Shown here one piece after another: positions 1 through 64,000 of a stretch of DNA of 64,000 nucleotides. The position numbers were made by a program, and so were the translations under genes. Under the pieces are notes generated by a model that saw only the letters and a list, made by a program, of their open reading frames with translations, searched no databases and had not been told where the DNA came from. Every line of letters starts with the position of its first letter. Position 1 is the first letter of the stretch. The DNA comes from Cryobacterium arcticum (GTDB lineage: Bacteria > Actinomycetota > Actinomycetes > Actinomycetales > Microbacteriaceae). The stretch is taken from positions 496,001 through 560,000 of the forward strand of contig NZ_CP016282.1 in NCBI RefSeq assembly GCF_001679725.1. Reading direction: 5' to 3'.

Positions 1-1
1 C

Positions 2-391
2 GTGCTCGCCCGCTTCGACGACGGCCCGTTCCCCGGCGTGCCCGCCATCACCGGGCGCACCGCCGGCGCCGGCCGCGCGAGCTTCGTCGCCACGGTGCCC
101 GACCGCGCCGCCCTGGTGGCACTCGTCGGCCGGTTCGCCACGGATGCCGGCATCCACTCCCCGCTGCCGGAAGAGGTGCACGGCACCGTGCAGCTCGCCC
201 TGCGTCAGAGCGACACCCGGGAGTACCTCTTCTATATCAACCACTCGGCGCTGGCCGTGACCGTGCCGCTCGGCGCGGCCGACGGCGACCTCACCGCGGT
301 GGACCTCGGCGGCAGCACCCTGGCCGCCGATTCCCTCACCCTCCCGGCCACCGGCGTTGCCGTGCTGAGCCGAGCCCGAACGGAGACCTGA
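2..391 (+). CDS. beta-galactosidase, GH42 family, C-terminal fragment
   Basis: Only the last 129 codons are present; the gene runs off the left edge. The visible part fits the C-terminal beta-sandwich of GH42 beta-galactosidases: short strands, a segment reading EYLFYINHSA, and a final hydrophobic strand before the stop. No catalytic residue lies in this part, so the family call rests on the C-terminal pattern and on the neighbouring galactoside hydrolases. The next gene (GH35) starts 2 bp after the stop, implying one transcript. Full GH42 enzymes are cytoplasmic and release terminal beta-galactose, consistent with uptake and breakdown of galactan oligosaccharides. Another glycosidase with a similar C-terminal domain is the main alternative. 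Confidence 0.65.
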   Translation: MLARFDDGPFPGVPAITGRTAGAGRASFVATVPDRAALVALVGRFATDAGIHSPLPEEVHGTVQLALRQSDTREYLFYINHSALAVTVPLGAADGDLTAVDLGGSTLAADSLTLPATGVAVLSRARTET

Positions 392-393
392 TC

Positions 394-2481
394 ATGGGTG
401 ACCTCACTCTGACCGCACCCGCGGCCCCCACCCCGGGCGATTTCGCGATCGGCGACACCGACTTCCTGCTGAACGGGGAACCATTCCGGATCCTGGCCGG
501 CGCCATCCACTATTTCCGGGTGCACCCGGATCACTGGGCCGACCGCATCCGCAAGGCGAAGCTGATGGGCCTGAACACCATCGAGACCTACGTGGCCTGG
601 AACGCGCACTCGCCCGTGCGCGGCACCTTCGACACCGTCGGGCAGCTCGACCTGGCCCGGTTCCTCGACCTGATCGCCGCCGAGGGCATGTACGCCATCG
701 TGCGGCCCGGACCGTTCATCTGCGCCGAGTGGGACAACGGGGGACTGCCCGGCTGGCTGTTCGCCGACCCCGCCGTGGGTGTGCGCCGCAACGAACCGCT
801 CTACATGACGGCCGTAGCCGAGTACTTCGACCGGCTGCTGCCCATCGTGGCATCCCGGCAGATCGACCGAGGCGGGCCCGTGATCCTGGTGCAGATCGAG
901 AACGAATACGGCGCCTATGGCGACGACAAGGACTACCTGCGCGCGCTCGTAGAGCTCAACCGGGCCGGCGGCATCACCGTGCCGCTCACCACGATCGACC
1001 AGCCCACCGACCAGATGCTCGACGACGGCAGCCTGCCCGAGCTGCACAAGACCGGCTCCTTCGGCTCCCGCGCCACCGAACGCCTGGCCGTGCTCCGCCG
1101 GCACCAGCCCACCGGACCGCTGATGTGCGCCGAGTTCTGGAACGGCTGGTTCGACCACTGGGGCGCGCACCACCACACCACCTCGGCGGAGGATTCCGCG
1201 CGCGAGCTGGACGACCTGCTCGCCACCGGAGCATCCGTGTCGCTGTACATGTTCACCGGCGGCACCAACTTCGGCTTTACCAACGGTGCCAACGACAAGG
1301 GTGTGTTCCAGCCCACCGTCACCTCCTACGACTATGACGCCCCGCTCTCGGAGAGCGGCGAGGTCACGGCCAAGTACCTCGCCTTCCGTGAGGTGCTGAC
1401 GCGGTACGCGCCGGTTGCCGCGGATGCCGCGCTGCCGCCGCTGCCCGAACCAGCGACCCCCGCCCCGGCCTTCGACGTGGTGGTTGACGAGTCGGTGTCG
1501 CTTTGGGACGCCCTGCCGGAGCTGGCCGACACCAGTGCCGCCTGGGCCGCTGAGCTGCCCAGCATGGATGCGCTCGGCCAGTACACCGGGTTCGCCCTGT
1601 ACCGCAGCCGGCTCACGCCCGGCACCCGGGTGCTCTCCTTCGGCGAGGTGCGTGACCGCGCGCAGGTCTTCGTCGACGGCACCGCCGTCGGTGTGTTGCA
1701 GCGCGACCACCATGACCGGTCGCTCAGCCTGCCGCCGGGGGACCGGCTCGACCTGCTCGTGGAGGATCAGGGCCGGGTCAACTACGGCCCCCGCATCGGC
1801 GAGGACAAGGGCCTGATCGGCCCGGCCACCCTCGACGGCGTCGACCTCGCCCACTGGCAGGTGCTTCCGCTCGATGTGGACGGGTTCGTGCGCTCGGGCA
1901 GCGCCCTCTTCGCCCCGAAGAACGGGCACCACGGTGTCCCGGCCGCTCCGTCTGCGCACCATGCTCCGGCCGGTGCGGTCGACCTCGACCTCGACGTGGA
2001 GCTCGACCTGGCACTCAACCTCACGCCGACTCCGCGGTTGAGCTCCCCGGCGACGCTGTCGGCGGCGACCACACCCGCGTCGGCGGCGACCACACCCGCG
2101 TCGGCTGCCACCGTGCCGATGTCGCTCGCAACCTCGTCCGGGTCGACGGCGATCGCGCCCGCATCACCGGCGACCCTGTCGCTGGTCCCGAATGCAGAGG
2201 TGGCCGGTTCGCTCAGCGGTCCGGCGTTCGCGCGCGGCCGGTTCGGCGCCGAGCCCGGCATCGACCTGTTCCTCAGGACCGCCGGGTGGGGCAAGGGCCA
2301 GGTCTGGATCAACGGGTTCAACCTGGGCCGGTTCTGGGACCGCGGTCCGCAGACCACGCTGTACGTGCCCGGCCCGGTGCTCCGCGCCGAGAACGAGCTG
2401 GTCATCCTGTGCCTGCACGGCACTGAGAGCACCCGGATCAGCTTCGTGGCCCGCCCCGAGCTCGGCCACACCGACTTCTAG
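394..2481 (+). CDS. beta-galactosidase, GH35 family
   Basis: 695 aa enzyme that should remove terminal beta-galactose from oligosaccharides. The N-terminal barrel carries classic GH35 segments: LAGAIHYFRVHPDHW near residue 35, RPGPFICAEWDNGGLP near 105, the acid/base region QIENEYGAYG near 165, and the nucleophile region CAEFWNGWFDHWG near 245. A C-terminal jelly-roll ends in GWGKGQVWINGFNLGRFW near 630. There is no signal peptide, so it is probably cytoplasmic. Between the two jelly-roll parts (about residues 525-600) lies a low-complexity Ala/Thr/Ser/Pro stretch encoded in part by a tandem 21-bp repeat (2059-2100), which makes the protein longer than the usual ~590 aa. It follows the GH42 gene by 2 bp and converges on the GH30 gene. 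Confidence 0.93.
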   Translation: MGDLTLTAPAAPTPGDFAIGDTDFLLNGEPFRILAGAIHYFRVHPDHWADRIRKAKLMGLNTIETYVAWNAHSPVRGTFDTVGQLDLARFLDLIAAEGMYAIVRPGPFICAEWDNGGLPGWLFADPAVGVRRNEPLYMTAVAEYFDRLLPIVASRQIDRGGPVILVQIENEYGAYGDDKDYLRALVELNRAGGITVPLTTIDQPTDQMLDDGSLPELHKTGSFGSRATERLAVLRRHQPTGPLMCAEFWNGWFDHWGAHHHTTSAEDSARELDDLLATGASVSLYMFTGGTNFGFTNGANDKGVFQPTVTSYDYDAPLSESGEVTAKYLAFREVLTRYAPVAADAALPPLPEPATPAPAFDVVVDESVSLWDALPELADTSAAWAAELPSMDALGQYTGFALYRSRLTPGTRVLSFGEVRDRAQVFVDGTAVGVLQRDHHDRSLSLPPGDRLDLLVEDQGRVNYGPRIGEDKGLIGPATLDGVDLAHWQVLPLDVDGFVRSGSALFAPKNGHHGVPAAPSAHHAPAGAVDLDLDVELDLALNLTPTPRLSSPATLSAATTPASAATTPASAATVPMSLATSSGSTAIAPASPATLSLVPNAEVAGSLSGPAFARGRFGAEPGIDLFLRTAGWGKGQVWINGFNLGRFWDRGPQTTLYVPGPVLRAENELVILCLHGTESTRISFVARPELGHTDF

Positions 2482-2493
2482 AGGTCACCTCGC

Positions 2494-2700
2494 CGGGTCT
2501 CGACAAGCTCGACCGACGTAAGGGTCGCGCCCGTCGCGGTGGATGAGCCTGTCGGGTCTCCTAAGGGAGTGCACGTCCTTAGGGACCTCGTGACGTGCGT
2601 GCATGTCGCGCCCCCGTCGCTGGTCGAGCTTGTCGAGACCTCGTGACGTTCCTCGAGATCCGCTCACCCGGCGCGGTGGTTGGGCTTGTCGAAACCAGAG
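2494..2700. repeat. dispersed intergenic repeat copies (TCGACAAGCTCGACC type)
   Basis: This convergent intergenic stretch contains three copies of the repeat found throughout the window: GGTCTCGACAAGCTCGACC near 2494, GGTCGAGCTTGTCGAGACC near 2620, and a diverged GGTTGGGCTTGTCGAAACC near 2680. The first is in opposite orientation to the other two, so the pair can form a long hairpin. I see no gene in the interval. Confidence 0.75.
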
Positions 2701-2720
2701 GGTGATGTGGCCTGCGCACG

Positions 2721-2761
2721 ACGGAGGGGCAGGCCGCGCGGTGCGCGACCTGCCCCTCCGT
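2721..2761. terminator. bidirectional hairpin terminator between convergent genes
   Basis: Perfect 13-bp inverted repeat (ACGGAGGGGCAGG and its complement) with a 15-nt GC-rich loop, located just after the stop of the leftward GH30 gene and downstream of the rightward GH35 gene. There is no clear U-tract, which is usual for actinobacterial hairpin terminators. Confidence 0.75.
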
Positions 2762-2768
2762 TCGTGCA

Positions 2769-5700
2769 CTAGCTGCGGCGCTGCCGCACCTTCAGCAACA
2801 CAGCCCCGCCGAGCATCAGCGCGAGTGACAGCGAGAGCAGCAGCCCCAGCGGAAGCTCGACGCCGGTGTTCGACAGCTGGCCGGCTGCGGCTCTGGCGGC
2901 GGCCTGATCGGCCACCAGGGTGACCGCGATGCTCGACAGCTCGGTGCCGTCCACCAACAGCATCAGGTGGTGCTGCCCGAGCGCTGCATCCGCGGGGATG
3001 CTACCGGTCAGGGTGAGCGAGCCACTGGCGGGCACGACGCCGGCGGCGAGGACCGCCACCGTGGAGTGGAGCTCGAAGCTGACGCTGGCTCCCGGGGTGG
3101 CGTCGGTCAGCGACGCCGTGAGACGCTGCCCGCGGGCAAGCACGGCGCCGGCCGAGTAGACCCCGCCGGAGGCGTTGGAGAACTCGACGTTCTTCGATCC
3201 CTCGCCGGTGCCGGGCAGCGGTAGCCCCGGGTTCGGCAGGCCGGGCACCTGGCCACCGGGAGTCCCGGTGCCGGGCCCCGTTCCAGGAGTGCCCGTGCCC
3301 GGCGTGCCAGGCGTCTCGCCACCGGGCGTGCCCGGAGTTTCACCACTCGGTGTGCCGGGAGTCTCGCCGCCGGGAGTCCCCGGCGTCTCGCCACCCGGAG
3401 TCCCCGGAGTTCCCGGAGTCTCGCCACCGGGGGTGCCCGGCCCAGGCACCACATCGGCCGCCAGCACAACCACTGGTGCGGAGTCGGCCATAGCCGAGGC
3501 GTAACCGGGCGCGCTGGCCGTCACGGTGACCGCGAGGGACGCCCCGAGGTCGGCCGCGACCGGCGTGTAGCTCGCCGAGGTGGCGCCGTCGATGGCGGTT
3601 CCGTTCCGGGTCCAGCTGTAGCCGAGTGCGGCATCCGCGGGGTCGGCGTTGGTGCTGGCGTTCAGGGCCAGCCCCACCTTGGGCGTGCCGGTGACCACGG
3701 GAACGGTCAGCGCCGCGGTGCGCTCGAAGGTGAGCTCGTACACCGAGGTGGTGGACCCATCCGCAGCGGTCACGGTCACTGTGGCGCCGGACAGGCCGTT
3801 GGGTACGACCTCGACCGTGGCCGACGTGTCGATGGCGGATGCGGTGACCACGGCGGGCGCAGAACCCGTCAGCGGCACGGTGTACGCGGTGGTGTCGGCG
3901 TCGAAGTCCTGCACCGGAGTGCCGTTCACCGTGAGCCGGGCGAGCCCGGACACGTCGGCGACGCCCGCCGTCTTACCGAACACCTGCACCTCGGAGACGA
4001 CCATGTGGGTGTTCGGGTAGGCGGTCATCACTACGCGCAGCTGGCTGGTACTCACACCGGTCAGCGGCACGTCGATCACCGGGCCGAAATTGTCCGTGGG
4101 CGTGGCGACGGCGATCGGGCCGCCGGGCACGTCCTGCCACACGCCGGACCCGTCCAGGGCCTGCACGGTGACCGAGCTCGGCCAGCTTGTGGTGCCGTCC
4201 TTGTAGAAGTACAGCTTCGCCCGCGTCAGCGGCTGGGTCGAACCGAAGTTGTAGGTCAGCGTGTCTGCGGTCGGCTTGTTCGCGCTGCACCAGTTCGACC
4301 AGCCCTTGTCGTTGGTCACCCCGTTGCGGGTGCGGTCCACCGGGTAGCCGGACTCGGTGGATGTCGCCGACGCCGAGGTGGTGCCGAGCACGGACAGGTT
4401 CTGCTCGCCGGCAACCGTGAGGATGACCGACAGGGTCGCGTCGAGCGCAGCCGCCCCGGGGTCGTTCGAGGTGGCGCTGCCGGGGACCGTCAGCACACCG
4501 GGGTCGGCCAACGCGTCCGCGTCCACTCCGTCCCAGTCCCACGTGACGGCGGCGTCGAACCGGTTCGTGCTGGCGCCGATCTGGGCCGGCACCGTGGAGG
4601 GCGCCGCGGCGACGAGATCGTCGACCGTGATGCCTGCGTAGGTGGTGAGCGAGACCGGGTCAGTGGATGCGAATCCACCGATTTCGATCGTCGCGCTCGC
4701 CGAGTCGAAGGCCGTGCCGAACACATCCGTGCCCGAGCCCGTCACCGTGAGGGTGCCCAGGCTGTCCCAGTCGGCTCCCTCGGTGTTCCAGGTGACCGGG
4801 ATCGGGGCGCCGAGGCCCGTGCTGTAGCGCGGCACGACGGTGGCCGGCAAGGTCGCCGGCACCCCCGCGACGGAGTTGGCCAGCACCGGCTCGAACGAGA
4901 CCAGCGCGGTGTCCTGGAACGACCAGGTCTGGTTCGCACCCCCGTTGGAGGCGTAGACGTTCACCGCCGCGCCTTCTGTGGTCGACTGGCCGGGAACCTC
5001 AAGGGCCACCGGCAGGGCGCCGTTCACCAGGCTCCAGTTGGAGCCGTCAGTCGTGGTCGGGATCCACTGTTGGGCGGGGTCCGCGGCGGCGGCCTCCCGG
5101 GTGGACTCGACCAGCAGGGTGCCGGAACCGTTGGCGGCCAGCGCCGTTCCGGACGCGCTCCGCAGCACGAAGCGTTCCGTGTTGCTGTCGCCGCCGGTCA
5201 CCTTCTCGGCGGTCCACAGCTGTGCGCCGACCGTTCCGGTGGAGGTGGCCAGGGTGGTGATGGCCGCGGCCGGGTTGCTGCCGGTGGTGGCCTTGGCGGT
5301 GAGTGCCTTGCCGCTCTGCGCTCCCACGACCCGGTAGGTGTGGGCATCCGTGAGCGGGGCGGCGGTGTCGGCGACGCCGCTCACGCCGTCGATCACGAAG
5401 GTGGTCACCGACTTCGCGGGCACGGTGACCACGGCGGTCTTCGTGTTCGCGTCGATGGCCACGGGCGTTCCGGTCACCAGGGCGTTCTGGGTGACGTCGT
5501 CGGCGGGGGATTCGGTGGTGACGACCGGGGTGAGGGTGGCCGCGGCGTCGATGGCGCCGAACTTGGCCAGGTCGACGGTGATGGTGCGGGCCGTGGTCTC
5601 ACTGTTGGCGTGCACCATGGTCAGGCCGGTTCCGTCGGCCGTGACGGCCGAGGTGGTCTGCGCGTTGGTCGAGGGGATGATGTGGTCGCCCGGGTGGATG

Positions 5701-7064
5701 TAGTGGGTGAAGTTGCGCAGGGTGTTGTACTTCGCGTTGGTGAGCACCCGGCAGGACGGGTCGGCGTCGCCGTCCTTGAGGCGGCGCACCGAGTCGCCGT
5801 CGGCGTTGCAGTCGAAGTCGATGAGCACGCTGCCCCAGTTGAGCTTCTCCACCTTTTCCATGTTGTAGCGGTCCTCCACCGGCTGCCACAGCACCCAGGC
5901 GGATGGTTCGAGCTCGCGCAGGTCGTCCATCACGCGGGTGGCGATGCCGATGCCGTTGTCCATGTTGGTCTGGTTGTGCACGCCGGAGCTGTCCCAGTTG
6001 CCCTCGATCTCGCTCATCCAGAGCGGCTTCTCGGCGGACTTGGCGATGTCGCGCACCTTGAGCCGGTCGCTGGTGCCGTAGGTGTGCACGTTCAGCTGCT
6101 TCACCTCGGCCTTGGCCTCGGGGCTCCAGCCGTTCCAGTTGGTCACGAAGGTGCCCGGGTTGGTCTCGTCCATCGCCGAGATGGTGGCCTCGGTGGTGGT
6201 GTCGGACTCGGCCAGTTCGGCGGCCAACGCCTTGATCACAGTGTCCTGCAGGGCCGGGCCGATGTGGGCGCCCTCCTGGCCGCCCTTCTTGGGCCAGCCG
6301 GTGTTCGGGTCGATGTTCGTGCCCCAGTAGTTGGTGTTGGGCTCGTTGAACGGGGCGATGGTGTCGAAGCTGATGCCCTCCTGCTCCTCCACCGACTGGG
6401 CCACGGTCTTCAGGTAGGCCACGTAGTCAGCCACGCTGGACTTCTTGAGCTGGTCGGTGCTCGAGTTGAAGCCGCCGGAGACGTAACCGCTCTCGGTCAT
6501 GAAGTACGGCGGCGAGTTGTTGAACGCCTCCCACTTGGTGATCTTGTCCTTAAGCGCGTTCACCCACCAGCGCTGGGTCTCGTCGGCGTCGAAGTTGTAC
6601 GACGCGGGGTCGTCGGGGTCCCAGGCGGCGGCGTACCGGTCGCGGTCCGCGTAGTCCGAGCTGATCACACCGTTCGTGTCGCTCGCGACCAGGTCGGGGT
6701 TCCACCAGCCGTCCACGGCGCCGCCGGCACGCAGGTACGGCGGAACGTCGCTGGCGTTGCCGCCGCCGATGTTGTAGCGGGCGATGTTGAGGTTGAGGCC
6801 GTCCTCGCCGAAGACCTTGTCGAAGAGGTCCTGGCGCACGTCCTCGGGGTAGCCGCCGGTGGCATTGGCGAACCAGACCAGGCTGGTACCCCAGCCCTCG
6901 AACTCCTCGTTCTGGTACGCGGCGTTGGGGGTGATGGTGAGCGGGGTGGCGGCGGGTGCGGCGACGGCCGGGGCCGCTACGGCCCCCGTTCCGATACCGG
7001 TGGCACCGAGCGCCAGCACTACGGTCGTGGCAAGTGCGCGTCTGCGCCCTGACGACTTTGTCAT
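2769..7064 (-). CDS. cell-wall-anchored GH30 endo-beta-1,6-galactanase-like glycosidase
   Basis: 1431 aa secreted, multidomain enzyme. The start at 7064 is chosen because GGAGGAAAGG lies just upstream and the product then begins with a signal peptide (about residues 1-37). The GH30 catalytic domain (about 40-500) includes EGWGTSLVWFANATGGYP, a NEPNTNYW acid/base motif (Glu241) and MSEIEGNW with the likely nucleophile Glu352; this resembles endo-beta-1,6-galactanases. Then come a ricin-type beta-trefoil (about 575-715), two bacterial Ig-like domains (725-885), an F5/8-type C domain (890-1028), a cadherin-like and an Ig-like domain (to 1200), a PGTPGGET-type repeat spacer (1206-1275) and a last Ig-like domain. 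The C-terminus LSNTG + hydrophobic helix + RQRRS is a sortase signal. Substrate specificity is inferred from family and from the GH35/GH42 neighbours. Confidence 0.88.
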   Translation of the reverse strand: MTKSSGRRRALATTVVLALGATGIGTGAVAAPAVAAPAATPLTITPNAAYQNEEFEGWGTSLVWFANATGGYPEDVRQDLFDKVFGEDGLNLNIARYNIGGGNASDVPPYLRAGGAVDGWWNPDLVASDTNGVISSDYADRDRYAAAWDPDDPASYNFDADETQRWWVNALKDKITKWEAFNNSPPYFMTESGYVSGGFNSSTDQLKKSSVADYVAYLKTVAQSVEEQEGISFDTIAPFNEPNTNYWGTNIDPNTGWPKKGGQEGAHIGPALQDTVIKALAAELAESDTTTEATISAMDETNPGTFVTNWNGWSPEAKAEVKQLNVHTYGTSDRLKVRDIAKSAEKPLWMSEIEGNWDSSGVHNQTNMDNGIGIATRVMDDLRELEPSAWVLWQPVEDRYNMEKVEKLNWGSVLIDFDCNADGDSVRRLKDGDADPSCRVLTNAKYNTLRNFTHYIHPGDHIIPSTNAQTTSAVTADGTGLTMVHANSETTARTITVDLAKFGAIDAAATLTPVVTTESPADDVTQNALVTGTPVAIDANTKTAVVTVPAKSVTTFVIDGVSGVADTAAPLTDAHTYRVVGAQSGKALTAKATTGSNPAAAITTLATSTGTVGAQLWTAEKVTGGDSNTERFVLRSASGTALAANGSGTLLVESTREAAAADPAQQWIPTTTDGSNWSLVNGALPVALEVPGQSTTEGAAVNVYASNGGANQTWSFQDTALVSFEPVLANSVAGVPATLPATVVPRYSTGLGAPIPVTWNTEGADWDSLGTLTVTGSGTDVFGTAFDSASATIEIGGFASTDPVSLTTYAGITVDDLVAAAPSTVPAQIGASTNRFDAAVTWDWDGVDADALADPGVLTVPGSATSNDPGAAALDATLSVILTVAGEQNLSVLGTTSASATSTESGYPVDRTRNGVTNDKGWSNWCSANKPTADTLTYNFGSTQPLTRAKLYFYKDGTTSWPSSVTVQALDGSGVWQDVPGGPIAVATPTDNFGPVIDVPLTGVSTSQLRVVMTAYPNTHMVVSEVQVFGKTAGVADVSGLARLTVNGTPVQDFDADTTAYTVPLTGSAPAVVTASAIDTSATVEVVPNGLSGATVTVTAADGSTTSVYELTFERTAALTVPVVTGTPKVGLALNASTNADPADAALGYSWTRNGTAIDGATSASYTPVAADLGASLAVTVTASAPGYASAMADSAPVVVLAADVVPGPGTPGGETPGTPGTPGGETPGTPGGETPGTPSGETPGTPGGETPGTPGTGTPGTGPGTGTPGGQVPGLPNPGLPLPGTGEGSKNVEFSNASGGVYSAGAVLARGQRLTASLTDATPGASVSFELHSTVAVLAAGVVPASGSLTLTGSIPADAALGQHHLMLLVDGTELSSIAVTLVADQAAARAAAGQLSNTGVELPLGLLLSLSLALMLGGAVLLKVRQRRS

Positions 7065-7121
7065 GGGTGGACCTTTCCTCCATTGGAAATGCGGTCGGCG
7101 AATACTGCCGTCCACGAGGGC

Positions 7122-7169
7122 TGTTAGCGTAAACAACCCTGTACGAACGCACATGTTTACGCAAACATG
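7122..7169. promoter_or_regulatory. twin LacI-type operators upstream of the GH30 gene
   Basis: Two near-palindromes lie between the divergent GH30 and dnaX genes: TGTTAGCGTAAACA (7122-7135) and CATGTTTACGCAAACATG (7152-7169). Both centre on a CG step and match the usual LacI-family pattern. Their centres are 32 bp apart, close to three helical turns, so one repressor tetramer or two dimers on one face could bind. They lie 58-105 bp upstream of the GH30 start, where its promoter should be, so galactoside-induced derepression is likely. No LacI-type regulator gene is in this window. Confidence 0.65.
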
Positions 7170-7246
7170 GTTGCGAGTATGACGAACCCGCGGGCACCCT
7201 GTCAACCATTCGGGACGTTTCTGTGCCCACTTCGAGGGCCCGGCCC

Positions 7247-7300
7247 GGCGACGGATGCCCGGATGACGGCCCGGGGCGCGGCGGGCGGGCATCCGTCGCC
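7247..7300. repeat. perfect 14-bp inverted repeat in the dnaX leader
   Basis: GGCGACGGATGCCC (7247-7260) is repeated in inverse at 7287-7300 around a 26-nt GC-rich loop, ending about 50 bp before the dnaX start. The strength and position suggest an RNA hairpin in the dnaX 5' leader. It lacks the conserved SRP RNA tip sequence, so I do not call it ffs. Confidence 0.5.
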
Positions 7301-7349
7301 TGTGCATGGACCGACCGGCGTGTCAGTGGCACCAAGTACGATTGAACTC

Positions 7350-10238
7350 GTGGTTACCGCCCTGTATCGCCGTTACCGGCCAGAGACTTTTGCCGAAATG
7401 ATCGGTCAGTCTCAGGTGACCGATCCGCTCATGACCGCCCTGCGCACCAACCGGGTCAATCATGCCTATCTCTTCAGTGGGCCCCGCGGCTGTGGCAAGA
7501 CCACCTCCGCGCGCATCCTCGCTCGTTGCCTCAACTGCGCAGAGGGCCCTACCGACACTCCGTGCGGTGTCTGTCCCAGCTGTGTCGAGCTTTCCCGCGA
7601 CGGCAGTGGCTCGCTCGACGTGGTCGAGATCGACGCGGCCAGCCACAACGGTGTCGACGACGCCCGCGACATCCGCGAACGCGCCATCTTCGCGCCGGCC
7701 CGCGACCGCTACAAGATCTTCATCCTCGACGAGGCGCACATGGTCACGCCGCAGGGCTTCAACGCGCTGCTCAAGATCGTGGAAGAGCCGCCGGAACACG
7801 TGAAGTTCATCTTCGCCACCACCGAGCCCGAGAAGGTCATCGGCACCATCCGCTCGCGCACCCACCACTATCCGTTCCGGCTGGTGCCGCCGGCGCCCAT
7901 GCTCGACTACGTGCAGCAGCTCTGCGACAGCGAACACATGACCGTCGCTCCCGGCGTGCTCCCGCTCGTCGTGCGCGCCGGTGGCGGGTCGCCCCGCGAC
8001 ACCCTCTCGCTGCTCGACCAGCTCATGGCCGGCTCCGACACCGAGGCCATCGAGTACGAACGCGCCGTTGCCCTGCTCGGCTACACCCACGCGACCCTGC
8101 TCGACGACGCCGTCGACGCCATCGCCGCCCGCAACTCCTCCGCCGCGTTCGACGCCGTCGACAGGGTCATCCAGACCGGCCAGGACCCGCGCCGCTTCGT
8201 CGAAGACCTGCTCGAGCGCATGCGCGACCTCATCATCGTGGCCGCCACCAGCGCCGCCGGCGCCGCCGCGGTGCTCCGCGGTGTGCCGCAGGACGAACTC
8301 GACCGCATGCAGGTGCAGGCCGCCAAGTTCGGCCCGGCCGAACTGAGCCGCACCGCCGACATCCTCAACGCCGCCCTCACCGAGATGACCGGCGCCACCT
8401 CGCCGCGCCTGCACCTCGAGCTCATGATCGCGCGCGTGCTCATCCCCGCCGCCGACGACACCACCCGCGGCGCCCTCGCCCGCGTCGAGCGCCTCGAACG
8501 GCGCATCGGCGTCGACGGTGGCAGCACGGATGCGGCCGCCGCGCCCGAATCCGCCGCTTCCGCTCCCGTCGGCTCGGCGTCGCGTGCTCCCGCCGCAGCC
8601 CCGTCCGCCGCAGCGCCGTCGTCCGGCCGGCCCGCCGCCGCCTCTGCTGGCAGCCCTGCGGCCGAGTCTCCGGCAGCAGCAGCAGCAGCGCCGGCCACGC
8701 CCGCAGCGGCCGGCTCGGGCTGGGCCACGCGCGTGCCAGGATCCCCGGCCGCCACCCCGGCCGAGACCGCCGCCGCTGCCCGTGCAGCAACCGGCGCCAC
8801 CCCGGCCACCGACTCGACCCCGCCCGCAGAGGCCGCCCCCCGCCCGCTCTCCGACGACGCCGAGGTGAGCACGCCCGCCGCCGAACCGGCATCGCCCGCC
8901 GTCCGTGCGACCGAACCTGCCGTGGAGCCGACGCCCGCCCCGGCCCCGGTTGTTCCCGTCGGACCGGTGACGCTGGCCCAGATCAAGGACGCCTGGCCGC
9001 AGATCCTCGACGCCGTCAAGGAGGTCAAGCTCAGCGCCTGGCTCGTGGTCTACACCGCCCGCGTGCTGGACCTGCGTGGCGAAGACGTTCTCGTGCTGTC
9101 GTTCCCCAGCGAGCAGGACATGCAGGGTTTCAAGGCTCAGCAAGCGCCCGGCCAGGGCGTGAGCGAGTTCCTGCGCGGCGCCATCGTCAAGGTGCTCGGC
9201 CTGCGAGTGAAGTTCATCGCCCGCGCCGACTCCGAGACCTTCGCCGCGGCGGGCGCCGGCCACCCGGCCGGTGCGACACCCGCCGGCCCAACCGCCGGCA
9301 CGGGTTCGGCACCCTCCGCTCCCGCTGCAGGCTCCGGTGCCTCCACGTCGGCTCCCGCCGCAGCACGCGGCGCCGGCCCCGCCGGCTCCGCTCCTTCGGC
9401 TGCGTCGAGCGCAACCGCGCCCACTTCCGCGCCCAGTGCGGCTGCGGCGACACCGGTTGCATCCGCCGGGTCGTCGGCCTTCGGCGGACCATCGACCGGC
9501 GAGTCCTCGAGCGACGCCACATTCGGCACCGGCACCGGCACCGGCTCGGGAGCAGGCACAGCCGGAGCGGCCACCGCAACAGCTACCCGCGCGGCCACCG
9601 CAACCCTCGCGCCGCCGACCACGTCCACGGGCTGGGCCACCGTCGTCATCCCCGGCTCCGCCGCCGCCCTGGCTGCCGCGGAAACCCTGGCCGACGAACC
9701 CGTGCTGGCCCCGCCCAGCCACGGTGCATCCGCCTCCGTCAGCGCTCCGGCCCCGACCGCCAGCGTTGGCGCCACTGCCGATGCCGCCGCCAGCGCGCCG
9801 GCCGGCGTCCCGGCGTCGTCAGCGCCCACCGCTGCTCCGCAGGCATCGGCCCCGTCGGCGCCGGGCTACGACTTCGCACCCGAGCCCGACTTCGAGCCGC
9901 CGTTCGACGAAGAGCCGCCGCCCTACGACGACCTCCCGCCCGACCCCCAGCAATTCGCCGCACCCGCGGATCCCGCTCGCGGCGCCTGGCCGAACGTTCA
10001 GCACCCCACGGAGCCACAGCAGGCGAGGGCCCAGCAGGCGCCGGCAGCCGGGGCGTCCGCGCCCAGCGCGCCCGCCGCATCCGCGCCCGCCAGCCAGCGC
10101 GGGGCTCCAGCCCGGCGCTCGCCCGCATTCGCGGAGAAGCAGCGCTACGGCGAGGCCGTGGTGCGCGAAATTCTCGGCGCCACCTTCATCGAGGAGCAGC
10201 CGCACGACCCGATCTCGCGACAGAGGAACGACAACTAA
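7350..10238 (+). CDS. dnaX: DNA polymerase III subunits gamma and tau
   Basis: 962 aa clamp-loader ATPase of the replisome. The GTG at 7350 gives the family-typical N-terminus VTALYRRYRPETFAEMIGQ. Features in order: Walker A GPRGCGKTT (about 44-52), a four-Cys zinc module with CGVCPSC (about 60-85), Walker B ILDEAHM, and the sensor region TIRSRTHHYPFRL. After residue 390 come two very long Ala/Pro/Ser/Thr-rich linkers around a conserved island (LAQIKDAWPQILDAVKEVKL, about 545-630) typical of actinobacterial tau. The C-terminus ends with RYGEAVVREILGATFIEEQ, the usual actinobacterial tail. No slippery heptamer for a gamma frameshift was seen. The gene abuts recR directly (TAA then ATG), implying co-transcription. 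Confidence 0.96.
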   Translation: MVTALYRRYRPETFAEMIGQSQVTDPLMTALRTNRVNHAYLFSGPRGCGKTTSARILARCLNCAEGPTDTPCGVCPSCVELSRDGSGSLDVVEIDAASHNGVDDARDIRERAIFAPARDRYKIFILDEAHMVTPQGFNALLKIVEEPPEHVKFIFATTEPEKVIGTIRSRTHHYPFRLVPPAPMLDYVQQLCDSEHMTVAPGVLPLVVRAGGGSPRDTLSLLDQLMAGSDTEAIEYERAVALLGYTHATLLDDAVDAIAARNSSAAFDAVDRVIQTGQDPRRFVEDLLERMRDLIIVAATSAAGAAAVLRGVPQDELDRMQVQAAKFGPAELSRTADILNAALTEMTGATSPRLHLELMIARVLIPAADDTTRGALARVERLERRIGVDGGSTDAAAAPESAASAPVGSASRAPAAAPSAAAPSSGRPAAASAGSPAAESPAAAAAAPATPAAAGSGWATRVPGSPAATPAETAAAARAATGATPATDSTPPAEAAPRPLSDDAEVSTPAAEPASPAVRATEPAVEPTPAPAPVVPVGPVTLAQIKDAWPQILDAVKEVKLSAWLVVYTARVLDLRGEDVLVLSFPSEQDMQGFKAQQAPGQGVSEFLRGAIVKVLGLRVKFIARADSETFAAAGAGHPAGATPAGPTAGTGSAPSAPAAGSGASTSAPAAARGAGPAGSAPSAASSATAPTSAPSAAAATPVASAGSSAFGGPSTGESSSDATFGTGTGTGSGAGTAGAATATATRAATATLAPPTTSTGWATVVIPGSAAALAAAETLADEPVLAPPSHGASASVSAPAPTASVGATADAAASAPAGVPASSAPTAAPQASAPSAPGYDFAPEPDFEPPFDEEPPPYDDLPPDPQQFAAPADPARGAWPNVQHPTEPQQARAQQAPAAGASAPSAPAASAPASQRGAPARRSPAFAEKQRYGEAVVREILGATFIEEQPHDPISRQRNDN

Positions 10239-10838
10239 ATGTACGAAGGCATCGTTCAGGAACTCATCGACGAGCTCGGTCGTCTGCCCGGCATCGGCCC
10301 GAAGTCCGCGCAGCGCATCGCGTTCCACATCCTGCAGACCAAGAACTTCGACGTGTCGCACCTGGCGAACGTGCTGCTCGAGGTGCGCGACAAGGTGAAG
10401 TTCTGCGAGATCTGCGGCAACGTCTCCGAACAGGAGACCTGCATGATCTGCCGCGACCCGCGCCGCAACCCCACCTCGATCTGTGTGGTCGAAGAGGCCA
10501 AGGACGTCGTCGCCATCGAGCGAACCCGTGAGTTCAAGGGCCTGTACCACGTGCTCGGCGGGGCGATCAGCCCCATCGACGGCATCGGACCCGACGACCT
10601 ACGCATCCGTCAACTGATGACGCGCCTGGCCGACAACACCGTGCAAGAGGTGATCATCGCCACCGACCCCAACCTCGAGGGCGAGGCCACCGCCACGTAC
10701 TTGTCGCGCTTGCTCACCACCCTCGACATCAAGGTCAGCCGGCTGGCCTCCGGCCTGCCCGTGGGCGGCGACCTCGAGTACGCCGACGAGGTCACCCTCG
10801 GCCGTGCCTTCGAGGGCCGCCGCACCGTCACCTCCTAG
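10239..10838 (+). CDS. recR: recombination mediator protein RecR
   Basis: 199 aa, normal RecR length. It loads and stabilises RecA with RecF/RecO at gaps. The N-terminal helix-hairpin-helix reads [20 protein letters not shown], followed by a Cys4 zinc finger ([16 protein letters not shown]) and a Toprim domain with [14 protein letters not shown] and [15 protein letters not shown]. The start codon immediately follows the dnaX stop, the standard bacterial dnaX-recR arrangement. Confidence 0.97.
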
Positions 10839-10952
10839 CCTGGGGCCACCCCGCCGCGCCTGGTGCTCCTCTGGACAGGTGCACCCGGTGTGCCGGCAAC
10901 AGTTGCCCGGATCGGCACCAGCTGCGCCCGTCCCGTCGGTTCCATTTACGGA

Positions 10953-10987
10953 ATTACGTAGACGTTCGTTTAACAAGTACGTAATAC
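10953..10987 (+). promoter_or_regulatory. promoter with inverted-repeat operator for the ArsR-like gene
   Basis: An 8-bp perfect inverted repeat, ATTACGTA (10953-10960) and TACGTAAT (10978-10985), flanks the expected spacer of a promoter whose -10 is probably TAATAC (10982-10987). The ATG at 10995 lies 7 nt beyond that -10, so the transcript is probably leaderless. An operator overlapping the -10 suggests autoregulation by the downstream winged-helix protein. Confidence 0.5.
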
Positions 10988-10994
10988 TGGATGC

Positions 10995-11588
10995 ATGACG
11001 TCCCACGGTGATCACACGCACGAACTCGCCGAGTTGCGCGAGCGGGTCGAGGCGCTCGAACGGGCCGTGCACGCCACCCTGGGCGCGGTTGCCCCCGGTC
11101 CGACCGGCGCGGATGTCTCGCCAGAGGGCGGGGAACGATCGCCCGAAACCCAGACCACCACTCCTCGCGCGGTGAGCGACGTTTTCTGGGCGCTGAACGG
11201 CCTCAAGGCGATGGCCCCGGCACCCGGCGCCGTGCTCTACACCGGCAACGTCACCCTGCCCGGCGGGGGACCGGTCGACTGGCAGTACGCCCTCACCACC
11301 GACGAGATCCTCGCCCGCGACTGGAGCCGGCCGGCCTCCACATCCGCCCTGGCCGCCCTCGGCCACCCGGTGCGGCTGCGACTGCTGCAGGCCATCGCCA
11401 CCGGCACCGTCGCGGTAGCCGAGCTCGCCGCTCTCGAGGGCGTGGGCACCACCGGGCAGGTCTATCACCACGTCAACCAGCTGATCGCGGCCGGCTGGGT
11501 GTACTCCCCCTCCCGAGGCCACTACGGCATCCCGCCCGAACGCGTGGTGCCGCTGCTCACCGTGATCCTCGCGGCCGGCGGCGTCTGA
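10995..11588 (+). CDS. ArsR-like winged-helix transcriptional regulator
   Basis: 197 aa DNA-binding protein. The N-terminus (about 4-35) is a short coiled coil (HELAELRERVEALERAV). The C-terminal half holds a winged helix: LAALGHPVRLRLLQAIATG begins it, and TTGQVYHHVNQLIAAGWV is the recognition helix region. The central segment (about 60-110) shows no metal-binding Cys motif, so a metal-sensor role is not supported. It probably binds the palindrome in its own promoter. The ligand and targets are unknown; the serine hydrolase downstream is a candidate target. Confidence 0.75.
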   Translation: MTSHGDHTHELAELRERVEALERAVHATLGAVAPGPTGADVSPEGGERSPETQTTTPRAVSDVFWALNGLKAMAPAPGAVLYTGNVTLPGGGPVDWQYALTTDEILARDWSRPASTSALAALGHPVRLRLLQAIATGTVAVAELAALEGVGTTGQVYHHVNQLIAAGWVYSPSRGHYGIPPERVVPLLTVILAAGGV

Positions 11589-11787
11589 TGCCCGCCACCG
11601 CCACCGCCCCACCCGCCACGCAGGCTCGAAGGCAGCTCTCGCCCGTGCGGGCAGATGGTCCCGGTACGCCGAGTGCAGATGTTCGGAGCGGTAACAGTTG
11701 GGCCCTGCCTGTCCGTACAGCCCGCCCGCACGGCCCGCCCGCTCCGCCCGTACAATCCGCCCGCCCGCCACTTGACGGAGGTCACTC
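11589..11787. other. GC-rich intergenic segment with a distant inverted repeat
   Basis: No convincing gene. CCGTGCGGGC (11643-11652) and its inverse GCCCGCACGG (11724-11733) enclose about 70 nt, followed by short C-rich tandem runs (CCCGCCCG, CCGCCCGC). It may be a structured leader of the serine hydrolase mRNA. Confidence 0.3.
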
Positions 11788-12876
11788 ATGAAACGCCCTA
11801 CCCGCATCAGCCTCATCGCCGCCGGCGCCGCCCTCGCGGTGCTCGCCGGGGGAGTGCTGGCCGCACCCCGGCCGCCCACCCTGTCGACGTCGGCAAGCGG
11901 TGACGCCGCCCTCGCCCAGCGCCTCGCTGACAAGGCCGCCCTCGAGCAGGGCGCCCGAGACACCCTCGCCACCGCCGTCATCGACGCCGACGGCGTCACG
12001 TACGCGGGCCTCGGCGCCGACGAGACCACCGAATTCGAGATCGGCTCGATCACCAAGACCTTCACCGCGCTGCTGCTGGCCCAGGCCGTCGAGCGCGGCG
12101 AGGTCACCCTCACCGACCCGGTCGGTGACTACCTCGACCTCGGTGACAGCGCGGCGGCCGACATCACCCTCGTCGAGCTGAGCACCCACCGGTCCGGCCT
12201 GCCGCGCATCGCGACGACCCCGTCGGCGCTCCTCACGTCGGTCTGGAGCAGCTACCGCGGCAACGACCCGTATCCGTACGACCTCGCCACCCTCGAAGAG
12301 CACGGCAGGGCGGCCGAGCTCACCAACCCGGGCACCGTCGCCTATTCCAACCTCGGCGTCGCCCTACTCGGCCAGGCCCTCGCCGCCGCGGCCGGCACCG
12401 ACTACCCCGAGCTGCTGCAGACCCGCATCCTCGATCCCCTCGGCATGACCGGCACGTCGATCGCCGTCACGGCGGATGCCCTGCCGGCGGGCGCCCGCAC
12501 CGGCCATACCGTCGCGGGCCGCCCGGCCGCAGCCTGGACCATGGGCGCCTACGCCCCGGCAGGCGCCATCCGCTCCACCGTCGCCGATATGACGCTCTAC
12601 GCCCAGGCGCTGCTCTCGGCCGACCCGGCTCTCGGCGTGGACCCGGCGAAGGTGCTCGACCCGCAAGGCACCTCGGGCGCCGGCCCGCTCATCGGCCTGG
12701 CCTGGTTCACCCAGGCGCCCGAAGACGGTAGCGCCACCTGGCACAACGGCGGCACCGGCGGCTTCGCGAGCATGATGGCGCTCGACCGGGCCGCCAACCG
12801 GGCGGTGATCGTGCTGGGCAACACCGCCACCAGCGTCGATGCCGTCGCCATGTCGATTCTGGAGGAGAACTCGTGA
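11788..12876 (+). CDS. secreted serine hydrolase of the beta-lactamase/D-Ala-D-Ala carboxypeptidase clan
   Basis: 362 aa. A signal peptide or anchor occupies residues 1-31, so it acts outside the membrane. The serine-hydrolase motifs are visible: the SxxK motif SITK in FEIGSITKTFTALLLA, the second motif YSN in GTVAYSNLGVALLGQ, and HNGGTGGF in place of the KTG motif. This is the class C beta-lactamase-like fold used by peptidoglycan DD-peptidases, esterases and D-aminopeptidases; the substrate cannot be told from sequence. It overlaps the following membrane-protein gene by 4 bp (GTGA). Confidence 0.85.
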   Translation: MKRPTRISLIAAGAALAVLAGGVLAAPRPPTLSTSASGDAALAQRLADKAALEQGARDTLATAVIDADGVTYAGLGADETTEFEIGSITKTFTALLLAQAVERGEVTLTDPVGDYLDLGDSAAADITLVELSTHRSGLPRIATTPSALLTSVWSSYRGNDPYPYDLATLEEHGRAAELTNPGTVAYSNLGVALLGQALAAAAGTDYPELLQTRILDPLGMTGTSIAVTADALPAGARTGHTVAGRPAAAWTMGAYAPAGAIRSTVADMTLYAQALLSADPALGVDPAKVLDPQGTSGAGPLIGLAWFTQAPEDGSATWHNGGTGGFASMMALDRAANRAVIVLGNTATSVDAVAMSILEENS

Positions 12877-13223
12877 TCGCCTGGATCCCGCTCATCGTGG
12901 TGGTGGCCTTCGTCGGCGGCTTCGCCGTGTCCGCCTGGTCACCGCGCTTCGGCGCCGCCCGCGACCGGCTGGCCCTGGCCACGGATGGCTTGGCCGCCGC
13001 CGGCATCCTCTTCGCCGGCCGGGTGCTCGTGGACTGGAGCACGGCGACGGTCTTCGCCTGGTACGCCCTGGTACTGCTCCTCGCGGCCGCCGTTGTGGGC
13101 GCGGTGCTCCGCTGGCGGAGCCTGCCACCGCTCAAGGACCCGGCCAAACGCATCCGCCGCACCGTCGGCGCAAGCTTCGGCGCGGCCGTGATCCTCGGCC
13201 TCGTAGCCGTCACCACCCTCTGA
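12873..13223 (+). CDS. small membrane protein, three to four predicted helices
   Basis: 116 aa with hydrophobic segments at about 3-20, 38-52, 58-78 and 98-116. The start GTG overlaps the stop of the serine hydrolase gene, so the two are translationally coupled and probably work together at the membrane. I do not recognise a domain; conserved residues cannot be judged from one sequence. Confidence 0.7.
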   Translation: MIAWIPLIVVVAFVGGFAVSAWSPRFGAARDRLALATDGLAAAGILFAGRVLVDWSTATVFAWYALVLLLAAAVVGAVLRWRSLPPLKDPAKRIRRTVGASFGAAVILGLVAVTTL

Positions 13224-13240
13224 CCACCCGCGCTCCCATG

Positions 13241-13342
13241 ACTCGCCCGGATTCGCTAGTCCGGTGCGCCCGCAACTAGCGAAAATGGGCCACCCATGTC
13301 TCCGGACGCGGGGCATCCGCGTGACTCGCCCGTATTTGCTAG
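13241..13342. repeat. intergenic GCCCNNATTYGCTAG repeat with inverted copy
   Basis: The element GCCCGGATTCGCTAGT (13245-13260) is followed by an inverted copy (13275-13290, with a 9-bp perfect TTCGCTAGT/ACTAGCGAA stem), then by a direct copy GCCCGTATTTGCTAG (13328-13342). It sits between the small membrane protein and lysC. It could be a mobile or REP-like element rather than a terminator, since there is no GC-rich stem next to a T-run. Confidence 0.5.
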
Positions 13343-13442
13343 GGCGGGGGAGCGGGGCGTCACATGAACGTCCGAGAATACGAACGCATTTAGGATGGGA
13401 GCGCGGGTTGTCTCCGCGTACCCGGAAGCCAGGAGTGCCCAC

Positions 13443-14738
13443 GTGAGCCTGATCGTGCAGAAGTTCGGCGGATCATCCGTCGCCGACGCCGAGAGCATCA
13501 AACGCGTTGCCAAGCGCATCGTCGACACCAAGAAGGCCGGCAACGACATCGTCGTGGCCGTGTCCGCCATGGGCGACTCCACCGACGAGCTGCTCGACCT
13601 GGCCCACCAGGTCACGCCGATCCCGGCGCCGCGCGAGCTCGACATGCTGCTCACCGCGGGGGAGCGCATCTCCATGGCGCTGCTGGCCATGGCGATCAAG
13701 AGCATGGGCTACGACGCCCGCTCCTTCACCGGCAGCCAGGCCGGCATGATCACGGATGCCCAGCACGGTGCCGCCCGCATCGTCGACGTCACCCCCGGCC
13801 GGCTGCGCGACGCCCTCGACGAGGGCGCCATCGCCATCGTCGCCGGGTTCCAGGGCTTCAACCGCGACACCAAGGACATCACCACTCTCGGCCGCGGAGG
13901 TTCCGACACCACGGCCGTGGCGCTGGCCGCCGCGCTTGGCGCCGACATCTGCGAGATCTACACGGATGTCGACGGCATCTTCAGCGCCGACCCCCGCGTC
14001 GTTCCCCGCGCGCACAAGCTCGAACGCGTCTCCAGCGAGGAGATGCTCGAGCTGGCCGCCGCCGGCGCCAAGGTGCTCTATATCCGCGCGGTGGAATACG
14101 CCCGCCGCCACGGTGTGACCCTGCACGTGCGGTCGTCGTTCAACAACAACACCGGCACCATCGTCTACAACCCGGGCGCCATCAGCCCGTACGCCGCAGC
14201 AGTATTGAATGGAGAGACAGTGGAAGAGCCCATCATCGCGGGGGTCGCCGCCGACCTCAGTGAGGCCAAGGTCACCGTCGTCGGTGTTCCCGACATCCCC
14301 GGCAAGGCCGCGCAGATCTTCAAGATCGTCGCCAAGACCAACGCCAACGTCGACATGATCGTGCAGAACGTCTCGGCCGCGTCCACCGGACTGACCGACA
14401 TCTCGTTCACCCTGCCCAAGTCCGAGGGCCAGCAGGTGCTGACCGCGCTCACCAACGAACAGCAGAACGTCGGCTTCGCCGGGCTGCAGTACGACGACCA
14501 GATCGGCAAGCTCGCCCTGGTCGGCGCCGGCATGCGCACCAACACGGGTGTCTCCGCCAAGCTGTTCGAGGCCCTATTCGAGGCCGGCATCAACATCGAG
14601 ATGATTTCCACCAGCGAGATCCGCATCTCGGTCGTCACCCGCGCCGACACCATCAACCAGGCCCTGCGCGTGGTGCACACGGCCTTCGGCCTGGACGCCG
14701 ACGACGAGGCCGTGGTGCACGGCGGCACCGGCCGCTAA
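13443..14738 (+). CDS. lysC: aspartate kinase
   Basis: 431 aa; phosphorylates aspartate as the first step towards lysine, threonine, methionine and diaminopimelate. The GTG start at 13443 gives the family N-terminus SLIVQKFGGSSVADAESI with the KFGGSSV nucleotide-binding motif. The kinase domain (about 1-250) includes FQGFNRDTKDITTLGRGGSDTTAVALAAAL and EIYTDVDGIFSADPR. Two ACT domains follow (about 265-425), the feedback-control region. An internal start for the beta subunit is present. asd lies downstream, the usual actinobacterial order. A likely -10 (TAGGAT, 13391-13396) lies upstream. Confidence 0.97.
   Translation: MSLIVQKFGGSSVADAESIKRVAKRIVDTKKAGNDIVVAVSAMGDSTDELLDLAHQVTPIPAPRELDMLLTAGERISMALLAMAIKSMGYDARSFTGSQAGMITDAQHGAARIVDVTPGRLRDALDEGAIAIVAGFQGFNRDTKDITTLGRGGSDTTAVALAAALGADICEIYTDVDGIFSADPRVVPRAHKLERVSSEEMLELAAAGAKVLYIRAVEYARRHGVTLHVRSSFNNNTGTIVYNPGAISPYAAAVLNGETVEEPIIAGVAADLSEAKVTVVGVPDIPGKAAQIFKIVAKTNANVDMIVQNVSAASTGLTDISFTLPKSEGQQVLTALTNEQQNVGFAGLQYDDQIGKLALVGAGMRTNTGVSAKLFEALFEAGINIEMISTSEIRISVVTRADTINQALRVVHTAFGLDADDEAVVHGGTGR
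14220..14738 (+). CDS. lysC: aspartate kinase beta subunit (internal in-frame start in lysC)
   Basis: GGAGAGACA precedes an in-frame GTG at 14220; initiation there would give a 172-aa protein beginning MEEPIIAGVAADLSEAKVTV that consists only of the ACT regulatory domains. Corynebacterium lysC is known to make such a 172-aa beta subunit from an equivalent internal start, forming an alpha2beta2 enzyme. The Shine-Dalgarno and position match that case closely. Confidence 0.75.
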   Translation: MEEPIIAGVAADLSEAKVTVVGVPDIPGKAAQIFKIVAKTNANVDMIVQNVSAASTGLTDISFTLPKSEGQQVLTALTNEQQNVGFAGLQYDDQIGKLALVGAGMRTNTGVSAKLFEALFEAGINIEMISTSEIRISVVTRADTINQALRVVHTAFGLDADDEAVVHGGTGR

Positions 14739-14764
14739 CCCCGTCGGCCGCCGCCCGCACTCCG

Positions 14765-14845
14765 GCATAACTCCTGCAATTTCTGCCAAAAACAGCCCAA
14801 CCGGCCCGATTCGGGTTGGTTCGGGGAGAATTGCAGGAGTTGTGC
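14765..14845. repeat. inverted-repeat element, GCATAACTCCTGCA family, copy 1
   Basis: GCATAACTCCTGCAATT (14765-14781) pairs with an inverse copy at 14829-14845 (16 of 17 positions). Inside is a second hairpin around CCCAACC...GGTTGG. A second copy of the same design lies at 30144-30224, so this is a dispersed family rather than a site specific to the lysC-asd gap. No flanking target duplication is obvious. Confidence 0.7.
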
Positions 14846-14882
14846 ATACCCACCCCGCTTCTGAGCCCCGCACGAGATTTGA

Positions 14883-15995
<1,113 letters not shown>

Positions 15996-16031
15996 TCCGT
16001 CGCGGGCACGTTCCGCGGCGGCGCTCCAGTA

Positions 16032-18452
16032 GTGTCAGACCTTGTGGAGACAATCAAAGGAGCAGCGGCGGCCGGCCGGCTGGTTTTCGGCCTGATCGCG
16101 GCCACAGCGCTCTTTTTCATCTCCTTCTCGCTGGTCGAACTGATCCTCGACGGCAACGTCGAGCACCTCTTCATCGCCGCGTGCGCGGTGGTGTGCGCGG
16201 GCCTGTTCGAGATCCCACGCTTCCGCCTGGGCGCGCTGAGGTTCCGCAGCCCGGTGATCGCCCTGCCGATCCTGGTGGTACTCGCCCTGGAGCCCGCCCT
16301 CGCCCCCCGCGTCGCCATGGGCCTGGTCTGCCTCGGGGTGCTGCTGGTGGTGGCGTTCACGGCACGGCGGATTGAAGTGGCCGTCTATGCCGCCGGTCTC
16401 GCGGGAGTCGGCGGCGTCGCCTTCCTGGCTACGCTCGCCCTGCTGCACGCCGTCGGCTCGTCCGAGCCCGTCGTGGCCGCCGGTGGGGCGATCGCCTACA
16501 TCGTTACGGTGATTGTGCTCGAAGCGCTCCGCCGCCGATTCTCCGGCGCCCCGCCCCAGCCCACCACCGAACACGCCTACTCGGCTGTGCGCCTGGTGCT
16601 CGTCGCCGGTGGGTACGCGGTGTCCTGCGCCCTCATCGCCATGTGGACGCATCCGTTCTTCGACCTGCGCACCGACACCCTCGCCGTGGCCGTCACCCTC
16701 GTGCCCCTCAGCGTCGCCGCGATGGGCACCGTTCTCATCCAGCGGGGAACCGCGATGCGCCGCCGGCTGGCCGGCGTGGTCGCGGGCGTCATCGACCTCA
16801 ACACCACCAATCACTTCACCAAGACCGGCGGGCAGATCACGCCCATCACCCTCAGCCCGGTCAACCCCACCGCCGACCTCGCCACCGTGCTGCTGCGCGC
16901 CGTGCACGACACCATCGGCGTCGAATCCGCGAGCATCCGACACGAGCCCGCCGGCCGTGGTGAGATCGACGTGCCGGTGGCCATCACCGCGCTCGGCGGC
17001 CAGTATCTGGTTGCCCGGCGCGATGTGATGGACTTCCCGTTCACCAACGACGACCGGCGCGCCCTCGCCGCTCTCGCGCACACCGCCGACGTGGTCTTCA
17101 GCGCCCGGGAGAGCATCGGCGGCCTCACCATCCGCGCCAACACCGACCCGCTCACCGGCCTGCCCAACTACGGCGCCTTCCAGGACGCCCTCGCGAACAT
17201 CAACGACCACCGCGACTACTCCGAGGCCCTCGCGGTGCTGTTCATCGACCTCGACGACTTCAAACGGATGAACGACCGCTACGGCCACCAATCCGGCGAC
17301 GAGATCCTCAGCGAACTCGGCCGCCGGCTCAGTGGTGTGGTGCGCCCGTACGACGTTGTCGCCCGGGTCGGCGGCGACGAGTTCGTCGTGATCCTCACCC
17401 GGCTGTCCTCCCTCGCCGAGGCCAAGCTGCTCGCCGAACGCATCATGGAGGCCACCGGCGAACCGCTCGCGGTGGGCGGCTCCAGCATCAACCCCATCCT
17501 CAGCATCGGCCTGGCCTACTCGGCGCACCGGGAGACGGATGTCAACCAGCTACTCCGCGACGCCGACCGCAGCATGCTCGCCATCAAGAAGTCCCGCCGC
17601 CGCGGCGGCCCCGCCAACGAGAGCAGCATCAACATCTCCGGGCACCGCTCCTCGCAGATGAACGACATCGTCGCCCGCGCCATCGACGAAGACCTCCTCG
17701 AACTGGCCTTCCAGCCCATCGTGAGCCTCGTCACCGGCCAGATCTGGGCGTTCGAAGCCCTCGTGCGGTACACCGACCCGGAGCTCGGCCCGCTGTCGCC
17801 GCCCTCCCTGGTGGAGAAGGCCAAGAGCCTCGGCCGGCTCGACGCCCTCACCCGGCAGGTCGCGGTCAAGGCCATGGCCGCGGCGGCCGACTTCCGGCTC
17901 ATCGAACCGCGCATCGTCTGCATGACCATCAACGTCGAGGCCGGCCAGATCCTGCCGCAACGCGTCGGCTCGTTCGTCGAAGACCTGGCCGAACGCTACC
18001 CCGGCATCTCGCTCTGCCTGGAGCTGAACGAGCGGTCCGTGGCCCGCGTATCCACCGCCGTGCGTGCCCAGGCCGACCACCTGCGCGACATCGGCATCAT
18101 GATCGCCCTCGACGACTACGGTTCCCAGGACTCCTCGGTCGACGCCCTCGTGCGGATGCCCATGGACATCCTCAAGATCGACAAGAGCCTCGTCGACGAC
18201 CTCGACGATGTGCGCCAGCGCGAGGTGCTCACGGCGCTGCAGGGCTTCGGCGACAACCTCGAGTACTCGATGATCGTGGAGGGCGTCGAGAACGAGGCGA
18301 TGGCCGCGCACCTGTCGTCGCTCGGCATCCGCAGCGCCCAGGGATTCCACTACGGTGTGCCGCGCAGTTTTGAGAAGACCCTCGCCCGCCTGGAGGAATT
18401 CGGAGCGGCCGCCGTGCTGCCCGTGCGCGCCGTGTCTGGGCTGTCGCTGTAA
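16032..18452 (+). CDS. membrane GGDEF-EAL cyclic-di-GMP enzyme
   Basis: 806 aa. About seven N-terminal membrane helices (residues 15-240) are followed by a GAF-like region, a GGDEF domain (about 370-530) and an EAL domain (about 550-800). The diguanylate cyclase signature is intact: NTDPLTGLPN and VGGDEF (GGDEF from residue 447). The EAL domain keeps the key residues: EAL at Glu575, TINVEA, LELNE, ALDDYG, LKIDKSL, VEGVE, so phosphodiesterase activity is also expected. It heads a run of signalling genes ending in an exopolysaccharide synthase, which suggests that its c-di-GMP output controls that synthesis. The GTG at 16032 is taken as start; a nearby TTG could also serve. Confidence 0.93.
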   Translation: MSDLVETIKGAAAAGRLVFGLIAATALFFISFSLVELILDGNVEHLFIAACAVVCAGLFEIPRFRLGALRFRSPVIALPILVVLALEPALAPRVAMGLVCLGVLLVVAFTARRIEVAVYAAGLAGVGGVAFLATLALLHAVGSSEPVVAAGGAIAYIVTVIVLEALRRRFSGAPPQPTTEHAYSAVRLVLVAGGYAVSCALIAMWTHPFFDLRTDTLAVAVTLVPLSVAAMGTVLIQRGTAMRRRLAGVVAGVIDLNTTNHFTKTGGQITPITLSPVNPTADLATVLLRAVHDTIGVESASIRHEPAGRGEIDVPVAITALGGQYLVARRDVMDFPFTNDDRRALAALAHTADVVFSARESIGGLTIRANTDPLTGLPNYGAFQDALANINDHRDYSEALAVLFIDLDDFKRMNDRYGHQSGDEILSELGRRLSGVVRPYDVVARVGGDEFVVILTRLSSLAEAKLLAERIMEATGEPLAVGGSSINPILSIGLAYSAHRETDVNQLLRDADRSMLAIKKSRRRGGPANESSINISGHRSSQMNDIVARAIDEDLLELAFQPIVSLVTGQIWAFEALVRYTDPELGPLSPPSLVEKAKSLGRLDALTRQVAVKAMAAAADFRLIEPRIVCMTINVEAGQILPQRVGSFVEDLAERYPGISLCLELNERSVARVSTAVRAQADHLRDIGIMIALDDYGSQDSSVDALVRMPMDILKIDKSLVDDLDDVRQREVLTALQGFGDNLEYSMIVEGVENEAMAAHLSSLGIRSAQGFHYGVPRSFEKTLARLEEFGAAAVLPVRAVSGLSL

Positions 18453-18468
18453 ACGTTAGGGTCGCAGT

Positions 18469-20130
18469 ATGGTCGAGCAGATATTGAGGATGCCGCGCGT
18501 CGGCGTGCGGGAGCGCGTGGAACGCAGCGTCTTCCTCTCCCAGCTGCTCCTGGCCGCAGCGACCCTGCTCCTGGTGGCGGTCACCGTGGTGAACAACCCC
18601 GCCATGTTCGCGGCACCGCTGTACTTCCTCGGCGTGATGATCATCTTCGCCGCGACGGGTCTGGCCGCGGCCGTGCCGTGGCGCCTGTTCCCCAAATCGT
18701 GGATCGTGATCCTCCCGCTGCTCGACATCGTCGGGCTTAGCCTGGCCAGGGAGGCCCAACCGCAACTGGGTGTCAGCTTCCTGCTCGTCTTCCCGGTGAT
18801 CTGGATGTCCACCCACTTCGGCTACATCGGCGCCACCGGTAGCGTGCTCTTTTCAGCCGTGCTCCTGTGGGCCGGGTTGCCGCTGAAATTTTTCACCGAT
18901 CCGTTGAACGCCACGGGCTACGCCTCCACCCAGGCGCCGCTGCTCGCGGTCGTGACGATCATGCTCGCGTTCGTCGCCTCGGTCACCTACACCTCCAACC
19001 GTCGCGCGCAGGCGCAACGCGTGCTGCTCACCCAACAGGCTGGGCTGTTCGAGGCGGCGCTGCAGCGGTCCCGACGCCAGGAGCAGACCCTCGACGAGAT
19101 CTTCAACACCGTCGACTTCGGGGTGGTCGGGTACGACAGCGACGCCACCGTGAACTTCATCAACCGGGCGCAACGCTCCCTACTCGCCCGCTTCGGAGTG
19201 AGCGACGGCGTCGGCCTGTCCGACATTGTGTACAAAGAAGACGGCGTCACCCTCTTCGACGGACCGGATCGGCCCACCCATCGCGCGATGCGGGGCGAAA
19301 CCGTCGACCGCGTCACGGTGTGGCTCGGCTCGCCCGACCAGCAGCAGGCCGCTGTGCTCGTGTCCGCCCGGCCCATCCTCGACCCGGCCGGCCGGTTCGA
19401 CGGAGGTGTTCTCGTGACCCGCGACGTCACCGCAGAGGTCCGGGCGGTGCAGGCCAGGGACGACCTCGTCGCCTCCGTCTCCCACGAACTGCGCACCCCG
19501 CTCACCTCGATCCTCGGCTACCTCGAGCTGGCGCTCGACGATGAACGGGTCGACCCCGACACCCGGCGGATGCTGGAAATCGCGTCGAAGAACGCCGATC
19601 GGCTGCTCGAGATCGTCTCCGGGTTGCTCACCGCGGCCAGCGCATCCAAGGAGGGTCTGGCCCTCAACGTGGCACCGTGCGATCTGACCGCCATCATCAC
19701 GGATGCCGCCGAGTCCGCCGAGCCGTTGGCCTCGCAACGCGGCATCCGGTTCGAACTCGCCGACCTGCCCGAGATCATCGTGATCGCCGACGCCTTCCGG
19801 CTGCGTCAGGTTGTGGACAACATCTTCTCCAACGCGATCAAATACAACGTGGAGTCCGGCAAGGTCACCGTCTCGGCGCACGAAGTGGACTGCGGCATCG
19901 AGGTGCGCGTCGCCGACACCGGCCGCGGCATGAGCGAGGACGAACAGGGCAACCTGTTCGACAGGTTCTACCGGGCCGACTCGGTGCGCGGCTCCAGCGT
20001 GCACGGCACCGGCCTGGGCCTCAGCATCAGCCGGGAGATCATGCGGGAGCATGGCGGCGACCTCAGACTTGAATCCGTCAAAGGCAAGGGGACCACGGCG
20101 ATCGCCACGCTCCCGGTGAACAGAGGGTGA
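18469..20130 (+). CDS. membrane sensor histidine kinase with PAS domain
   Basis: 553 aa. Membrane helices fill residues 20-180, then a short coiled coil, a PAS-type domain (about 205-315, starting at LDEIFNTVDFGVVGYD), a HisKA domain with SVSHELRTPLTSILGYLE (phospho-acceptor His339) and a HATPase domain with NIFSNAIKYN, DTGRGMSEDEQGNLFDRFY and HGTGLGLSISREIM. All catalytic motifs are intact. It lies 16 bp after the GGDEF-EAL gene and 31 bp before a degenerate GGDEF gene, so it is probably in one operon. No response regulator is adjacent; the OmpR-type regulator at 24.6 kb is a candidate partner. Confidence 0.92.
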   Translation: MVEQILRMPRVGVRERVERSVFLSQLLLAAATLLLVAVTVVNNPAMFAAPLYFLGVMIIFAATGLAAAVPWRLFPKSWIVILPLLDIVGLSLAREAQPQLGVSFLLVFPVIWMSTHFGYIGATGSVLFSAVLLWAGLPLKFFTDPLNATGYASTQAPLLAVVTIMLAFVASVTYTSNRRAQAQRVLLTQQAGLFEAALQRSRRQEQTLDEIFNTVDFGVVGYDSDATVNFINRAQRSLLARFGVSDGVGLSDIVYKEDGVTLFDGPDRPTHRAMRGETVDRVTVWLGSPDQQQAAVLVSARPILDPAGRFDGGVLVTRDVTAEVRAVQARDDLVASVSHELRTPLTSILGYLELALDDERVDPDTRRMLEIASKNADRLLEIVSGLLTAASASKEGLALNVAPCDLTAIITDAAESAEPLASQRGIRFELADLPEIIVIADAFRLRQVVDNIFSNAIKYNVESGKVTVSAHEVDCGIEVRVADTGRGMSEDEQGNLFDRFYRADSVRGSSVHGTGLGLSISREIMREHGGDLRLESVKGKGTTAIATLPVNRG

Positions 20131-20161
20131 GCGTGGCCTGCCACGCCCACCGGGGGACAAC

Positions 20162-21337
20162 ATGGAACTAGACGCACCAACACTGCAGATGATCAGCGGC
20201 CTGATGGTGGTGCTCTGCGGGGCCTCCTTCATCCTCAACACCGCGCTCAATCGCAACGACCCGCCCGGGCGGCTGTGGAGCCTGGCCTTCGTGGCGGGCA
20301 TCATGGTGGCCGTCGGCTACGGCGTCTACGTCATCAGCGACACCGCGTGGTGGGCCATCGCCCTCGCCAACACGGCGCTGGTCATCTCCATCGGCGCGCT
20401 CTGGTCGGGCAGCCGGGTCTACAACGGCCGTCCCTCCGCCTTCATCATCGTCGGCGGCCTGGCCCTTCTCGTCGGCGTCGTCACGATTCTTCCCGGCGAG
20501 GAGGGCGGCGAATGGGCCGGCGCGGCGCTGCTCTGGTTCATCGTCTCCGCCCTCGGTGCCCTCGGCGGAGCCGAAGCGATGCGGTGGCGGCTGCGCCGCA
20601 ACGTGAACGGACGCATCCTCGCGATCGTCCTGTTCCTGGCCGGGGCCTTTTACCTGGGCCGCGCGGTCACCTTCCTGGTGGATGGCCCGGACAGCATCAC
20701 CTTCACCACCTACTTCGGTACCGGCACCACGTCGATCTTCAACATGGCGCTCATCGTCACGGCGAGCATCGCGGTGTCGATCCTGCGCGCCGAGCGGGTG
20801 GGCAGCAACGCCGTCGGGGACATCGCGGTGGGCATCCACTCGGCGGCCGGAGTGCTCTCCGGGCCCTCGTTCCGCCAGGCCGCCGCCGACCACCTGCAGC
20901 GCGCCGAGATGTCCGAGCGCGGCCTTGCCGTGATCGGCGCGGACATCGACAACCTGCCCGAGATCAACACGGCGTTCGGCCGCACCGCGGGTGATGAGGC
21001 CATTTCCCGGTTCGCCGACACGCTCCGCGGCAGTGCCCCGATGATGGCCCAGATCGGACACCTGGCCGCCGGCCGGTTCTTCATCCTGGCCGGGGTGTCC
21101 TCGGCCACCGAGGCGCGCGCGATCACCGAACGGGTGCAGAACGCCCTGGTCGACGGCCCACTGGGGGAGTCGTACCAGATCCGGCTCACGGCGAGCTTCG
21201 GCATCGCCGACACCTTCGATCACGGCTACGACCTCGACAAGCTCAGCGAGGCGGTCAACCGGGCGATCGACATCGTCAAGCACGGCGGCGGCAACGACAT
21301 CGCCGTGGCCGTGGATGCGGCCCCCCGCGACCTCTGA
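20162..21337 (+). CDS. membrane protein with degenerate GGDEF domain
   Basis: 391 aa with about seven membrane helices (residues 8-215) and a C-terminal domain of GGDEF size and order. The segment GADIDNLPEINTAFGRTAGDEAISRFA matches the DIDxFKxINDxxGHxxGDxxL block, but the active-site loop reads AAGRF (302-306) instead of GGDEF. It should therefore not make c-di-GMP; it may bind a nucleotide or act as a partner of the active enzyme upstream. It is the third gene of the signalling run starting at 16032. Confidence 0.8.
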   Translation: MELDAPTLQMISGLMVVLCGASFILNTALNRNDPPGRLWSLAFVAGIMVAVGYGVYVISDTAWWAIALANTALVISIGALWSGSRVYNGRPSAFIIVGGLALLVGVVTILPGEEGGEWAGAALLWFIVSALGALGGAEAMRWRLRRNVNGRILAIVLFLAGAFYLGRAVTFLVDGPDSITFTTYFGTGTTSIFNMALIVTASIAVSILRAERVGSNAVGDIAVGIHSAAGVLSGPSFRQAAADHLQRAEMSERGLAVIGADIDNLPEINTAFGRTAGDEAISRFADTLRGSAPMMAQIGHLAAGRFFILAGVSSATEARAITERVQNALVDGPLGESYQIRLTASFGIADTFDHGYDLDKLSEAVNRAIDIVKHGGGNDIAVAVDAAPRDL

Positions 21338-21393
21338 CCCACGCCCAAGCGCGCCCACAAGCATCCGCGAGCTGTGAGCTAAGCCCCACAAAA

Positions 21394-21418
21394 CGCGAGT
21401 TTTGCCCGCTTACTCGCG
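21394..21418. repeat. inverted repeat between convergent genes
   Basis: CGCGAGT (21394-21400) and ACTCGCG (21412-21418) flank 11 nt in the gap between the convergent genes at 20162 and 21439. It may act as a weak terminator, or belong to a third short-repeat family like those at 13241 and 14765. Confidence 0.35.
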
Positions 21419-21438
21419 GTTCGCGAGGGGGCGGGCGG

Positions 21439-22041
21439 TTACTTCGCGATGGCGATGGTGAGCTGGTCGCTCGCGGTCTGCTTGGCGAACGTCGTCGACG
21501 TGGGCGTGGTCTGGATGAGAAGTTCGTAGGTGAACGACAGGGTGACACTCGTGGCGGCGGGATCGATGGCCGAGAGCACGTAGGTCTGCCCGTAGCTGTA
21601 CGGCGCCTTCATGACGTACCCGGTGGGCAGGGAGGACTGGTCGACGAACGTTGCCGGGGCATCCAGCGCTCCGGTGGGCCCGCTGACGGCCGTAACGATG
21701 CTCACCTTGGACAGGTAGACCCCCTGCCCGTCGTCGGTGCCCAGGGCGGCGCTGACCGAGAAGCTCACGGGCTTGTTGGCCGCGGCGGTCCACTGGTCCA
21801 TGCTCAGCGACGACGAGTAGTCCACCGTGAGGGCCGCATCGCCCGCGACGAGCTCGTGCCGGGCAGAGCCGGCCGACAGATCGTTGACGATCGGGGTGAT
21901 GGTGGCCTTCGCGGTGGGCGTGGGGGTGCTGCCCGCGGTATCCAGGCCGGCCCACGGTGCCTGCCCGCAGGCGGCGAGGCTGAGCGTGAGGATGGCGGCC
22001 AGAGTGAGCGCCGAGAGGCGCGTGCGGGTCGTCGTCGGCAT
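21439..22041 (-). CDS. lipoprotein of unknown function
   Basis: 200 aa with a signal peptide and lipobox LSLAACGQ (Cys25), so it should be a membrane-anchored extracytoplasmic protein. After a short Thr/Pro-rich spacer the rest is Ser/Thr-rich with alternating hydrophobics, suggesting a beta-sandwich. I recognise no named domain. It is divergent from the GT2 synthase gene and shares its upstream region, so an accessory role in polysaccharide export or attachment is possible but unproven. Confidence 0.75.
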   Translation of the reverse strand: MPTTTRTRLSALTLAAILTLSLAACGQAPWAGLDTAGSTPTPTAKATITPIVNDLSAGSARHELVAGDAALTVDYSSSLSMDQWTAAANKPVSFSVSAALGTDDGQGVYLSKVSIVTAVSGPTGALDAPATFVDQSSLPTGYVMKAPYSYGQTYVLSAIDPAATSVTLSFTYELLIQTTPTSTTFAKQTASDQLTIAIAK

Positions 22042-22084
22042 GTGGTCCCCCGGTGATCGTGTGGGCGCGCTGATGCTGCGCCGT

Positions 22085-22114
22085 TCTTGAGCTTATCTTG
22101 AGAAAACCTTGACA
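22085..22114 (+). promoter_or_regulatory. direct repeats and -35 box upstream of the GT2 synthase
   Basis: TCTTGAG occurs twice in direct orientation (22085-22091 and 22096-22102), with an 11-bp period, followed by a consensus -35 hexamer TTGACA (22109-22114). Tandem 7-bp direct repeats at 11-bp spacing next to a -35 are typical of OmpR/PhoB-family activator sites. An OmpR-family regulator is encoded at 24595-25581. The -10 region is weak, which suits an activated promoter. Confidence 0.45.
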
Positions 22115-22158
22115 CGTCCACGGGACAAAACGGCAGTTCGCCTGACAGAGTTGCCAAT

Positions 22159-23601
22159 GTGAACGAGAGAAACCGCTACGCCAAGCCCGCGCCCGTCGAC
22201 CCGGTGCTCGCTGCCTACGCCAACGAATTCAACGAGATGGTCGAGGGCCTGCCCGCCTTCCGCCCCACCATCGGATGCATCGTGCCGGCGTACAACGAAG
22301 CCGAAACCATCGGCCTCGTGCTTGACTCCCTGCTCGCTCAGACCCGACTGCCCGACGTGATCCACGTGGTGGTGAACAACACCACCGACGACACCGTCAA
22401 GATCGCCAGCCAGTACGCCGGCCCGCACGAGGTCGTCACGGACGGCGTCATGCAGTTCACCGAGGTGTTCGTGCACGACATCGGCGAGAACCCCGACAAG
22501 AAGGTCGGCGCCCTCAACTACGGCTACTCGCTCATCGAAGGCTGTGACTTCCTGCTCGGCGTCGACGGCGACACCACCGCGGCAACGAACGCCGTGGAGC
22601 AGCTCGAGGCCGAGATCGCGTCGGACACCCGCGTCGGCGGTATCTCGGCGATCTACAGCATCGACGACACCATCATCAAGGGCATCGTGCCGAGCTTCCT
22701 CATCGCCGGCCAGCGCGCCCAGTTCGCTGCCTTCAACATGCAGAACATGCTGCGCGGCCGCAACATGGCCGTGCTCGGCGGCCAGTTCTCGATCTTCTCC
22801 ACCAAGGCGCTGCGCGAGGTGATGGTGGATAGTCACCAGGCCACCCCGTGGGTGAAGGACAGCGAGGTGGAAGACTCCCTGCTCTCCCTGCAGATCAAGA
22901 GCGCCGGCTACCTCACCAAGATCAGCGCCCAGGCCCGCGCCAACGTGGGCGGCATGACCACCCTGCGCGGCCTGGATGCCCAGCAGGTCAAGTGGAACTT
23001 CGGCGCCATCGAACTCATGTGGCCCGGTCAGCGCGGCGACACGAAGGGCCAGCCCTTCCACCCCAACCTCCGGCTGCGCTGGATCGAGAACTTCTCGATG
23101 GTGGTCAACGTGCTCACCCGGGTGATGTTCTTCGTCTTGCTGTTCGCCTCCCTGTCGATCGGCGCGTTCGTGTTCAGCCCGATCTGGTTGATCCCGCCGG
23201 CCGTGGCGCTGCTGCTCAACCTTCGTACGGCGATGTCGATGAAGAATCGCAACGGCAAGGACATCTTCTTCGCCATCGCCTTCTTGCCCGCGGAGATCTA
23301 CATGTGGGTGCGTATCGGCCACTTCGTGCGCGCCTGGACCAAGTTCGCCAGCAACAAGCAGGTCGACAACTGGGCAGAGCAGGCCAAGGCCGAGCGCGGC
23401 TCCGGTAACGCCTACCTCGTGCCGCTGCTCGTCGGCGTCGCTGCCGCCGCCGCGATGGTGTTCATCTGGCTGCAGCTGCCCGTCGTCATCCAGTCGACCA
23501 TCCTCTGGATCGGCTGGCCGATCCTCGGTGTCACCACCGTGCTGCAGACCCTCACGATGTTCTTCACCCTGATCAAGCGCCACCACGGCTACAAGGCGTG
23601 A
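22159..23601 (+). CDS. processive GT2 glycosyltransferase, polysaccharide synthase-like
   Basis: 480 aa. The GT-A catalytic domain (about 30-290) opens with TIGCIVPAYNEAETIGLVLDS, has the donor-binding DGD in LGVDGDTTAA (about 135), and an acceptor-side SEVEDSLLSLQIKSAGYLTK (about 235). Several membrane helices follow (about 310-475). This architecture is that of cellulose/hyaluronan/chitin-type synthases that polymerise and extrude a chain. A canonical QxxRW is not obvious; VKWNFGAIEL occupies a similar place. The GTG start is used. Its stop overlaps the start of an HPt-like gene, and a GH6 glucanase lies nearby, so a beta-glucan-like exopolysaccharide is the best inference. Confidence 0.85.
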   Translation: MNERNRYAKPAPVDPVLAAYANEFNEMVEGLPAFRPTIGCIVPAYNEAETIGLVLDSLLAQTRLPDVIHVVVNNTTDDTVKIASQYAGPHEVVTDGVMQFTEVFVHDIGENPDKKVGALNYGYSLIEGCDFLLGVDGDTTAATNAVEQLEAEIASDTRVGGISAIYSIDDTIIKGIVPSFLIAGQRAQFAAFNMQNMLRGRNMAVLGGQFSIFSTKALREVMVDSHQATPWVKDSEVEDSLLSLQIKSAGYLTKISAQARANVGGMTTLRGLDAQQVKWNFGAIELMWPGQRGDTKGQPFHPNLRLRWIENFSMVVNVLTRVMFFVLLFASLSIGAFVFSPIWLIPPAVALLLNLRTAMSMKNRNGKDIFFAIAFLPAEIYMWVRIGHFVRAWTKFASNKQVDNWAEQAKAERGSGNAYLVPLLVGVAAAAAMVFIWLQLPVVIQSTILWIGWPILGVTTVLQTLTMFFTLIKRHHGYKA

Positions 23602-23954
23602 GTGCCCACATCGAAGCCACGGCGTTACGGGCTCTGCTCACCCAGATGGGCGGGGACCGGGAGATGCAGCGCCGTTTCGTGCACGACTTCGTGCACCTGT
23701 GGCGTAGTCGCTCGCAGCGCCTCGCCACGGCCCTGTCCTTCCCGGATGCCGAGGAGGCTCACGTCGTGCTGCTGAGCATCCGCTCGAGCAGCACCATGGT
23801 GGGCGCCGTGACAGTGGAAGCCACCGCCGCGATGATGCACGACGCCCTTCGCGACGGCGACCTCGCCGGCTCGGCGCGGCACATCGACCGGCTCAACGAG
23901 GTGGGCGAGCAGGCTTGCCACGACCTCGCCACGATGTTCGCCCTGCAGCGCTAG
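23598..23954 (+). CDS. HPt-like four-helix protein lacking the phospho-histidine
   Basis: 118 aa, all helical, of HPt size. The segment VVLLSIRSSSTMVGA (about 56-70) lines up with the HPt core A-H-x-L-K-G-S-S-x-x-x-G-A, but the phospho-acceptor position is Leu59 and the basic residue is Arg62; the closest His (His55) is one helical turn earlier. It may bind a receiver domain without transferring phosphate. The gene overlaps the GT2 stop by 4 bp (GTGA), so synthase and HPt-like protein are translationally coupled and probably interact. Confidence 0.65.
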   Translation: MSAHIEATALRALLTQMGGDREMQRRFVHDFVHLWRSRSQRLATALSFPDAEEAHVVLLSIRSSSTMVGAVTVEATAAMMHDALRDGDLAGSARHIDRLNEVGEQACHDLATMFALQR

Positions 23955-23979
23955 CAAAACTACGTCGGTCGCCCACCCC

Positions 23980-24575
23980 GTCGGTCGAGCTTGTCGAGAC
24001 CCGGTGACCCGGCCTGTGTGCTTGTGTCGTCGTGGTTTCGACAAGCTCAACCAGCGTGTGGTTGCGACCGTCTAGTGGGTCGCGCCCAGTACGTCGGTCG
24101 AGCCTGTCGAGACCCGGTGACCCGGCCTGTGTGCTTGTGTCGTCGTGGTTTCGACAAGCTCAACCAGCGTGCGGTTGCGACCGTCTAGTGGGTCGCGCCC
24201 AGTACGTCGGTCGAGCCTGTCGAGACCCCGCGACCCGGCCTCTGCACGGATGTCATCGTGGTTTCGACAAGCTCAACCAGCGTGTGGGTTGCGATCGTCT
24301 TATGGGTGGCGCCCAGTACGTCGGTCGAGCCTGTCGAGACCCGGTGACCCGGCCTGCGAGCGGATGTCGTCGTGGTTTCGACAAGCTCAACCAGCGTGTG
24401 GGTTGCGATCGTCTTATGGGTCGCGCCCAGTACGTCGGTCGAGCCTGTCGAGACCCCGCGACCCGGCCTCTGCACGGATGTCATCGTGGTTTCGACAAGC
24501 TCAACCAGCGTGTGGGTTGCGACCGTCTTATGGGTCGCGCCCAGTACGTCGGTCGAGCCTGTCGAGACCCCGCGA
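23980..24575. repeat. tandem array of 113-114 bp units carrying the dispersed repeat
   Basis: Five full units start at 23980, 24093, 24206, 24320 and 24434, with a sixth partial unit at 24548. Each holds a GGTCGAGCCTGTCGAGACC block and, about 50 nt later, a GTTTCGACAAGCTCAACCA block in inverse sense, so each unit can fold into a hairpin. The array fills the gap between the convergent HPt-like and response regulator genes. Units differ by a few substitutions and one base of length. Confidence 0.92.
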
Positions 24576-24594
24576 GCCATCGCGTGAACCCGCG

Positions 24595-25581
24595 CTAGTA
24601 CGCCTCGCGTCCGGCCTCGTCTGAGGCGGCGAGCCGGTAGCCCACCCCGCGCACGGTCTCCAGCCAGCGCGGCGCGGTGAGGCTGTCCCCGAGCTTGCGG
24701 CGCAGGTTGCTCAGGTGCGCCTCGACGGCCCGCTTGTCGGCCTCGTTGACGTAGTACGAGGTGACGTAGCTCTCGCCGCGCAGCAGCAGCGCGAGGTCGG
24801 CCTTGCTGCGCACCCGGCGCTTGGACTCGAGCAGTGCGGCGAGCAGGTCGAACTCGGTACGGGTGAGGTCCAGCTCGGCCGAGCCGAGCATCGCCAGGCG
24901 CATGTCGTTGCTCAACCGCAGCCCGTTGTGCTCGATCCAGTCGTCGGCACGCTCGTCGGACACGGCGGTCTCGCTCGGCGTGGTGATCGTGGGCGCGGCG
25001 GCGGGCACGTACTCCACCGACACGGGCACCGGGGCCAGCGTCGGGACGGTCTGGGCCGGGGGAGCGGCCACCGGTGCCGGCGGCACGTAGGCGGGCGTGT
25101 AGGGGACCTCGGTGGGCGCAGCCTGCTGGACAACGACCGGAGCGGCGGGCGCTGCCGGCGCATCCGCCGGTTCGTCGGCCGTGGCCTGGGCTGCGGCCAG
25201 GCGGGGGCGGCGCAGCATGGCGTCGATGCGAGCGCGCAGCTCGCGAGGACGGAACGGCTTGGTGAGGTAATCGTCGGCGCCGGCCTCGAGGCCCTGCAGC
25301 GTGTCGATCTCTTCGTCGCGGGCGGTGAGCATCACCAGGTACGTCGAGCTGAACGCCCGGATGCGCTTGGCGGTTTCGAATCCGTCCATGCCGGGCATGC
25401 TCACATCGAGCGTCGTCACAATGGGGTCGTAGGCGCGAACGGCACGCACGCCGTCGAGGCCGTTGCTCGTTGCGATGGCGTCGAATCCAGCCTGGGTGAG
25501 GACCGCTTCGAGCAGATGGCGGATATCCGCGTCATCCTCGATGATCACCGCTACCCTGCGTGTTTCTCCAGACGATGACAT
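24595..25581 (-). CDS. OmpR-family response regulator with long Pro/Ala linker
   Basis: 328 aa. The receiver domain (about 9-122) has the acidic pair in IIEDDADIRHLL, phospho-acceptor Asp59 in TTLDVSMPGMDG, and the Lys in LTKPFRPRELRARI. An OmpR/PhoB winged helix (about 213-325) contains RTEFDLLAALLES and the HLSNLRRKLGD region. Between them is an about 85-residue linker rich in Ala, Pro, Val and Thr; most OmpR-type regulators have a short one. It lies 49 bp downstream of the GH6 gene on the same strand and is probably co-transcribed with it. No kinase gene is adjacent. Candidate target: direct repeats at 22085. Confidence 0.9.
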   Translation of the reverse strand: MSSSGETRRVAVIIEDDADIRHLLEAVLTQAGFDAIATSNGLDGVRAVRAYDPIVTTLDVSMPGMDGFETAKRIRAFSSTYLVMLTARDEEIDTLQGLEAGADDYLTKPFRPRELRARIDAMLRRPRLAAAQATADEPADAPAAPAAPVVVQQAAPTEVPYTPAYVPPAPVAAPPAQTVPTLAPVPVSVEYVPAAAPTITTPSETAVSDERADDWIEHNGLRLSNDMRLAMLGSAELDLTRTEFDLLAALLESKRRVRSKADLALLLRGESYVTSYYVNEADKRAVEAHLSNLRRKLGDSLTAPRWLETVRGVGYRLAASDEAGREAY

Positions 25582-25630
25582 ACCTGAGGATCTTACTCGC
25601 CCTGCGCCTCCATCAGCACCTACCTGGGTG

Positions 25631-26626
25631 TCACCAGCCCGCGGCGGCGGCGAGCTCCAGTGCCCGCTCCGGCCACCACTCGCCGGCGGCGGGACCGTTG
25701 TTGCAGGTGCCGTCGCTCTCGCCGGGCTCCTTCACCCAGAGGTTGGCGTCGCGCAGTCCGTCGTCCGTCGTGGCTTCGGGGGTCGCGCCGAGCGCGCGGC
25801 CGGTGGGGTTGCACCACTCGCCGTTGCTGCCCACGCCGTTGCGGGAGGTGTCCACAATGAAGTGGGCGCCGTTGGTGAGCGCGGACACGGCCTCGCCGAA
25901 GGCCTGCTCGGCGGCCGAGTCGTTGTAGTTCGAGACGTTGGTGGCGAAGCCGCGCACGTTCTGCACGCCGGCCTGGTTGAGCAGGTTGGCGGTGGTGGCC
26001 GCGTCGAGCCAGTCGGAGTGGCCCGCGTCGAGGTACACCGTGGCGAGGGTGCCCTGCAGGGCGGCGACGCCCTGCTGGATCTGCGCCACCCGCTGGGGCA
26101 CGTTGCCGCACTGCTGGGCGAGGGCGAGCGCATCCGGCTCGAGGATGACGACGGCCGCGCGGGTGTCGAGGGCCGTGGCGATCGACTCGACCCAAATCGG
26201 GTAGTCGGTCTCCGAGAGGCCGCCGCTCGAGAAGTTGCCGCAGTCGCGGTCGGGGATGCCGTAGATCACGAAGACGGGCAGTTGACCGGCGGCCGCGGCG
26301 GCATCCGCGATGCCGGCGACGTCGGAGCGCACGGTGTCCATCGGGTTCCGTTCCGGCACCAACCAAGTCGCGGCGGGCTGATCGGCCAGGCGGGCGAGAG
26401 TAAAGGTGTCGGCGGAGTCGGGGTCGGCCTCCGCCGCGGCCGCGGCGGCCACCCGCGCCGTCGACTCCGGGTTGGTATAGAAGGTCGCACCGGCGAGGGG
26501 ATTGCTGCGCGCCGCCTCGACGGCGGTGATCGCGAAGGTGCCGATGAACAGGCCCAGCGCAACGATCGGAGCGGCGAGGGCGATGATGCCCAAGGAGAGG
26601 CCGAGACGGCTTCCGGTGGATTCCAT
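25631..26626 (-). CDS. GH6-family glucanase (cellulase-like), membrane-anchored or secreted
   Basis: 331 aa. An N-terminal hydrophobic segment (about 8-36) should export or anchor it. GH6 signatures are clear: FVIYGIPDRDCGNFSSGG with the catalytic-region Asp128, VVILEPDALA with Asp165, ATVYLDAGHSDWL, and the late LWVKEPGESDGTC. GH6 enzymes are inverting beta-1,4-glucanases. No cellulose-binding domain is present and the protein is short, so a role in trimming a polysaccharide the cell itself makes is as likely as cellulose degradation; Streptomyces cellulose-like synthase loci also carry a GH6 gene. It precedes the response regulator on the same strand. Confidence 0.88.
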   Translation of the reverse strand: MESTGSRLGLSLGIIALAAPIVALGLFIGTFAITAVEAARSNPLAGATFYTNPESTARVAAAAAAEADPDSADTFTLARLADQPAATWLVPERNPMDTVRSDVAGIADAAAAAGQLPVFVIYGIPDRDCGNFSSGGLSETDYPIWVESIATALDTRAAVVILEPDALALAQQCGNVPQRVAQIQQGVAALQGTLATVYLDAGHSDWLDAATTANLLNQAGVQNVRGFATNVSNYNDSAAEQAFGEAVSALTNGAHFIVDTSRNGVGSNGEWCNPTGRALGATPEATTDDGLRDANLWVKEPGESDGTCNNGPAAGEWWPERALELAAAAGW

Positions 26627-26740
26627 TTGGCAACCCTATACGTCGACGTGAGCCCCGGCGTACGTATGGACCGGCTGGGGGAGCCCGAGCCTGCCGCGAG
26701 CTCCGGCTGACCCGCCCAACCGGCGGGTTAGAGTTAGAGC

Positions 26741-28216
26741 GTGAATTCAGAAAAGGTCGATGTCGCCCTGATTGGCGGGGGCATCATGAGTGCCACCCTG
26801 GCCACCCTGCTCGCCGAACTGCAGCCCGACTGGAACATCCAGGTCTACGAGCGCCTTGGCGAGCTTGCCCAGGAGAGCTCCAACCCCTGGAACAACGCCG
26901 GCACCGGCCACGCCGCGCTCTGCGAGCTCAACTACATGCCGCAGGCCGCCGACGGCACCGTCACCGCCGAGAAGGCCGTGGTGATCAACGAGCAGTTCCA
27001 GATCAGCCGCCAGCTCTGGTCGCACCTCGTCGAGACGGGCGTGCTGCCCGAGCCCGAGAAGTTCATCAACTCCACCCCGCACATGACCTTCGTGCACGGC
27101 TCCTCCAGCGTGGACTACCTGCGCAAGCGCCGCGACGCGCTCGCCGACCAGCCGCTGTTCGCCGGCCTGGAGTACAGCGAGGACCCCGCCGTCATCGGCC
27201 AGTGGACGCCGCTGCTGACCAAGAAGCGCGACCCCTCCCAGAAGATCGCCGCGACCCGCATCGACTCCGGCACCGACGTGGACTTCGGCGCGGTCACCCG
27301 CTACCTCTTCGACTCGCTCAAGAAGCGCGGCGTGAAGGTGCACCTCAACCAGCAGGTCACCACCCTCAAGCAGCAGGACGACGGCTCCTGGAAGCTCAAA
27401 CTGCTCAGCCTCGTGGGCCGGTACACCAACACTGTCGACGCCAAGTTCGTCTTCGTCGGCGCCGGCGGGGGAGCGCTCGCGCTGCTGCAGAAGAGCGGCA
27501 TCCCCGAGATCAAGGGCTTCGGCGGGTTCCCCATCAGCGGCCAGTTCCTGCGCACCAGCAACCCCGCCATCGTGGCGCAGCACCAGGCGAAGGTCTACGG
27601 CAAGGCCGCCGTGGGCGCGCCGCCGATGTCGGTGCCGCACCTCGACACCCGGGTCGTGGATGGCGAGACCTCGCTGCTCTTCGGCCCGTTCGCCGGGTTC
27701 AGCCCCAAGTTCCTCAAGCGCAGCACCTGGTTCGACTTGCCCTTCTCCGTACGCCCGCACAACCTCGTGCCCATGCTCGCCGTGGCCAAGAACAACTTCG
27801 GCCTGATGAAGTACCTGATCGGTGAGGTCTTCGCCTCCCGGAAGGCCAAGCTCGAGGCGCTGCGGGAGTTCATGCCCACGGCCCAGGCCAAGGACTGGGA
27901 ACTCATCACCGCCGGGCAGCGCGTGCAGGTGATGAAGAAGGATGCCAAGCTCGGCGGAATCCTGCAGTTCGGCACCGAGGTCATCACCTCCGCCGACGGC
28001 AGCATCGCGGGCCTGCTCGGGGCGTCGCCCGGCGCATCCACGGCCGCGCCCATCATGGTCGACCTGCTCAAGCGTTGCTTCCCCAGCGACTACTCCCGCT
28101 GGGAGCCGCAGCTGCGGGAGATGATCCCGAGCCTGGGCACCAAGCTCTCCGACGACCCCGCGGCCGCGGCAGCATCCCTGGCCGCCACCGCCAAGACCCT
28201 GCACCTCACCGCGTAG
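26741..28216 (+). CDS. mqo: malate:quinone oxidoreductase
   Basis: 491 aa peripheral membrane flavoenzyme that oxidises malate to oxaloacetate and reduces quinone. The FAD motif VALIGGGIMSATLATLL is at about 8-24, then SSNPWNNAGTGHAALCELNY, PHMTFVHG, TDVDFGAVTRYLFDSL, and the C-terminal LGASPGASTAAPIMVDLL, all typical of Mqo. Length is normal. The GTG start is the first codon of the N-terminal FAD strand region. Transcribed alone; tandem repeats follow it. Confidence 0.96.
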   Translation: MNSEKVDVALIGGGIMSATLATLLAELQPDWNIQVYERLGELAQESSNPWNNAGTGHAALCELNYMPQAADGTVTAEKAVVINEQFQISRQLWSHLVETGVLPEPEKFINSTPHMTFVHGSSSVDYLRKRRDALADQPLFAGLEYSEDPAVIGQWTPLLTKKRDPSQKIAATRIDSGTDVDFGAVTRYLFDSLKKRGVKVHLNQQVTTLKQQDDGSWKLKLLSLVGRYTNTVDAKFVFVGAGGGALALLQKSGIPEIKGFGGFPISGQFLRTSNPAIVAQHQAKVYGKAAVGAPPMSVPHLDTRVVDGETSLLFGPFAGFSPKFLKRSTWFDLPFSVRPHNLVPMLAVAKNNFGLMKYLIGEVFASRKAKLEALREFMPTAQAKDWELITAGQRVQVMKKDAKLGGILQFGTEVITSADGSIAGLLGASPGASTAAPIMVDLLKRCFPSDYSRWEPQLREMIPSLGTKLSDDPAAAAASLAATAKTLHLTA

Positions 28217-28245
28217 CCCGCGCCGGTCGGCGCGACCCAGCCGAT

Positions 28246-28580
28246 GGTCGAGCTTGCCGAGACCTCGCGACGGGATCTCGACAAGCTCGATCACCGTGTG
28301 GTCGCGACTGCCACGCCGGCGAGCGTCCGCGACCGGTGCGTCGGTCGAGCTTGTCGAGACCTCGCGACGGGATCTCGACAAGCTCGATCACCGTGTGGTC
28401 GCGACTGCCACGCCGGCGAGCGTCCGCGACCGGTGCGTCGGTCGAGCCTGTCGAGACCTGGCGACCCGATCTCGACAAGCTCGATCACCGTGTGGTCGAG
28501 ACTGCCACGCCGGCGAGCGTCCGCGACCGGTACGTCGGTCGAGCTTGTCGAGACCTCGCGACCCGATCTCGACGCGCTCG
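28246..28580. repeat. tandem array of 97-bp units carrying the dispersed repeat
   Basis: Units start at 28246, 28343, 28440 and a partial one at 28537. Each holds GGTCGAGCTTGTCGAGACC (or the CCTG variant) and a close inverse-sense block TCTCGACAAGCTCGATCA, with a near-identical 40-bp spacer between units. It is related to the 23980 array only by the two blocks; the spacer sequence is different. It lies between mqo and the MFS gene; the remaining 28581-28667 shows no gene. Confidence 0.9.
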
Positions 28581-28667
28581 ATCTGCGAGTGGCCGGAATA
28601 CTTCGCCCAGCTCGAAGCTTGGGTCCACAGTGAGCACTAGAAACGACACCCGGGCAACGTCCAACCG

Positions 28668-30101
28668 ATGAGCGTGGATAGACGGGACGTCGGCTTCCGG
28701 TCCGAACGCGGGCCCATCCTCATCGCCCTGATGCTGACGACCGGGCTCGTCGCCATCGAGTCGACCATCCTCGCCACGGCGGTGCCTTCTATCGTCAAGG
28801 ACATCGGTGGCTTCTCACAGTTCCCGTGGCTGTTCTCCATCTACCTGCTCGCCCAAGCCGTGTCGGTGCCGGTCTACGCGAAGCTCTCCGATGTCATCGG
28901 TCGCAAGCCGATCCTCCTGTTCGGCATCGGCATCTTCCTGCTCGGCTCGATCCTGTGCGGATTCGCCTGGAGCATGCCCGCCCTGATCGCGTTCCGGGCC
29001 GTGCAGGGCCTCGGAGCCGGCGCCATCCTGCCGATGTCGGTCACCATCGCCGGTGACATCTACACCGTGGCCGAGCGCGCCAAGACCCAGGGCTACCTCG
29101 CCAGCGTGTGGGCGGTGTCCTCCGTCGTCGGGCCGACCCTCGGCGGCGTGTTCGCCGAATTCTCGTCGTGGCGCTGGATCTTCTTCATCAACATCCCTCT
29201 GTGTCTCCTGGCCGCCGGGATGCTCATGCGCACCTTCCACGAAACCATCCAGCACCGCAAGCACAAGGTGGACTACCTCGGCGCCACGCTGCTGATGCTC
29301 GCGCTGAGCGCTCTGCTGCTGGCGGTGCTCGAAGGCGGCCAGGCGTGGGCGTGGGGCTCACTGCAGAGCATCGGCATCTTCTCCGCCGGGGCCCTGCTGC
29401 TGATCGCCTTCGTGTTCGCCGAACGCCGGGCGGCCGAACCAGTGCTGCCGATGTGGGTGTTCTCGCGGCGGGTGGTGCTGACCAGTTCCCTGATCGGGCT
29501 GGGCGTCGGCGCCATCATGCTGGGACTTACCTCGTTCGTGCCCACCTACCTGGAGGGCTCGCTCGGCGTCACCCCCATCCTCGGCGGTCTGGCCGTCGCG
29601 GCCCTGACCATCGGCTGGCCGATCTCGGCATCCCAGTCCGGGCGGCTCTACCTGCGGATCGGCTTCCGCGCCACCGTTCTGATCGGCCTGGCCATCACCG
29701 TGCTCGGCACGGTGACCCTGGCGCTCACGGCCGCCACCCCGGCCGTCGTCACCGTGGCCGTCTCCTGCTTCGTGATCGGCCTCGGGCTGGGTCTGGTGGC
29801 CACGCCGTCGATGATCGCCGCCCAGTCGAGCGTCGAGTGGGACGAGCGCGGGGTCGTCACCGGAACAAATATGTTCTCCCGCTCCATCGGCAGCGCCGTG
29901 GGCGTGGCGATCTTCGGCGCCCTCGCCAACGCGATCTACGCCCTGCCCGGCAACACCGACCACGGCCCCGCGGCCATCACGTCCGCGTCATCCGCTGTGT
30001 TCGTGGCCCTCGCGATCACCGCGGTAGCCACCGTGGCGGCGGCCTTCTACATGCCCCGCACCAAGCCGCTCGGCTTCGATCCCGAGCCGGCCACCCCCTA
30101 G
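28668..30101 (+). CDS. MFS drug exporter, DHA2 (14-helix) family
   Basis: 477 aa with about 14 membrane helices. Family motifs are present: IESTILATAVPSI in the first helix, KLSDVIGRKPILLFG (motif A) in the first cytoplasmic loop, FRAVQGLGAGAILPMS (motif B), and WAVSSVVGPTLGGVFAE with FSSWRWIFFINIPL (motif C). These proteins export drugs or dyes in exchange for protons. The substrate is unknown and no regulator gene is adjacent. Confidence 0.92.
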   Translation: MSVDRRDVGFRSERGPILIALMLTTGLVAIESTILATAVPSIVKDIGGFSQFPWLFSIYLLAQAVSVPVYAKLSDVIGRKPILLFGIGIFLLGSILCGFAWSMPALIAFRAVQGLGAGAILPMSVTIAGDIYTVAERAKTQGYLASVWAVSSVVGPTLGGVFAEFSSWRWIFFINIPLCLLAAGMLMRTFHETIQHRKHKVDYLGATLLMLALSALLLAVLEGGQAWAWGSLQSIGIFSAGALLLIAFVFAERRAAEPVLPMWVFSRRVVLTSSLIGLGVGAIMLGLTSFVPTYLEGSLGVTPILGGLAVAALTIGWPISASQSGRLYLRIGFRATVLIGLAITVLGTVTLALTAATPAVVTVAVSCFVIGLGLGLVATPSMIAAQSSVEWDERGVVTGTNMFSRSIGSAVGVAIFGALANAIYALPGNTDHGPAAITSASSAVFVALAITAVATVAAAFYMPRTKPLGFDPEPATP

Positions 30102-30143
30102 CCGCGAGCCCGACGGGGCGAGCTGGCCCAGCGCAAACACTGT

Positions 30144-30224
30144 GCATAACTCCTGCAGCTTTCTTGAAATGGCCCGAAACTGGCCGTGTGAGCTGGTTTT
30201 CGCGAGGATTGCAGGAGGTTATGC
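30144..30224. repeat. inverted-repeat element, GCATAACTCCTGCA family, copy 2
   Basis: GCATAACTCCTGCA (30144-30157) pairs with TGCAGGAGGTTATGC (30210-30224) with one bulged base. The interior carries GGCCCGA as in copy 1 (14765-14845), and the overall length is the same (81 nt). Two copies of equal length with matching ends and diverged middles indicate one dispersed family. Confidence 0.7.
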
Positions 30225-30283
30225 CATGACCGCGCCCCTTACGGCGTGGGCGGATGAACGGTCCGCCTGCGCTTGCATCCGAA

Positions 30284-30299
30284 TCGAACGTGTGTTCGA
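30284..30299. promoter_or_regulatory. SOS box (LexA site)
   Basis: TCGAACGTGTGTTCGA matches the actinobacterial LexA consensus (CGAAC-RNRY-GTTYG) at every position and lies 8 bp upstream of the ATG at 30308. In Mycobacterium tuberculosis the homologous gene Rv2578c is a known member of the LexA regulon, so DNA-damage induction of this gene is expected. Confidence 0.88.
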
Positions 30300-30307
30300 C
30301 TAGTGGC

Positions 30308-32470
30308 ATGCGCTGGAGTGGACAGGAACTGACGACCGAGCAGGCCGGGGCCCTGCCCGGCCTCGCCCGGCTGAACAACCTGGTGCGCAGCGTGCGCACG
30401 CCCGAGTTCGACGGCATCACCTTCCACGAGGTGCTCGCCAAGTCCGCCCTCAACAGGGTGCCCGGCCAGAGCGCGATGCCCTTCGGCTGGACGATCAACC
30501 CGTACCGGGGCTGTTCCCATGCGTGCACCTATTGCCTGAGCCCTGAAACCCTCATCCTGATGGCAGACGGGCGGCAAAAGCCCCTGTGGGACGTCAAAGT
30601 CGGCGAGGCCATCATCGGCACACGAGTGGAGGGGTCTTATCGTCGCTTCGTGCAGACCACCGTGCTTGCGGCTTGGAACACGCGCAAGCGGGGCCACCGG
30701 ATCACTCTGGGCGACGGTACGGAGATTGTGGCGAGCGGCGACCACCGCTTTCTGACCGAGCGAGGCTGGAAGTTCGTCACCGGCTCGATGAGCGGCGACG
30801 GGCAACGTCCGTATCTCACCACGAACAATAAGTTGATGGGCTTCGGGCTCAATGGACTCACTGAGACAACTCAGCCCCAGTACTTTGCGCCCAGTTATAG
30901 GCGGGGTTACCTGACGGGGATGATACGAGGCGACGGCATGATGATCTCCCGTGATTATCCGCGTCGGACGGGAGGCGGTAGCAAGGTGCGGCTGTTCAGG
31001 CTCGCATTGGCCGATCCTGAAGCGCTCAACCGCACCCGCCTGTTTCTCGACCAGGAAGACATCCACACGCTCACGCGGCCCTTTTCAGCCGCCTCCGAAA
31101 CGCGGCGGGCGATCAACTCGATCTACTCGGGAAAGGCGGCGAACTACGCCCAGATCACCACACTGATTGCGTGGCCCGAGTCGCCGGATGTGGATTGGCA
31201 TGCTGGGTATCTTGCGGGCGTGTTCGACGCCGAGGGATCGTGTTCGCAGGGAGTTCTGCGCATCAGCAACAAAGACGATGCGATTCTCGCCAACATTCAG
31301 AGGTCCATGGAGGTGCTGGGAATCGATCACGTGCTCGAGGACGCGAGACCGAATGGTGTCCGCTGCGTTCGAGTGACCGGTGGGCTGGCGATGCGGTCGA
31401 AGTTCTTTAACCTGAGCGGCCCTGCCATCGACCGTAAGCTCTCCATCGCTGGCAGAGCCGTCAAATCGGATGCCAAGCTTCAGATCGTGTCGATTGAAGA
31501 CCTCGGCGCCACCATGGACATGATCGACATCACCACGGGCACCGGAGACTTCATCGCCAATGGCATCGTCAGTCACAATTGCTTTGCTCGCCCCACCCAC
31601 AACTACCTCGACCTCGACGCCGGCAAGGATTTCGACAACGAGATCATCGTGAAGGTGAACGTGGCCGAGGTGCTGCGAAAGGAACTCGCCAAGCCCACCT
31701 GGGGCAAGCATCCGGTGGCGCTCGGCACCAACACCGACCCGTACCAGCGCGCCGAGGGCCGCTACCGGCTGATGCCGGGCATCATCGCGGCGCTCGCCGA
31801 CTCCGGCACCCCGTTCTCGATCCTCACCAAGGGCACCCTGCTGCGCCGCGACCTCGACCTGCTTGCTGAGGCCAGCCGTCAGGTGCCCGTGGACCTGGCG
31901 TTGTCGATCGCGATCTACGACGATGCGCTGCAGCAGGCCGTTGAACCGGGAACCCCGAGCACGAAGGCCCGGCTGGCCACGGTCACCGCGATCCGCGAGA
32001 AGGGCATGGATTGCTCGGTGTTCATGATGCCGATCCTGCCGTTCCTCACCGACACCCGCGCCCACCTGGACGAGGCGATGCGGCAAGCCAAGGCCGCCGG
32101 CGCCACCGGGGTGCTCTACAGCGCCCTCTACCTCAAGCCTGGTGTCAAGGAGTGGTACTTCCACTGGCTCGAGGAGGACCACCCGGAGCTGATGCCCCGG
32201 TACCGCGAGCTTTACAAGCGGGGCGCCTACGCGCCCAAGGAGTACCGTCAGTGGCTGGCCGAACGCATCCACCCGCTGTTGCGCGCGCACGGTCTCGAGC
32301 GGCGCCGCGAGGACCCGGCAACAGGCGGCATCCGCTCGACGGCCCTCACCGGATCGGCCACGAGCCCAGGAGGGACTGGTAGTGGGAGTGGACCACAGCC
32401 CGCCGGATTGGTGCCACCCTCGCTCATCGCCGCCGAGTTGCCCCTCGACCTGACGCCCACGCTGTTCTGA
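30308..32470 (+). CDS. Rv2578c-family radical SAM protein, intein-containing precursor
   Basis: 720 aa precursor; 371 aa after removal of the intein at residues 76-424. The start at 30308 is chosen because the SOS box lies immediately upstream. The N-extein ends YRGCSHACTY and the C-extein begins CFARPTHNYLDLD, so splicing rebuilds the radical SAM CxxxCxxC motif (CSHACTYC) that holds the [4Fe-4S] cluster. Downstream segments GTNTDPYQRAEGRYRLM and SILTKGTLLRRDLDLL are typical of the SplB-like radical SAM group. LexA control suggests a role in the DNA-damage response, but the reaction is unknown. The C-terminal ~60 residues are Gly/Ser/Pro-rich. Confidence 0.93.
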   Translation: MRWSGQELTTEQAGALPGLARLNNLVRSVRTPEFDGITFHEVLAKSALNRVPGQSAMPFGWTINPYRGCSHACTYCLSPETLILMADGRQKPLWDVKVGEAIIGTRVEGSYRRFVQTTVLAAWNTRKRGHRITLGDGTEIVASGDHRFLTERGWKFVTGSMSGDGQRPYLTTNNKLMGFGLNGLTETTQPQYFAPSYRRGYLTGMIRGDGMMISRDYPRRTGGGSKVRLFRLALADPEALNRTRLFLDQEDIHTLTRPFSAASETRRAINSIYSGKAANYAQITTLIAWPESPDVDWHAGYLAGVFDAEGSCSQGVLRISNKDDAILANIQRSMEVLGIDHVLEDARPNGVRCVRVTGGLAMRSKFFNLSGPAIDRKLSIAGRAVKSDAKLQIVSIEDLGATMDMIDITTGTGDFIANGIVSHNCFARPTHNYLDLDAGKDFDNEIIVKVNVAEVLRKELAKPTWGKHPVALGTNTDPYQRAEGRYRLMPGIIAALADSGTPFSILTKGTLLRRDLDLLAEASRQVPVDLALSIAIYDDALQQAVEPGTPSTKARLATVTAIREKGMDCSVFMMPILPFLTDTRAHLDEAMRQAKAAGATGVLYSALYLKPGVKEWYFHWLEEDHPELMPRYRELYKRGAYAPKEYRQWLAERIHPLLRAHGLERRREDPATGGIRSTALTGSATSPGGTGSGSGPQPAGLVPPSLIAAELPLDLTPTLF
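30533..31579 (+). other. intein with LAGLIDADG homing endonuclease, in frame
   Basis: 349 residues. It starts with Cys1 (CLSPETLILMADG, block A), has the block B His in IVASGDHRFLT, and ends GIVSHN followed by extein Cys+1, the standard splicing residues. Two LAGLIDADG helices are visible, YLTGMIRGDG and YLAGVFDAEG, each with its acidic catalytic residue, so the endonuclease may be active. The insertion point lies directly before the third cluster Cys, a strongly conserved DNA target. Base composition is less GC-rich than the flanks, consistent with transfer. Confidence 0.94.
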
Positions 32471-32659
32471 GCCTCCGCCGGCCGTCGTGTGCTGGCCGCA
32501 CAGCGGCGCCCACCCCGCTCGGCGCCCGACCCAACTGGTGCGGCGCCACGGGAATCGCAGTTTTTGTTGCGGGCACCAACGTCGATCGATAGGCTCTCGA
32601 TCGCACTGGCGTCGGCGACGAGACAGCCTGCTGGGCACGGCGCTGAAAGATGGATCCTA
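32471..32659. other. short intergenic region, nothing identified
   Basis: GC-rich gap between the radical SAM gene and the surface protein. It contains a short GTCGATCGATAGGCTCTCGATCG-like AT-richer patch near 32580, but no promoter that I can support and no gene. Confidence 0.3.
32475..32476. other. no further feature in this gap
   Basis: Placeholder marking that no terminator hairpin was found directly after the radical SAM stop codon. Confidence 0.05.
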
Positions 32660-34624
32660 ATGTCGACGGTGACCCGTAATCATGTGGCTAGATGGACCCG
32701 TCTGAGCGGAGCCGTGCTCGCCATAGCCGGCATGAGCCTCACCGCCGTGCCACTCGTCGCAGCAGCAGACCCTTCGGGGGCGACGATGAACAGCGTCACG
32801 ATCGAAGTGATGATCGTCGACCAGGATGTCCCCGTTCCGCTGGTCGGGAGCGTCGTGACGCTGCGAAATGCGACGAGCGGTGCCAAAGCGGGCACAGGCA
32901 CGACGGGATCCGACGGCCGCGTCACGTTCGACGTGGATACGGACGCCTCGTCGCAGTACTCCGCTGACCCGCAATGGCCCGGCGACGAGGACGATGTTGC
33001 ACTGTGGGGGACACGGACGGAGTTCCGCGCCACAACCGCGGACGTGGTGTCCGTCAATGTCCAGCACCCCTACCGGTACCTGTCCGGGCGTATCACCGCG
33101 ACGAATGGCACCAAAGCGGTGTCGGATCTGACAGGTGGCTCCGCTGTGCTCAGCCGCGGGGGCTCCATCCGGCAGACGATCCCGCTGGCCGCCGACGGCT
33201 CCTTCAGTAGCCCCGCCGTGCCGACCGTCGACGGCGAGCAGTACCGGCTGAGCTTCACACCCCCGCCGATGTACACACTCAGCTCGGTGCAGGATGGGGG
33301 AAATGCGGCGTTCTCTCTGCCGGTCGACCCCGCCGGCGCCACCACTTTCGACGTGTCGCGTGAGTTTTCCGTAGTCCGGACGCCCGCGCCAACGGCGCCC
33401 CCGACGGATACGCCGACACCGTCGCCCACGGCTACCGCCACCCCGACGCCCACGAACACCCCCACCCCGGCGCCCACGGAAACCCCGACGCCCACCCCGG
33501 CTCCGACGACCACGCCGACGCCGACCCCGGTTCCGACGACCACGCCGACGGCCACCCCGACGCCCACCCCGACGCCGACCCCGGCTCCGACGACCACCCC
33601 GACGCCCACCCCGGCTCCCGGCGCAAGCACCACAGTGTTCCCCGGCACAACCGGACTGAGCGCCGCCCTGAACGCGGTGTCCGAGGCGCGGCTCGCCCAG
33701 CTGCTGGCAGCGACCGCACAAGCCGGCCGCGGCAACACCGTCGGACTCACCAACGAGGCCGGCCAGGTGCTTGGTCTGGCTACACAGCCGCAGACCACCG
33801 ACCAGCCGCAGCTGCAGACCCTGATTAACAATTCCACCCGCGCCATGCCCGGCGTCACTGTGACCAACGTGTCCCTTGTCGCCTATGACCTCGAATCGGC
33901 AATGATGGTGGTCCAGTCGAACCGTGCCAATTTGTTGGAAGCGCAGCTCCGAGCCCAAATCGAGACAGTCCAGTCCAGAAATGCGGACATATCGCGTCTC
34001 AACAACGCCCTGGCGGGGGTGAACGGCTACCTGGCCAGTCCGAACCCCACCCGATTTGCTGAGGCTGCGGCGGCAGTTCGCGCCGCCGGATTACTGACCG
34101 ATCCGTTCCTGACTGCATCTCCCACCGATGCGAGCGGGGTAGGGCGGGCATTGAGCGCCACGCTGAGGGGCCTCATTGACTCTTCGTCGTACAGCCAGCA
34201 AATGGACATGCTCCGCCTGCAGTCGTTGAGCAACAAGCGCAACGAGTCCTTCGACGTCATGACCAACTTCATGAAGAAGATGCAGGAGTCCCGCTCCAGC
34301 ATCCTTGGCAGCATGCGTTCTGAGCCGGTCGCCCTCGGCACCGTGCAGTGGGACAACGGCGCGGTGACCGGCGACTTCGACCTGACCGCGGTTCCCAACG
34401 GTGAGCACCACCTCATCCTCAACTACGCCGATCTGGGCGTGACGATCGTTTCCGATGTCACGGTTCAGCGCGGCACCCCAGCGGCTACGGGCACCCTGGC
34501 GGCTACGGGCGCGGAGACAGGGACAACGCCGGCAATCGGCCTCGGGATGCTGCTTCTCGGTCTGGCCGGAGTCATCGGCGGGCCGTACCTTCGCCGACGG
34601 GGGCCGCACGCCACCAACGCGTAG
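32660..34624 (+). CDS. sortase-anchored surface protein with PT repeats
   Basis: 654 aa. The ATG at 32660 gives a signal peptide (about 1-36, ending VPLVAAADP). Residues 40-235 look like two Ig-like/CNA-B-like carrier domains ([28 protein letters not shown]). A Pro-Thr-rich spacer of [13 protein letters not shown] repeats fills about 237-325. A helical region (330-550) includes [20 protein letters not shown]. The tail has LAATG-type motifs ([11 protein letters not shown]), a hydrophobic helix and RRRG, a sortase-type signal. It is probably displayed on the wall as an adhesin or stalk-like protein; no ligand can be named. Confidence 0.78.
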
Positions 34625-34631
34625 CGCCCGT

Positions 34632-34697
34632 CGCTGCACCCCCTGTGGCAGGATGCGCCCCCTATACCTGGCGCATCCAGCCATACGGGGTGCAGCG
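34632..34697. repeat. nested double palindrome
   Basis: An outer 11-bp perfect arm pair (CGCTGCACCCC at 34632-34642 and its inverse at 34687-34697) encloses an inner 9-bp perfect pair (GGATGCGCC at 34651-34659 and its inverse at 34670-34678). It sits just before a strong terminator between convergent genes. The two-level symmetry exceeds what a terminator needs. Confidence 0.6.
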
Positions 34698-34727
34698 GAT
34701 GCCGCCGGCGCCCGCCCGCCCACGCGA

Positions 34728-34760
34728 GAGGGGCGCGGCCAACGATCGGCCGCGCCCCTC
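34728..34760. terminator. bidirectional terminator hairpin
   Basis: Perfect 13-bp stem (GAGGGGCGCGGCC) with a 7-nt loop AACGATC, between the convergent surface-protein gene and aztD. Confidence 0.85.
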
Positions 34761-34772
34761 CGGAACAGCCCC

Positions 34773-35972
34773 TTAACCCGCGGCGACCGCGAGTTCGTTG
34801 GGCGTGACGTCGAGCTTGCCGGTGGACACGACCTCACCGGTGGTCAGGTCGACCGCGTGGATGCTGTTCGCCGCCGGCTCGGTGACGTAGGCGATGGTGC
34901 CGGAGACCACGATCGCGGGGTGGGCATCCTGCCACTCGACCGGGCTCGCCCAGGCGTCAATGACGGGGAAGGAGTCGGTGATCTCGCCGGTCTCCGGGTT
35001 GAGCACGTGGATCGCGCCGTCCGAGCCGATGATGTACGCGAGGTCATCCGGGCCGCGCGCGACGCCGCGGAAGGTGTATTCGACGCCCTCGGGTAGGTCG
35101 ACGACCTCCGAGGTCAGGGCCGCGGTGTCGATCAGGTTGACGGCGTGCAGGAAGTAGCCTTCAGCATCGGGGTCGCTCTTGTAGTCGCCCACGATGATCG
35201 GGCTGGTTTCGCTCACGTAGGCGTTGCCCATGCGGCCGTACGGCTGGTCGCGGGCGTCGAGCTTGGTGATCACGGCGTCCTTCACGACCAGCGCACCGTT
35301 CTCGCATCCGAACACCACAGCCTCGTTGGCGGCCGTGCCCTCGCCGTGCACGCCGGGGCACTGGTCGCTCTCGGCGAGTACCGCGCCGTCGGCGTCGCGC
35401 ACCTGGATGCCGTTGCGGCCGTCGGCGTTGCCGACAGTGGTGAGGAAGGTGCCGTCTTCGAGCACGACCGACACCCCGTGGTGCGCCTCGACGCCGGGGA
35501 TGGTTTCGACCTCGGGCAGGCCGTCGGTCGTGGCGAGGTCCGCGGTGTCGAACACCGTGGTATCACTGGTGCCGTCGGCGTAGAGGATGGTCCTGCCCGC
35601 ATGCCGCACCACGTGACCGGCGGTGTCGGCGGGGAAGATGCGGTCGGTGAGCGCGGCGTCGTCGGCCGTGCCGGCTCCGGTGTCGAGCACCTGGAAGCCG
35701 GCGCTCATCGTCACCATGACGTGCCTGCTGTCGCCGGCGGGGTTGAGTCGGGTGAATTCCTCGGCGTCGAAGTCTGCGACGGGCTCGAGGGTGTCACCTG
35801 CGAGCACGAGGATGCCGCCGGGGTAGGAGACGGCGACCCGGGCGCCGGCGTCCGCGGCGGGTGAGGAGGTGCTGTCGCCCGGTGTCGTGCCGGTGGAACA
35901 GGCAGCGAGGGATGCGGCCAGTCCGAGGGTGAGCGCCGTGGCGCCGACTCGGCGGAGATATGGGGTACGCAT
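34773..35972 (-). CDS. aztD: zinc metallochaperone AztD-like lipoprotein
   Basis: 399 aa lipoprotein (lipobox ASLAACST, Cys25). The body is a beta-propeller-like repeat protein. It carries VEAHHGVSVVLEDGTFLTTVG, DQCPGVHGEG and FGCENGALVV, segments I associate with AztD, the extracytoplasmic chaperone that hands zinc to the binding protein AztC. It is the last gene of a leftward zinc-import operon (permease, lipoprotein, AztC, AztD), 58 bp after aztC, under the Zur box at 39167. The name rests on these motifs and the context. Confidence 0.8.
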   Translation of the reverse strand: MRTPYLRRVGATALTLGLAASLAACSTGTTPGDSTSSPAADAGARVAVSYPGGILVLAGDTLEPVADFDAEEFTRLNPAGDSRHVMVTMSAGFQVLDTGAGTADDAALTDRIFPADTAGHVVRHAGRTILYADGTSDTTVFDTADLATTDGLPEVETIPGVEAHHGVSVVLEDGTFLTTVGNADGRNGIQVRDADGAVLAESDQCPGVHGEGTAANEAVVFGCENGALVVKDAVITKLDARDQPYGRMGNAYVSETSPIIVGDYKSDPDAEGYFLHAVNLIDTAALTSEVVDLPEGVEYTFRGVARGPDDLAYIIGSDGAIHVLNPETGEITDSFPVIDAWASPVEWQDAHPAIVVSGTIAYVTEPAANSIHAVDLTTGEVVSTGKLDVTPNELAVAAG

Positions 35973-36030
35973 GGGTGGTTCCTTTTCTATGGGGTGGTTG
36001 GTGCTGTGATCTGTGGAGCGGATGGGGCGC

Positions 36031-36945
36031 TCACGAGGAGAGCCCGGTGGTGATGCGCTCGGTGTTGACGCGCATCATGCTGAGGTAGTCGGGGGCGCCG
36101 CCATCCGGCTCGGTCAGGGACTCGGTGAACAGCTCGACAACGCGAACGTGCACGTTGGCCTCGCTGGCGAGAGCCTGCACGAGACGATCCGGGGAGGAGG
36201 ACTCCGCGAAGATCGTGGGCACCCCCGTCTCCTCGACGGCGGTGACGAGGTCGGCCAGGTCGGAGGCCGAGGGCGCGGCCAGGGTGGTGCCGCCGGGAAT
36301 GATGGCCCCGACGACGGCGAAGTCGAAGCGTTGGGCGAGGTAGCCGAACACGTGATGGTTGGTCACGAGCGCGCGACGCTCGGCCGGGATGCCGCCGAAC
36401 GCCTCCGTCATCTCGTCGTCGAGTCGTTCCAGCTCGGCGCGGTAGGCGCCGGTGTTCGCGGTCACCTCCGCTGGGTCGACGCCGGTCATGGCGCCGAGGA
36501 GAGGTTCGAGAGCGTCGACGACGTCGAGCATCCGACCCGGATCGGTCCAGAAATGGGAGTCAGGCAGGCCGGCGGCGTCGCCCGCCCGGTAATCCAACAC
36601 ATCGATGACGTCGCCGGCGACGAACGCACGCACCCCGGCGGCGTCGGCCGCGTCCAGGTGCTGCTGGAGTCCTTCCTCCAGGCCCAGGCCGTTCGACACG
36701 ACGAGGTCGGCCGAGCGCAGTCGGGCCGCCGCCTGAGCGGAGATCTCGAACGAGTGCGGATCGGCGTTGGGCTTCATGAGCGTCACCACCTCCGCCTGGT
36801 CACCGACGAGCTCGCCCACCACGTCGCCGAGGATGTTGGTGGAGACGATGACGAGCGGGCGATCGTCGGCGGCGCGGCTGCATCCGCTCAGGACGACGGC
36901 CGAGGTGAGGGCGAGCGCGATCAGCGCCCGGCGGGAGCGTCTCAT
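36031..36945 (-). CDS. aztC: zinc ABC transporter substrate-binding lipoprotein
   Basis: 304 aa. Lipobox VVLSGCSR (Cys22). Cluster A-I metal-binding protein: candidate zinc ligands are His64 in NADPHSFE, His131 in LPDSHFWTDP, His197/198 in VTNHHVFGYLAQRF, and the acidic residue in FAESSSPDRL near 270. The His-rich loop common in ZnuA is absent, as in AztC. It sits 2 bp after the upstream lipoprotein gene, so the genes are co-translated. It delivers zinc to the permease AztB. Confidence 0.88.
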   Translation of the reverse strand: MRRSRRALIALALTSAVVLSGCSRAADDRPLVIVSTNILGDVVGELVGDQAEVVTLMKPNADPHSFEISAQAAARLRSADLVVSNGLGLEEGLQQHLDAADAAGVRAFVAGDVIDVLDYRAGDAAGLPDSHFWTDPGRMLDVVDALEPLLGAMTGVDPAEVTANTGAYRAELERLDDEMTEAFGGIPAERRALVTNHHVFGYLAQRFDFAVVGAIIPGGTTLAAPSASDLADLVTAVEETGVPTIFAESSSPDRLVQALASEANVHVRVVELFTESLTEPDGGAPDYLSMMRVNTERITTGLSS

Positions 36946-36947
36946 GG

Positions 36948-38174
36948 TCAGCGTCCCGTCTCTGCCACGAAGGCGGGTTCGGTTGTCGTATCGAAGCTGC
37001 GGGCCAGCCGGGCACCGTCGGCGAAGTCGATCTCGTAGAGCCGTCGTTCGGTCGGCGCGCTGAGGTAGGCGCGTTGCTGGTCGGCGAGAAGAACCGGGGT
37101 ATCGCCGGCAGCCAGGGAATCCGCGACGAGCGGTGCAGTCTCGGCGATCGTTGACCCATCCGCGCCGTTCAACACGAGCAGGCGACCGTCAGCGGTGAGG
37201 GCAAGGAGGTGCTGGTCGGCGTCGTCGACGGCGGTCACCTGCACGAGCGGGGCGGGAGCGGGCAGGAGCGTCCACGATCGTGCGCGGGTGTCGAGCAGCC
37301 AGATGCCCTCGGTGCCGGCCAGGGCGGCCACAGTCGGCCGGCCCTCGCGGTTGTGGAACGCGGTCGCTGCCGGCACGGACACGTCGGCCGGGTAGGGGAT
37401 CCTCTCGACGGTGAGCTCGTCGTCCTTCACCGAGGCGAGCAGCGCGCCGTCCGCGCAGCCGATCACCGCGCGGACCCGGGTGGTGATGGTGCCCGCCGGC
37501 GCCACGCAAGGTTCGTCCAAGCCGGTCGGCGTGCCGTCCGCGGTGTAACCGGCAACGGATGCCGCGGCACCGTCGGCAACGAGCGCGAAGGAGCCGACGG
37601 GCACGACCAAGCCGGCGCCCGGAGCCAGGGTGAGCCGGAATCTCTCGGTGATCTCGCCCTTCGACAGCGCCTCGGTGTTCAGTAGGACGGCCTCACCGGA
37701 CTCGGCGAAGAACAGCCCGGTACTGCCCGTGGTGGACAGGTTCGTGGTGGCGATCGTGGCCGCTCCCGCTCCGGTTACCGTGCCCAGGAGTCGGGGGTCT
37801 GCGCGGTAGTAGTGGAAGTGGTCCACGTGGTCCCAGGTCCAGACGCCGCTGTCAATGATCTCGACGCCGGAGGCCGTCTGGGCAAAGAGGTACCGGCCGT
37901 CAGTGGTCATCGCGGTCGGCTCGCCGACCGTACCGAGATCGCTCACGCTCTCGTCCAGCAGGTCGAGGTGTGAGACGGCGCCGGTCTGGTCAATGGTCGT
38001 GAGGCCGAGCCGAGGTTCGGCGAGTTCCACGGCGCCCGTGACGGCACCATGGCCCGCCCCGGTGGGGGCGGTCGCCGTGTCGGTGCCGGGAGCCGTTGCC
38101 GGCGTGCCGGAGCAGGCCGCGAGGATGAGGGTGAGGATGCCGGCGAGGGCGAGCGGGGTGATGCGAGAGCGCAC
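36948..38174 (-). CDS. zinc-transport-associated propeller lipoprotein
   Basis: 408 aa lipoprotein (lipobox LILAACSG, Cys21). The GTG at 38174 is chosen because AAAGGA precedes it and the product then starts with a signal peptide. Repeated short beta-strand units across the whole length suggest a beta-propeller like AztD, but the sequence is distinct. The striking motif WTWDHVDHFHYYR (His116, His119, His121) is a plausible zinc site. Lying between aztB and aztC in a Zur-controlled operon, it may be a second zinc chaperone or store. Function is inferred from context only. Confidence 0.7.
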   Translation of the reverse strand: MRSRITPLALAGILTLILAACSGTPATAPGTDTATAPTGAGHGAVTGAVELAEPRLGLTTIDQTGAVSHLDLLDESVSDLGTVGEPTAMTTDGRYLFAQTASGVEIIDSGVWTWDHVDHFHYYRADPRLLGTVTGAGAATIATTNLSTTGSTGLFFAESGEAVLLNTEALSKGEITERFRLTLAPGAGLVVPVGSFALVADGAAASVAGYTADGTPTGLDEPCVAPAGTITTRVRAVIGCADGALLASVKDDELTVERIPYPADVSVPAATAFHNREGRPTVAALAGTEGIWLLDTRARSWTLLPAPAPLVQVTAVDDADQHLLALTADGRLLVLNGADGSTIAETAPLVADSLAAGDTPVLLADQQRAYLSAPTERRLYEIDFADGARLARSFDTTTEPAFVAETGR

Positions 38175-38254
38175 GGAGTCCTTTCGGGACAAGGGAGGGT
38201 GTGGGGCGAGTTGGCAGCTGTGAGACGCGCGCGGAGTGCCGCGCGTCGCGGGGG

Positions 38255-39145
38255 TTATCGGGCTGCGGTGAGCCTCGTTCTCGATCGGGGGCCGGCCGGC
38301 CGTGCGGTGGCTGACCGCAGACCCGTAACGGTCGAGTGCACCATCCACGACAGGCAGGCGAACCCGATGGCGGTCGCCGCGACCGAGGCGCCCGCCGCCG
38401 TGGCGGCGAACCACGAGACGAGCAGGCCCACGAGTACGGCGGCGACGCCCAGAACGGCGGCGAGCGCCATCCGGGTGGGGATGCGGGTGGTCCAGTGTCC
38501 GGCAGCCACCGCCGGGGCGAGCAACAAGCCGACGACAAGGAGGGAGCCCACGGCCTGATAGGAGGCGACCACGGCGAGGGAGACCAACCCCACCAGGGCG
38601 GCCTGCGCCGATCGGGGGCCCAGGCCGAGGGTTGCCGCGACCCGAGCATCCAGCGCCAGGGCGACGAGCGGGCGGTGCGCGGCGGCGGCGACGAACAGGC
38701 CGACCCCGGCGGCGATCGCCAAGAAGACGAGGTCGGTCGAGGCGATGGCGAGGATGTCGCCGAACAGGATCGAGGTGGCGTCGGTGGCGAAGCTGCCGGA
38801 GTGGGAGATGATCACGACTCCGAGCGCGAGCATCGCGACGAACAGCATCCCGATGCTCGTGTCGTACGACAACTTGCCGCGGCGCTGCAGCACCCCGATG
38901 CCGAGGCTCATCGCCACGGCGCTCAGTGCGCCGCCGACCAGCACGGGGACTCCGAGAAGGGTGGACAGGGCCACGCCGGGCAGCATCCCGTGGGCGAGCG
39001 CCTCGCCGAGAAAGGCCATGCCGCGGATGACCACCCACGTGCCGACGACACCACAAAGGATCGCGACGAGGCTGCCGCCGACGAGGGCGCGCTGGAAGAA
39101 ATCGAGCGTGAACGGCTCGAGAAGCGCAGCAGTGGGGGAGGGCAT
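38255..39145 (-). CDS. aztB: zinc ABC transporter permease
   Basis: 296 aa with eight to nine membrane helices, ABC-3 (ZnuB-type) family. The N-terminus FFQRALVGGSLVAILCGVVGTWVV and the MAFLGEALAHGMLPGVALS segment are family hallmarks, the latter near the contact helix for the ATPase. It is the first gene leftwards from the Zur box, with the ATPase gene diverging on the other side. Confidence 0.92.
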   Translation of the reverse strand: MPSPTAALLEPFTLDFFQRALVGGSLVAILCGVVGTWVVIRGMAFLGEALAHGMLPGVALSTLLGVPVLVGGALSAVAMSLGIGVLQRRGKLSYDTSIGMLFVAMLALGVVIISHSGSFATDATSILFGDILAIASTDLVFLAIAAGVGLFVAAAAHRPLVALALDARVAATLGLGPRSAQAALVGLVSLAVVASYQAVGSLLVVGLLLAPAVAAGHWTTRIPTRMALAAVLGVAAVLVGLLVSWFAATAAGASVAATAIGFACLSWMVHSTVTGLRSATARPAGPRSRTRLTAAR

Positions 39146-39166
39146 GGTGCTTGACCGTACTCTAAA

Positions 39167-39181
39167 TGAGAACGGTTCTCA
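39167..39181. promoter_or_regulatory. Zur box between divergent aztB and aztA
   Basis: TGAGAACGGTTCTCA is palindromic apart from its centre and matches the actinobacterial Zur consensus TGAAAATCATTTTCA in its arms. It lies 22 bp from the aztB start and overlaps the likely -35/-10 spacer of aztA (possible -10 TAGACT at 39188-39193). One site can repress both directions when zinc is sufficient. Confidence 0.82.
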
Positions 39182-39199
39182 ACTGTGTAGACTGTGCGG

Positions 39200-39850
39200 G
39201 TGAGCCAACCCCGTGACCCCCACGCCGCCCCCGTGGCCAGCCTCCGCGGGCTCGGTGTCGACTTCGCCGGACAGGCAGCCCTGCGGGGCATCGACCTCGA
39301 CGTGCTGCCGGGAGAGCTCACCGTGCTCGCGGGCCCCAACGGGGCAGGCAAGACCACGTTGTTGGAGGTCTTGGCCGGAACCCGGCCGCCGACAGCGGGA
39401 ACCCGCGCGGTGACGGGCACCGTCGCCCTCGTGCCCCAACGGACCACCGAGACGGACCGGTTGCCGGTGACGGCTCGCGACGTGGTGACGGTGGGGGCGT
39501 GGGGACGGCTCGGCCGATGGCGTCGACTGGACGCCCGCGCCCGGATGGCCATCGATGATGCCCTGGAGCGCCTGCAGATTCAGGACCTCGCCAACCTCCC
39601 CTTCGCCACCCTCTCCGGCGGTCAACGCCAACGCACGCTGCTCGCGCAAGGGCTCGCCAGCGGCGCCGACCTCCTCCTGCTCGACGAACCCACGACGGGC
39701 CTGGACAGCGATAGCGCCGACCGGATCCGCGAGATCATGCGCGCCGAATCCGAGCGTGGCGTCGCGGTGGTCTGCGTGTCCCACGACCCACTGGTGCTGT
39801 CCTCCGCTGATCGAACAGTGCGTCTGGCCGACGGTGTCGTGGCCAGCTGA
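39200..39850 (+). CDS. aztA: zinc ABC transporter ATP-binding protein
   Basis: 216 aa. Walker A GPNGAGKTT, signature LSGGQRQRT, Walker B LLLLDEPTTGLD and the switch His in VCVSHDPLVL are intact. It powers AztB. Two GTG starts are possible (39194 and 39200); the second lies 7 nt from a likely -10 and fits a leaderless transcript. The gene diverges from the rest of the zinc operon. Confidence 0.9.
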   Translation: MSQPRDPHAAPVASLRGLGVDFAGQAALRGIDLDVLPGELTVLAGPNGAGKTTLLEVLAGTRPPTAGTRAVTGTVALVPQRTTETDRLPVTARDVVTVGAWGRLGRWRRLDARARMAIDDALERLQIQDLANLPFATLSGGQRQRTLLAQGLASGADLLLLDEPTTGLDSDSADRIREIMRAESERGVAVVCVSHDPLVLSSADRTVRLADGVVAS

Positions 39851-40094
39851 CTGCTTTTTCGAGCAGGAACTTGGAATGGCGTGGTGGGGTGACGCGCACG
39901 GCGTGAGCGCAAACTTCAGATCGTCCTTCAGATCGTCGCCGGATGGAGCGCACGTCAAATGGTGGGGTGGGGGAGCGTACGAGGCCTCGGCGCTCACGAG
40001 ACTAGGCGCGATCGACCCAACTTGCCGGTACCTGCGCTTTTGCGGGAGTGACTCGCGTCTTTGTTTGGTACAAATCGCCACGTTTGTTCCCATC
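39851..40094. other. island edge without a recognisable gene
   Basis: Base composition drops here compared with the zinc genes. There are short direct repeats (CTTCAGATCGTCC/CTTCAGATCGTCG near 39915-39940) and runs such as GGTGGGGTGGGGGAG. Reading frames are open but show no protein-like character. It may be the eroded 5' part of the phage-like gene that follows. Confidence 0.35.
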
Positions 40095-40277
40095 GTGCAG
40101 GCGGCAGTGCTCACCCGTGACGCAGCCGGGCGCATCGCCTCAGCGGTAGAGAACGGCGTGACCGTCACCTACACCCGTGACGCCGCGGGGCGCATCGCCA
40201 CCGAGACACGCGTTGGCAAAGTCACCACTTACACACGGGACGCCTCCGGCCGCGTCTCGGGATGGGCAACGGTCTAA
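40095..40277 (+). CDS. small phage-like protein with TRDAAGRI repeats
   Basis: 60 aa from a GTG at 40095 (the start is uncertain). Three repeats TRDAAGRIAS, TRDAAGRIAT and TRDASGRVSG spaced about 20 residues apart resemble YD/RHS-type beta repeats and the C-terminal ends of some actinophage minor tail proteins. Its TAA overlaps the ATG of the next gene (TAATG), implying translational coupling. It may be the preserved C-terminus of a longer, lost gene. Confidence 0.45.
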   Translation: MQAAVLTRDAAGRIASAVENGVTVTYTRDAAGRIATETRVGKVTTYTRDASGRVSGWATV

Positions 40278-41725
40278 TGGACATCCTCGCAATTGACGAA
40301 GCCGCCGCAGATGCTGCCGCCAAGTACCGTCCGATCCTCGACCAGGGTCAGAACCTGATCGCCAAGCTAGACATGAACGCAGCGGACTGCTCGGTATTCG
40401 TGCTGGGCGATTCGACCGGCAACGGAATTCCCACTACGAACCCCGAAGGCAGCGAGTGGGTTACCCTCTGGGCGATTCAACTGGGCCAGCGCTACCCATC
40501 GCTCAAGATTCTTTCCCGCAGCTTCTCAGACGGGCTCACGGCCTGGTCTGGCACGGTAACCACCTTGCAGTCGGGCGTTGCCCCCTCCGGGCTGGTGAAT
40601 GCTTTTCACGACACCTTCTCCTACGGCGCACGCACAACGCTCGTCGGCGCACTCCCCGAGGTAGGGAACGCGTGGACGGCTGCCGGCACAATTGCCAGCG
40701 GCGTAATCACGACAGACGGGGCCACGGCCGGGTACGTAACCGGAACCCCTGCACCTCTGCTTGCTGGCACATCGTCGCAGCAAGGCGGTCAGACGGTCAC
40801 CGCAACCGGCACGCTGGATATGTCCCGCGTCGTCGGTGAGTACACCCGCATCTACGCGAAGTGCTTAGACACCAGCAACTACGTCTACGTTCAATTCGTT
40901 CCGAACGCAAACGGAGGGGGCACCGGGGTCGCGCAGGTCTACAAGCGCATTGCGGGCGTCAATACGTCCCTCGCGCTCTTTGACGTGCCATACCCAATCA
41001 CGGGGACGGGCGTGCAAACGGTGGTTGCTTCGCTTTCCGTGCAGGGCACAGTGGTCACCGCCGTCATCAACGGCACAACGCTTGTCACCGCCATTACGTC
41101 AGCCGATGCAACTGCTCTAGCGGCATCCGTGAATGCGGGGTGGCTCAGCGTCAGTCCGGGGTTCCGGCTCACCGACTTCAACGTGGACGTGAACGTGGCA
41201 GTCGAGGGATTCGTGCAGCGCACGCTCACGATCTGGAACGGCTCGATCCCCGGCTCCACGTTCGAGTACCTCGACGGGAGAATCGCCGCCCTGTGGTCAC
41301 CCGTGCCCGCGGGACTCGACCTGCTTGTGTTCAACTCCGGACATAACTACCTCGCACGCACGCCTGCCGATTACCTCGCCGTCTACGAGGCATTCGTGAC
41401 GAAGAACCGGGCGCAGTTCCCCGCCGCGGGGGTGGTGGTCACCTCGCGGAACCCACGGTTTAGCCCGGCCACAAACGGGGCAGACCACCTCTCACGACTG
41501 GCGGCGCTGCGAAAGCTGGCGGCTGTTCTCGGGTGGGGGTACATCGCGGCGCTCGAAGCGTTCGTGCCACGCTCGGACGGTGGCAAAGCCATGGTGCGGG
41601 ACAACGGCTCTACCGACCGGGGCATCCACCCGACGACCGCCTATGACAACGCGGGCGTGACCGGATCATCGGTCTGGGCGGACGCTGCGACGCGCTTCTT
41701 CAACAAGTTCTCGCTGCTGCCCTAG
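40277..41725 (+). CDS. phage-like SGNH/GDSL hydrolase with beta-sandwich insert
   Basis: 482 aa without signal peptide. The nucleophile block FVLGDSTGNG (Ser46) and the late GIHPTTAYDN (His) fit an SGNH esterase. The region between (about 110-310) is beta-rich, with GTLDMSRVVGEYTRIYAKC and NGTTLVTAITSAD, resembling a carbohydrate- or lectin-like insert as in phage tail-associated esterases. The start at 40277 overlaps the preceding stop; an ATG at 40262 is the alternative. Base composition is lower in GC than in flanking genes. Its stop codon shares the CTAG with the stop of the convergent gene. Confidence 0.75.
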   Translation: MDILAIDEAAADAAAKYRPILDQGQNLIAKLDMNAADCSVFVLGDSTGNGIPTTNPEGSEWVTLWAIQLGQRYPSLKILSRSFSDGLTAWSGTVTTLQSGVAPSGLVNAFHDTFSYGARTTLVGALPEVGNAWTAAGTIASGVITTDGATAGYVTGTPAPLLAGTSSQQGGQTVTATGTLDMSRVVGEYTRIYAKCLDTSNYVYVQFVPNANGGGTGVAQVYKRIAGVNTSLALFDVPYPITGTGVQTVVASLSVQGTVVTAVINGTTLVTAITSADATALAASVNAGWLSVSPGFRLTDFNVDVNVAVEGFVQRTLTIWNGSIPGSTFEYLDGRIAALWSPVPAGLDLLVFNSGHNYLARTPADYLAVYEAFVTKNRAQFPAAGVVVTSRNPRFSPATNGADHLSRLAALRKLAAVLGWGYIAALEAFVPRSDGGKAMVRDNGSTDRGIHPTTAYDNAGVTGSSVWADAATRFFNKFSLLP

Positions 41726-43071
41726 TCCAATGCCGGGATTTGCGCACGCTGCTGGATCGGGCGAGTGGCGAGCTTGGGTCCACCCGGCTCCCACTCGCTC
41801 GCTGGCATCGTGGCTGCAGAGGCGATCATCACCATTGCGTAAACCCATGTGCTGTAAAGCGCCGGCTGTGAAGTCAGCAAAGTCAGCATCGGGATGCTCG
41901 CGAGAATGAGCAGATCCAGCTTTCGCGGGTGGGTGCGTAGCGGCATGAGCAGCGCGAACAGAGTGAAGAGCGCGAACGGTAGGCCGAGGGTAGCGATTGA
42001 TGCGATCAGGTTGACCGAACCAACGGCTTCAGCACCCTGACCGCCGGTGAACGGGTCCAGCAAGAGTGCCTGCAAACCCGCAGTAGTTGCAGCCGTTCGC
42101 TCGTTTAGTGAGACTGCGTTCAGGTCGCCCTTCACGGCGAACCCCAACACAGGCGTGAACGCAGCTGCCCATAGTGCGACCGAGCCGAAGAAGAGGAATG
42201 AAACCACTCGGAGCATCTTTCCAGCCGGCGTTGCTGGCTTGCTCAGCCCGTAGAGGTAGAGCGCCAGGACTCCGGCGAATACGCCAAAGCCTGCTGTCGA
42301 TACGGTGCCGAGAAGACATAGAGCTACGAGCGCCCGGAGTGACCAGTTTTTCCACCCGATCTTGGGCAGGAGGAAGAACACAAACGCTGCGTACATCGCC
42401 ATCCAGCCCGGCTCCCGGCCGATGCCACTAAGGCGCGGAACCGAGAACCCGAAGACCTGCAGGCTCGACGTACCCGTGATCGTAAAGGGGAAGTAGACGG
42501 GCTGCGGGAGTGTCCATGACCCGACGACGATCTCGCCTACCTGGCTTGTACCGAAACCTGCGACGAGCCAAATGCCCAGCGTCACCGCGTAGGAGCCAGC
42601 CACTAGCAGGATCACGAGCGCGAAGAGCCGAGCGACCATTATTCGGCGTTCCTGATCGGTGAGAACGACAGCTAGGGCAAAGAGGAAGATCACGGTACGG
42701 ATGGTGAGATTCAGGTACCCCTGAGCGTCGACACCAAGATTAAATGCGAGGTCACCAACAACGAGCCACAGCAGCGCAAGGCTCACCCACACGATGGTGC
42801 TGCGGTAGGAAGCAAACTGCCTCTTTAATACGGTGACCTTGCTGTCGGCGATGACTGCCAAGACAGCGGCCGCCACCATGATCGGTGCCGCAAAGGACGA
42901 GTAATCTGCGCCCCAGGCATTCGGCTCAGAGAGTAAGCCCGCAACAATTACTAGGACAGACGGCAGTACTTTCGGGTGCCGCCAGGCCAGCCAAGCCGCA
43001 ACGATTGCCAGCAGCAAGAGAAGAGCGAGCGTGGGGAAGTCATTGCCTAGCCTGTTGATGATTCCCTGCAT
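41722..43071 (-). CDS. O-antigen polymerase/ligase-like (Wzy-type) membrane protein
   Basis: 449 aa with about 11-12 membrane helices and a large extracytoplasmic loop that contains SVPRLSGIGREPGWMAMYAAF, typical of the O-antigen ligase/polymerase family (the RxSGxxxEP motif). These proteins polymerise or transfer lipid-linked oligosaccharides outside the membrane. It lies outside the main exopolysaccharide locus at 51-64 kb, which has no visible polymerase of its own. The ATG overlaps the stop of the small gene upstream by 4 bp. Confidence 0.82.
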   Translation of the reverse strand: MQGIINRLGNDFPTLALLLLLAIVAAWLAWRHPKVLPSVLVIVAGLLSEPNAWGADYSSFAAPIMVAAAVLAVIADSKVTVLKRQFASYRSTIVWVSLALLWLVVGDLAFNLGVDAQGYLNLTIRTVIFLFALAVVLTDQERRIMVARLFALVILLVAGSYAVTLGIWLVAGFGTSQVGEIVVGSWTLPQPVYFPFTITGTSSLQVFGFSVPRLSGIGREPGWMAMYAAFVFFLLPKIGWKNWSLRALVALCLLGTVSTAGFGVFAGVLALYLYGLSKPATPAGKMLRVVSFLFFGSVALWAAAFTPVLGFAVKGDLNAVSLNERTAATTAGLQALLLDPFTGGQGAEAVGSVNLIASIATLGLPFALFTLFALLMPLRTHPRKLDLLILASIPMLTLLTSQPALYSTWVYAMVMIASAATMPASEWEPGGPKLATRPIQQRAQIPALD

Positions 43072-43340
43072 CAGCGCTTCCCCCAGTACTGCCTGGCGCT
43101 AACGATTCCTTGGACTGAATACACGACCCCGACTGCGACGACGAGCCACAGCCATCCGGACTGCGCGACAAGCTCGATACCGGCCGCGATGACCACGATG
43201 GCAGGACCGATGATTGCCCACGCTGGCTCCACATCGAGCATGCGGGGAAGCGTGCTGCCTTCTGCCGGCGGCTCGGTGCCGAACAGCCTGCCAATGCCCC
43301 CACCGCGCGTCCACTCGAACACTGATTTGCCTGCTCCCAT
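43071..43340 (-). CDS. small membrane protein coupled to the Wzy-like gene
   Basis: 89 aa from the ATG at 43340. A soluble N-terminus (MGAGKSVFEWTRGGGIGRLFG) precedes two membrane helices (about 38-56 and 60-78) and a basic tail QYWGKR. It overlaps the Wzy-like gene (ATGA) and is probably its partner. No named family recognised. Confidence 0.6.
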   Translation of the reverse strand: MGAGKSVFEWTRGGGIGRLFGTEPPAEGSTLPRMLDVEPAWAIIGPAIVVIAAGIELVAQSGWLWLVVAVGVVYSVQGIVSARQYWGKR

Positions 43341-43682
43341 GGCCCAGAGCCTACCCCAGTGGTTTTTGGCACCTTTCGCACAACCGTTACAGATTGACCC
43401 AGATTGCATTGCCACACTGAAGCAAGTGAGATGAACGACTCCCGTGGACGTTGATCCCGCAGACATGTCAAGCCGTTAGCGAGCCGGTGGCTGGGTCCAT
43501 CGTGTTTGGTCGCGGAAGATGCAAGCGCACCGCTGCTTTCAACGGCATGGCGCAAGAGCCGAACGAGGCGTTCATCCGCGGAGGTGCACACTGGATGGGA
43601 TCTCGGCGAAGTCGATCAAGGTCGGGGGCGCCGCCGCCCACTCCGGTGCACTCCTGAGATAATCAGAGGCGGAGAGGGCGCG
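43341..43682. other. intergenic region with likely promoter, no gene
   Basis: Divergent gap between the island and the kinase-like operon. A possible -10 TGAGATAAT (core GATAAT at 43658-43663) lies 20 nt before the ATG at 43683, with GGAGAGG as ribosome site. The rest has open frames but no convincing protein; parts may be decayed island sequence. Confidence 0.4.
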
Positions 43683-44927
43683 ATGTCACTAGGGTTACCC
43701 GGCCACCTGGTTCAGGCCACGCTGAGCCGTGCCCTCGCGCGTGCCTCGCACTGGTTTGGCTTGATTTGCCTGGGTGGCGCCCTGCTCTCGGTGATCGCGC
43801 TGAGCGTGTTCCCGCCCACCGACCGGCTGCTGGTCACGGTTGCCGCGATACTGGGCATGGGAGGTCTGCTGGCGCTCCTCGCCAAGTGGCGCACGGTGCC
43901 GCTCACGATCGCCTACTTGGTGATCGGCGCCGTCTGCACGTACCTCTTTACTGGCGCCGTGCTGGGCATGCCCGGCGTGTTCCCGGCATCGGACATGTTC
44001 CTTATCTCCCTGCCGAAGATGGCGCTCATCATGGTCGGCGGTGCCGGGTCGGGTGCGCTCGTCGGGGTGCTGTGGAGCACCGTCGGCTTTCTGATGGCGG
44101 AGGTGTCAGCCACGCTCGCCGTGTCACAGACTCCGGTGCCTGACCGCCCCGACATCTTCACCATCGTCACCTACCTCTTCCTGGTGGGGGTGATGCTGCT
44201 CGACGGGCTGGCCCGCCGCACCGGGCGCACCGCGCAGCCGGCGATTCACCGTGCGGTGCAGGATGACGAGTCCCGAAGCCTGCGCCACGACTTCGACCTG
44301 CGCGCGGTGGCGCTCATGCACGACACCACCCTCAACCAGCTGGTGTCGGTGGCCCGCGCCAAACCCGGCCCCATGACCCCTGCGCTCGAGGCTGCCGTGC
44401 GCGAGACTCTGCAAACTCTCGAACAACGCGACTGGCTCACCCATGTCGACGAACGCACCGCCACGTCGCCGGGCAGTGACGGATGGCTCTCCAGCTCCGT
44501 CTTCGCCACCATCGACCGCATGCGGGACCGCGGCCTGGTCGTCGACATCACCGGCGACAAGGAAGCCCTGGCGCGCCTGGACGCCCAGAGCGACCGCGAA
44601 CTGGGCCTGGCCGTTCAGCAATGCCTGGTCAACGTGCTGCTGCACGCCGGCATTGTCACCGCGGAGGTCGTCATCGATGCCGACGAGCAGAACGTGTCGG
44701 TCATGGTGCTGGACGCGGGGCGCGGCTTCATGGAAGCCGAAACCGGCAGCGACCGGCTCGGGCTGCGCCAGTCGGTGCGCAAACGCATCGAACGGCTCGG
44801 CGGCTCCGTGCAGGTGTGGTCGCGGCCCGGCGCCGGCACCTCGGTGTTGCTCACTCTGCCCGCGCCGCCCGCCAGCCCCGAAGCTCCCACCTCGCCCGCC
44901 GTTCCAGCCATCGAGCCCACCCCGTGA
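43683..44927 (+). CDS. histidine-kinase-like membrane protein
   Basis: 414 aa. The ATG at 43683 follows GGAGAGG. About five membrane helices (25-175) precede a helical segment with ALMHDTTLNQLVSVA (candidate His213) and a HATPase domain with QQCLVNVLLHAG (Asn317), LDAGRGF and RLGLRQSVRKRIERLGGSVQVWSRPGAGTSV. This is the NarL-type/HPK7 kinase layout. It overlaps the next gene by 4 bp (GTGA) and forms a split version of the double-module kinase at 47744. Its regulator is probably the LuxR-type protein at 47097. Confidence 0.82.
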   Translation: MSLGLPGHLVQATLSRALARASHWFGLICLGGALLSVIALSVFPPTDRLLVTVAAILGMGGLLALLAKWRTVPLTIAYLVIGAVCTYLFTGAVLGMPGVFPASDMFLISLPKMALIMVGGAGSGALVGVLWSTVGFLMAEVSATLAVSQTPVPDRPDIFTIVTYLFLVGVMLLDGLARRTGRTAQPAIHRAVQDDESRSLRHDFDLRAVALMHDTTLNQLVSVARAKPGPMTPALEAAVRETLQTLEQRDWLTHVDERTATSPGSDGWLSSSVFATIDRMRDRGLVVDITGDKEALARLDAQSDRELGLAVQQCLVNVLLHAGIVTAEVVIDADEQNVSVMVLDAGRGFMEAETGSDRLGLRQSVRKRIERLGGSVQVWSRPGAGTSVLLTLPAPPASPEAPTSPAVPAIEPTP

Positions 44928-46207
44928 CGCCGCGCCGCGCCACCCAGCAACGCCTCGACCCGCTGGGCACCCTCGCCGCCTGGCCCCTCGCGCCACTCAT
45001 CGCCGCGATCGTGCTCTGTTACTCCGTCATCGCCACGGTTCTGCAACAGAGCCAGATCCAGAATCCCCTCTTGGCGACCCTCGCGGTACTGGCGATGGCC
45101 GCCGCGGCCGGCATCCTGGTGCTCGCCACCCAGCCGGCCAACGCCCCGTTCGACGGTCGACTGCACCTGGCGATGCTCGGATTCGCGCTGCTCGGCTACC
45201 TCCTCGAACAGTTCAGCCGGTGGGGCGGCAACCTGCTTGTGCAAGACGACTTCGGGCCGGTCTGCATCGGGTTCCTGCTGCTCGCGCTGGCGCCCTACCG
45301 GCCCTGGCGGGAGATCGCCCTCTCCGGTGCCGCCGCCAGTGTCGTGGCCATCGTGATCACCGTTCCGCAGCAGCCTTACTACGAGATCACCGTCCCCATC
45401 GCGGTGTATGCGATCGTTTCCGCCACCCAGATTCTTGCGCCCGCCGCTGCCGGAGCGGCGTACTCGCGGCGGATCGTGCGCTCCATCCTGGCCTGGCAAG
45501 AGGATGCCCGCCGTGCCATCGTGGCTCGCACCGAAGAAGCGCGCGGCCAGATGGCCCGCGCCGTGGTGGAACAACAGATCGCGGCCCTGAGGTCCGGCGT
45601 CATCCCTTTCCTCACCGAGCTGCTCGAGCGCCGCAGCGTTTCTGCCGTCGACATCGCCCACGCCGGTCAGCTGGCCGCAGACGTGCGCCGCACGCTCGTT
45701 GCCGAGTTCGACCGCACCTGGCTGGACTCGGTGGCGACCCGGGAACGCGCCGCCCTCACCGAGCGGGGCACCCCGGGCTTGCTCGTGGTCGCCGACCCCG
45801 ACCACCGCGCCAACGCCTTCCGCGCCGAGCAACGTGCCGCGACCGCCGCGCTGATCGGGGCCCTCTGCGCCGCACCGGGCTTCGACCCGCACAGCCTCGT
45901 CGTGCAGATCGCCGGCGCCGCCAAACCCGGCGCCGCCAACGCCTTGCAGCCGCTGGTCGACACGATGACGATTCAGGCCGCGCTCGACCTCCCTCCCCGC
46001 CGAGTTCGCGCGGTGTTGCGGCCCTACCTCGGAGTCATCCGCGTGGTCTTCGACAACGTGCGGGTCACCGTGCGCCGCCCCTCACTCACGATCGAATTCG
46101 ACAGCGTCCGGGCATCGCACGCCGCCGACCAGGCGGACGAGGCGCCGGCCACCCCTGCCACCCCCGCAGGGGTGCGCGCGCGCCACACGCCCCGCCAAGT
46201 ACGCTGA
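44924..46207 (+). CDS. membrane companion of the histidine-kinase-like protein
   Basis: 427 aa. Six or so membrane helices in the first 180 residues, then a helical region (EEARGQMARAVVEQQIAALRSG) and a C-terminal domain with alternating strands (VRAVLRPYLGVIRVVFDNVRVTV). No kinase N or G boxes are visible, so it looks like a catalytically dead kinase paralogue. The start GTG overlaps the upstream stop. The same architecture forms the second half of the protein at 47744-50257. Confidence 0.65.
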   Translation: MTPRRATQQRLDPLGTLAAWPLAPLIAAIVLCYSVIATVLQQSQIQNPLLATLAVLAMAAAAGILVLATQPANAPFDGRLHLAMLGFALLGYLLEQFSRWGGNLLVQDDFGPVCIGFLLLALAPYRPWREIALSGAAASVVAIVITVPQQPYYEITVPIAVYAIVSATQILAPAAAGAAYSRRIVRSILAWQEDARRAIVARTEEARGQMARAVVEQQIAALRSGVIPFLTELLERRSVSAVDIAHAGQLAADVRRTLVAEFDRTWLDSVATRERAALTERGTPGLLVVADPDHRANAFRAEQRAATAALIGALCAAPGFDPHSLVVQIAGAAKPGAANALQPLVDTMTIQAALDLPPRRVRAVLRPYLGVIRVVFDNVRVTVRRPSLTIEFDSVRASHAADQADEAPATPATPAGVRARHTPRQVR

Positions 46208-46276
46208 AACCTCAACGGTCATGCCCCAACGGGGTGAGTCCACGAAAGACAACGCATAAAGGCGGTACCGGCGGTT

Positions 46277-47026
46277 ATGGCGAAACTGTATTTCCGATAC
46301 GGGGCGATGAACAGCGGCAAGAGCACCTCGATGCTCCAGGCCGCCTACAACTATGAGGAGCGCGGCCACCGCGTCCTGCTTACCAAACCCTCCATCGATA
46401 CCAAGGGTGACCGTGGAATCCTCTCTCGCCTGGGCGTCACCCGCGGGGTCGACTTCCTGCTCACGCCCGACACGGATGCGTACACCGCGTTCCAGGAACA
46501 CCGCGCCGCCGTGCTCGCCGGCACCGGCCTCGACGTGAGCGCCCTGCTCGTCGACGAGGCCCAGTTCCTCACCGAACCGCAGGTGGACGACCTGCTGCGC
46601 ATCGCCATCATCGAGAACGTGCCGGTGCTGGCGTACGGCATCCGCACTGATTTCCAGACCGTCGCGTTCCCGGGCAGCCGCCGGCTGCTCGAGGTGGCGC
46701 ACAGCCTAGAGGAGCTCAAGACCATCTGCCGGTGCGGGCGCAAGGCCGTCTTCAACGGCCGCAAGGTCGACGGGGCCTTCGTCTTCGACGGCGACCAGGT
46801 CGCCATCGACGGTGTGGAGGTCACCTACGAATCGCTCTGCGGTTCCTGCTACCTCGAGGAAAGCCACGGCGTGCTCAACAACCGCCGCCGCGAGGCGCTG
46901 CGGCACGAGGCGGGGCACGGGGGCCAGGAGCGGGGGCGCTCAACCGACGGGAGCCTGCAGAACGCAGACAGTTTCGTCGAGAGCGCCCCAGCCAGCCCCC
47001 CGGCGCGTTCCCCTTCACCACAGTAA
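46277..47026 (+). CDS. tdk: thymidine kinase
   Basis: 249 aa; phosphorylates thymidine for salvage. P-loop YGAMNSGKSTSML (about 8-20), Walker B ALLVDEAQFL, lasso segment, and a zinc ribbon with CRCGRKA and CGSC are present, as in type II (TK1-like) thymidine kinases. The last about 40 residues (after NNRRREALRHEAG) are a Ser/Pro-rich tail not found in short family members. It sits between the split kinase pair and the response regulator, an odd place for a nucleotide-salvage gene. Confidence 0.94.
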   Translation: MAKLYFRYGAMNSGKSTSMLQAAYNYEERGHRVLLTKPSIDTKGDRGILSRLGVTRGVDFLLTPDTDAYTAFQEHRAAVLAGTGLDVSALLVDEAQFLTEPQVDDLLRIAIIENVPVLAYGIRTDFQTVAFPGSRRLLEVAHSLEELKTICRCGRKAVFNGRKVDGAFVFDGDQVAIDGVEVTYESLCGSCYLEESHGVLNNRRREALRHEAGHGGQERGRSTDGSLQNADSFVESAPASPPARSPSPQ

Positions 47027-47096
47027 GCAACCAGCTCGGCCGGTGAAAGCCGTCATTTATCAGGGCACCCGTTACGGGGGTAGCGAGAGGAAGAGC

Positions 47097-47747
47097 ATGC
47101 ACAGGTACCGGGTGGCGATGATCGACGACCACGAGATTGTCGCGCGCGGGTTCGCCGGTCTCTTCGACACCATCCCGGAGATCCATGTGGTGGCGACTGT
47201 CGCCACCGTAGCAGAGCTGCTCGATCAGGTGGGGGAGACCCACATCGACCTCGTCATTCTCGACCTGCGACTCTCCGACGGTTCCACCGTCACCGGCAAC
47301 GTCGACCGGTTGCGCGCCACGGGTGCGGCCGTGCTCGCGTTCACCGGCGGTGACGACGCCCAGCTCATGCGCGCCGCCGCCCGCAGCGGCGTGCTCGGCG
47401 TCGTGCGCAAATCCGAACCGGCGAACGTGCTCCTCGACGCCGTCACCCGCGCCGCGGCCGGCGACACCATCGCCTCCACCGAGTGGGCGGCGGCTCTTGA
47501 TGGCGACCCCGACCTGTCCGACGCCGGCCTCAGCCCCCGGGAGCGGGAGGTGCTCTCCCTCTACGCCGCGGGTGCGAAGGCACCGCTCGTGGCCTCGCAC
47601 ACCGGGCTGTCAGAACTCACGGTGGTGGACTACATCCGCCGGGTGCGCTCGAAGTATGAACGGGTGGGCCGGCCCGCCAGCACCAAGATCGACCTGTACA
47701 AGCGTGCGCTGGAGGACGGCATCCTACCGGTGCCCGGACGCTCATGA
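47097..47747 (+). CDS. LuxR/NarL-type response regulator
   Basis: 216 aa from the ATG at 47097 (GAGAGGAAG upstream). Receiver domain: DDHEIV acidic pair, phospho-Asp56 in DLVILDLRLSDGS, Thr in LAFTGGDD, Lys in GVVRKSEP. The C-terminal LuxR helix-turn-helix (about 150-205) begins LSPREREVLSLYAAG and contains TVVDYIRRVRSKYERVGRPAS. It overlaps the next kinase gene by 4 bp (ATGA), giving a standard two-component pair. Confidence 0.92.
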   Translation: MHRYRVAMIDDHEIVARGFAGLFDTIPEIHVVATVATVAELLDQVGETHIDLVILDLRLSDGSTVTGNVDRLRATGAAVLAFTGGDDAQLMRAAARSGVLGVVRKSEPANVLLDAVTRAAAGDTIASTEWAAALDGDPDLSDAGLSPREREVLSLYAAGAKAPLVASHTGLSELTVVDYIRRVRSKYERVGRPASTKIDLYKRALEDGILPVPGRS

Positions 47748-50257
47748 GCGCGCAGGATCCGCTGGTCGAGTCGTCTGCGCTGGTCGAGCCTGTCGAGACC
47801 AAGCCCCCCACGTCGGTCGAGCCCCCTTCGCTGGTCGAGCCTGTCGAGACCAAGCCGACCCCGCCGGCCGAGACCCTCGTCAAGCCCCTCACCGCCACCG
47901 CCAACCTCATCCGGCTGCTCTGCATCGCCGTAGCGTGTGCGGCCGCGATCTTCGGCGTGCTCTCGATCGGCACCTTCACCGCGCAGATCTGGCATCCGAG
48001 CCCGGGGCTGGCCGTCGCGGCATGGGCGGCGTCCTTCGGCCTGCCCGTGACGCTGGGCGTCTGTTCCCGATGGGCCTCGGTGCGGGCGCTGCGCCTGATC
48101 GTGGCCGCCGAGGTGTTCTGCTTCATCGCCATCACCGGTTTCTGGCTCCTGGTGCGGCCCGACCCGCTGCCGGCCGGCGCCGACATCCCCTGGGCGATCA
48201 CCTTCACCGGGGTGCCCTGCGTGGCGGTGGCGATCTTCGCCCGCGGCAGAACGGCCTGGGCATTCACGATCCTCGCCTGCACGCTCAGCGGTCTGGTGCG
48301 GTTCAACACTTCGGCGGAGGCCAACCCGGCGCTCATCGGCCTGGCCGACGGGCTCTATTCATTGCTGCTGGTGAGCATTTTCGTGGCTCTCACCCTCGCC
48401 GCCCGCCGGGCCGCTGCACGCGTCGATGACGCGACCCTGCTTACCCGGCAGGCCGAGGCCGAGCGGGCCGCCAAGGTGGCCCGCCGCCAGGAACGTCTGA
48501 GCATCGACGCCCTTGTGCACGACAGTGTCATCTCCACCCTGCTCATGGCCGGGCTCGGCCGCACCGCACCGGCCGTGGTGGCCGAGCACGCGTCGAAGAC
48601 CCTGTGGCAGCTCGACGCCCTCCGCTCCCCGCCGGTGCAACCCGTCGTCCTGGTGTCGGACCTCCTGCGCCGGCTCACCCGGCTGACCCGCCAGATCGCG
48701 CCGGATGCGGTTGTGCGGGTCGACAACGCGGGCACTCCGTCCGGCGTCGCGCCGGTGGAGCGCACCGTGCCGTCCGATGCCGTGGCGGCGATCCTCGGCG
48801 CCGTCGGCGAGGCACTGCGCAACTCCGTCGCGTCGGCCGGTCCGGGGCCCCGGCGCAGCGCCGTCCGTGCGGTGCATCGCACCGTTACGGTGCTGTCCAC
48901 CTCCGCCGGTTTCCAGGTGACAGTGAGCGACGACGGCGTCGGCTTCGAGCCGGCCCGGGTGCCGCCGGAGCGCCTCGGCATCAGCGAGAGCATCGTCGGG
49001 CGCATGCAGCGGGTGCCGAACGGTGTGGCCAATGTGCGCTCCCACCCCGGCCGGGGCACCGACATCGTGATCGCCTGGGTGCCCGAGCGCAGCTCTGCGG
49101 TGGTCGAGCCTGTCGAGACCCGCGACCCAACCCGCCCACCGCGCACCCCGGTGGTCGAGCCCACCCCCACGCTGGTCGAGCCTGTCGAGACCTCCCCCCG
49201 CGACCGCCGAACCGCCGAACGCCAGCCGGAAACCCCACCGCCCGCTGCGGCCAAGTCCTACTCCCTGTCCCGGGCGCTCGACCTCTCTACGCCTCTGCCC
49301 CGGCTGATCCTCGCCCTGTTCGTGCTCGTGCACGGTGTGCTCGCCATCATCGCCATTGTGCCGGGCCGGCCGTTGGCCGAGATGGCTGCCGCTTACCTGG
49401 CGATCGTGTTCGCGGCCATCTCGCTGATGCGTCCCCTCCGCGAGCCGTTCCCGCGGTCTCAGATCGCCATCGTCTTGGGCCTCTGCGGCGTCGGCGCGGT
49501 GCTGATGTTCATCTATTTACCGCCGCACAGCGGAGTTCCGTTCGCCCACTGGCACCTCGGTGCGATCACCCTGATCCTGGTGGTGCTGGCCGCACGAGGT
49601 CAGATCCGCGCGGCCTGGATCGGCTACGCCGTGCTCGCGCTTTCTGCCGTGGCGTGGGCCGTGGCCACCGGCCAGTCGGTGGGCGCAGGCATCGAGCTGG
49701 TGGTCCGGCACGCCGGCACTCTGCTGGCCGGCACCCTGTTCGTGGTGGGACTGGACCGCACCGAGGCAACCCTGCGGGTACTCACCCACGACGACATCGC
49801 CCGCGCACGCTGCGACGCCACCACGGTGGCCGCGCTGGACGAACGCGAAGCTGAACTGAGACGGGTGAACCTGCTCGCCCGGCCCACCCTGCAGATGCTC
49901 GCCGCACCGCACGTGCTCACCGCGCCCGAGCGCGCCCAATGCCTGCTCGTGGAGGCGCGCCTCCGCGACGCGATTCGCGGCCGCGCCCTGTTCGTGCCGC
50001 AGGTCACCGAGGCGGTCACCGCAGCGCGGCAGCGCGGGGTAGACGTCACCGTGCTCGACGACAGCGGCGACACCCCGCCCGACGGCCTCGCTGCGCTCGC
50101 CCACACCGTCGCCGAGGTGCTCGGCACCGTGCAGCACGGCCGGGTCACCGTGCGGGTGCTCCCGGCCGGCCGGCCCGAAATCGCGACCCTGGTGATCGAG
50201 TCAGGCGCCCAGCGCATCCTCACCGTCGGCCCGGATGGCGCGGTACGCACCCCCTGA
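47744..50257 (+). CDS. double-module sensor kinase with in-frame repeat linkers
   Basis: 837 aa. The N-terminus (1-45) is a Pro/Glu/Val/Thr linker encoded by dispersed repeats (VEPVET at 14-19 and 31-36). Membrane helices fill about 50-220. A kinase core follows: LSIDALVHDSVISTLL (candidate His259), GEALRNSVASAG (Asn360), SDDGVGFEP, and HPGRGTDIVIAWVPE (to about 445). A second repeat-coded linker (446-500; VEPVET at 454 and 478) leads into a second set of membrane helices (about 515-675) and a cytosolic domain without kinase boxes. Module one matches the protein at 43683 in layout, module two that at 44924, so this looks like a fused version of that pair. It partners the regulator at 47097. 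Confidence 0.85.
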   Translation: MSAQDPLVESSALVEPVETKPPTSVEPPSLVEPVETKPTPPAETLVKPLTATANLIRLLCIAVACAAAIFGVLSIGTFTAQIWHPSPGLAVAAWAASFGLPVTLGVCSRWASVRALRLIVAAEVFCFIAITGFWLLVRPDPLPAGADIPWAITFTGVPCVAVAIFARGRTAWAFTILACTLSGLVRFNTSAEANPALIGLADGLYSLLLVSIFVALTLAARRAAARVDDATLLTRQAEAERAAKVARRQERLSIDALVHDSVISTLLMAGLGRTAPAVVAEHASKTLWQLDALRSPPVQPVVLVSDLLRRLTRLTRQIAPDAVVRVDNAGTPSGVAPVERTVPSDAVAAILGAVGEALRNSVASAGPGPRRSAVRAVHRTVTVLSTSAGFQVTVSDDGVGFEPARVPPERLGISESIVGRMQRVPNGVANVRSHPGRGTDIVIAWVPERSSAVVEPVETRDPTRPPRTPVVEPTPTLVEPVETSPRDRRTAERQPETPPPAAAKSYSLSRALDLSTPLPRLILALFVLVHGVLAIIAIVPGRPLAEMAAAYLAIVFAAISLMRPLREPFPRSQIAIVLGLCGVGAVLMFIYLPPHSGVPFAHWHLGAITLILVVLAARGQIRAAWIGYAVLALSAVAWAVATGQSVGAGIELVVRHAGTLLAGTLFVVGLDRTEATLRVLTHDDIARARCDATTVAALDEREAELRRVNLLARPTLQMLAAPHVLTAPERAQCLLVEARLRDAIRGRALFVPQVTEAVTAARQRGVDVTVLDDSGDTPPDGLAALAHTVAEVLGTVQHGRVTVRVLPAGRPEIATLVIESGAQRILTVGPDGAVRTP
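47782..47851 (+). repeat. dispersed repeat, two copies inside the kinase coding region
   Basis: GGTCGAGCCTGTCGAGACC at 47782-47800 and 47833-47851 is identical to blocks in the intergenic arrays, yet is read in frame as VEPVET near the N-terminus of the kinase. Confidence 0.92.
49102..49192 (+). repeat. dispersed repeat, two copies at the internal module junction
   Basis: The same 19-bp block occurs at 49102-49120 and 49174-49192, again read as VEPVET, exactly between the ATPase domain and the second membrane module of the kinase. Confidence 0.92.
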
Positions 50258-50269
50258 GCGCAGCCGGTC

Positions 50270-50998
50270 TCAGCCGAGCAGCGCCGGCACCACCACGAGG
50301 GCATTGAACGTGACATGCCCCACGATCGCTCCGCCGAGCCGACCGGTGATCAGCGCCAGAGCGGCCGCGCCCGCCCCGAAGATAAAGGTGGAGAGGCCGA
50401 TCACCATCACGGCGGTGGGCGTGCCCGCGCTCACCACATGCACCAGCGCAAAGACCGCGCCGCTCACCAGGATGGCGGTGATCAGGGCCGCCCGCCGGCT
50501 GCCGCCGCTCGCCTCCCCGGCCGCGAGAACCGACCGGGCCAGCAAGCCACGGAAAAACAGTTCCTCGATGACCGGGCTGATCAGTACCGGTGCCAGCAGT
50601 GCCGCGAATACCCACCACAGGTCCCGCACCGGTTCGCCGAAGGTGGCGCCGGCCGAGCCAAGCCGGCCATACCCCGCAATCTCGATGAAACCCGTGATCA
50701 GCCGGGCGAGCACGCCCAGGGTGAGCCCCCAGAGTAAGTCAAGCGGGCGGAACGTGAATCCGAAGTCCCGTGCCAGCGACCGGCGACCTCGCACCATGCT
50801 CGCGATCAGCACCGCCGCGAGCAACGGCACCCACACCACCAGGTAGCTGAACAGCTCGCCCAGCACCGGGTCGCGTGGCCACCCGCGCAGCGCAGCGGCG
50901 CCCAACAGGACCACCAAGATCAGGGAAGCAAGGACCCCCCACGCCGCGTCGACCACGCCCCATCGTCGTGTTCGGGTCACCCGCAGATCAGAGTCCAT
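50270..50998 (-). CDS. CPBP-family intramembrane glutamic protease
   Basis: 242 aa with about seven membrane helices. The catalytic motif EELFFRGLLAR (EExxxR, about 150), a His in FALVHVV, and the late GHVTFNAL with the HxxxN pattern are the conserved CAAX-protease/bacteriocin-processing motifs. The substrate is unknown. It converges on the kinase operon with a 12-bp gap and diverges from the exopolysaccharide operon. Confidence 0.9.
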   Translation of the reverse strand: MDSDLRVTRTRRWGVVDAAWGVLASLILVVLLGAAALRGWPRDPVLGELFSYLVVWVPLLAAVLIASMVRGRRSLARDFGFTFRPLDLLWGLTLGVLARLITGFIEIAGYGRLGSAGATFGEPVRDLWWVFAALLAPVLISPVIEELFFRGLLARSVLAAGEASGGSRRAALITAILVSGAVFALVHVVSAGTPTAVMVIGLSTFIFGAGAAALALITGRLGGAIVGHVTFNALVVVPALLG

Positions 50999-51129
50999 GA
51001 GGCAAAGCTAGCGGCTCCGCCGACTCACGATGGAAACGGGTCAGTGGCAGGCCGGACGCAATCGTATGGCACCATAAAGGGGGGCGCAGGTATACGGCCT
51101 CGAATTGCACCTCAAAGAAAGGCCGCTGA

Positions 51130-52569
51130 GTGGAACTTCGCGACTATATTCGGATCCTGCGCAAGAGCTGGGTGCTCATTGTCCTCTTCACGTTGGTGGG
51201 CGCAGGACTCGCCGCGGCCTATTCGCTTACGCTGACGCCCAAGTACAGTGCCACGGCGAAGGTGTTCGTGTCCACGCAGGGAACCGGGACGACGAGTGAA
51301 CTTCAGCAGGGCAGCACCTTCACCATTCAAAGAGTGAAGACTTATTCGAGCCTTGTAGCGACTCCAATTGTGCTTCTTCCAGTAATAGCGAAGCTCGAAC
51401 TCGGAATCACTAGCGACCAGTTGGCCAGCCGCATAACCGCATCTGCACCACTCGACACGTCGATCATCGACATCACTGTGACCGATGAGGACCCCGTCCG
51501 CGCCGCTAAGACGGCCAACTCCATCTCGCAAAGCCTTACCGCCGTTGTAGAGGAGATCGAAGCGCCGGCCGCCGTCGACGCCATTTCTCCGGTGAAGCTC
51601 ACTCGTGCCCAGGAGGCCACGGTCCCGTCAAAGCCAGTTAGTCCGAACGTCCCGCTGAATATCGTGCTGGGCACGCTGGTGGGCCTTGCACTGGGCGTCG
51701 GACTAGCCGTCCTCCGGGAGACACTCGAGACCCGTGTCCGCAATGAGCACGACGTCGAAGGAGTGACGCAGGTGCCCATCCTCGGTGGGATCGTATTCGA
51801 CCCCCGCGCACGCGACCGGCCATTGATCGTTCACGTCGACCCTCGCAGCCCCCGCGCCGAGTCCTTCCGTACACTGCGAACGAACCTTCAGTTCCTTGAC
51901 GTTGGCCGAACCGACCGCAGCTTCGTGGTCACCTCATCCATTGAGAGCGAAGGAAAGAGCACAACGGGAGCGAACCTCGCCATTGCCCTGGCGGATGCCG
52001 GTTCGCGGGTATTGCTGATTGACGCGGACTTGCGGCGCCCGAAAGTCGCCGAGTACATGGGCGTGGAAGGCGCGGTTGGTCTCACCGACTTGCTCATCGG
52101 CCGCGCCGAATTGGACGACCTCATCCAACCATGGGGAAAGGCCCAGCTGTTTGTTCTTCCTGCAGGGCAAATCCCGCCGAATCCGAGTGAGTTGCTCGGT
52201 TCCGCGAGAATGAGCCATTTCATCGGCGAGTTCAACCGGATGTTCGACGTGGTCATATATGACACGCCCCCTCTTCTGCCCGTCACCGACGCAGCAATCT
52301 TGGCCAAGAACGTCGGTGGCGCAATTATCGTAGTGGCAGCGGGGCGTACTCACAAGAATCAGCTAAAGGGTGCCATCAGCGCTCTCGACAACGTGGGTGC
52401 CCCGATTTCCGGCCTCGTGCTCACCATGCTTCCCACCAAGGGGCCTGACGCCTACGGGTATGGACGCTATGGGTACGGCTACGGGTATGGCGACGACGTT
52501 GTGGCCATCTCCAGTACGGAATCGGCTCCGAGACGCGTACGGGCCAAGAAGGCTAAGGTCCGGCGCTGA
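51130..52569 (+). CDS. polysaccharide co-polymerase and tyrosine autokinase (Wzc-like)
   Basis: 479 aa joining both parts in one chain. The Wzz-like part has two membrane helices (about 15-35 and 170-192) around an extracytoplasmic domain. The BY-kinase domain has Walker A SIESEGKSTTGAN (about 273-285), Walker A' LLIDADLRRPK, and Walker B VVIYDTPP. A tyrosine-rich tail YGYGRYGYGYGYG (about 440-455) is the autophosphorylation cluster. It controls chain length and export in Wzx/Wzy systems and is dephosphorylated by the phosphatase encoded next. The GTG start at 51130 follows CAAAGAAAGG. Confidence 0.94.
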   Translation: MELRDYIRILRKSWVLIVLFTLVGAGLAAAYSLTLTPKYSATAKVFVSTQGTGTTSELQQGSTFTIQRVKTYSSLVATPIVLLPVIAKLELGITSDQLASRITASAPLDTSIIDITVTDEDPVRAAKTANSISQSLTAVVEEIEAPAAVDAISPVKLTRAQEATVPSKPVSPNVPLNIVLGTLVGLALGVGLAVLRETLETRVRNEHDVEGVTQVPILGGIVFDPRARDRPLIVHVDPRSPRAESFRTLRTNLQFLDVGRTDRSFVVTSSIESEGKSTTGANLAIALADAGSRVLLIDADLRRPKVAEYMGVEGAVGLTDLLIGRAELDDLIQPWGKAQLFVLPAGQIPPNPSELLGSARMSHFIGEFNRMFDVVIYDTPPLLPVTDAAILAKNVGGAIIVVAAGRTHKNQLKGAISALDNVGAPISGLVLTMLPTKGPDAYGYGRYGYGYGYGDDVVAISSTESAPRRVRAKKAKVRR

Positions 52570-52571
52570 GT

Positions 52572-53195
52572 ATGAACCTGCCTCTGGGCGAGCGGCCCTT
52601 CAATGTGCTGACTGTGTGTACTGGCAACATCTGTCGCTCTCCAATCGCTGAGGATCTACTCCGTTCGCGTTTGCACGCGCTTGGAATGCCGTGCAATGTG
52701 CACAGCGCCGGAAGTGGCGCCTTGGTCGGCCGCGGAATGACCCCCGAGGCGATGAAGGTCGCTCACCGGTACGGTGGCGCCGGTGAGAATCACGAGGCGC
52801 GTCAGCTCACACAAGAACTTGCGGCGTCGGCAGATTTGATTCTTACTGCCACTAGAGAACACCGCGGTGCGGTCGTTGGGTTCCATCCACGCGCGGCGAG
52901 ATATTGCTTCACGCTGAATCAATTCGCGCGGCTTGTGGATCCAGTTCTCGAAAGTGGGTTTCTTCAATCCGCTGCTCTCGAGAACAGCGAGGGCGAATCA
53001 GGGCGACTTCGCTCGTTCGTAGCCGAAGTTGCAGCCACCCGCGGGTATTTCCCCCCGCCGGAGAACCTCATGGACGATGACATCGAAGACCCTTACCGCC
53101 AGCCGTGGGAGGTGTATGAACGTGTGGGGGCTCGCGTGGATGCAGGTGTAGGCACAGTTGTACGAGCATTCGCGATCGTATCGGGCCGCAAATAA
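52572..53195 (+). CDS. low-molecular-weight protein-tyrosine phosphatase (Wzb-like)
   Basis: 207 aa. The P-loop VCTGNICRSP (Cys16, Arg22; CX5R) and the general-acid loop DDDIEDPYRQPWEVYE are intact. It starts 2 bp after the kinase gene, so it most probably removes phosphate from that kinase's tyrosine tail and sets the kinase cycle that drives polymer assembly. It is longer than the typical 150 aa because of an insert after residue 120. Confidence 0.92.
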   Translation: MNLPLGERPFNVLTVCTGNICRSPIAEDLLRSRLHALGMPCNVHSAGSGALVGRGMTPEAMKVAHRYGGAGENHEARQLTQELAASADLILTATREHRGAVVGFHPRAARYCFTLNQFARLVDPVLESGFLQSAALENSEGESGRLRSFVAEVAATRGYFPPPENLMDDDIEDPYRQPWEVYERVGARVDAGVGTVVRAFAIVSGRK

Positions 53196-53522
53196 CTGGG
53201 AGGCCCCGCGTTGCGTTGAGTGACACCCGAATGAGCTTGCGATTAAAGTCCAAGTTAATCTAGACGTAACCCAATTGGGGTACGTTATATCGACGGTCAG
53301 TCTTCCAGATTTCGAGGGAGTGCAGCTGATCGCCCTGCTCGGTAGAAGCGTCTACGCCTCGATCAGTGGGTTGTCTCCAGGTCACGGACCATCGGAGACC
53401 GTTGCCTGGCGCTGTCGCCATGTCCGAAGCCGTCGGCGCCCTACGGGACTGGCGGCGACGAGGTGATTCGATCGCCGAACGAGGACGAATTTTGGTTCCA
53501 TTTTGGTGTGACGTGGGGGAAC
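53196..53522. promoter_or_regulatory. AT-richer gap with a 22-bp palindrome upstream of the priming transferase
   Basis: The gap lacks a gene. At 53264-53285 is an imperfect palindrome, ACGTAACCC-AATT-GGGGTACGT (20 of 22 positions symmetric), followed by TATAT-rich sequence near 53286. It may be an operator for the second half of the exopolysaccharide operon. Confidence 0.45.
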
Positions 53523-55007
53523 ATGAGCAAGACAGGTTTGTCAGCTGGGCGGCCGGATATCGCCAGACCCATCCTGCACCGAGACTGGCGCGACACGTAC
53601 GCTGCCCGCTTGATAGTGACCGACGTGCTGGTGCTGATCTGGGTCGTGTTCGGCGTGCAGATCGCCTGGTTTGGACTGGCTGCGTCCGACATCCAGTTCA
53701 GAGGGCGACTCAACGAGGTCGCTGTGAGCTACACGATCTTCTCAGTCACCCTTATCGCAGCGTGGACTCTCATGTTGGGTATCTACGGAAGTAGGGGCTA
53801 CCGAGTGCTCGGCACCGGGCCGCAGGAGTACAAGCAAGTCGCAGATGGCACCGTGAGACTTTTTGGCCTTGTCGCCATCGTTGCCTTTCTGTTTCATGTC
53901 GATATTGCGAGAGGCTATATCCTCATCGCATTTCCTCTCGGGCTCGGCGTTCTGATCCTCTCGAGATGGATGTGGAGGCAGTGGCTGAGTGTGCAACGCC
54001 TTGACGGGCGGTTTTCGTCTCGCGTCCTGTTGGTCGGCTCCGAGGCATCGGCAACGCACCTTGCCCGCGAGCTTGCGCGTCAACCGTCGGCGGGATATCT
54101 CGTGGTGGGCGCTTGCATACCGAGTGGGCTCGTCGCTGACTACCTACCGGGAACCGAGATTCCGGTGTTCAGCAATGTTGAGAAGTTACAGGCCGCCATG
54201 GCTGCCGTCCAGGCCGACACTGTCGTAGTCACCAGTAGTGACGAACTCGCGCCGCATAGGATGCGCGAATTGAGCTGGAGCCTGGAACCAGGTCGCCAAC
54301 ACCTCGTTGTGGCTCCAAGTTTGACTGACATCGGCGGCCCACGCATTCATACTCGGCCGGTGGCCGGCCTGCCTCTCATCCACGTCGAGACTCCACGCTA
54401 TGAGGGCATGAAGCTCTACACGAAGCGAGGTTTCGACTTGCTCGGTAGCGCTGCCTTAATCCTGTGTCTGTCGCCGTTTCTGGGCATCATCGCGATCGCG
54501 ATCCGGCTAAGCACCCCTGGCACCGTGCTCTTTCGGCAGGATCGTATCGGTATCAATGGGCGTCACTTCAACATGCTCAAGTTCCGTTCCATGGTCACAG
54601 ACGCCGAGGCCCGCTTGCCCGGATTACAGGCCCTTTCGGAGGGCAATGCCGTCATGTTCAAGATGAAGGACGACCCAAGAATTACTCCCATCGGGAGATT
54701 CTTGCGGCGGTTCAGCCTGGACGAATTGCCCCAGCTCTTCAACGTTTTTGGCGGTACGATGTCGTTGGTTGGCCCGAGGCCACCCCTTGAACGAGAAGTA
54801 TCGGAGTACGAAAACCACGTGCACCGCCGATTCTTGGTCAAGCCAGGTATCACTGGGCTCTGGCAGGTAAGTGGGCGCTCCAACCTGTCGTGGGAAGACA
54901 CCGTCCGCCTAGACCTCTACTACGTGGAGAACTGGTCGATGACCGGGGACATCACAATCCTGTGGCGCACTGCGAAGGCCGTAGTTGCCCGGGATGGAGC
55001 GTATTAG
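53523..55007 (+). CDS. exopolysaccharide priming glycosylphosphotransferase (WcaJ/CpsE-like)
   Basis: 494 aa. The ATG at 53523 follows GTGGGGGAAC. Four N-terminal membrane helices, a cytosolic Rossmann-like region (about 160-280), a fifth membrane helix, and a catalytic domain from about 296 with KRGFDLLGS, FRQDRIGINGRHFNMLKFRSM, RFLRRFSLDELPQLFNV, LVGPRPPLEREV, KPGITGLWQVSGRS and LDLYYVENWS. It moves a sugar phosphate from a UDP-sugar to undecaprenyl phosphate, the first step of repeat-unit assembly. It is followed 2 bp later by an acyltransferase. Confidence 0.95.
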   Translation: MSKTGLSAGRPDIARPILHRDWRDTYAARLIVTDVLVLIWVVFGVQIAWFGLAASDIQFRGRLNEVAVSYTIFSVTLIAAWTLMLGIYGSRGYRVLGTGPQEYKQVADGTVRLFGLVAIVAFLFHVDIARGYILIAFPLGLGVLILSRWMWRQWLSVQRLDGRFSSRVLLVGSEASATHLARELARQPSAGYLVVGACIPSGLVADYLPGTEIPVFSNVEKLQAAMAAVQADTVVVTSSDELAPHRMRELSWSLEPGRQHLVVAPSLTDIGGPRIHTRPVAGLPLIHVETPRYEGMKLYTKRGFDLLGSAALILCLSPFLGIIAIAIRLSTPGTVLFRQDRIGINGRHFNMLKFRSMVTDAEARLPGLQALSEGNAVMFKMKDDPRITPIGRFLRRFSLDELPQLFNVFGGTMSLVGPRPPLEREVSEYENHVHRRFLVKPGITGLWQVSGRSNLSWEDTVRLDLYYVENWSMTGDITILWRTAKAVVARDGAY

Positions 55008-55009
55008 GT

Positions 55010-57118
55010 ATGGGGATCATGAGCATCCAGTCGATACAGGGTGCGTCCGCGCCGCTCCGACCACGTCGTTTCGCCCCTAAGACAGGTGGAGATTCCAAGT
55101 TTCGGCCTGAGATTCAAGCGCTCCGCGCGCTGGCCGTGACTGCTGTACTTCTTTACCATCTGTGGCCCAAGACATTTTCGGGCGGCTATATCGGTGTCGA
55201 CGTGTTCCTCGTGATTTCCGGGTACCTCATTTCTGCGCATATACAGCGCGAGATCCAGAGCACGGGCACATTCCGGTTTCGGCGCTTCTACATGCGTCGA
55301 GTTCGTCGCCTGCTGCCTGCGGCACTTCTAGTCCTTGCCGTGGTCGCCGTGGTCACCATACTTCTCATTCCGATGACGTACTGGAAAGACTGGCTCGGGC
55401 AAGTAGTTTCGAGCCTCTTCTACGTCGAGAACTGGTACCTGGCCCTGAGTTCCACTGATTACTTGGCTGCATCCGCTAACGCGAGTCCGGTCCAGCATTT
55501 CTGGTCCCTAAGCCTGGAAGAGCAGTTCTACCTGCTCTGGCCCATTTGGCTAGTTTTCGGCCTATGGGCTCTTTCGAAGACCGGCCTCAGTCGAAGGAAT
55601 CAACCTATCTGGACGATCGGCATCGCCCTCATCGCTTCGCTCGGGTACTCGATCTGGTTCACGAACGTCAGCGCCGCTGAGGCATACTTCGTAACCCCTA
55701 CGAGGATCTGGGAATTTGCCGCCGGGGGCATCGCCGCTGCCATCGGGCTTCGGATCCGAAACCGGTTCGTGGCAGGGCTCGCAAGCTGGTGCGGGCTGGC
55801 CGTGATTGCAGCGTGCGTCATCACGCTCTCAGGGGCCACGCCATTTCCAGGCTGGATCGCACTCATCCCGGTTGCATCTACTCTGCTCGTTATTGCAGCG
55901 GGCGTGCCCGCGCAATGGTGGTCCACCCAGTGGCTCATCCGATTCCGTATCACCCAGTGGCTTGGGGCCATTTCCTACTCGCTGTATCTCTGGCATTGGC
56001 CGCTGATCGTGATCATTCCTGTGATTGCCGGAAGTCCACTTACCGGACCGCAACGACTCGGATTGATCGCTCTCTCAGCGGCAGCAGGCTGGGCATCCAA
56101 GCGATACGTCGAGGATCGATTCAGGCAGACGCCGAATTTCGCTGCCGGTGCAAAACCGGTCCGTCGAGCTCTTGTCGGCCTTCGAGTCGCGCTGATCGGC
56201 AGCATCGCTGTCGCGGCCGTCGCGCTACCCGGACTAGCCGCAACGACCCAGCGATCATCTGAGGCCGAGATAGCCCTGGCCGACGCTCAGGCGTCGGACT
56301 TCTTGTGCCTTGGCTGGAACGCAGCGCAGCCAGGATGCGCCCCCGCCGCGAACACTTCATCCGTAATTCCAGACCCGATCATCGCCCAACGAGACGTTGC
56401 GACGGTCGACTGTGCGCAGCGAGGTGCGCGTACGAAGCTGCTCACATGTGAGTTCGGATCGAAGGGTGACAATGCGGTTTCGGTTGTACTCGCTGGTGAC
56501 TCGCACGCTGGCCAGTGGCTCCCAGCCCTCGAGAATATTGCTTTAGCCCGAAACTGGAAAATCACAACCCTGTTGAAGACCGGATGCCGTCTCACTCAGG
56601 CACCGGCAGGAACGTTGGCAGTAGACGCCAACTGCGCTCTCTGGAACCAGTCAGCTCAAGATTGGATCATGTCTCATACCCCCGATCTCGTATTCGTGTC
56701 CGGCCGTTCGAGCTCAGCGGACGGCATCCCAACGGCTGAGGTTGACCTGCGGGCACAGGCCAACGGAATCGCCAACGCCTGGCGGTCCGTCACGGCCAAC
56801 GGGTCGTCCCTGATCGCTCTCGCGGAAACCCCCCAGCCAGTAGTTGGAGGCCTGACAGACCCCGGCGCTTGCGTGCTCGCGCATGACCAATCTCAATGCA
56901 CTTTCCGAGAAGGCCTCGAGACATCTGATCCGCAACCGCTCGCAGCCGAGATGGTTCCTGGTGTTTCTCTCATCGATCTCAGCGACGAATTCTGCATCGA
57001 TGGATACTGCCCTGCAGTGGTGGGTTCGATCCTTGTTTACGCAGACAATAACCACACGACGGCGAGTTTCATGCAGACCCTTACAGTGCCCCTTGGCCGC
57101 GCTCTGACTGATTTCTAG
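55010..57118 (+). CDS. OafA-type acyltransferase with SGNH domain
   Basis: 702 aa. The acyltransferase-3 domain (about 25-375) has about ten membrane helices and the motifs FRPEIQALRALAVTAVLLYHL and GGYIGVDVFLVISGYLIS. An SGNH domain (about 445-700) has LAGDSHAGQW (Ser near 498) and a late NNHTTASFM. Such proteins O-acetylate surface polysaccharides. The start may be 55010 or the ATG at 55019. It is the last gene of the rightward half of the locus. Confidence 0.93.
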   Translation: MGIMSIQSIQGASAPLRPRRFAPKTGGDSKFRPEIQALRALAVTAVLLYHLWPKTFSGGYIGVDVFLVISGYLISAHIQREIQSTGTFRFRRFYMRRVRRLLPAALLVLAVVAVVTILLIPMTYWKDWLGQVVSSLFYVENWYLALSSTDYLAASANASPVQHFWSLSLEEQFYLLWPIWLVFGLWALSKTGLSRRNQPIWTIGIALIASLGYSIWFTNVSAAEAYFVTPTRIWEFAAGGIAAAIGLRIRNRFVAGLASWCGLAVIAACVITLSGATPFPGWIALIPVASTLLVIAAGVPAQWWSTQWLIRFRITQWLGAISYSLYLWHWPLIVIIPVIAGSPLTGPQRLGLIALSAAAGWASKRYVEDRFRQTPNFAAGAKPVRRALVGLRVALIGSIAVAAVALPGLAATTQRSSEAEIALADAQASDFLCLGWNAAQPGCAPAANTSSVIPDPIIAQRDVATVDCAQRGARTKLLTCEFGSKGDNAVSVVLAGDSHAGQWLPALENIALARNWKITTLLKTGCRLTQAPAGTLAVDANCALWNQSAQDWIMSHTPDLVFVSGRSSSADGIPTAEVDLRAQANGIANAWRSVTANGSSLIALAETPQPVVGGLTDPGACVLAHDQSQCTFREGLETSDPQPLAAEMVPGVSLIDLSDEFCIDGYCPAVVGSILVYADNNHTTASFMQTLTVPLGRALTDF

Positions 57119-57132
57119 ACAGACGTAACGCA

Positions 57133-57183
57133 AAAAAACTGCCCCCACGAGAACTGGACATAGCCAGAACTTCGAGGGGGCAA
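57133..57183 (-). terminator. intrinsic terminator for leftward transcription
   Basis: On the minus strand, TGCCCCC...GGGGGCA forms a stem with an inner pairing (CTGG/CCAG), followed by seven T residues. On the plus strand the same hairpin ends the acyltransferase transcript. If it belongs to the leftward glycosyltransferase operon, the IS element now separates them. It also overlaps the possible left end of the IS. Confidence 0.55.
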
Positions 57184-58219
57184 CTCAGATAAATGATCAA
57201 GACGAAATGGACGCGTAATCTGACCTCCTATATGCCAAGCCTCTTGGGGTAGTAAGAACGGTTCTGCGGTGGGCAAATCGTGGTGGCGTGGGCCGCCTCA
57301 TCACGGGCCCCGCTGATGAGACATCGGGCCGCCCACCACGGCCGATCCCGCATGGCCCGCTTTCTCGAGGTGTTCCGGTCGGGCCGTTGCGCCCGGGCCG
57401 GCCGGGCCCCGTCGCTGCCGTCGCTTCGACGGGTACACGTCGAGCAGAAAGTCGCGTTCTTCCACGGCGATTCCGACGAGGTCTACGGTGCCCCCAGAAT
57501 CCTCGCCGATCTCCGCGCGGACGGGGAGATCGTCTCTCGCAAAACTGTCGCCACGACCATGCGCCGACTGGAATTGGCGAGGATCTGTCCGAAGAAATCG
57601 AAGACAACCACGATCATCGACCACGCTGACGCGTACCCGGTCGACGCCGTGAAACGCGAGTGGGATACCGGGGCTCTGGACCAGGTCTGGGTGGGCGATG
57701 TCACCTACCTGAGGGCCTGGGAGGGGGGGGGGGGGTATTTGGCGACCGTCATCGACGCCCACAGCCGCCGCGTCATCGGCGGGGCCATCGCCGACAACAT
57801 GCGCACCGACCTCATCGAGGACGCGCTCAGAATGGCCCTGGTGCTCCGCGGGGACCGCCCGGCGACGGTAATCTTCCACTCCCACCGGGGCACCCAGTAC
57901 GCGTCGGAACAGATCACCCTCTTCGCGGCCCAGAACGGCATCACCTGGTCGATGGGATACATCGGGATCTGCTGGGACAACGCCATGGCCGAGAGCTTCT
58001 TCGCGACCCTGAAAACCGAGTTCTACTACCGCCGGGTGTGGCCCGCCCGGCGCCCGCGCGATCCAAGGCGTCGCTGAGTGGATCGAGGACCGCTACAACC
58101 GCCGCCGACGCCACTCCTCGATCGGGCACGTCACCCCAGTGGACTTCGAGATGCAATACTCGTCACAGGCCGCAGAGATCCAACTCGCCGCTCAACCCGT
58201 GTCCACTTCCCGGGGTCAA
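57140..58219 (+). mobile_element. decayed IS3-family insertion sequence
   Basis: A transposase remnant is bounded by similar inverted ends: the left end TGCCCCC..GAACTGGACA (from 57140) and the right end, read in reverse, TGACCCCGGGAAGTGGACA (to 58219). It separates the two convergent halves of the exopolysaccharide locus. The boundaries are approximate and no target duplication could be confirmed. Confidence 0.6.
57280..58210 (+). pseudogene. IS3-family transposase (OrfB), inactivated
   Basis: The frame 57280-58077 holds the rve-type core: DEVYGAPRILADLRADGE, VGDVTYLRAW, VIDAHSRRVIGG, CWDNAMAESFFATLKTEFYYRR. The middle catalytic Asp is replaced by His (FHSHRGTQYAS instead of HSDRG or HADRG), so the DDE triad is broken. 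A one-base shift near 58040-58060 then moves the C-terminus (GVAEWIEDRYNRRRRHSSIG) to another frame. A run of 13 G (57723-57735) sits inside the core. The N-terminus and any OrfA are missing or unrecognisable. Confidence 0.85.
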
Positions 58220-58355
58220 GGCTCGATCGCCCTCGCGCAGGGCATGTCACGCAAAAGTGTGCTGGCGGTGTTCGATGCCGCCGAGAAGGCCAGTATCGGA
58301 AACGACTGTCATGCTGGCCGCAGCGAGGCCGAGGTATATTCACCCGGCCGCAGTA
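58220..58355 (+). pseudogene. small remnant of a second transposase-like gene
   Basis: A short reading frame with IALAQGMSRKSVLAVFDAAEKA resembles the N-terminal helix-turn-helix of IS21-type transposases. It is only about 45 codons and sits at the junction between the IS3 end and the acetyltransferase gene. The assignment is tentative. Confidence 0.3.
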
Positions 58356-58918
58356 TTTGACCAGCCTTTGGTCAGGAGCGTTTCAGTTGTCTTTGCGCTG
58401 ATCTGTCTTGCAGGCACACCCGCTAAAGTACCGTGGCCTTCAGGGAAGCTCTTGGTTACAACGGCGTTCGCCCCAATTGCTGTTTCTGGGCCTATCTCGA
58501 TAGGGCCGAAGATTTTGACTCCTGGGCCGATGTAGCAGTTATCCCCAATAACCGGGCACGCATCGGCGAATCCCGCGCTCGTGCCAATGTTCACACCGAC
58601 ATGAATTCGGCAGTTGGCACCGATTCGAGTGTGGCTGTTGATGACGATGGTTCCGTAGTGTGCGATGGCCAAGCCCGGGCCGAATACGTTAACGGGAATA
58701 GAGAAGCCAAGCCGAATCGATTGACGTCGAAAAATCCAACGCGCGAGCATCAGCTGCGGCTTAGGGGCTCCAGTGTTAGTCAAGTACTCGACTAGTCGTA
58801 GTGAACGCTGGAAGCGGAAGACATCGTCTCGAAGTCGTGTGCGCAGCGTTGGCCTCCTGCCAAGAGAGCGGGCGTCCGCGGCAAGAAACTCTAAATAGTC
58901 CTGCTTTGTTTTGATCAT
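58340..58918 (-). CDS. left-handed beta-helix acetyltransferase, possible truncated end
   Basis: 192 aa from the ATG at 58918 (an ATG at 58963 directly after the upstream stop is also possible). Serine acetyltransferase-like N-terminus (KTKQDYLEFLAADARSLG) and hexapeptide repeats VINSHTRIGANCRIHVGVNIG and GDNCYIGPGVKIFGPIEIG with AIGANAVVTKSF. It would acetylate a sugar or lipid-linked intermediate. The last few residues (GWSNTAAG) run into the IS-derived junction, so the natural C-terminus may be altered. Low-GC, as are its neighbours. Confidence 0.82.
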   Translation of the reverse strand: MIKTKQDYLEFLAADARSLGRRPTLRTRLRDDVFRFQRSLRLVEYLTNTGAPKPQLMLARWIFRRQSIRLGFSIPVNVFGPGLAIAHYGTIVINSHTRIGANCRIHVGVNIGTSAGFADACPVIGDNCYIGPGVKIFGPIEIGPETAIGANAVVTKSFPEGHGTLAGVPARQISAKTTETLLTKGWSNTAAG

Positions 58919-58963
58919 GTTTCGATTCCCAAGGCTCGATTGGTCAATTTGTTGAGGTGTCAT

Positions 58964-59731
58964 TTACTGAGCAAGTCTTTGGGTTACACGGCGCTGGATG
59001 GATGCACGAACCGCGAAGGCGCTAGCAATCAAAGTATCCAAGTAGGCCGAGCGTGTCGAAACAAATCCAGCCAGTCGTCGTCCCTTGGTCATATCTCGAT
59101 AGTGTTCGACGGCAGGTCGAACAGAACCTGCCCCAGAGTTGTCGAAGTTGCAGAGGAATTCGCACCAGATTTGGGGCGGAGACAATATAGCCGCTTTCAA
59201 CAGGTAGTACTGATCGGCAGCCAATCCAAACTTGATGTCGTATCCGCCGATCGTGTCATGCAACGACCTAGATATAACTGCGGCTTGGTGCGAGATTGGA
59301 CGCCCGCCCAAAGCGAACCTACGGAGGCTAAAGCGCACGGATCCAAAGATTCCGACGACTCGCTGCCCAGACATCACCCGGCTAAGGCCGAAACCCCATC
59401 GGGTGGTGGGCAGCCAGGAATCAACAACGGTCGAAACACTGGATTTCGAGCCAAAGCAATCGCCGGAGTGCATAAACCAAAGCAACTGGCCGGTCGAGAG
59501 TTGCGCACCTTTGTTCATCGCGTCGTAACGGCCCTTGTCGGGCTCGCTCACCCAGTGCACCGATCTAGGAAGTGTTTTGAGATACTCAGCTGTTCCATCT
59601 GTCGATCCCCCATCGACAACAATAAGTTCGATGTTTGCATAGTCCTGTTCTAGAACGCTCGACACCGTTAGTTTGAGTCCGTCAAGGTTGTTCCAAGCGA
59701 TCGTAACGACTGACACTGCGGTGATTGTCAT
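58964..59731 (-). CDS. GT2 family glycosyltransferase
   Basis: 255 aa. The N-terminus VSVVTIAWNNLDGLKLTVSS and IELIVVDGGSTDGTAEYL, then VSEPDKGRYDAMNKGAQLSTGQLLWFMHSGD, are the GT-A hallmarks of the WcaA-like group, which adds one sugar to a growing repeat unit. GGAAAGGGAAG precedes the ATG. The start overlaps the stop of the upstream acetyltransferase (ATGA). Confidence 0.92.
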   Translation of the reverse strand: MTITAVSVVTIAWNNLDGLKLTVSSVLEQDYANIELIVVDGGSTDGTAEYLKTLPRSVHWVSEPDKGRYDAMNKGAQLSTGQLLWFMHSGDCFGSKSSVSTVVDSWLPTTRWGFGLSRVMSGQRVVGIFGSVRFSLRRFALGGRPISHQAAVISRSLHDTIGGYDIKFGLAADQYYLLKAAILSPPQIWCEFLCNFDNSGAGSVRPAVEHYRDMTKGRRLAGFVSTRSAYLDTLIASAFAVRASIQRRVTQRLAQ

Positions 59732-60282
59732 TCTTCCCTTTCCTCTATGGCCCGATTCTTAAGCACTCGGGCGGGTGAGCCTACAGCTGAATGGCCAGGT
59801 GGCACATCTATCAGGACAACGGAGTTGGCACCAATGTTCGATCCTTGCCCGATTACGATTCCACCTAGAAGGCGTGCTCCAGCGCCCACTGTGACTCCAT
59901 CTTCTAGGGTTGGATACGCCGATGGGCCACGTTGGTCCAGGTATCTTTCACCGAGCGTTACTTGTTGAAGAAGGGTGCAGTTCGCGCCGATCTTGGCACC
60001 GCGACCGACGACGATTCCATTTGGATGATGGATGAGCAGGCCGGGGCCCGCCTTCGCGCCAACGACAAAATCAACGCCGGTCAGAAAGTGATTCATGCCC
60101 CTCAGACGTTCTGCGCGACCGCGCTTACCTCTCTCGAGTGCATCTGTCTGTACCCGGAACAGAATCACTGCCAGAAGCCCAGGGTTACGAGAAGCCGCGT
60201 TAAGAAAACGCAGCACGGTTGGCTTCATGGTTGGGTACAGGCGAGCTAGATCTGCGTCAGCGGCCCCGCTCAGAAATCTCAA
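59728..60282 (-). CDS. serine acetyltransferase-like hexapeptide acyltransferase
   Basis: 184 aa. A helical N-terminus (DLARLYPTMKPTVLRFLNAA) precedes a left-handed beta-helix with GPGLLIHHPNGIVVGRGAKIGANCTLLQQVTLGE and a C-terminal SNIGANSVVLIDVPPGHSAVGSPARV, the pattern of CysE-like enzymes. In this polysaccharide operon it most likely acetylates a sugar rather than serine. It overlaps genes on both sides by 4 bp. Confidence 0.88.
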   Translation of the reverse strand: MRFLSGAADADLARLYPTMKPTVLRFLNAASRNPGLLAVILFRVQTDALERGKRGRAERLRGMNHFLTGVDFVVGAKAGPGLLIHHPNGIVVGRGAKIGANCTLLQQVTLGERYLDQRGPSAYPTLEDGVTVGAGARLLGGIVIGQGSNIGANSVVLIDVPPGHSAVGSPARVLKNRAIEEREE

Positions 60283-61763
60283 AGGTCCTCCTTAGCCTTG
60301 TCGCGTCGACTTGAACCGTTGAGGCTGGAGGCACGTATGCGTCGTACAGCTAGGAGGAACGTGGGAAGCGCCGCGATAATCAGCACAGATGCGGTGCTTG
60401 ACCAGTAGGGGGCCGCTGAACCGAGAACCGGAATCAACATGATGGTCAGCCACACGTTCACGGCCGCCATAAGGACAAGTGCCCCAGCTTGCTGAGCTAG
60501 TCCGGTGGGGCTACTAAGCAGCATTGCGGAAGGCTGATGAACAGCCATCACTACTAGGAATATACAAGCCGCAAAAAGAACATTCACATCTAGAAGATCA
60601 GTCTTTAGAACAAAACGGGAGATCCCCAGGACAACGATGGCCAGACCTCCAGCGCCGCCGAGCCCAAGACCTAAGAAGAGTGCGACGTGTCGAAGGAGGT
60701 GAGGCACACGAAGCGAACCCGCGTTGAGACTGTCTCGATATCGTGGCCAAAGGTTCTGGGCCGAAACGGTGACTAGAGCGAGCATCGGCGCAAAATACTG
60801 GGCTATGAAAGAATATTCCGCAAGTTGTGCAACGCTACCAATTTGGGCCAGCAGAAGCCGAGCCGTCTGAAATGCAACTGCCATGGACATAGAAATAATC
60901 AAAAACGGGACTGCGCTGGCGGATATACGGTAGACGAGGCCGAGCGGCCTGAACAGATGTGCGAGGGGCATTCCCAGGCGCAGTTTTGCTTTGCGATGCG
61001 AAACACAGAAGACAATCACACCGCTCGAGAAATACGTAATTGCCGGCACGACAGCGAACATGAAGGCGGGCAAGTCTGCGGCCCAGCAAACCAAAATGCC
61101 CGCAGCCTGAATAAACGGCTGCATCACACCGAGCATAGTTACAACTCGCATAAGGTGTAGGCCTTGAAGGATGCGGGCACCAATGCCAAACGGCAGCGTC
61201 AGGGCTAGTGCGGCGAGGGTTAGTGAGCTTGCCACTTGGGCGCCAAAATCGTCCGAAGCGTTTCCGAGGATTACGCCCCATGTGCCGGTGAGTAACATCA
61301 CGACATCGACGCTGAGTAGAACAACCGAGACTATGAGGAGGGTATCTCTGGTTCTCCGAACTATGCGGTCGTATTCATCCTTCACAATCCTCCCCGAGCG
61401 AAGATCCGAAGTTGCATTGACTAGTCCGACTCCCAACCCGAGGTCAGCAAAGGGAAGCAAGCTGAGAAAAGACCCGATGAGTGCGTATAAGGCGTATCCG
61501 TTGAGACCGTGCTCATCGGTCAGGATCCGAATGGTGAACGAATTCACGACGAAGGCAAGTGCGAGCTGTAGGAGACGGTAACCGCTTGTCGATCCCATGT
61601 CGCGTATGGTCGAGCGTTTTGTAACTACCGCCTTCGCCACTGACCGCGCCTCGCTTTTCGCTGAACGGCCACGTGTCCGTCGCGCCCGAAACAGGCCGCC
61701 GAGCAACTTGGCTGTTTCCGGATGGACTCTACTTCGGCCAGCTGGGGGGATGGGTATAGTCAC
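60279..61763 (-). CDS. oligosaccharide flippase (Wzx-like)
   Basis: 494 aa with about 14 membrane helices in the polysaccharide-transporter pattern. After a basic cytosolic N-terminus (about 1-55), helix one begins SGYRLLQLALAFVVNSFTIRI. The segments LLPFADLGLGVGLVNATSDLRSG and VAQLAEYSFIAQYFAPML are typical of Wzx/MATE-like flippases. It moves the lipid-linked repeat unit across the membrane. It overlaps both neighbours by 4 bp. Confidence 0.88.
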   Translation of the reverse strand: MTIPIPPAGRSRVHPETAKLLGGLFRARRTRGRSAKSEARSVAKAVVTKRSTIRDMGSTSGYRLLQLALAFVVNSFTIRILTDEHGLNGYALYALIGSFLSLLPFADLGLGVGLVNATSDLRSGRIVKDEYDRIVRRTRDTLLIVSVVLLSVDVVMLLTGTWGVILGNASDDFGAQVASSLTLAALALTLPFGIGARILQGLHLMRVVTMLGVMQPFIQAAGILVCWAADLPAFMFAVVPAITYFSSGVIVFCVSHRKAKLRLGMPLAHLFRPLGLVYRISASAVPFLIISMSMAVAFQTARLLLAQIGSVAQLAEYSFIAQYFAPMLALVTVSAQNLWPRYRDSLNAGSLRVPHLLRHVALFLGLGLGGAGGLAIVVLGISRFVLKTDLLDVNVLFAACIFLVVMAVHQPSAMLLSSPTGLAQQAGALVLMAAVNVWLTIMLIPVLGSAAPYWSSTASVLIIAALPTFLLAVRRIRASSLNGSSRRDKAKEDL

Positions 61764-62956
61764 TGCTGTCGAACCGCCGTCGCGGATTCGATGACATTAC
61801 GGAGGCCGGCTATCTGGCTTTCGATACTGAACTCTCGTCCGACGAGCTGCCATGCGCTATGTGCTCGTTCTCGGGACGCAAGAGGATCAGAGATTGCGGC
61901 ACATAACTTGTCGGCCAGATCTCTAACGCTTCCACTCTCCGCTAGCCACGAGGTCTCCTCAGACAAGAACTCACCCACACCGCTGACCAGACATCCAACG
62001 ATGGGTAATGCGGATGCGCCCGCCTCGAGAAAGGCGACCGGGAGTCCGTCGGCATCGCCGGTTGAGTCGACAACGCAAGCAAGGGCGAAAATGTTGGCAA
62101 GCCCCATCTGGATTGCGACTTCCTTGGAGGGCATAGACCCCAAGAGCTTCACCTGATGGCTCAGCCCTAGCTCGTCAATCAGTCCTTCGAGCTCTTGCCG
62201 TTGAGGGCCGTCTCCGACAATGGATAGCTCTGCATCCGGCCAGGATTTGATGACCTCGCCGAAGGCTCTGATTAATATCGCATGACCTTTCTTCGGCACT
62301 AGGCGACCCACAGAGACTATTCGTGGTGGGGATGAATTACTGTCTCTATTTGGCATTGTCTCGCCTACGGGGACCCCACATCGAACAAGATGTACTTCCT
62401 GAAACCCTCGGCTCTTGAGAAGTACTCTGTTGTATTCCGTTACCGTAGCCACGACCGCGCCTTCTAACTGGCGAGGAAGCGACGAATTGGTCTTGTATAT
62501 ATCCGCGGCGTGCGTCGTGACTGACCGACTTGCGCCGGTCAATAGTTGGAGGCTGCGCGCCAAGATGGCGGCACGTGATGCGAAGTGCGTGTGAAGATGA
62601 CTGTGAGAGTCGATGGAGAGACTTGCATCCAGCACGATCGCCGGCGCGTACAACGTCCAGGGCAAGCCACTTCGAAGGTTTCGCAGAGCCCAGGCGATGT
62701 ATCGGGCATAAGTCCGCGGACGGTCTGCGGCTAACCGGATATGCCCAGCCGCTACTCGACGGAGAGGGATGTGAGACACAACGGTCACAGCAACACCAGG
62801 GATCGGCGGAACACTACCAGCCCGACTTGCGACCACCTGCACCCGCATCCCATTCGCTTGCAGCGCGAGCAGCTCGTTTGTAACGAATGTGTGGCTGCGC
62901 ACTGGGAATTCGTTCATTACATAGATCAAGTTTTGAGTTCTGGCCGCTGGAATCAT
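61760..62956 (-). CDS. GT4 family glycosyltransferase
   Basis: 398 aa. The ATG at 62956 is set by its overlap with the upstream stop (ATGA). GT-B fold: N-terminal half from NLIYVMNEFPVRSHTFVTNEL, and a C-terminal half with IVSVGRLVPKKGHAILIRAF, LSIVGDGPQRQELEGLIDELG, VKLLGSMPSKEVAIQMGLANIF, and LEAGASALPIVG with its EX7E-like donor site. It is a retaining transferase for the repeat unit. Confidence 0.92.
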   Translation of the reverse strand: MIPAARTQNLIYVMNEFPVRSHTFVTNELLALQANGMRVQVVASRAGSVPPIPGVAVTVVSHIPLRRVAAGHIRLAADRPRTYARYIAWALRNLRSGLPWTLYAPAIVLDASLSIDSHSHLHTHFASRAAILARSLQLLTGASRSVTTHAADIYKTNSSLPRQLEGAVVATVTEYNRVLLKSRGFQEVHLVRCGVPVGETMPNRDSNSSPPRIVSVGRLVPKKGHAILIRAFGEVIKSWPDAELSIVGDGPQRQELEGLIDELGLSHQVKLLGSMPSKEVAIQMGLANIFALACVVDSTGDADGLPVAFLEAGASALPIVGCLVSGVGEFLSEETSWLAESGSVRDLADKLCAAISDPLASRERAHSAWQLVGREFSIESQIAGLRNVIESATAVRQQ

Positions 62957-63861
62957 CCTTGCGGCTCCAATCTGGCCGGGCGAGCAAAATGTACGGCGAT
63001 AGCTTTGATGGCGCTGACAGAGGCCCAAAAGGAGGGGGATCGTCTCCCTATGCTCCGAGAAAGTATCCAGAAAACTCCGCGCCAGTCCTTTTCGGAAGCA
63101 GCGAGAGGAAGAGGGACGGTCAAGTTGAAATCTCCGATAAGAGGTCGTGGGTAAGAGGAGAGAAGCGTCTGTCCCCACTCATAACTGTCACGCCAGCGAG
63201 ATTGACTTGTCATGCTGGACGACGTAGACACATCCCGGTAAGCAAGCGGGGCGGACAGAGGCACCAGCTTGGCGTTGTTTGTGGCTACTGCCCTAATTGC
63301 CCATGCCCAGTCCTGATGAATGATTATGGACGGATCAAATCTATTGGTCGCTGCAAAGGACCTAGGAGCTAAGAACGTTGACGATTGGACAGTCTGACCA
63401 GACGTCCGCGCGCGTGTCCTCCTAAAGAGGTAGTGCGCCACATCTGTAATTTCTCCGAATGGTCTCGTTGGCCAGACGACCGTAGCGGGTGTTCCATCGA
63501 AGACGCGGTATGTCGCAGTGATAGACAACCATTTGTCATCGGTTCCGAGGCCCAATGCCTCGGCTGCTTGAATTTGAAGTTCAGTCTTGCGAGGGTCCCA
63601 CCAGTCGTCATCGTCCAGAAGAGCAATGAGATCGTGCTGAGCTTCGTCGATACCGGTTTGCCGGGCAAGATTTCCTCGGCCAATCGGATCGCTGCGCAGC
63701 ACTCGCACACGGGGATCATCGAATCTTGGGGATGGTCCGGAGCCGTTCATGACGACCAAGACTTCTAGGTCAATCCCCGTCTGGGCAAGAGCGCTTGCAA
63801 CCGCGCGCCCCAGTGTAGGCCGGTTTGTTGTGGGAATTACCACTGAACAACTTCTGAGCAA
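62953..63861 (-). CDS. GT2 family glycosyltransferase
   Basis: 302 aa. The GT-A domain starts CSVVIPTTNRPTLGRAVASAL and has the donor site LIALLDDDDWWDPRKTELQ (DDDD, about 97-100). It is the first complete gene of the leftward operon in this window. Base composition is visibly less GC-rich than in the left part of the window. Confidence 0.92.
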   Translation of the reverse strand: MLRSCSVVIPTTNRPTLGRAVASALAQTGIDLEVLVVMNGSGPSPRFDDPRVRVLRSDPIGRGNLARQTGIDEAQHDLIALLDDDDWWDPRKTELQIQAAEALGLGTDDKWLSITATYRVFDGTPATVVWPTRPFGEITDVAHYLFRRTRARTSGQTVQSSTFLAPRSFAATNRFDPSIIIHQDWAWAIRAVATNNAKLVPLSAPLAYRDVSTSSSMTSQSRWRDSYEWGQTLLSSYPRPLIGDFNLTVPLPLAASEKDWRGVFWILSRSIGRRSPSFWASVSAIKAIAVHFARPARLEPQG

Positions 63862-63927
63862 GGCGTGTCCGTTTCGATTCGTTGAGGTAGGTGGGGGGTG
63901 AAGTTCTCAACCCGTGCTCGTTTGTGC

Positions 63928-63999
63928 TTACGGTCGCTGATGTTTTTTTGCTGTGTTGATCGCAAAGGCGTACGCGCGACCGAGTTCCTCCCGGATTGC
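63928..63999 (-). CDS. C-terminal fragment of a gene entering from the right
   Basis: A frame open from the right edge ends at the TAA at 63928. The visible tail reads EELGRAYAFAINTAKKHQRP, 23 residues, helical and basic. It is too short to identify; another exopolysaccharide gene on the same strand is likely. The 66 bp between it and the next gene contain no clear terminator. Confidence 0.4.
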   Translation of the reverse strand, partial: AIREELGRAYAFAINTAKKHQRP

Positions 64000-64000
64000 C

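Follow-up and report, generated by a model that had tools for sequence, protein, structure and literature searches.

A REP-like intergenic repeat probably entered the tail and linker of an already fused sensor kinase in Cryobacterium arcticum

A short REP-like repeat that is found mostly between genes in Cryobacterium arcticum has very probably entered an already fused sensor kinase in frame, at its N-terminal tail and its linker, and has been kept and multiplied in these two tolerant tethers. The kinase gene lies at 47744..50257 (+ strand) of the 64,000-nucleotide stretch of contig NZ_CP016282.1 analysed here, hereafter the window. It encodes an 837-residue protein composed of a tail, a first membrane module with a kinase core, a linker, and a second membrane module with a degenerate kinase-like domain. 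The first half (aa 51-448; 47894..49087, +) comprises the membrane module, a long helix with an HDSV histidine motif and an HATPase domain, thus holding both the phospho-accepting His and the ATPase domain that define a sensor histidine kinase. The second half (aa 517-837; 49292..50254, +) displays a membrane module, a long helix and a degenerate histidine-kinase-like domain in which the invariant phospho-accepting His, required of an active kinase, is absent (17 aligned rows). The kinase-likeness of this second domain is suggested by weak structure matches to kinase cores, of a kind that helical membrane bundles give easily. The two kinase-like cores of the protein are not significantly similar when compared profile to profile (probability 6.4), NCBIfam gave no hit, and a sequence-profile search found no solved structures. 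The coding score of the open reading frame is positive, with the coding character lowest in the linker.

The kinase ATG overlaps, as ATGA, the stop codon of a response regulator gene (47097..47747, +; start inferred) encoding a receiver and a LuxR-type HTH domain. A thymidine kinase gene (46277-47026) is located immediately upstream of this regulator. The kinase presumably groups with the MacS, LiaS and DesK sensor kinases that have a LuxR-type partner. It shares with them the membrane module, the HD-type histidine motif, the HATPase domain and the adjacent LuxR-type regulator, but differs in the extra membrane module and degenerate kinase-like domain fused on. The initial annotation regarded two nearby genes as the same two modules in separate form. 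This is borne out for the gene at 43683..44927 (+; start as given in that annotation), which displays the same layout and a recognisably related kinase core (hhalign probability 96.7), but not for the overlapping gene at 44924..46207 (+), which does not match the second half of the fused kinase significantly (probability 5.3). Other members of this kinase family in C. arcticum (G000) are one more paralogue, also fused and with an 816-aa frame, and two genes that form a split pair (G000:C1:638848-639834 and 706896-709054; L143, L144).

Four exact plus-strand copies of the 19-mer GGTCGAGCCTGTCGAGACC are present within the kinase gene, all in its frame and all read as VEPVET, two at the N-terminus and two in the linker as originally described. 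The first two copies (47782..47800, aa 14-19; 47833..47851, aa 31-36; both +) are located in the tail (aa 1-50; 47744..47893, +), which is mostly disordered and carries additional partial VE/VEP units. The other two (49102..49120, aa 454-459; 49174..49192, aa 478-483; both +) are located in the linker (aa 449-516; 49088..49291, +), at the point where the two genes meet in split orthologues. In the AlphaFold model pLDDT falls below 50 only in the runs 1-33, 40-44 and 449-499; three VEPVET copies lie within these runs and copy 2 at the edge of one. After codon 1 the gene has no ATG, GTG or TTG before codon 72, a position within the first hydrophobic segment. Any product that includes this segment would therefore carry the tail copies, which argues against their being untranslated. 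When the linker alone (aa 445-500) was used as a protein query, only the kinase itself was recovered among 138 candidates.

The 19-mer belongs to a dispersed repeat family. The window contains 24 matches at ≤3 mismatches against 0.11 expected. One intergenic array (23983..24569, unstranded) has an inverted variant copy paired about every 113 bp, a second (28246..28555, unstranded) has a period of about 97 bp, and an inverted pair of one-mismatch copies is found between genes at 2496..2640 (unstranded). In both arrays the repeat alternates with inverted variant copies, and the one pair that was folded (24090-24170) gave −42.7 kcal/mol (z −5.4). The C. arcticum genome holds 151 exact copies and 501 of the IUPAC form GGTYGAGCYTGTCGARACC. 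The latter occurs, with C. arcticum included in each count, in 47 of 57 Cryobacterium genomes, in 15 of 80 genomes sampled across the family and in 4 of 246 sampled across the phylum. Although 75% of the examined C. arcticum DNA is coding, 128 of the 136 exact copies examined are intergenic. The remaining eight lie in four predicted genes, four of them in the kinase, two in an MFS transporter, one in a RecQ helicase and one in an alpha/beta hydrolase fused to an AMP-binding ligase (L114:1444-4287), a fusion that we take to be OleBC-like. Thus the proposed confinement of the repeat outside the kinase to intergenic arrays holds within the window but not genome-wide. Rfam gave no match anywhere in the window.

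GTAG/CGTC REPs are described as short intergenic elements, often in inverted pairs and mostly between tandem or convergent genes, that in several species also lie within ORFs, where intragenic clusters encode 43-82 aa (PMC3733652). The Cryobacterium repeat resembles them in its many dispersed copies, its inverted pairing with a hairpin and its tandem or convergent placement: the 119 copies with both neighbours divide into 78 tandem, 36 convergent and 5 divergent, against 174, 36 and 28 of 238 background gene pairs, the copies being clustered and hence not independent. It differs in tag and stem. In the accessible text of that paper, the CGTC families carry the tetranucleotide at one end and a stem of 8-9 bp, and the phyla given for the GTAG and CGTC tags do not include Actinobacteria (PMC3733652). 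In contrast, the outer stem of the 19-mer is 4 bp by inspection and the bases upstream are mixed (CGCT, CGTC, CGGT and others), with a CGTC tag before some copies only.

The strong hairpin of the intergenic pair, together with the conservation of the DNA letters even at synonymous sites, would suit copies kept for a task at the DNA or RNA level, such as a recombination site, an RNA hairpin or protein binding, with the peptide as a by-product. Such a role is improbable as the explanation of the kinase copies, since these all share one orientation and therefore miss a hairpin partner, and the letter identity is equally explained by recent arrival or gene conversion. Furthermore, seven of the eight exact in-gene copies of C. 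arcticum share one frame, which speaks for selection on the peptide, although four of these seven come from the kinase.

The codons and flanks of the coding copies bear on where they came from. Among homologues of the kinase, the MFS transporter and the OleBC-like protein, 39 of 49 VE[PLSR]VET stretches are identical to the intergenic 18-mer, and the VEPVET proline is encoded by CCT in 39 of 40 cases, a codon that accounts for 33 of the 809 proline codons (4%) in the window genes. The frequent intergenic flanks, when translated, also give residues that adjoin the coding copies; the clearest case is ...TVVEPVETPRAD... in the MFS loop. As judged from these sequence comparisons, an origin of the coding copies from the intergenic repeat is well supported by the rare CCT codon and the 18-mer identity; with the copies being mostly intergenic, the initial proposal of an intergenic repeat recruited to code for protein stands. 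It is correspondingly very unlikely that the kinase holds an ordinary Val-Glu-Pro-rich linker that arose through within-gene selection and slippage and merely resembles the repeat. Lone VEP units are common, 74 of the 97 counted having a proline codon that is not CCT, and many repeat-free linkers are long, but CCT usage, 18-mer identity and the extended flank match all argue against such an origin, as does the use of other frames and of the opposite strand in other genes. The lone VEP units themselves may partly be of this ordinary slippage or selection kind.

A search of 57 Cryobacterium genomes for the kinase gave 44 with a readable orthologue; 12 others hold distant homologues only, and in G021 the gene is cut by a contig end. 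The readable orthologues are fused in 41 cases and split in three (G023, G054, G052). The 19-mer or a near copy (≤3 mismatches) is present in the kinase gene of nine and absent from 35. Orthologues fused at the same place without the repeat were looked for and found: they make up 32 of the 41, and the three split orthologues are equally repeat-free at this threshold. The kinase genes of G000, G041, G031, G017, G035, G056, G001 and G038 together hold 21 copies, all in the VEPVET frame, and that of G048 holds three in the SSLSRP frame. In the wider set of homology-found kinase proteins, that of C. arcticum included, VExVET is displayed by 10 of 99. The initial suggestion that recombination between dispersed repeats joined two genes into the fused kinase, which could draw on the existence of split homologues and on the two linker copies sitting where split orthologues have their gene junction, is refuted for the kinase by its fused relatives lacking the repeat, such as L018 (P0008; 71% identical by BLASTP), and by repeat-free split loci, and is left with practically no probability.

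Separate genes with the repeat between them, for which the initial annotation had proposed to look, were found in none of the split loci (three Cryobacterium orthologues, three homologues from other genera and the C. arcticum split paralogue). In these loci the first gene ends soon after the ATPase domain and the second starts near that stop, its inferred start overlapping it by 4 to ~14 bases or lying a few bases behind. Because the genes overlap or nearly abut, a small frame change would suffice for fusion. The N-terminal tail is variable in repeat-free orthologues too, so that the extension ascribed to the repeat amounts to the lengthening of a tail and not to its creation. Linkers measure 37-116 aa without repeats (20 rows) and 51-87 aa with repeats (8 rows); since repeat-free linkers can match repeat-bearing ones in length, these data lend no support to length tuning.

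In a tree of 48 rows, which omits the four most distant homologues, the repeat requires two changes, as does the fused state; an earlier 52-row tree, in which distant paralogues were included, gave five fused/split changes. The outgroup branches are long. A single clade of all fused orthologues is rejected (p-AU 7e-4), which implies at least one fission or second fusion. The orthologue comparison thus indicates that the linker predates the repeat within it, and that the repeat entered the kinase most simply twice, in the eight-genome group with VEPVET and in another species with a different frame. The nine genomes with kinase copies hold 25-501 genomic copies against 0-238 in the 35 others (Mann-Whitney p 2e-4, a rank test that ignores relatedness). 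A high copy number is not sufficient, as G009 (238), G004 (164), G044 (127) and G016 (108) have no copy in the kinase. In G038 an insertion carrying a transposase-like ORF of 415 aa, presumably IS110-like, disrupts the repeat-bearing kinase gene (L104:5354-6601) close to its end. G011 (L095) carries two fused kinases of the same family in tandem, and in G048 (L012) seven one-mismatch copies with a 29-bp period lie closely downstream of the kinase gene.

Similar graded series are displayed by other proteins. In C. arcticum the OleBC-like gene carries its exact copy and an inverted variant copy between the two domains, the MFS transporter its two copies after the first membrane half, and RecQ its single opposite-strand copy, read as VSTGST, between two helicase domains. 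The MFS protein was found in 6 of 16 genomes searched, and its loop holds no repeat in G042, one VELVET in G044 and several in G004. The OleBC-like protein was found in all 16, and many relatives have linkers rich in VEP/VEPVET. Its linker is without VExVET in G042, G055, G043, G003, G017 and G056, of which G003, G017 and G056 have lone VEP or VEL units, and in G038 and G048 it contains extended VEP/VEPVET arrays. The RecQ loop, compared in six genomes, contains VSTGST or VSTSST in G041 and G044 and neither in G004, G017, G031 and G040.

In a second genome, G009, the sample covered 108 of its 203 C/T-form copies; 87 are intergenic and 21 lie in predicted genes, four of these belonging to gene predictions that are short or terminal and possibly erroneous. 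The hosts identified by Pfam are GcvP, a 2-oxoacid-dehydrogenase E2, a class I tRNA synthetase, an HrpA-type helicase, an RND transporter, a GntR regulator and RecQ. The G009 GcvP (L219; 1015 aa vs 965 aa in C. arcticum, whose GcvP has no repeat) carries four VSTGST units in a single loop, resulting in a Gly/Ser/Thr insertion. Across the 113 rows parsed of 121 (eight were unparsable), this loop shows VST[GS]ST in two, G009 included, and VExVET in two others; one loop has therefore received the repeat in either orientation. The G009 E2 (L229) displays five VEPVETs with 11-residue spacing between the E3-binding and catalytic domains, and the VEPVET count of this linker ranges from zero (G006) to five (G009); this E2 had no match at E 1e-40 in C. 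arcticum and G031. In the RND transporter the repeat follows the first half, and in the GntR regulator it is located in the N-terminal tail.

The in-gene sites are thus mostly linkers or loops, with the repeat inside domain envelopes at two sites (tRNA synthetase aa 800, HrpA-type helicase aa 831), and mostly two of the six frames are used, VEPVET and VSTGST. In a hand-compiled count from C. arcticum and G009, 13 of 16 gene cases fall in these two frames (p 1e-4 against 1/3); the count includes the short or terminal predictions L202, L216, L218 and L220, takes the OleBC-like gene in both orientations and omits G048, whose kinase uses a third frame. Tentatively, the repeat may act as a two-sided linker kit, Pro/Glu-rich on one strand (VEPVET) and Gly/Ser/Thr-rich on the other (VSTGST), repeatedly inserted and expanded in the linkers and surface loops of housekeeping proteins, with fast species-to-species change in linker length.

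For the kinase, the favoured reading of in-frame entry into a protein already fused suggests the following course. The protein would form a covalent pseudo-dimer, in which half 1, with its membrane module, phospho-accepting His and ATPase, pairs with half 2, with its membrane module, long helix and degenerate kinase-like domain, and would act on the response regulator encoded directly upstream. The linker would need only sufficient length and solubility. New copies would be inserted, or come in by recombination with intergenic ones, and later be duplicated in tandem. The VEPVET frame, or VSTGST on the other strand, would survive because it yields a hydrophilic linker, while other frames yield Arg, Leu or Cys peptides. 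The repeat would be kept and multiplied because the tail and linker are unstructured tethers that tolerate nearly any soluble, stop-free sequence.

Rickettsia palindromic elements (RPEs) are dispersed repeats of ~150 bp inserted in frame in unrelated protein genes, where they encode a conserved peptide (PMC10969869). The Cryobacterium repeat is like them in being found in frame in unrelated proteins; as predicted from the genes, the kinase, OleBC-like, MFS, RecQ, GcvP and E2 proteins combine such copies with repeat-free orthologues. Unlike RPEs, as the accessible text of that source presents them, it has a 19-bp core, forms direct repeats, belongs to an actinobacterium, and is read mostly in linkers and loops and in two main frames. 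That repeats are read as protein in unrelated genes is already known from the RPEs and REPs covered in these two sources. What is new, as far as the literature searched shows, is the repeat family with its genus, its preferred placement in linkers and loops, its use of two main frames, and the series of orthologues in graded stages. The openly available literature searched yielded no mention of VEPVET, LVEPVE or VEPVEP; among the matches listed there was no report of the Cryobacterium repeat or of a REP as a linker, and searches by sequence words listed unrelated titles.

The finding means that in a free-living bacterium noncoding repeat DNA would have become protein sequence, with related genomes showing none, one or several copies at one site. 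With such graded stages, it can be tested directly how flexible linkers originate and what such insertions cost or gain. VEPVET and VSTGST stretches in Cryobacterium proteins are, accordingly, probably to be read as repeat-derived and not as conserved motifs.
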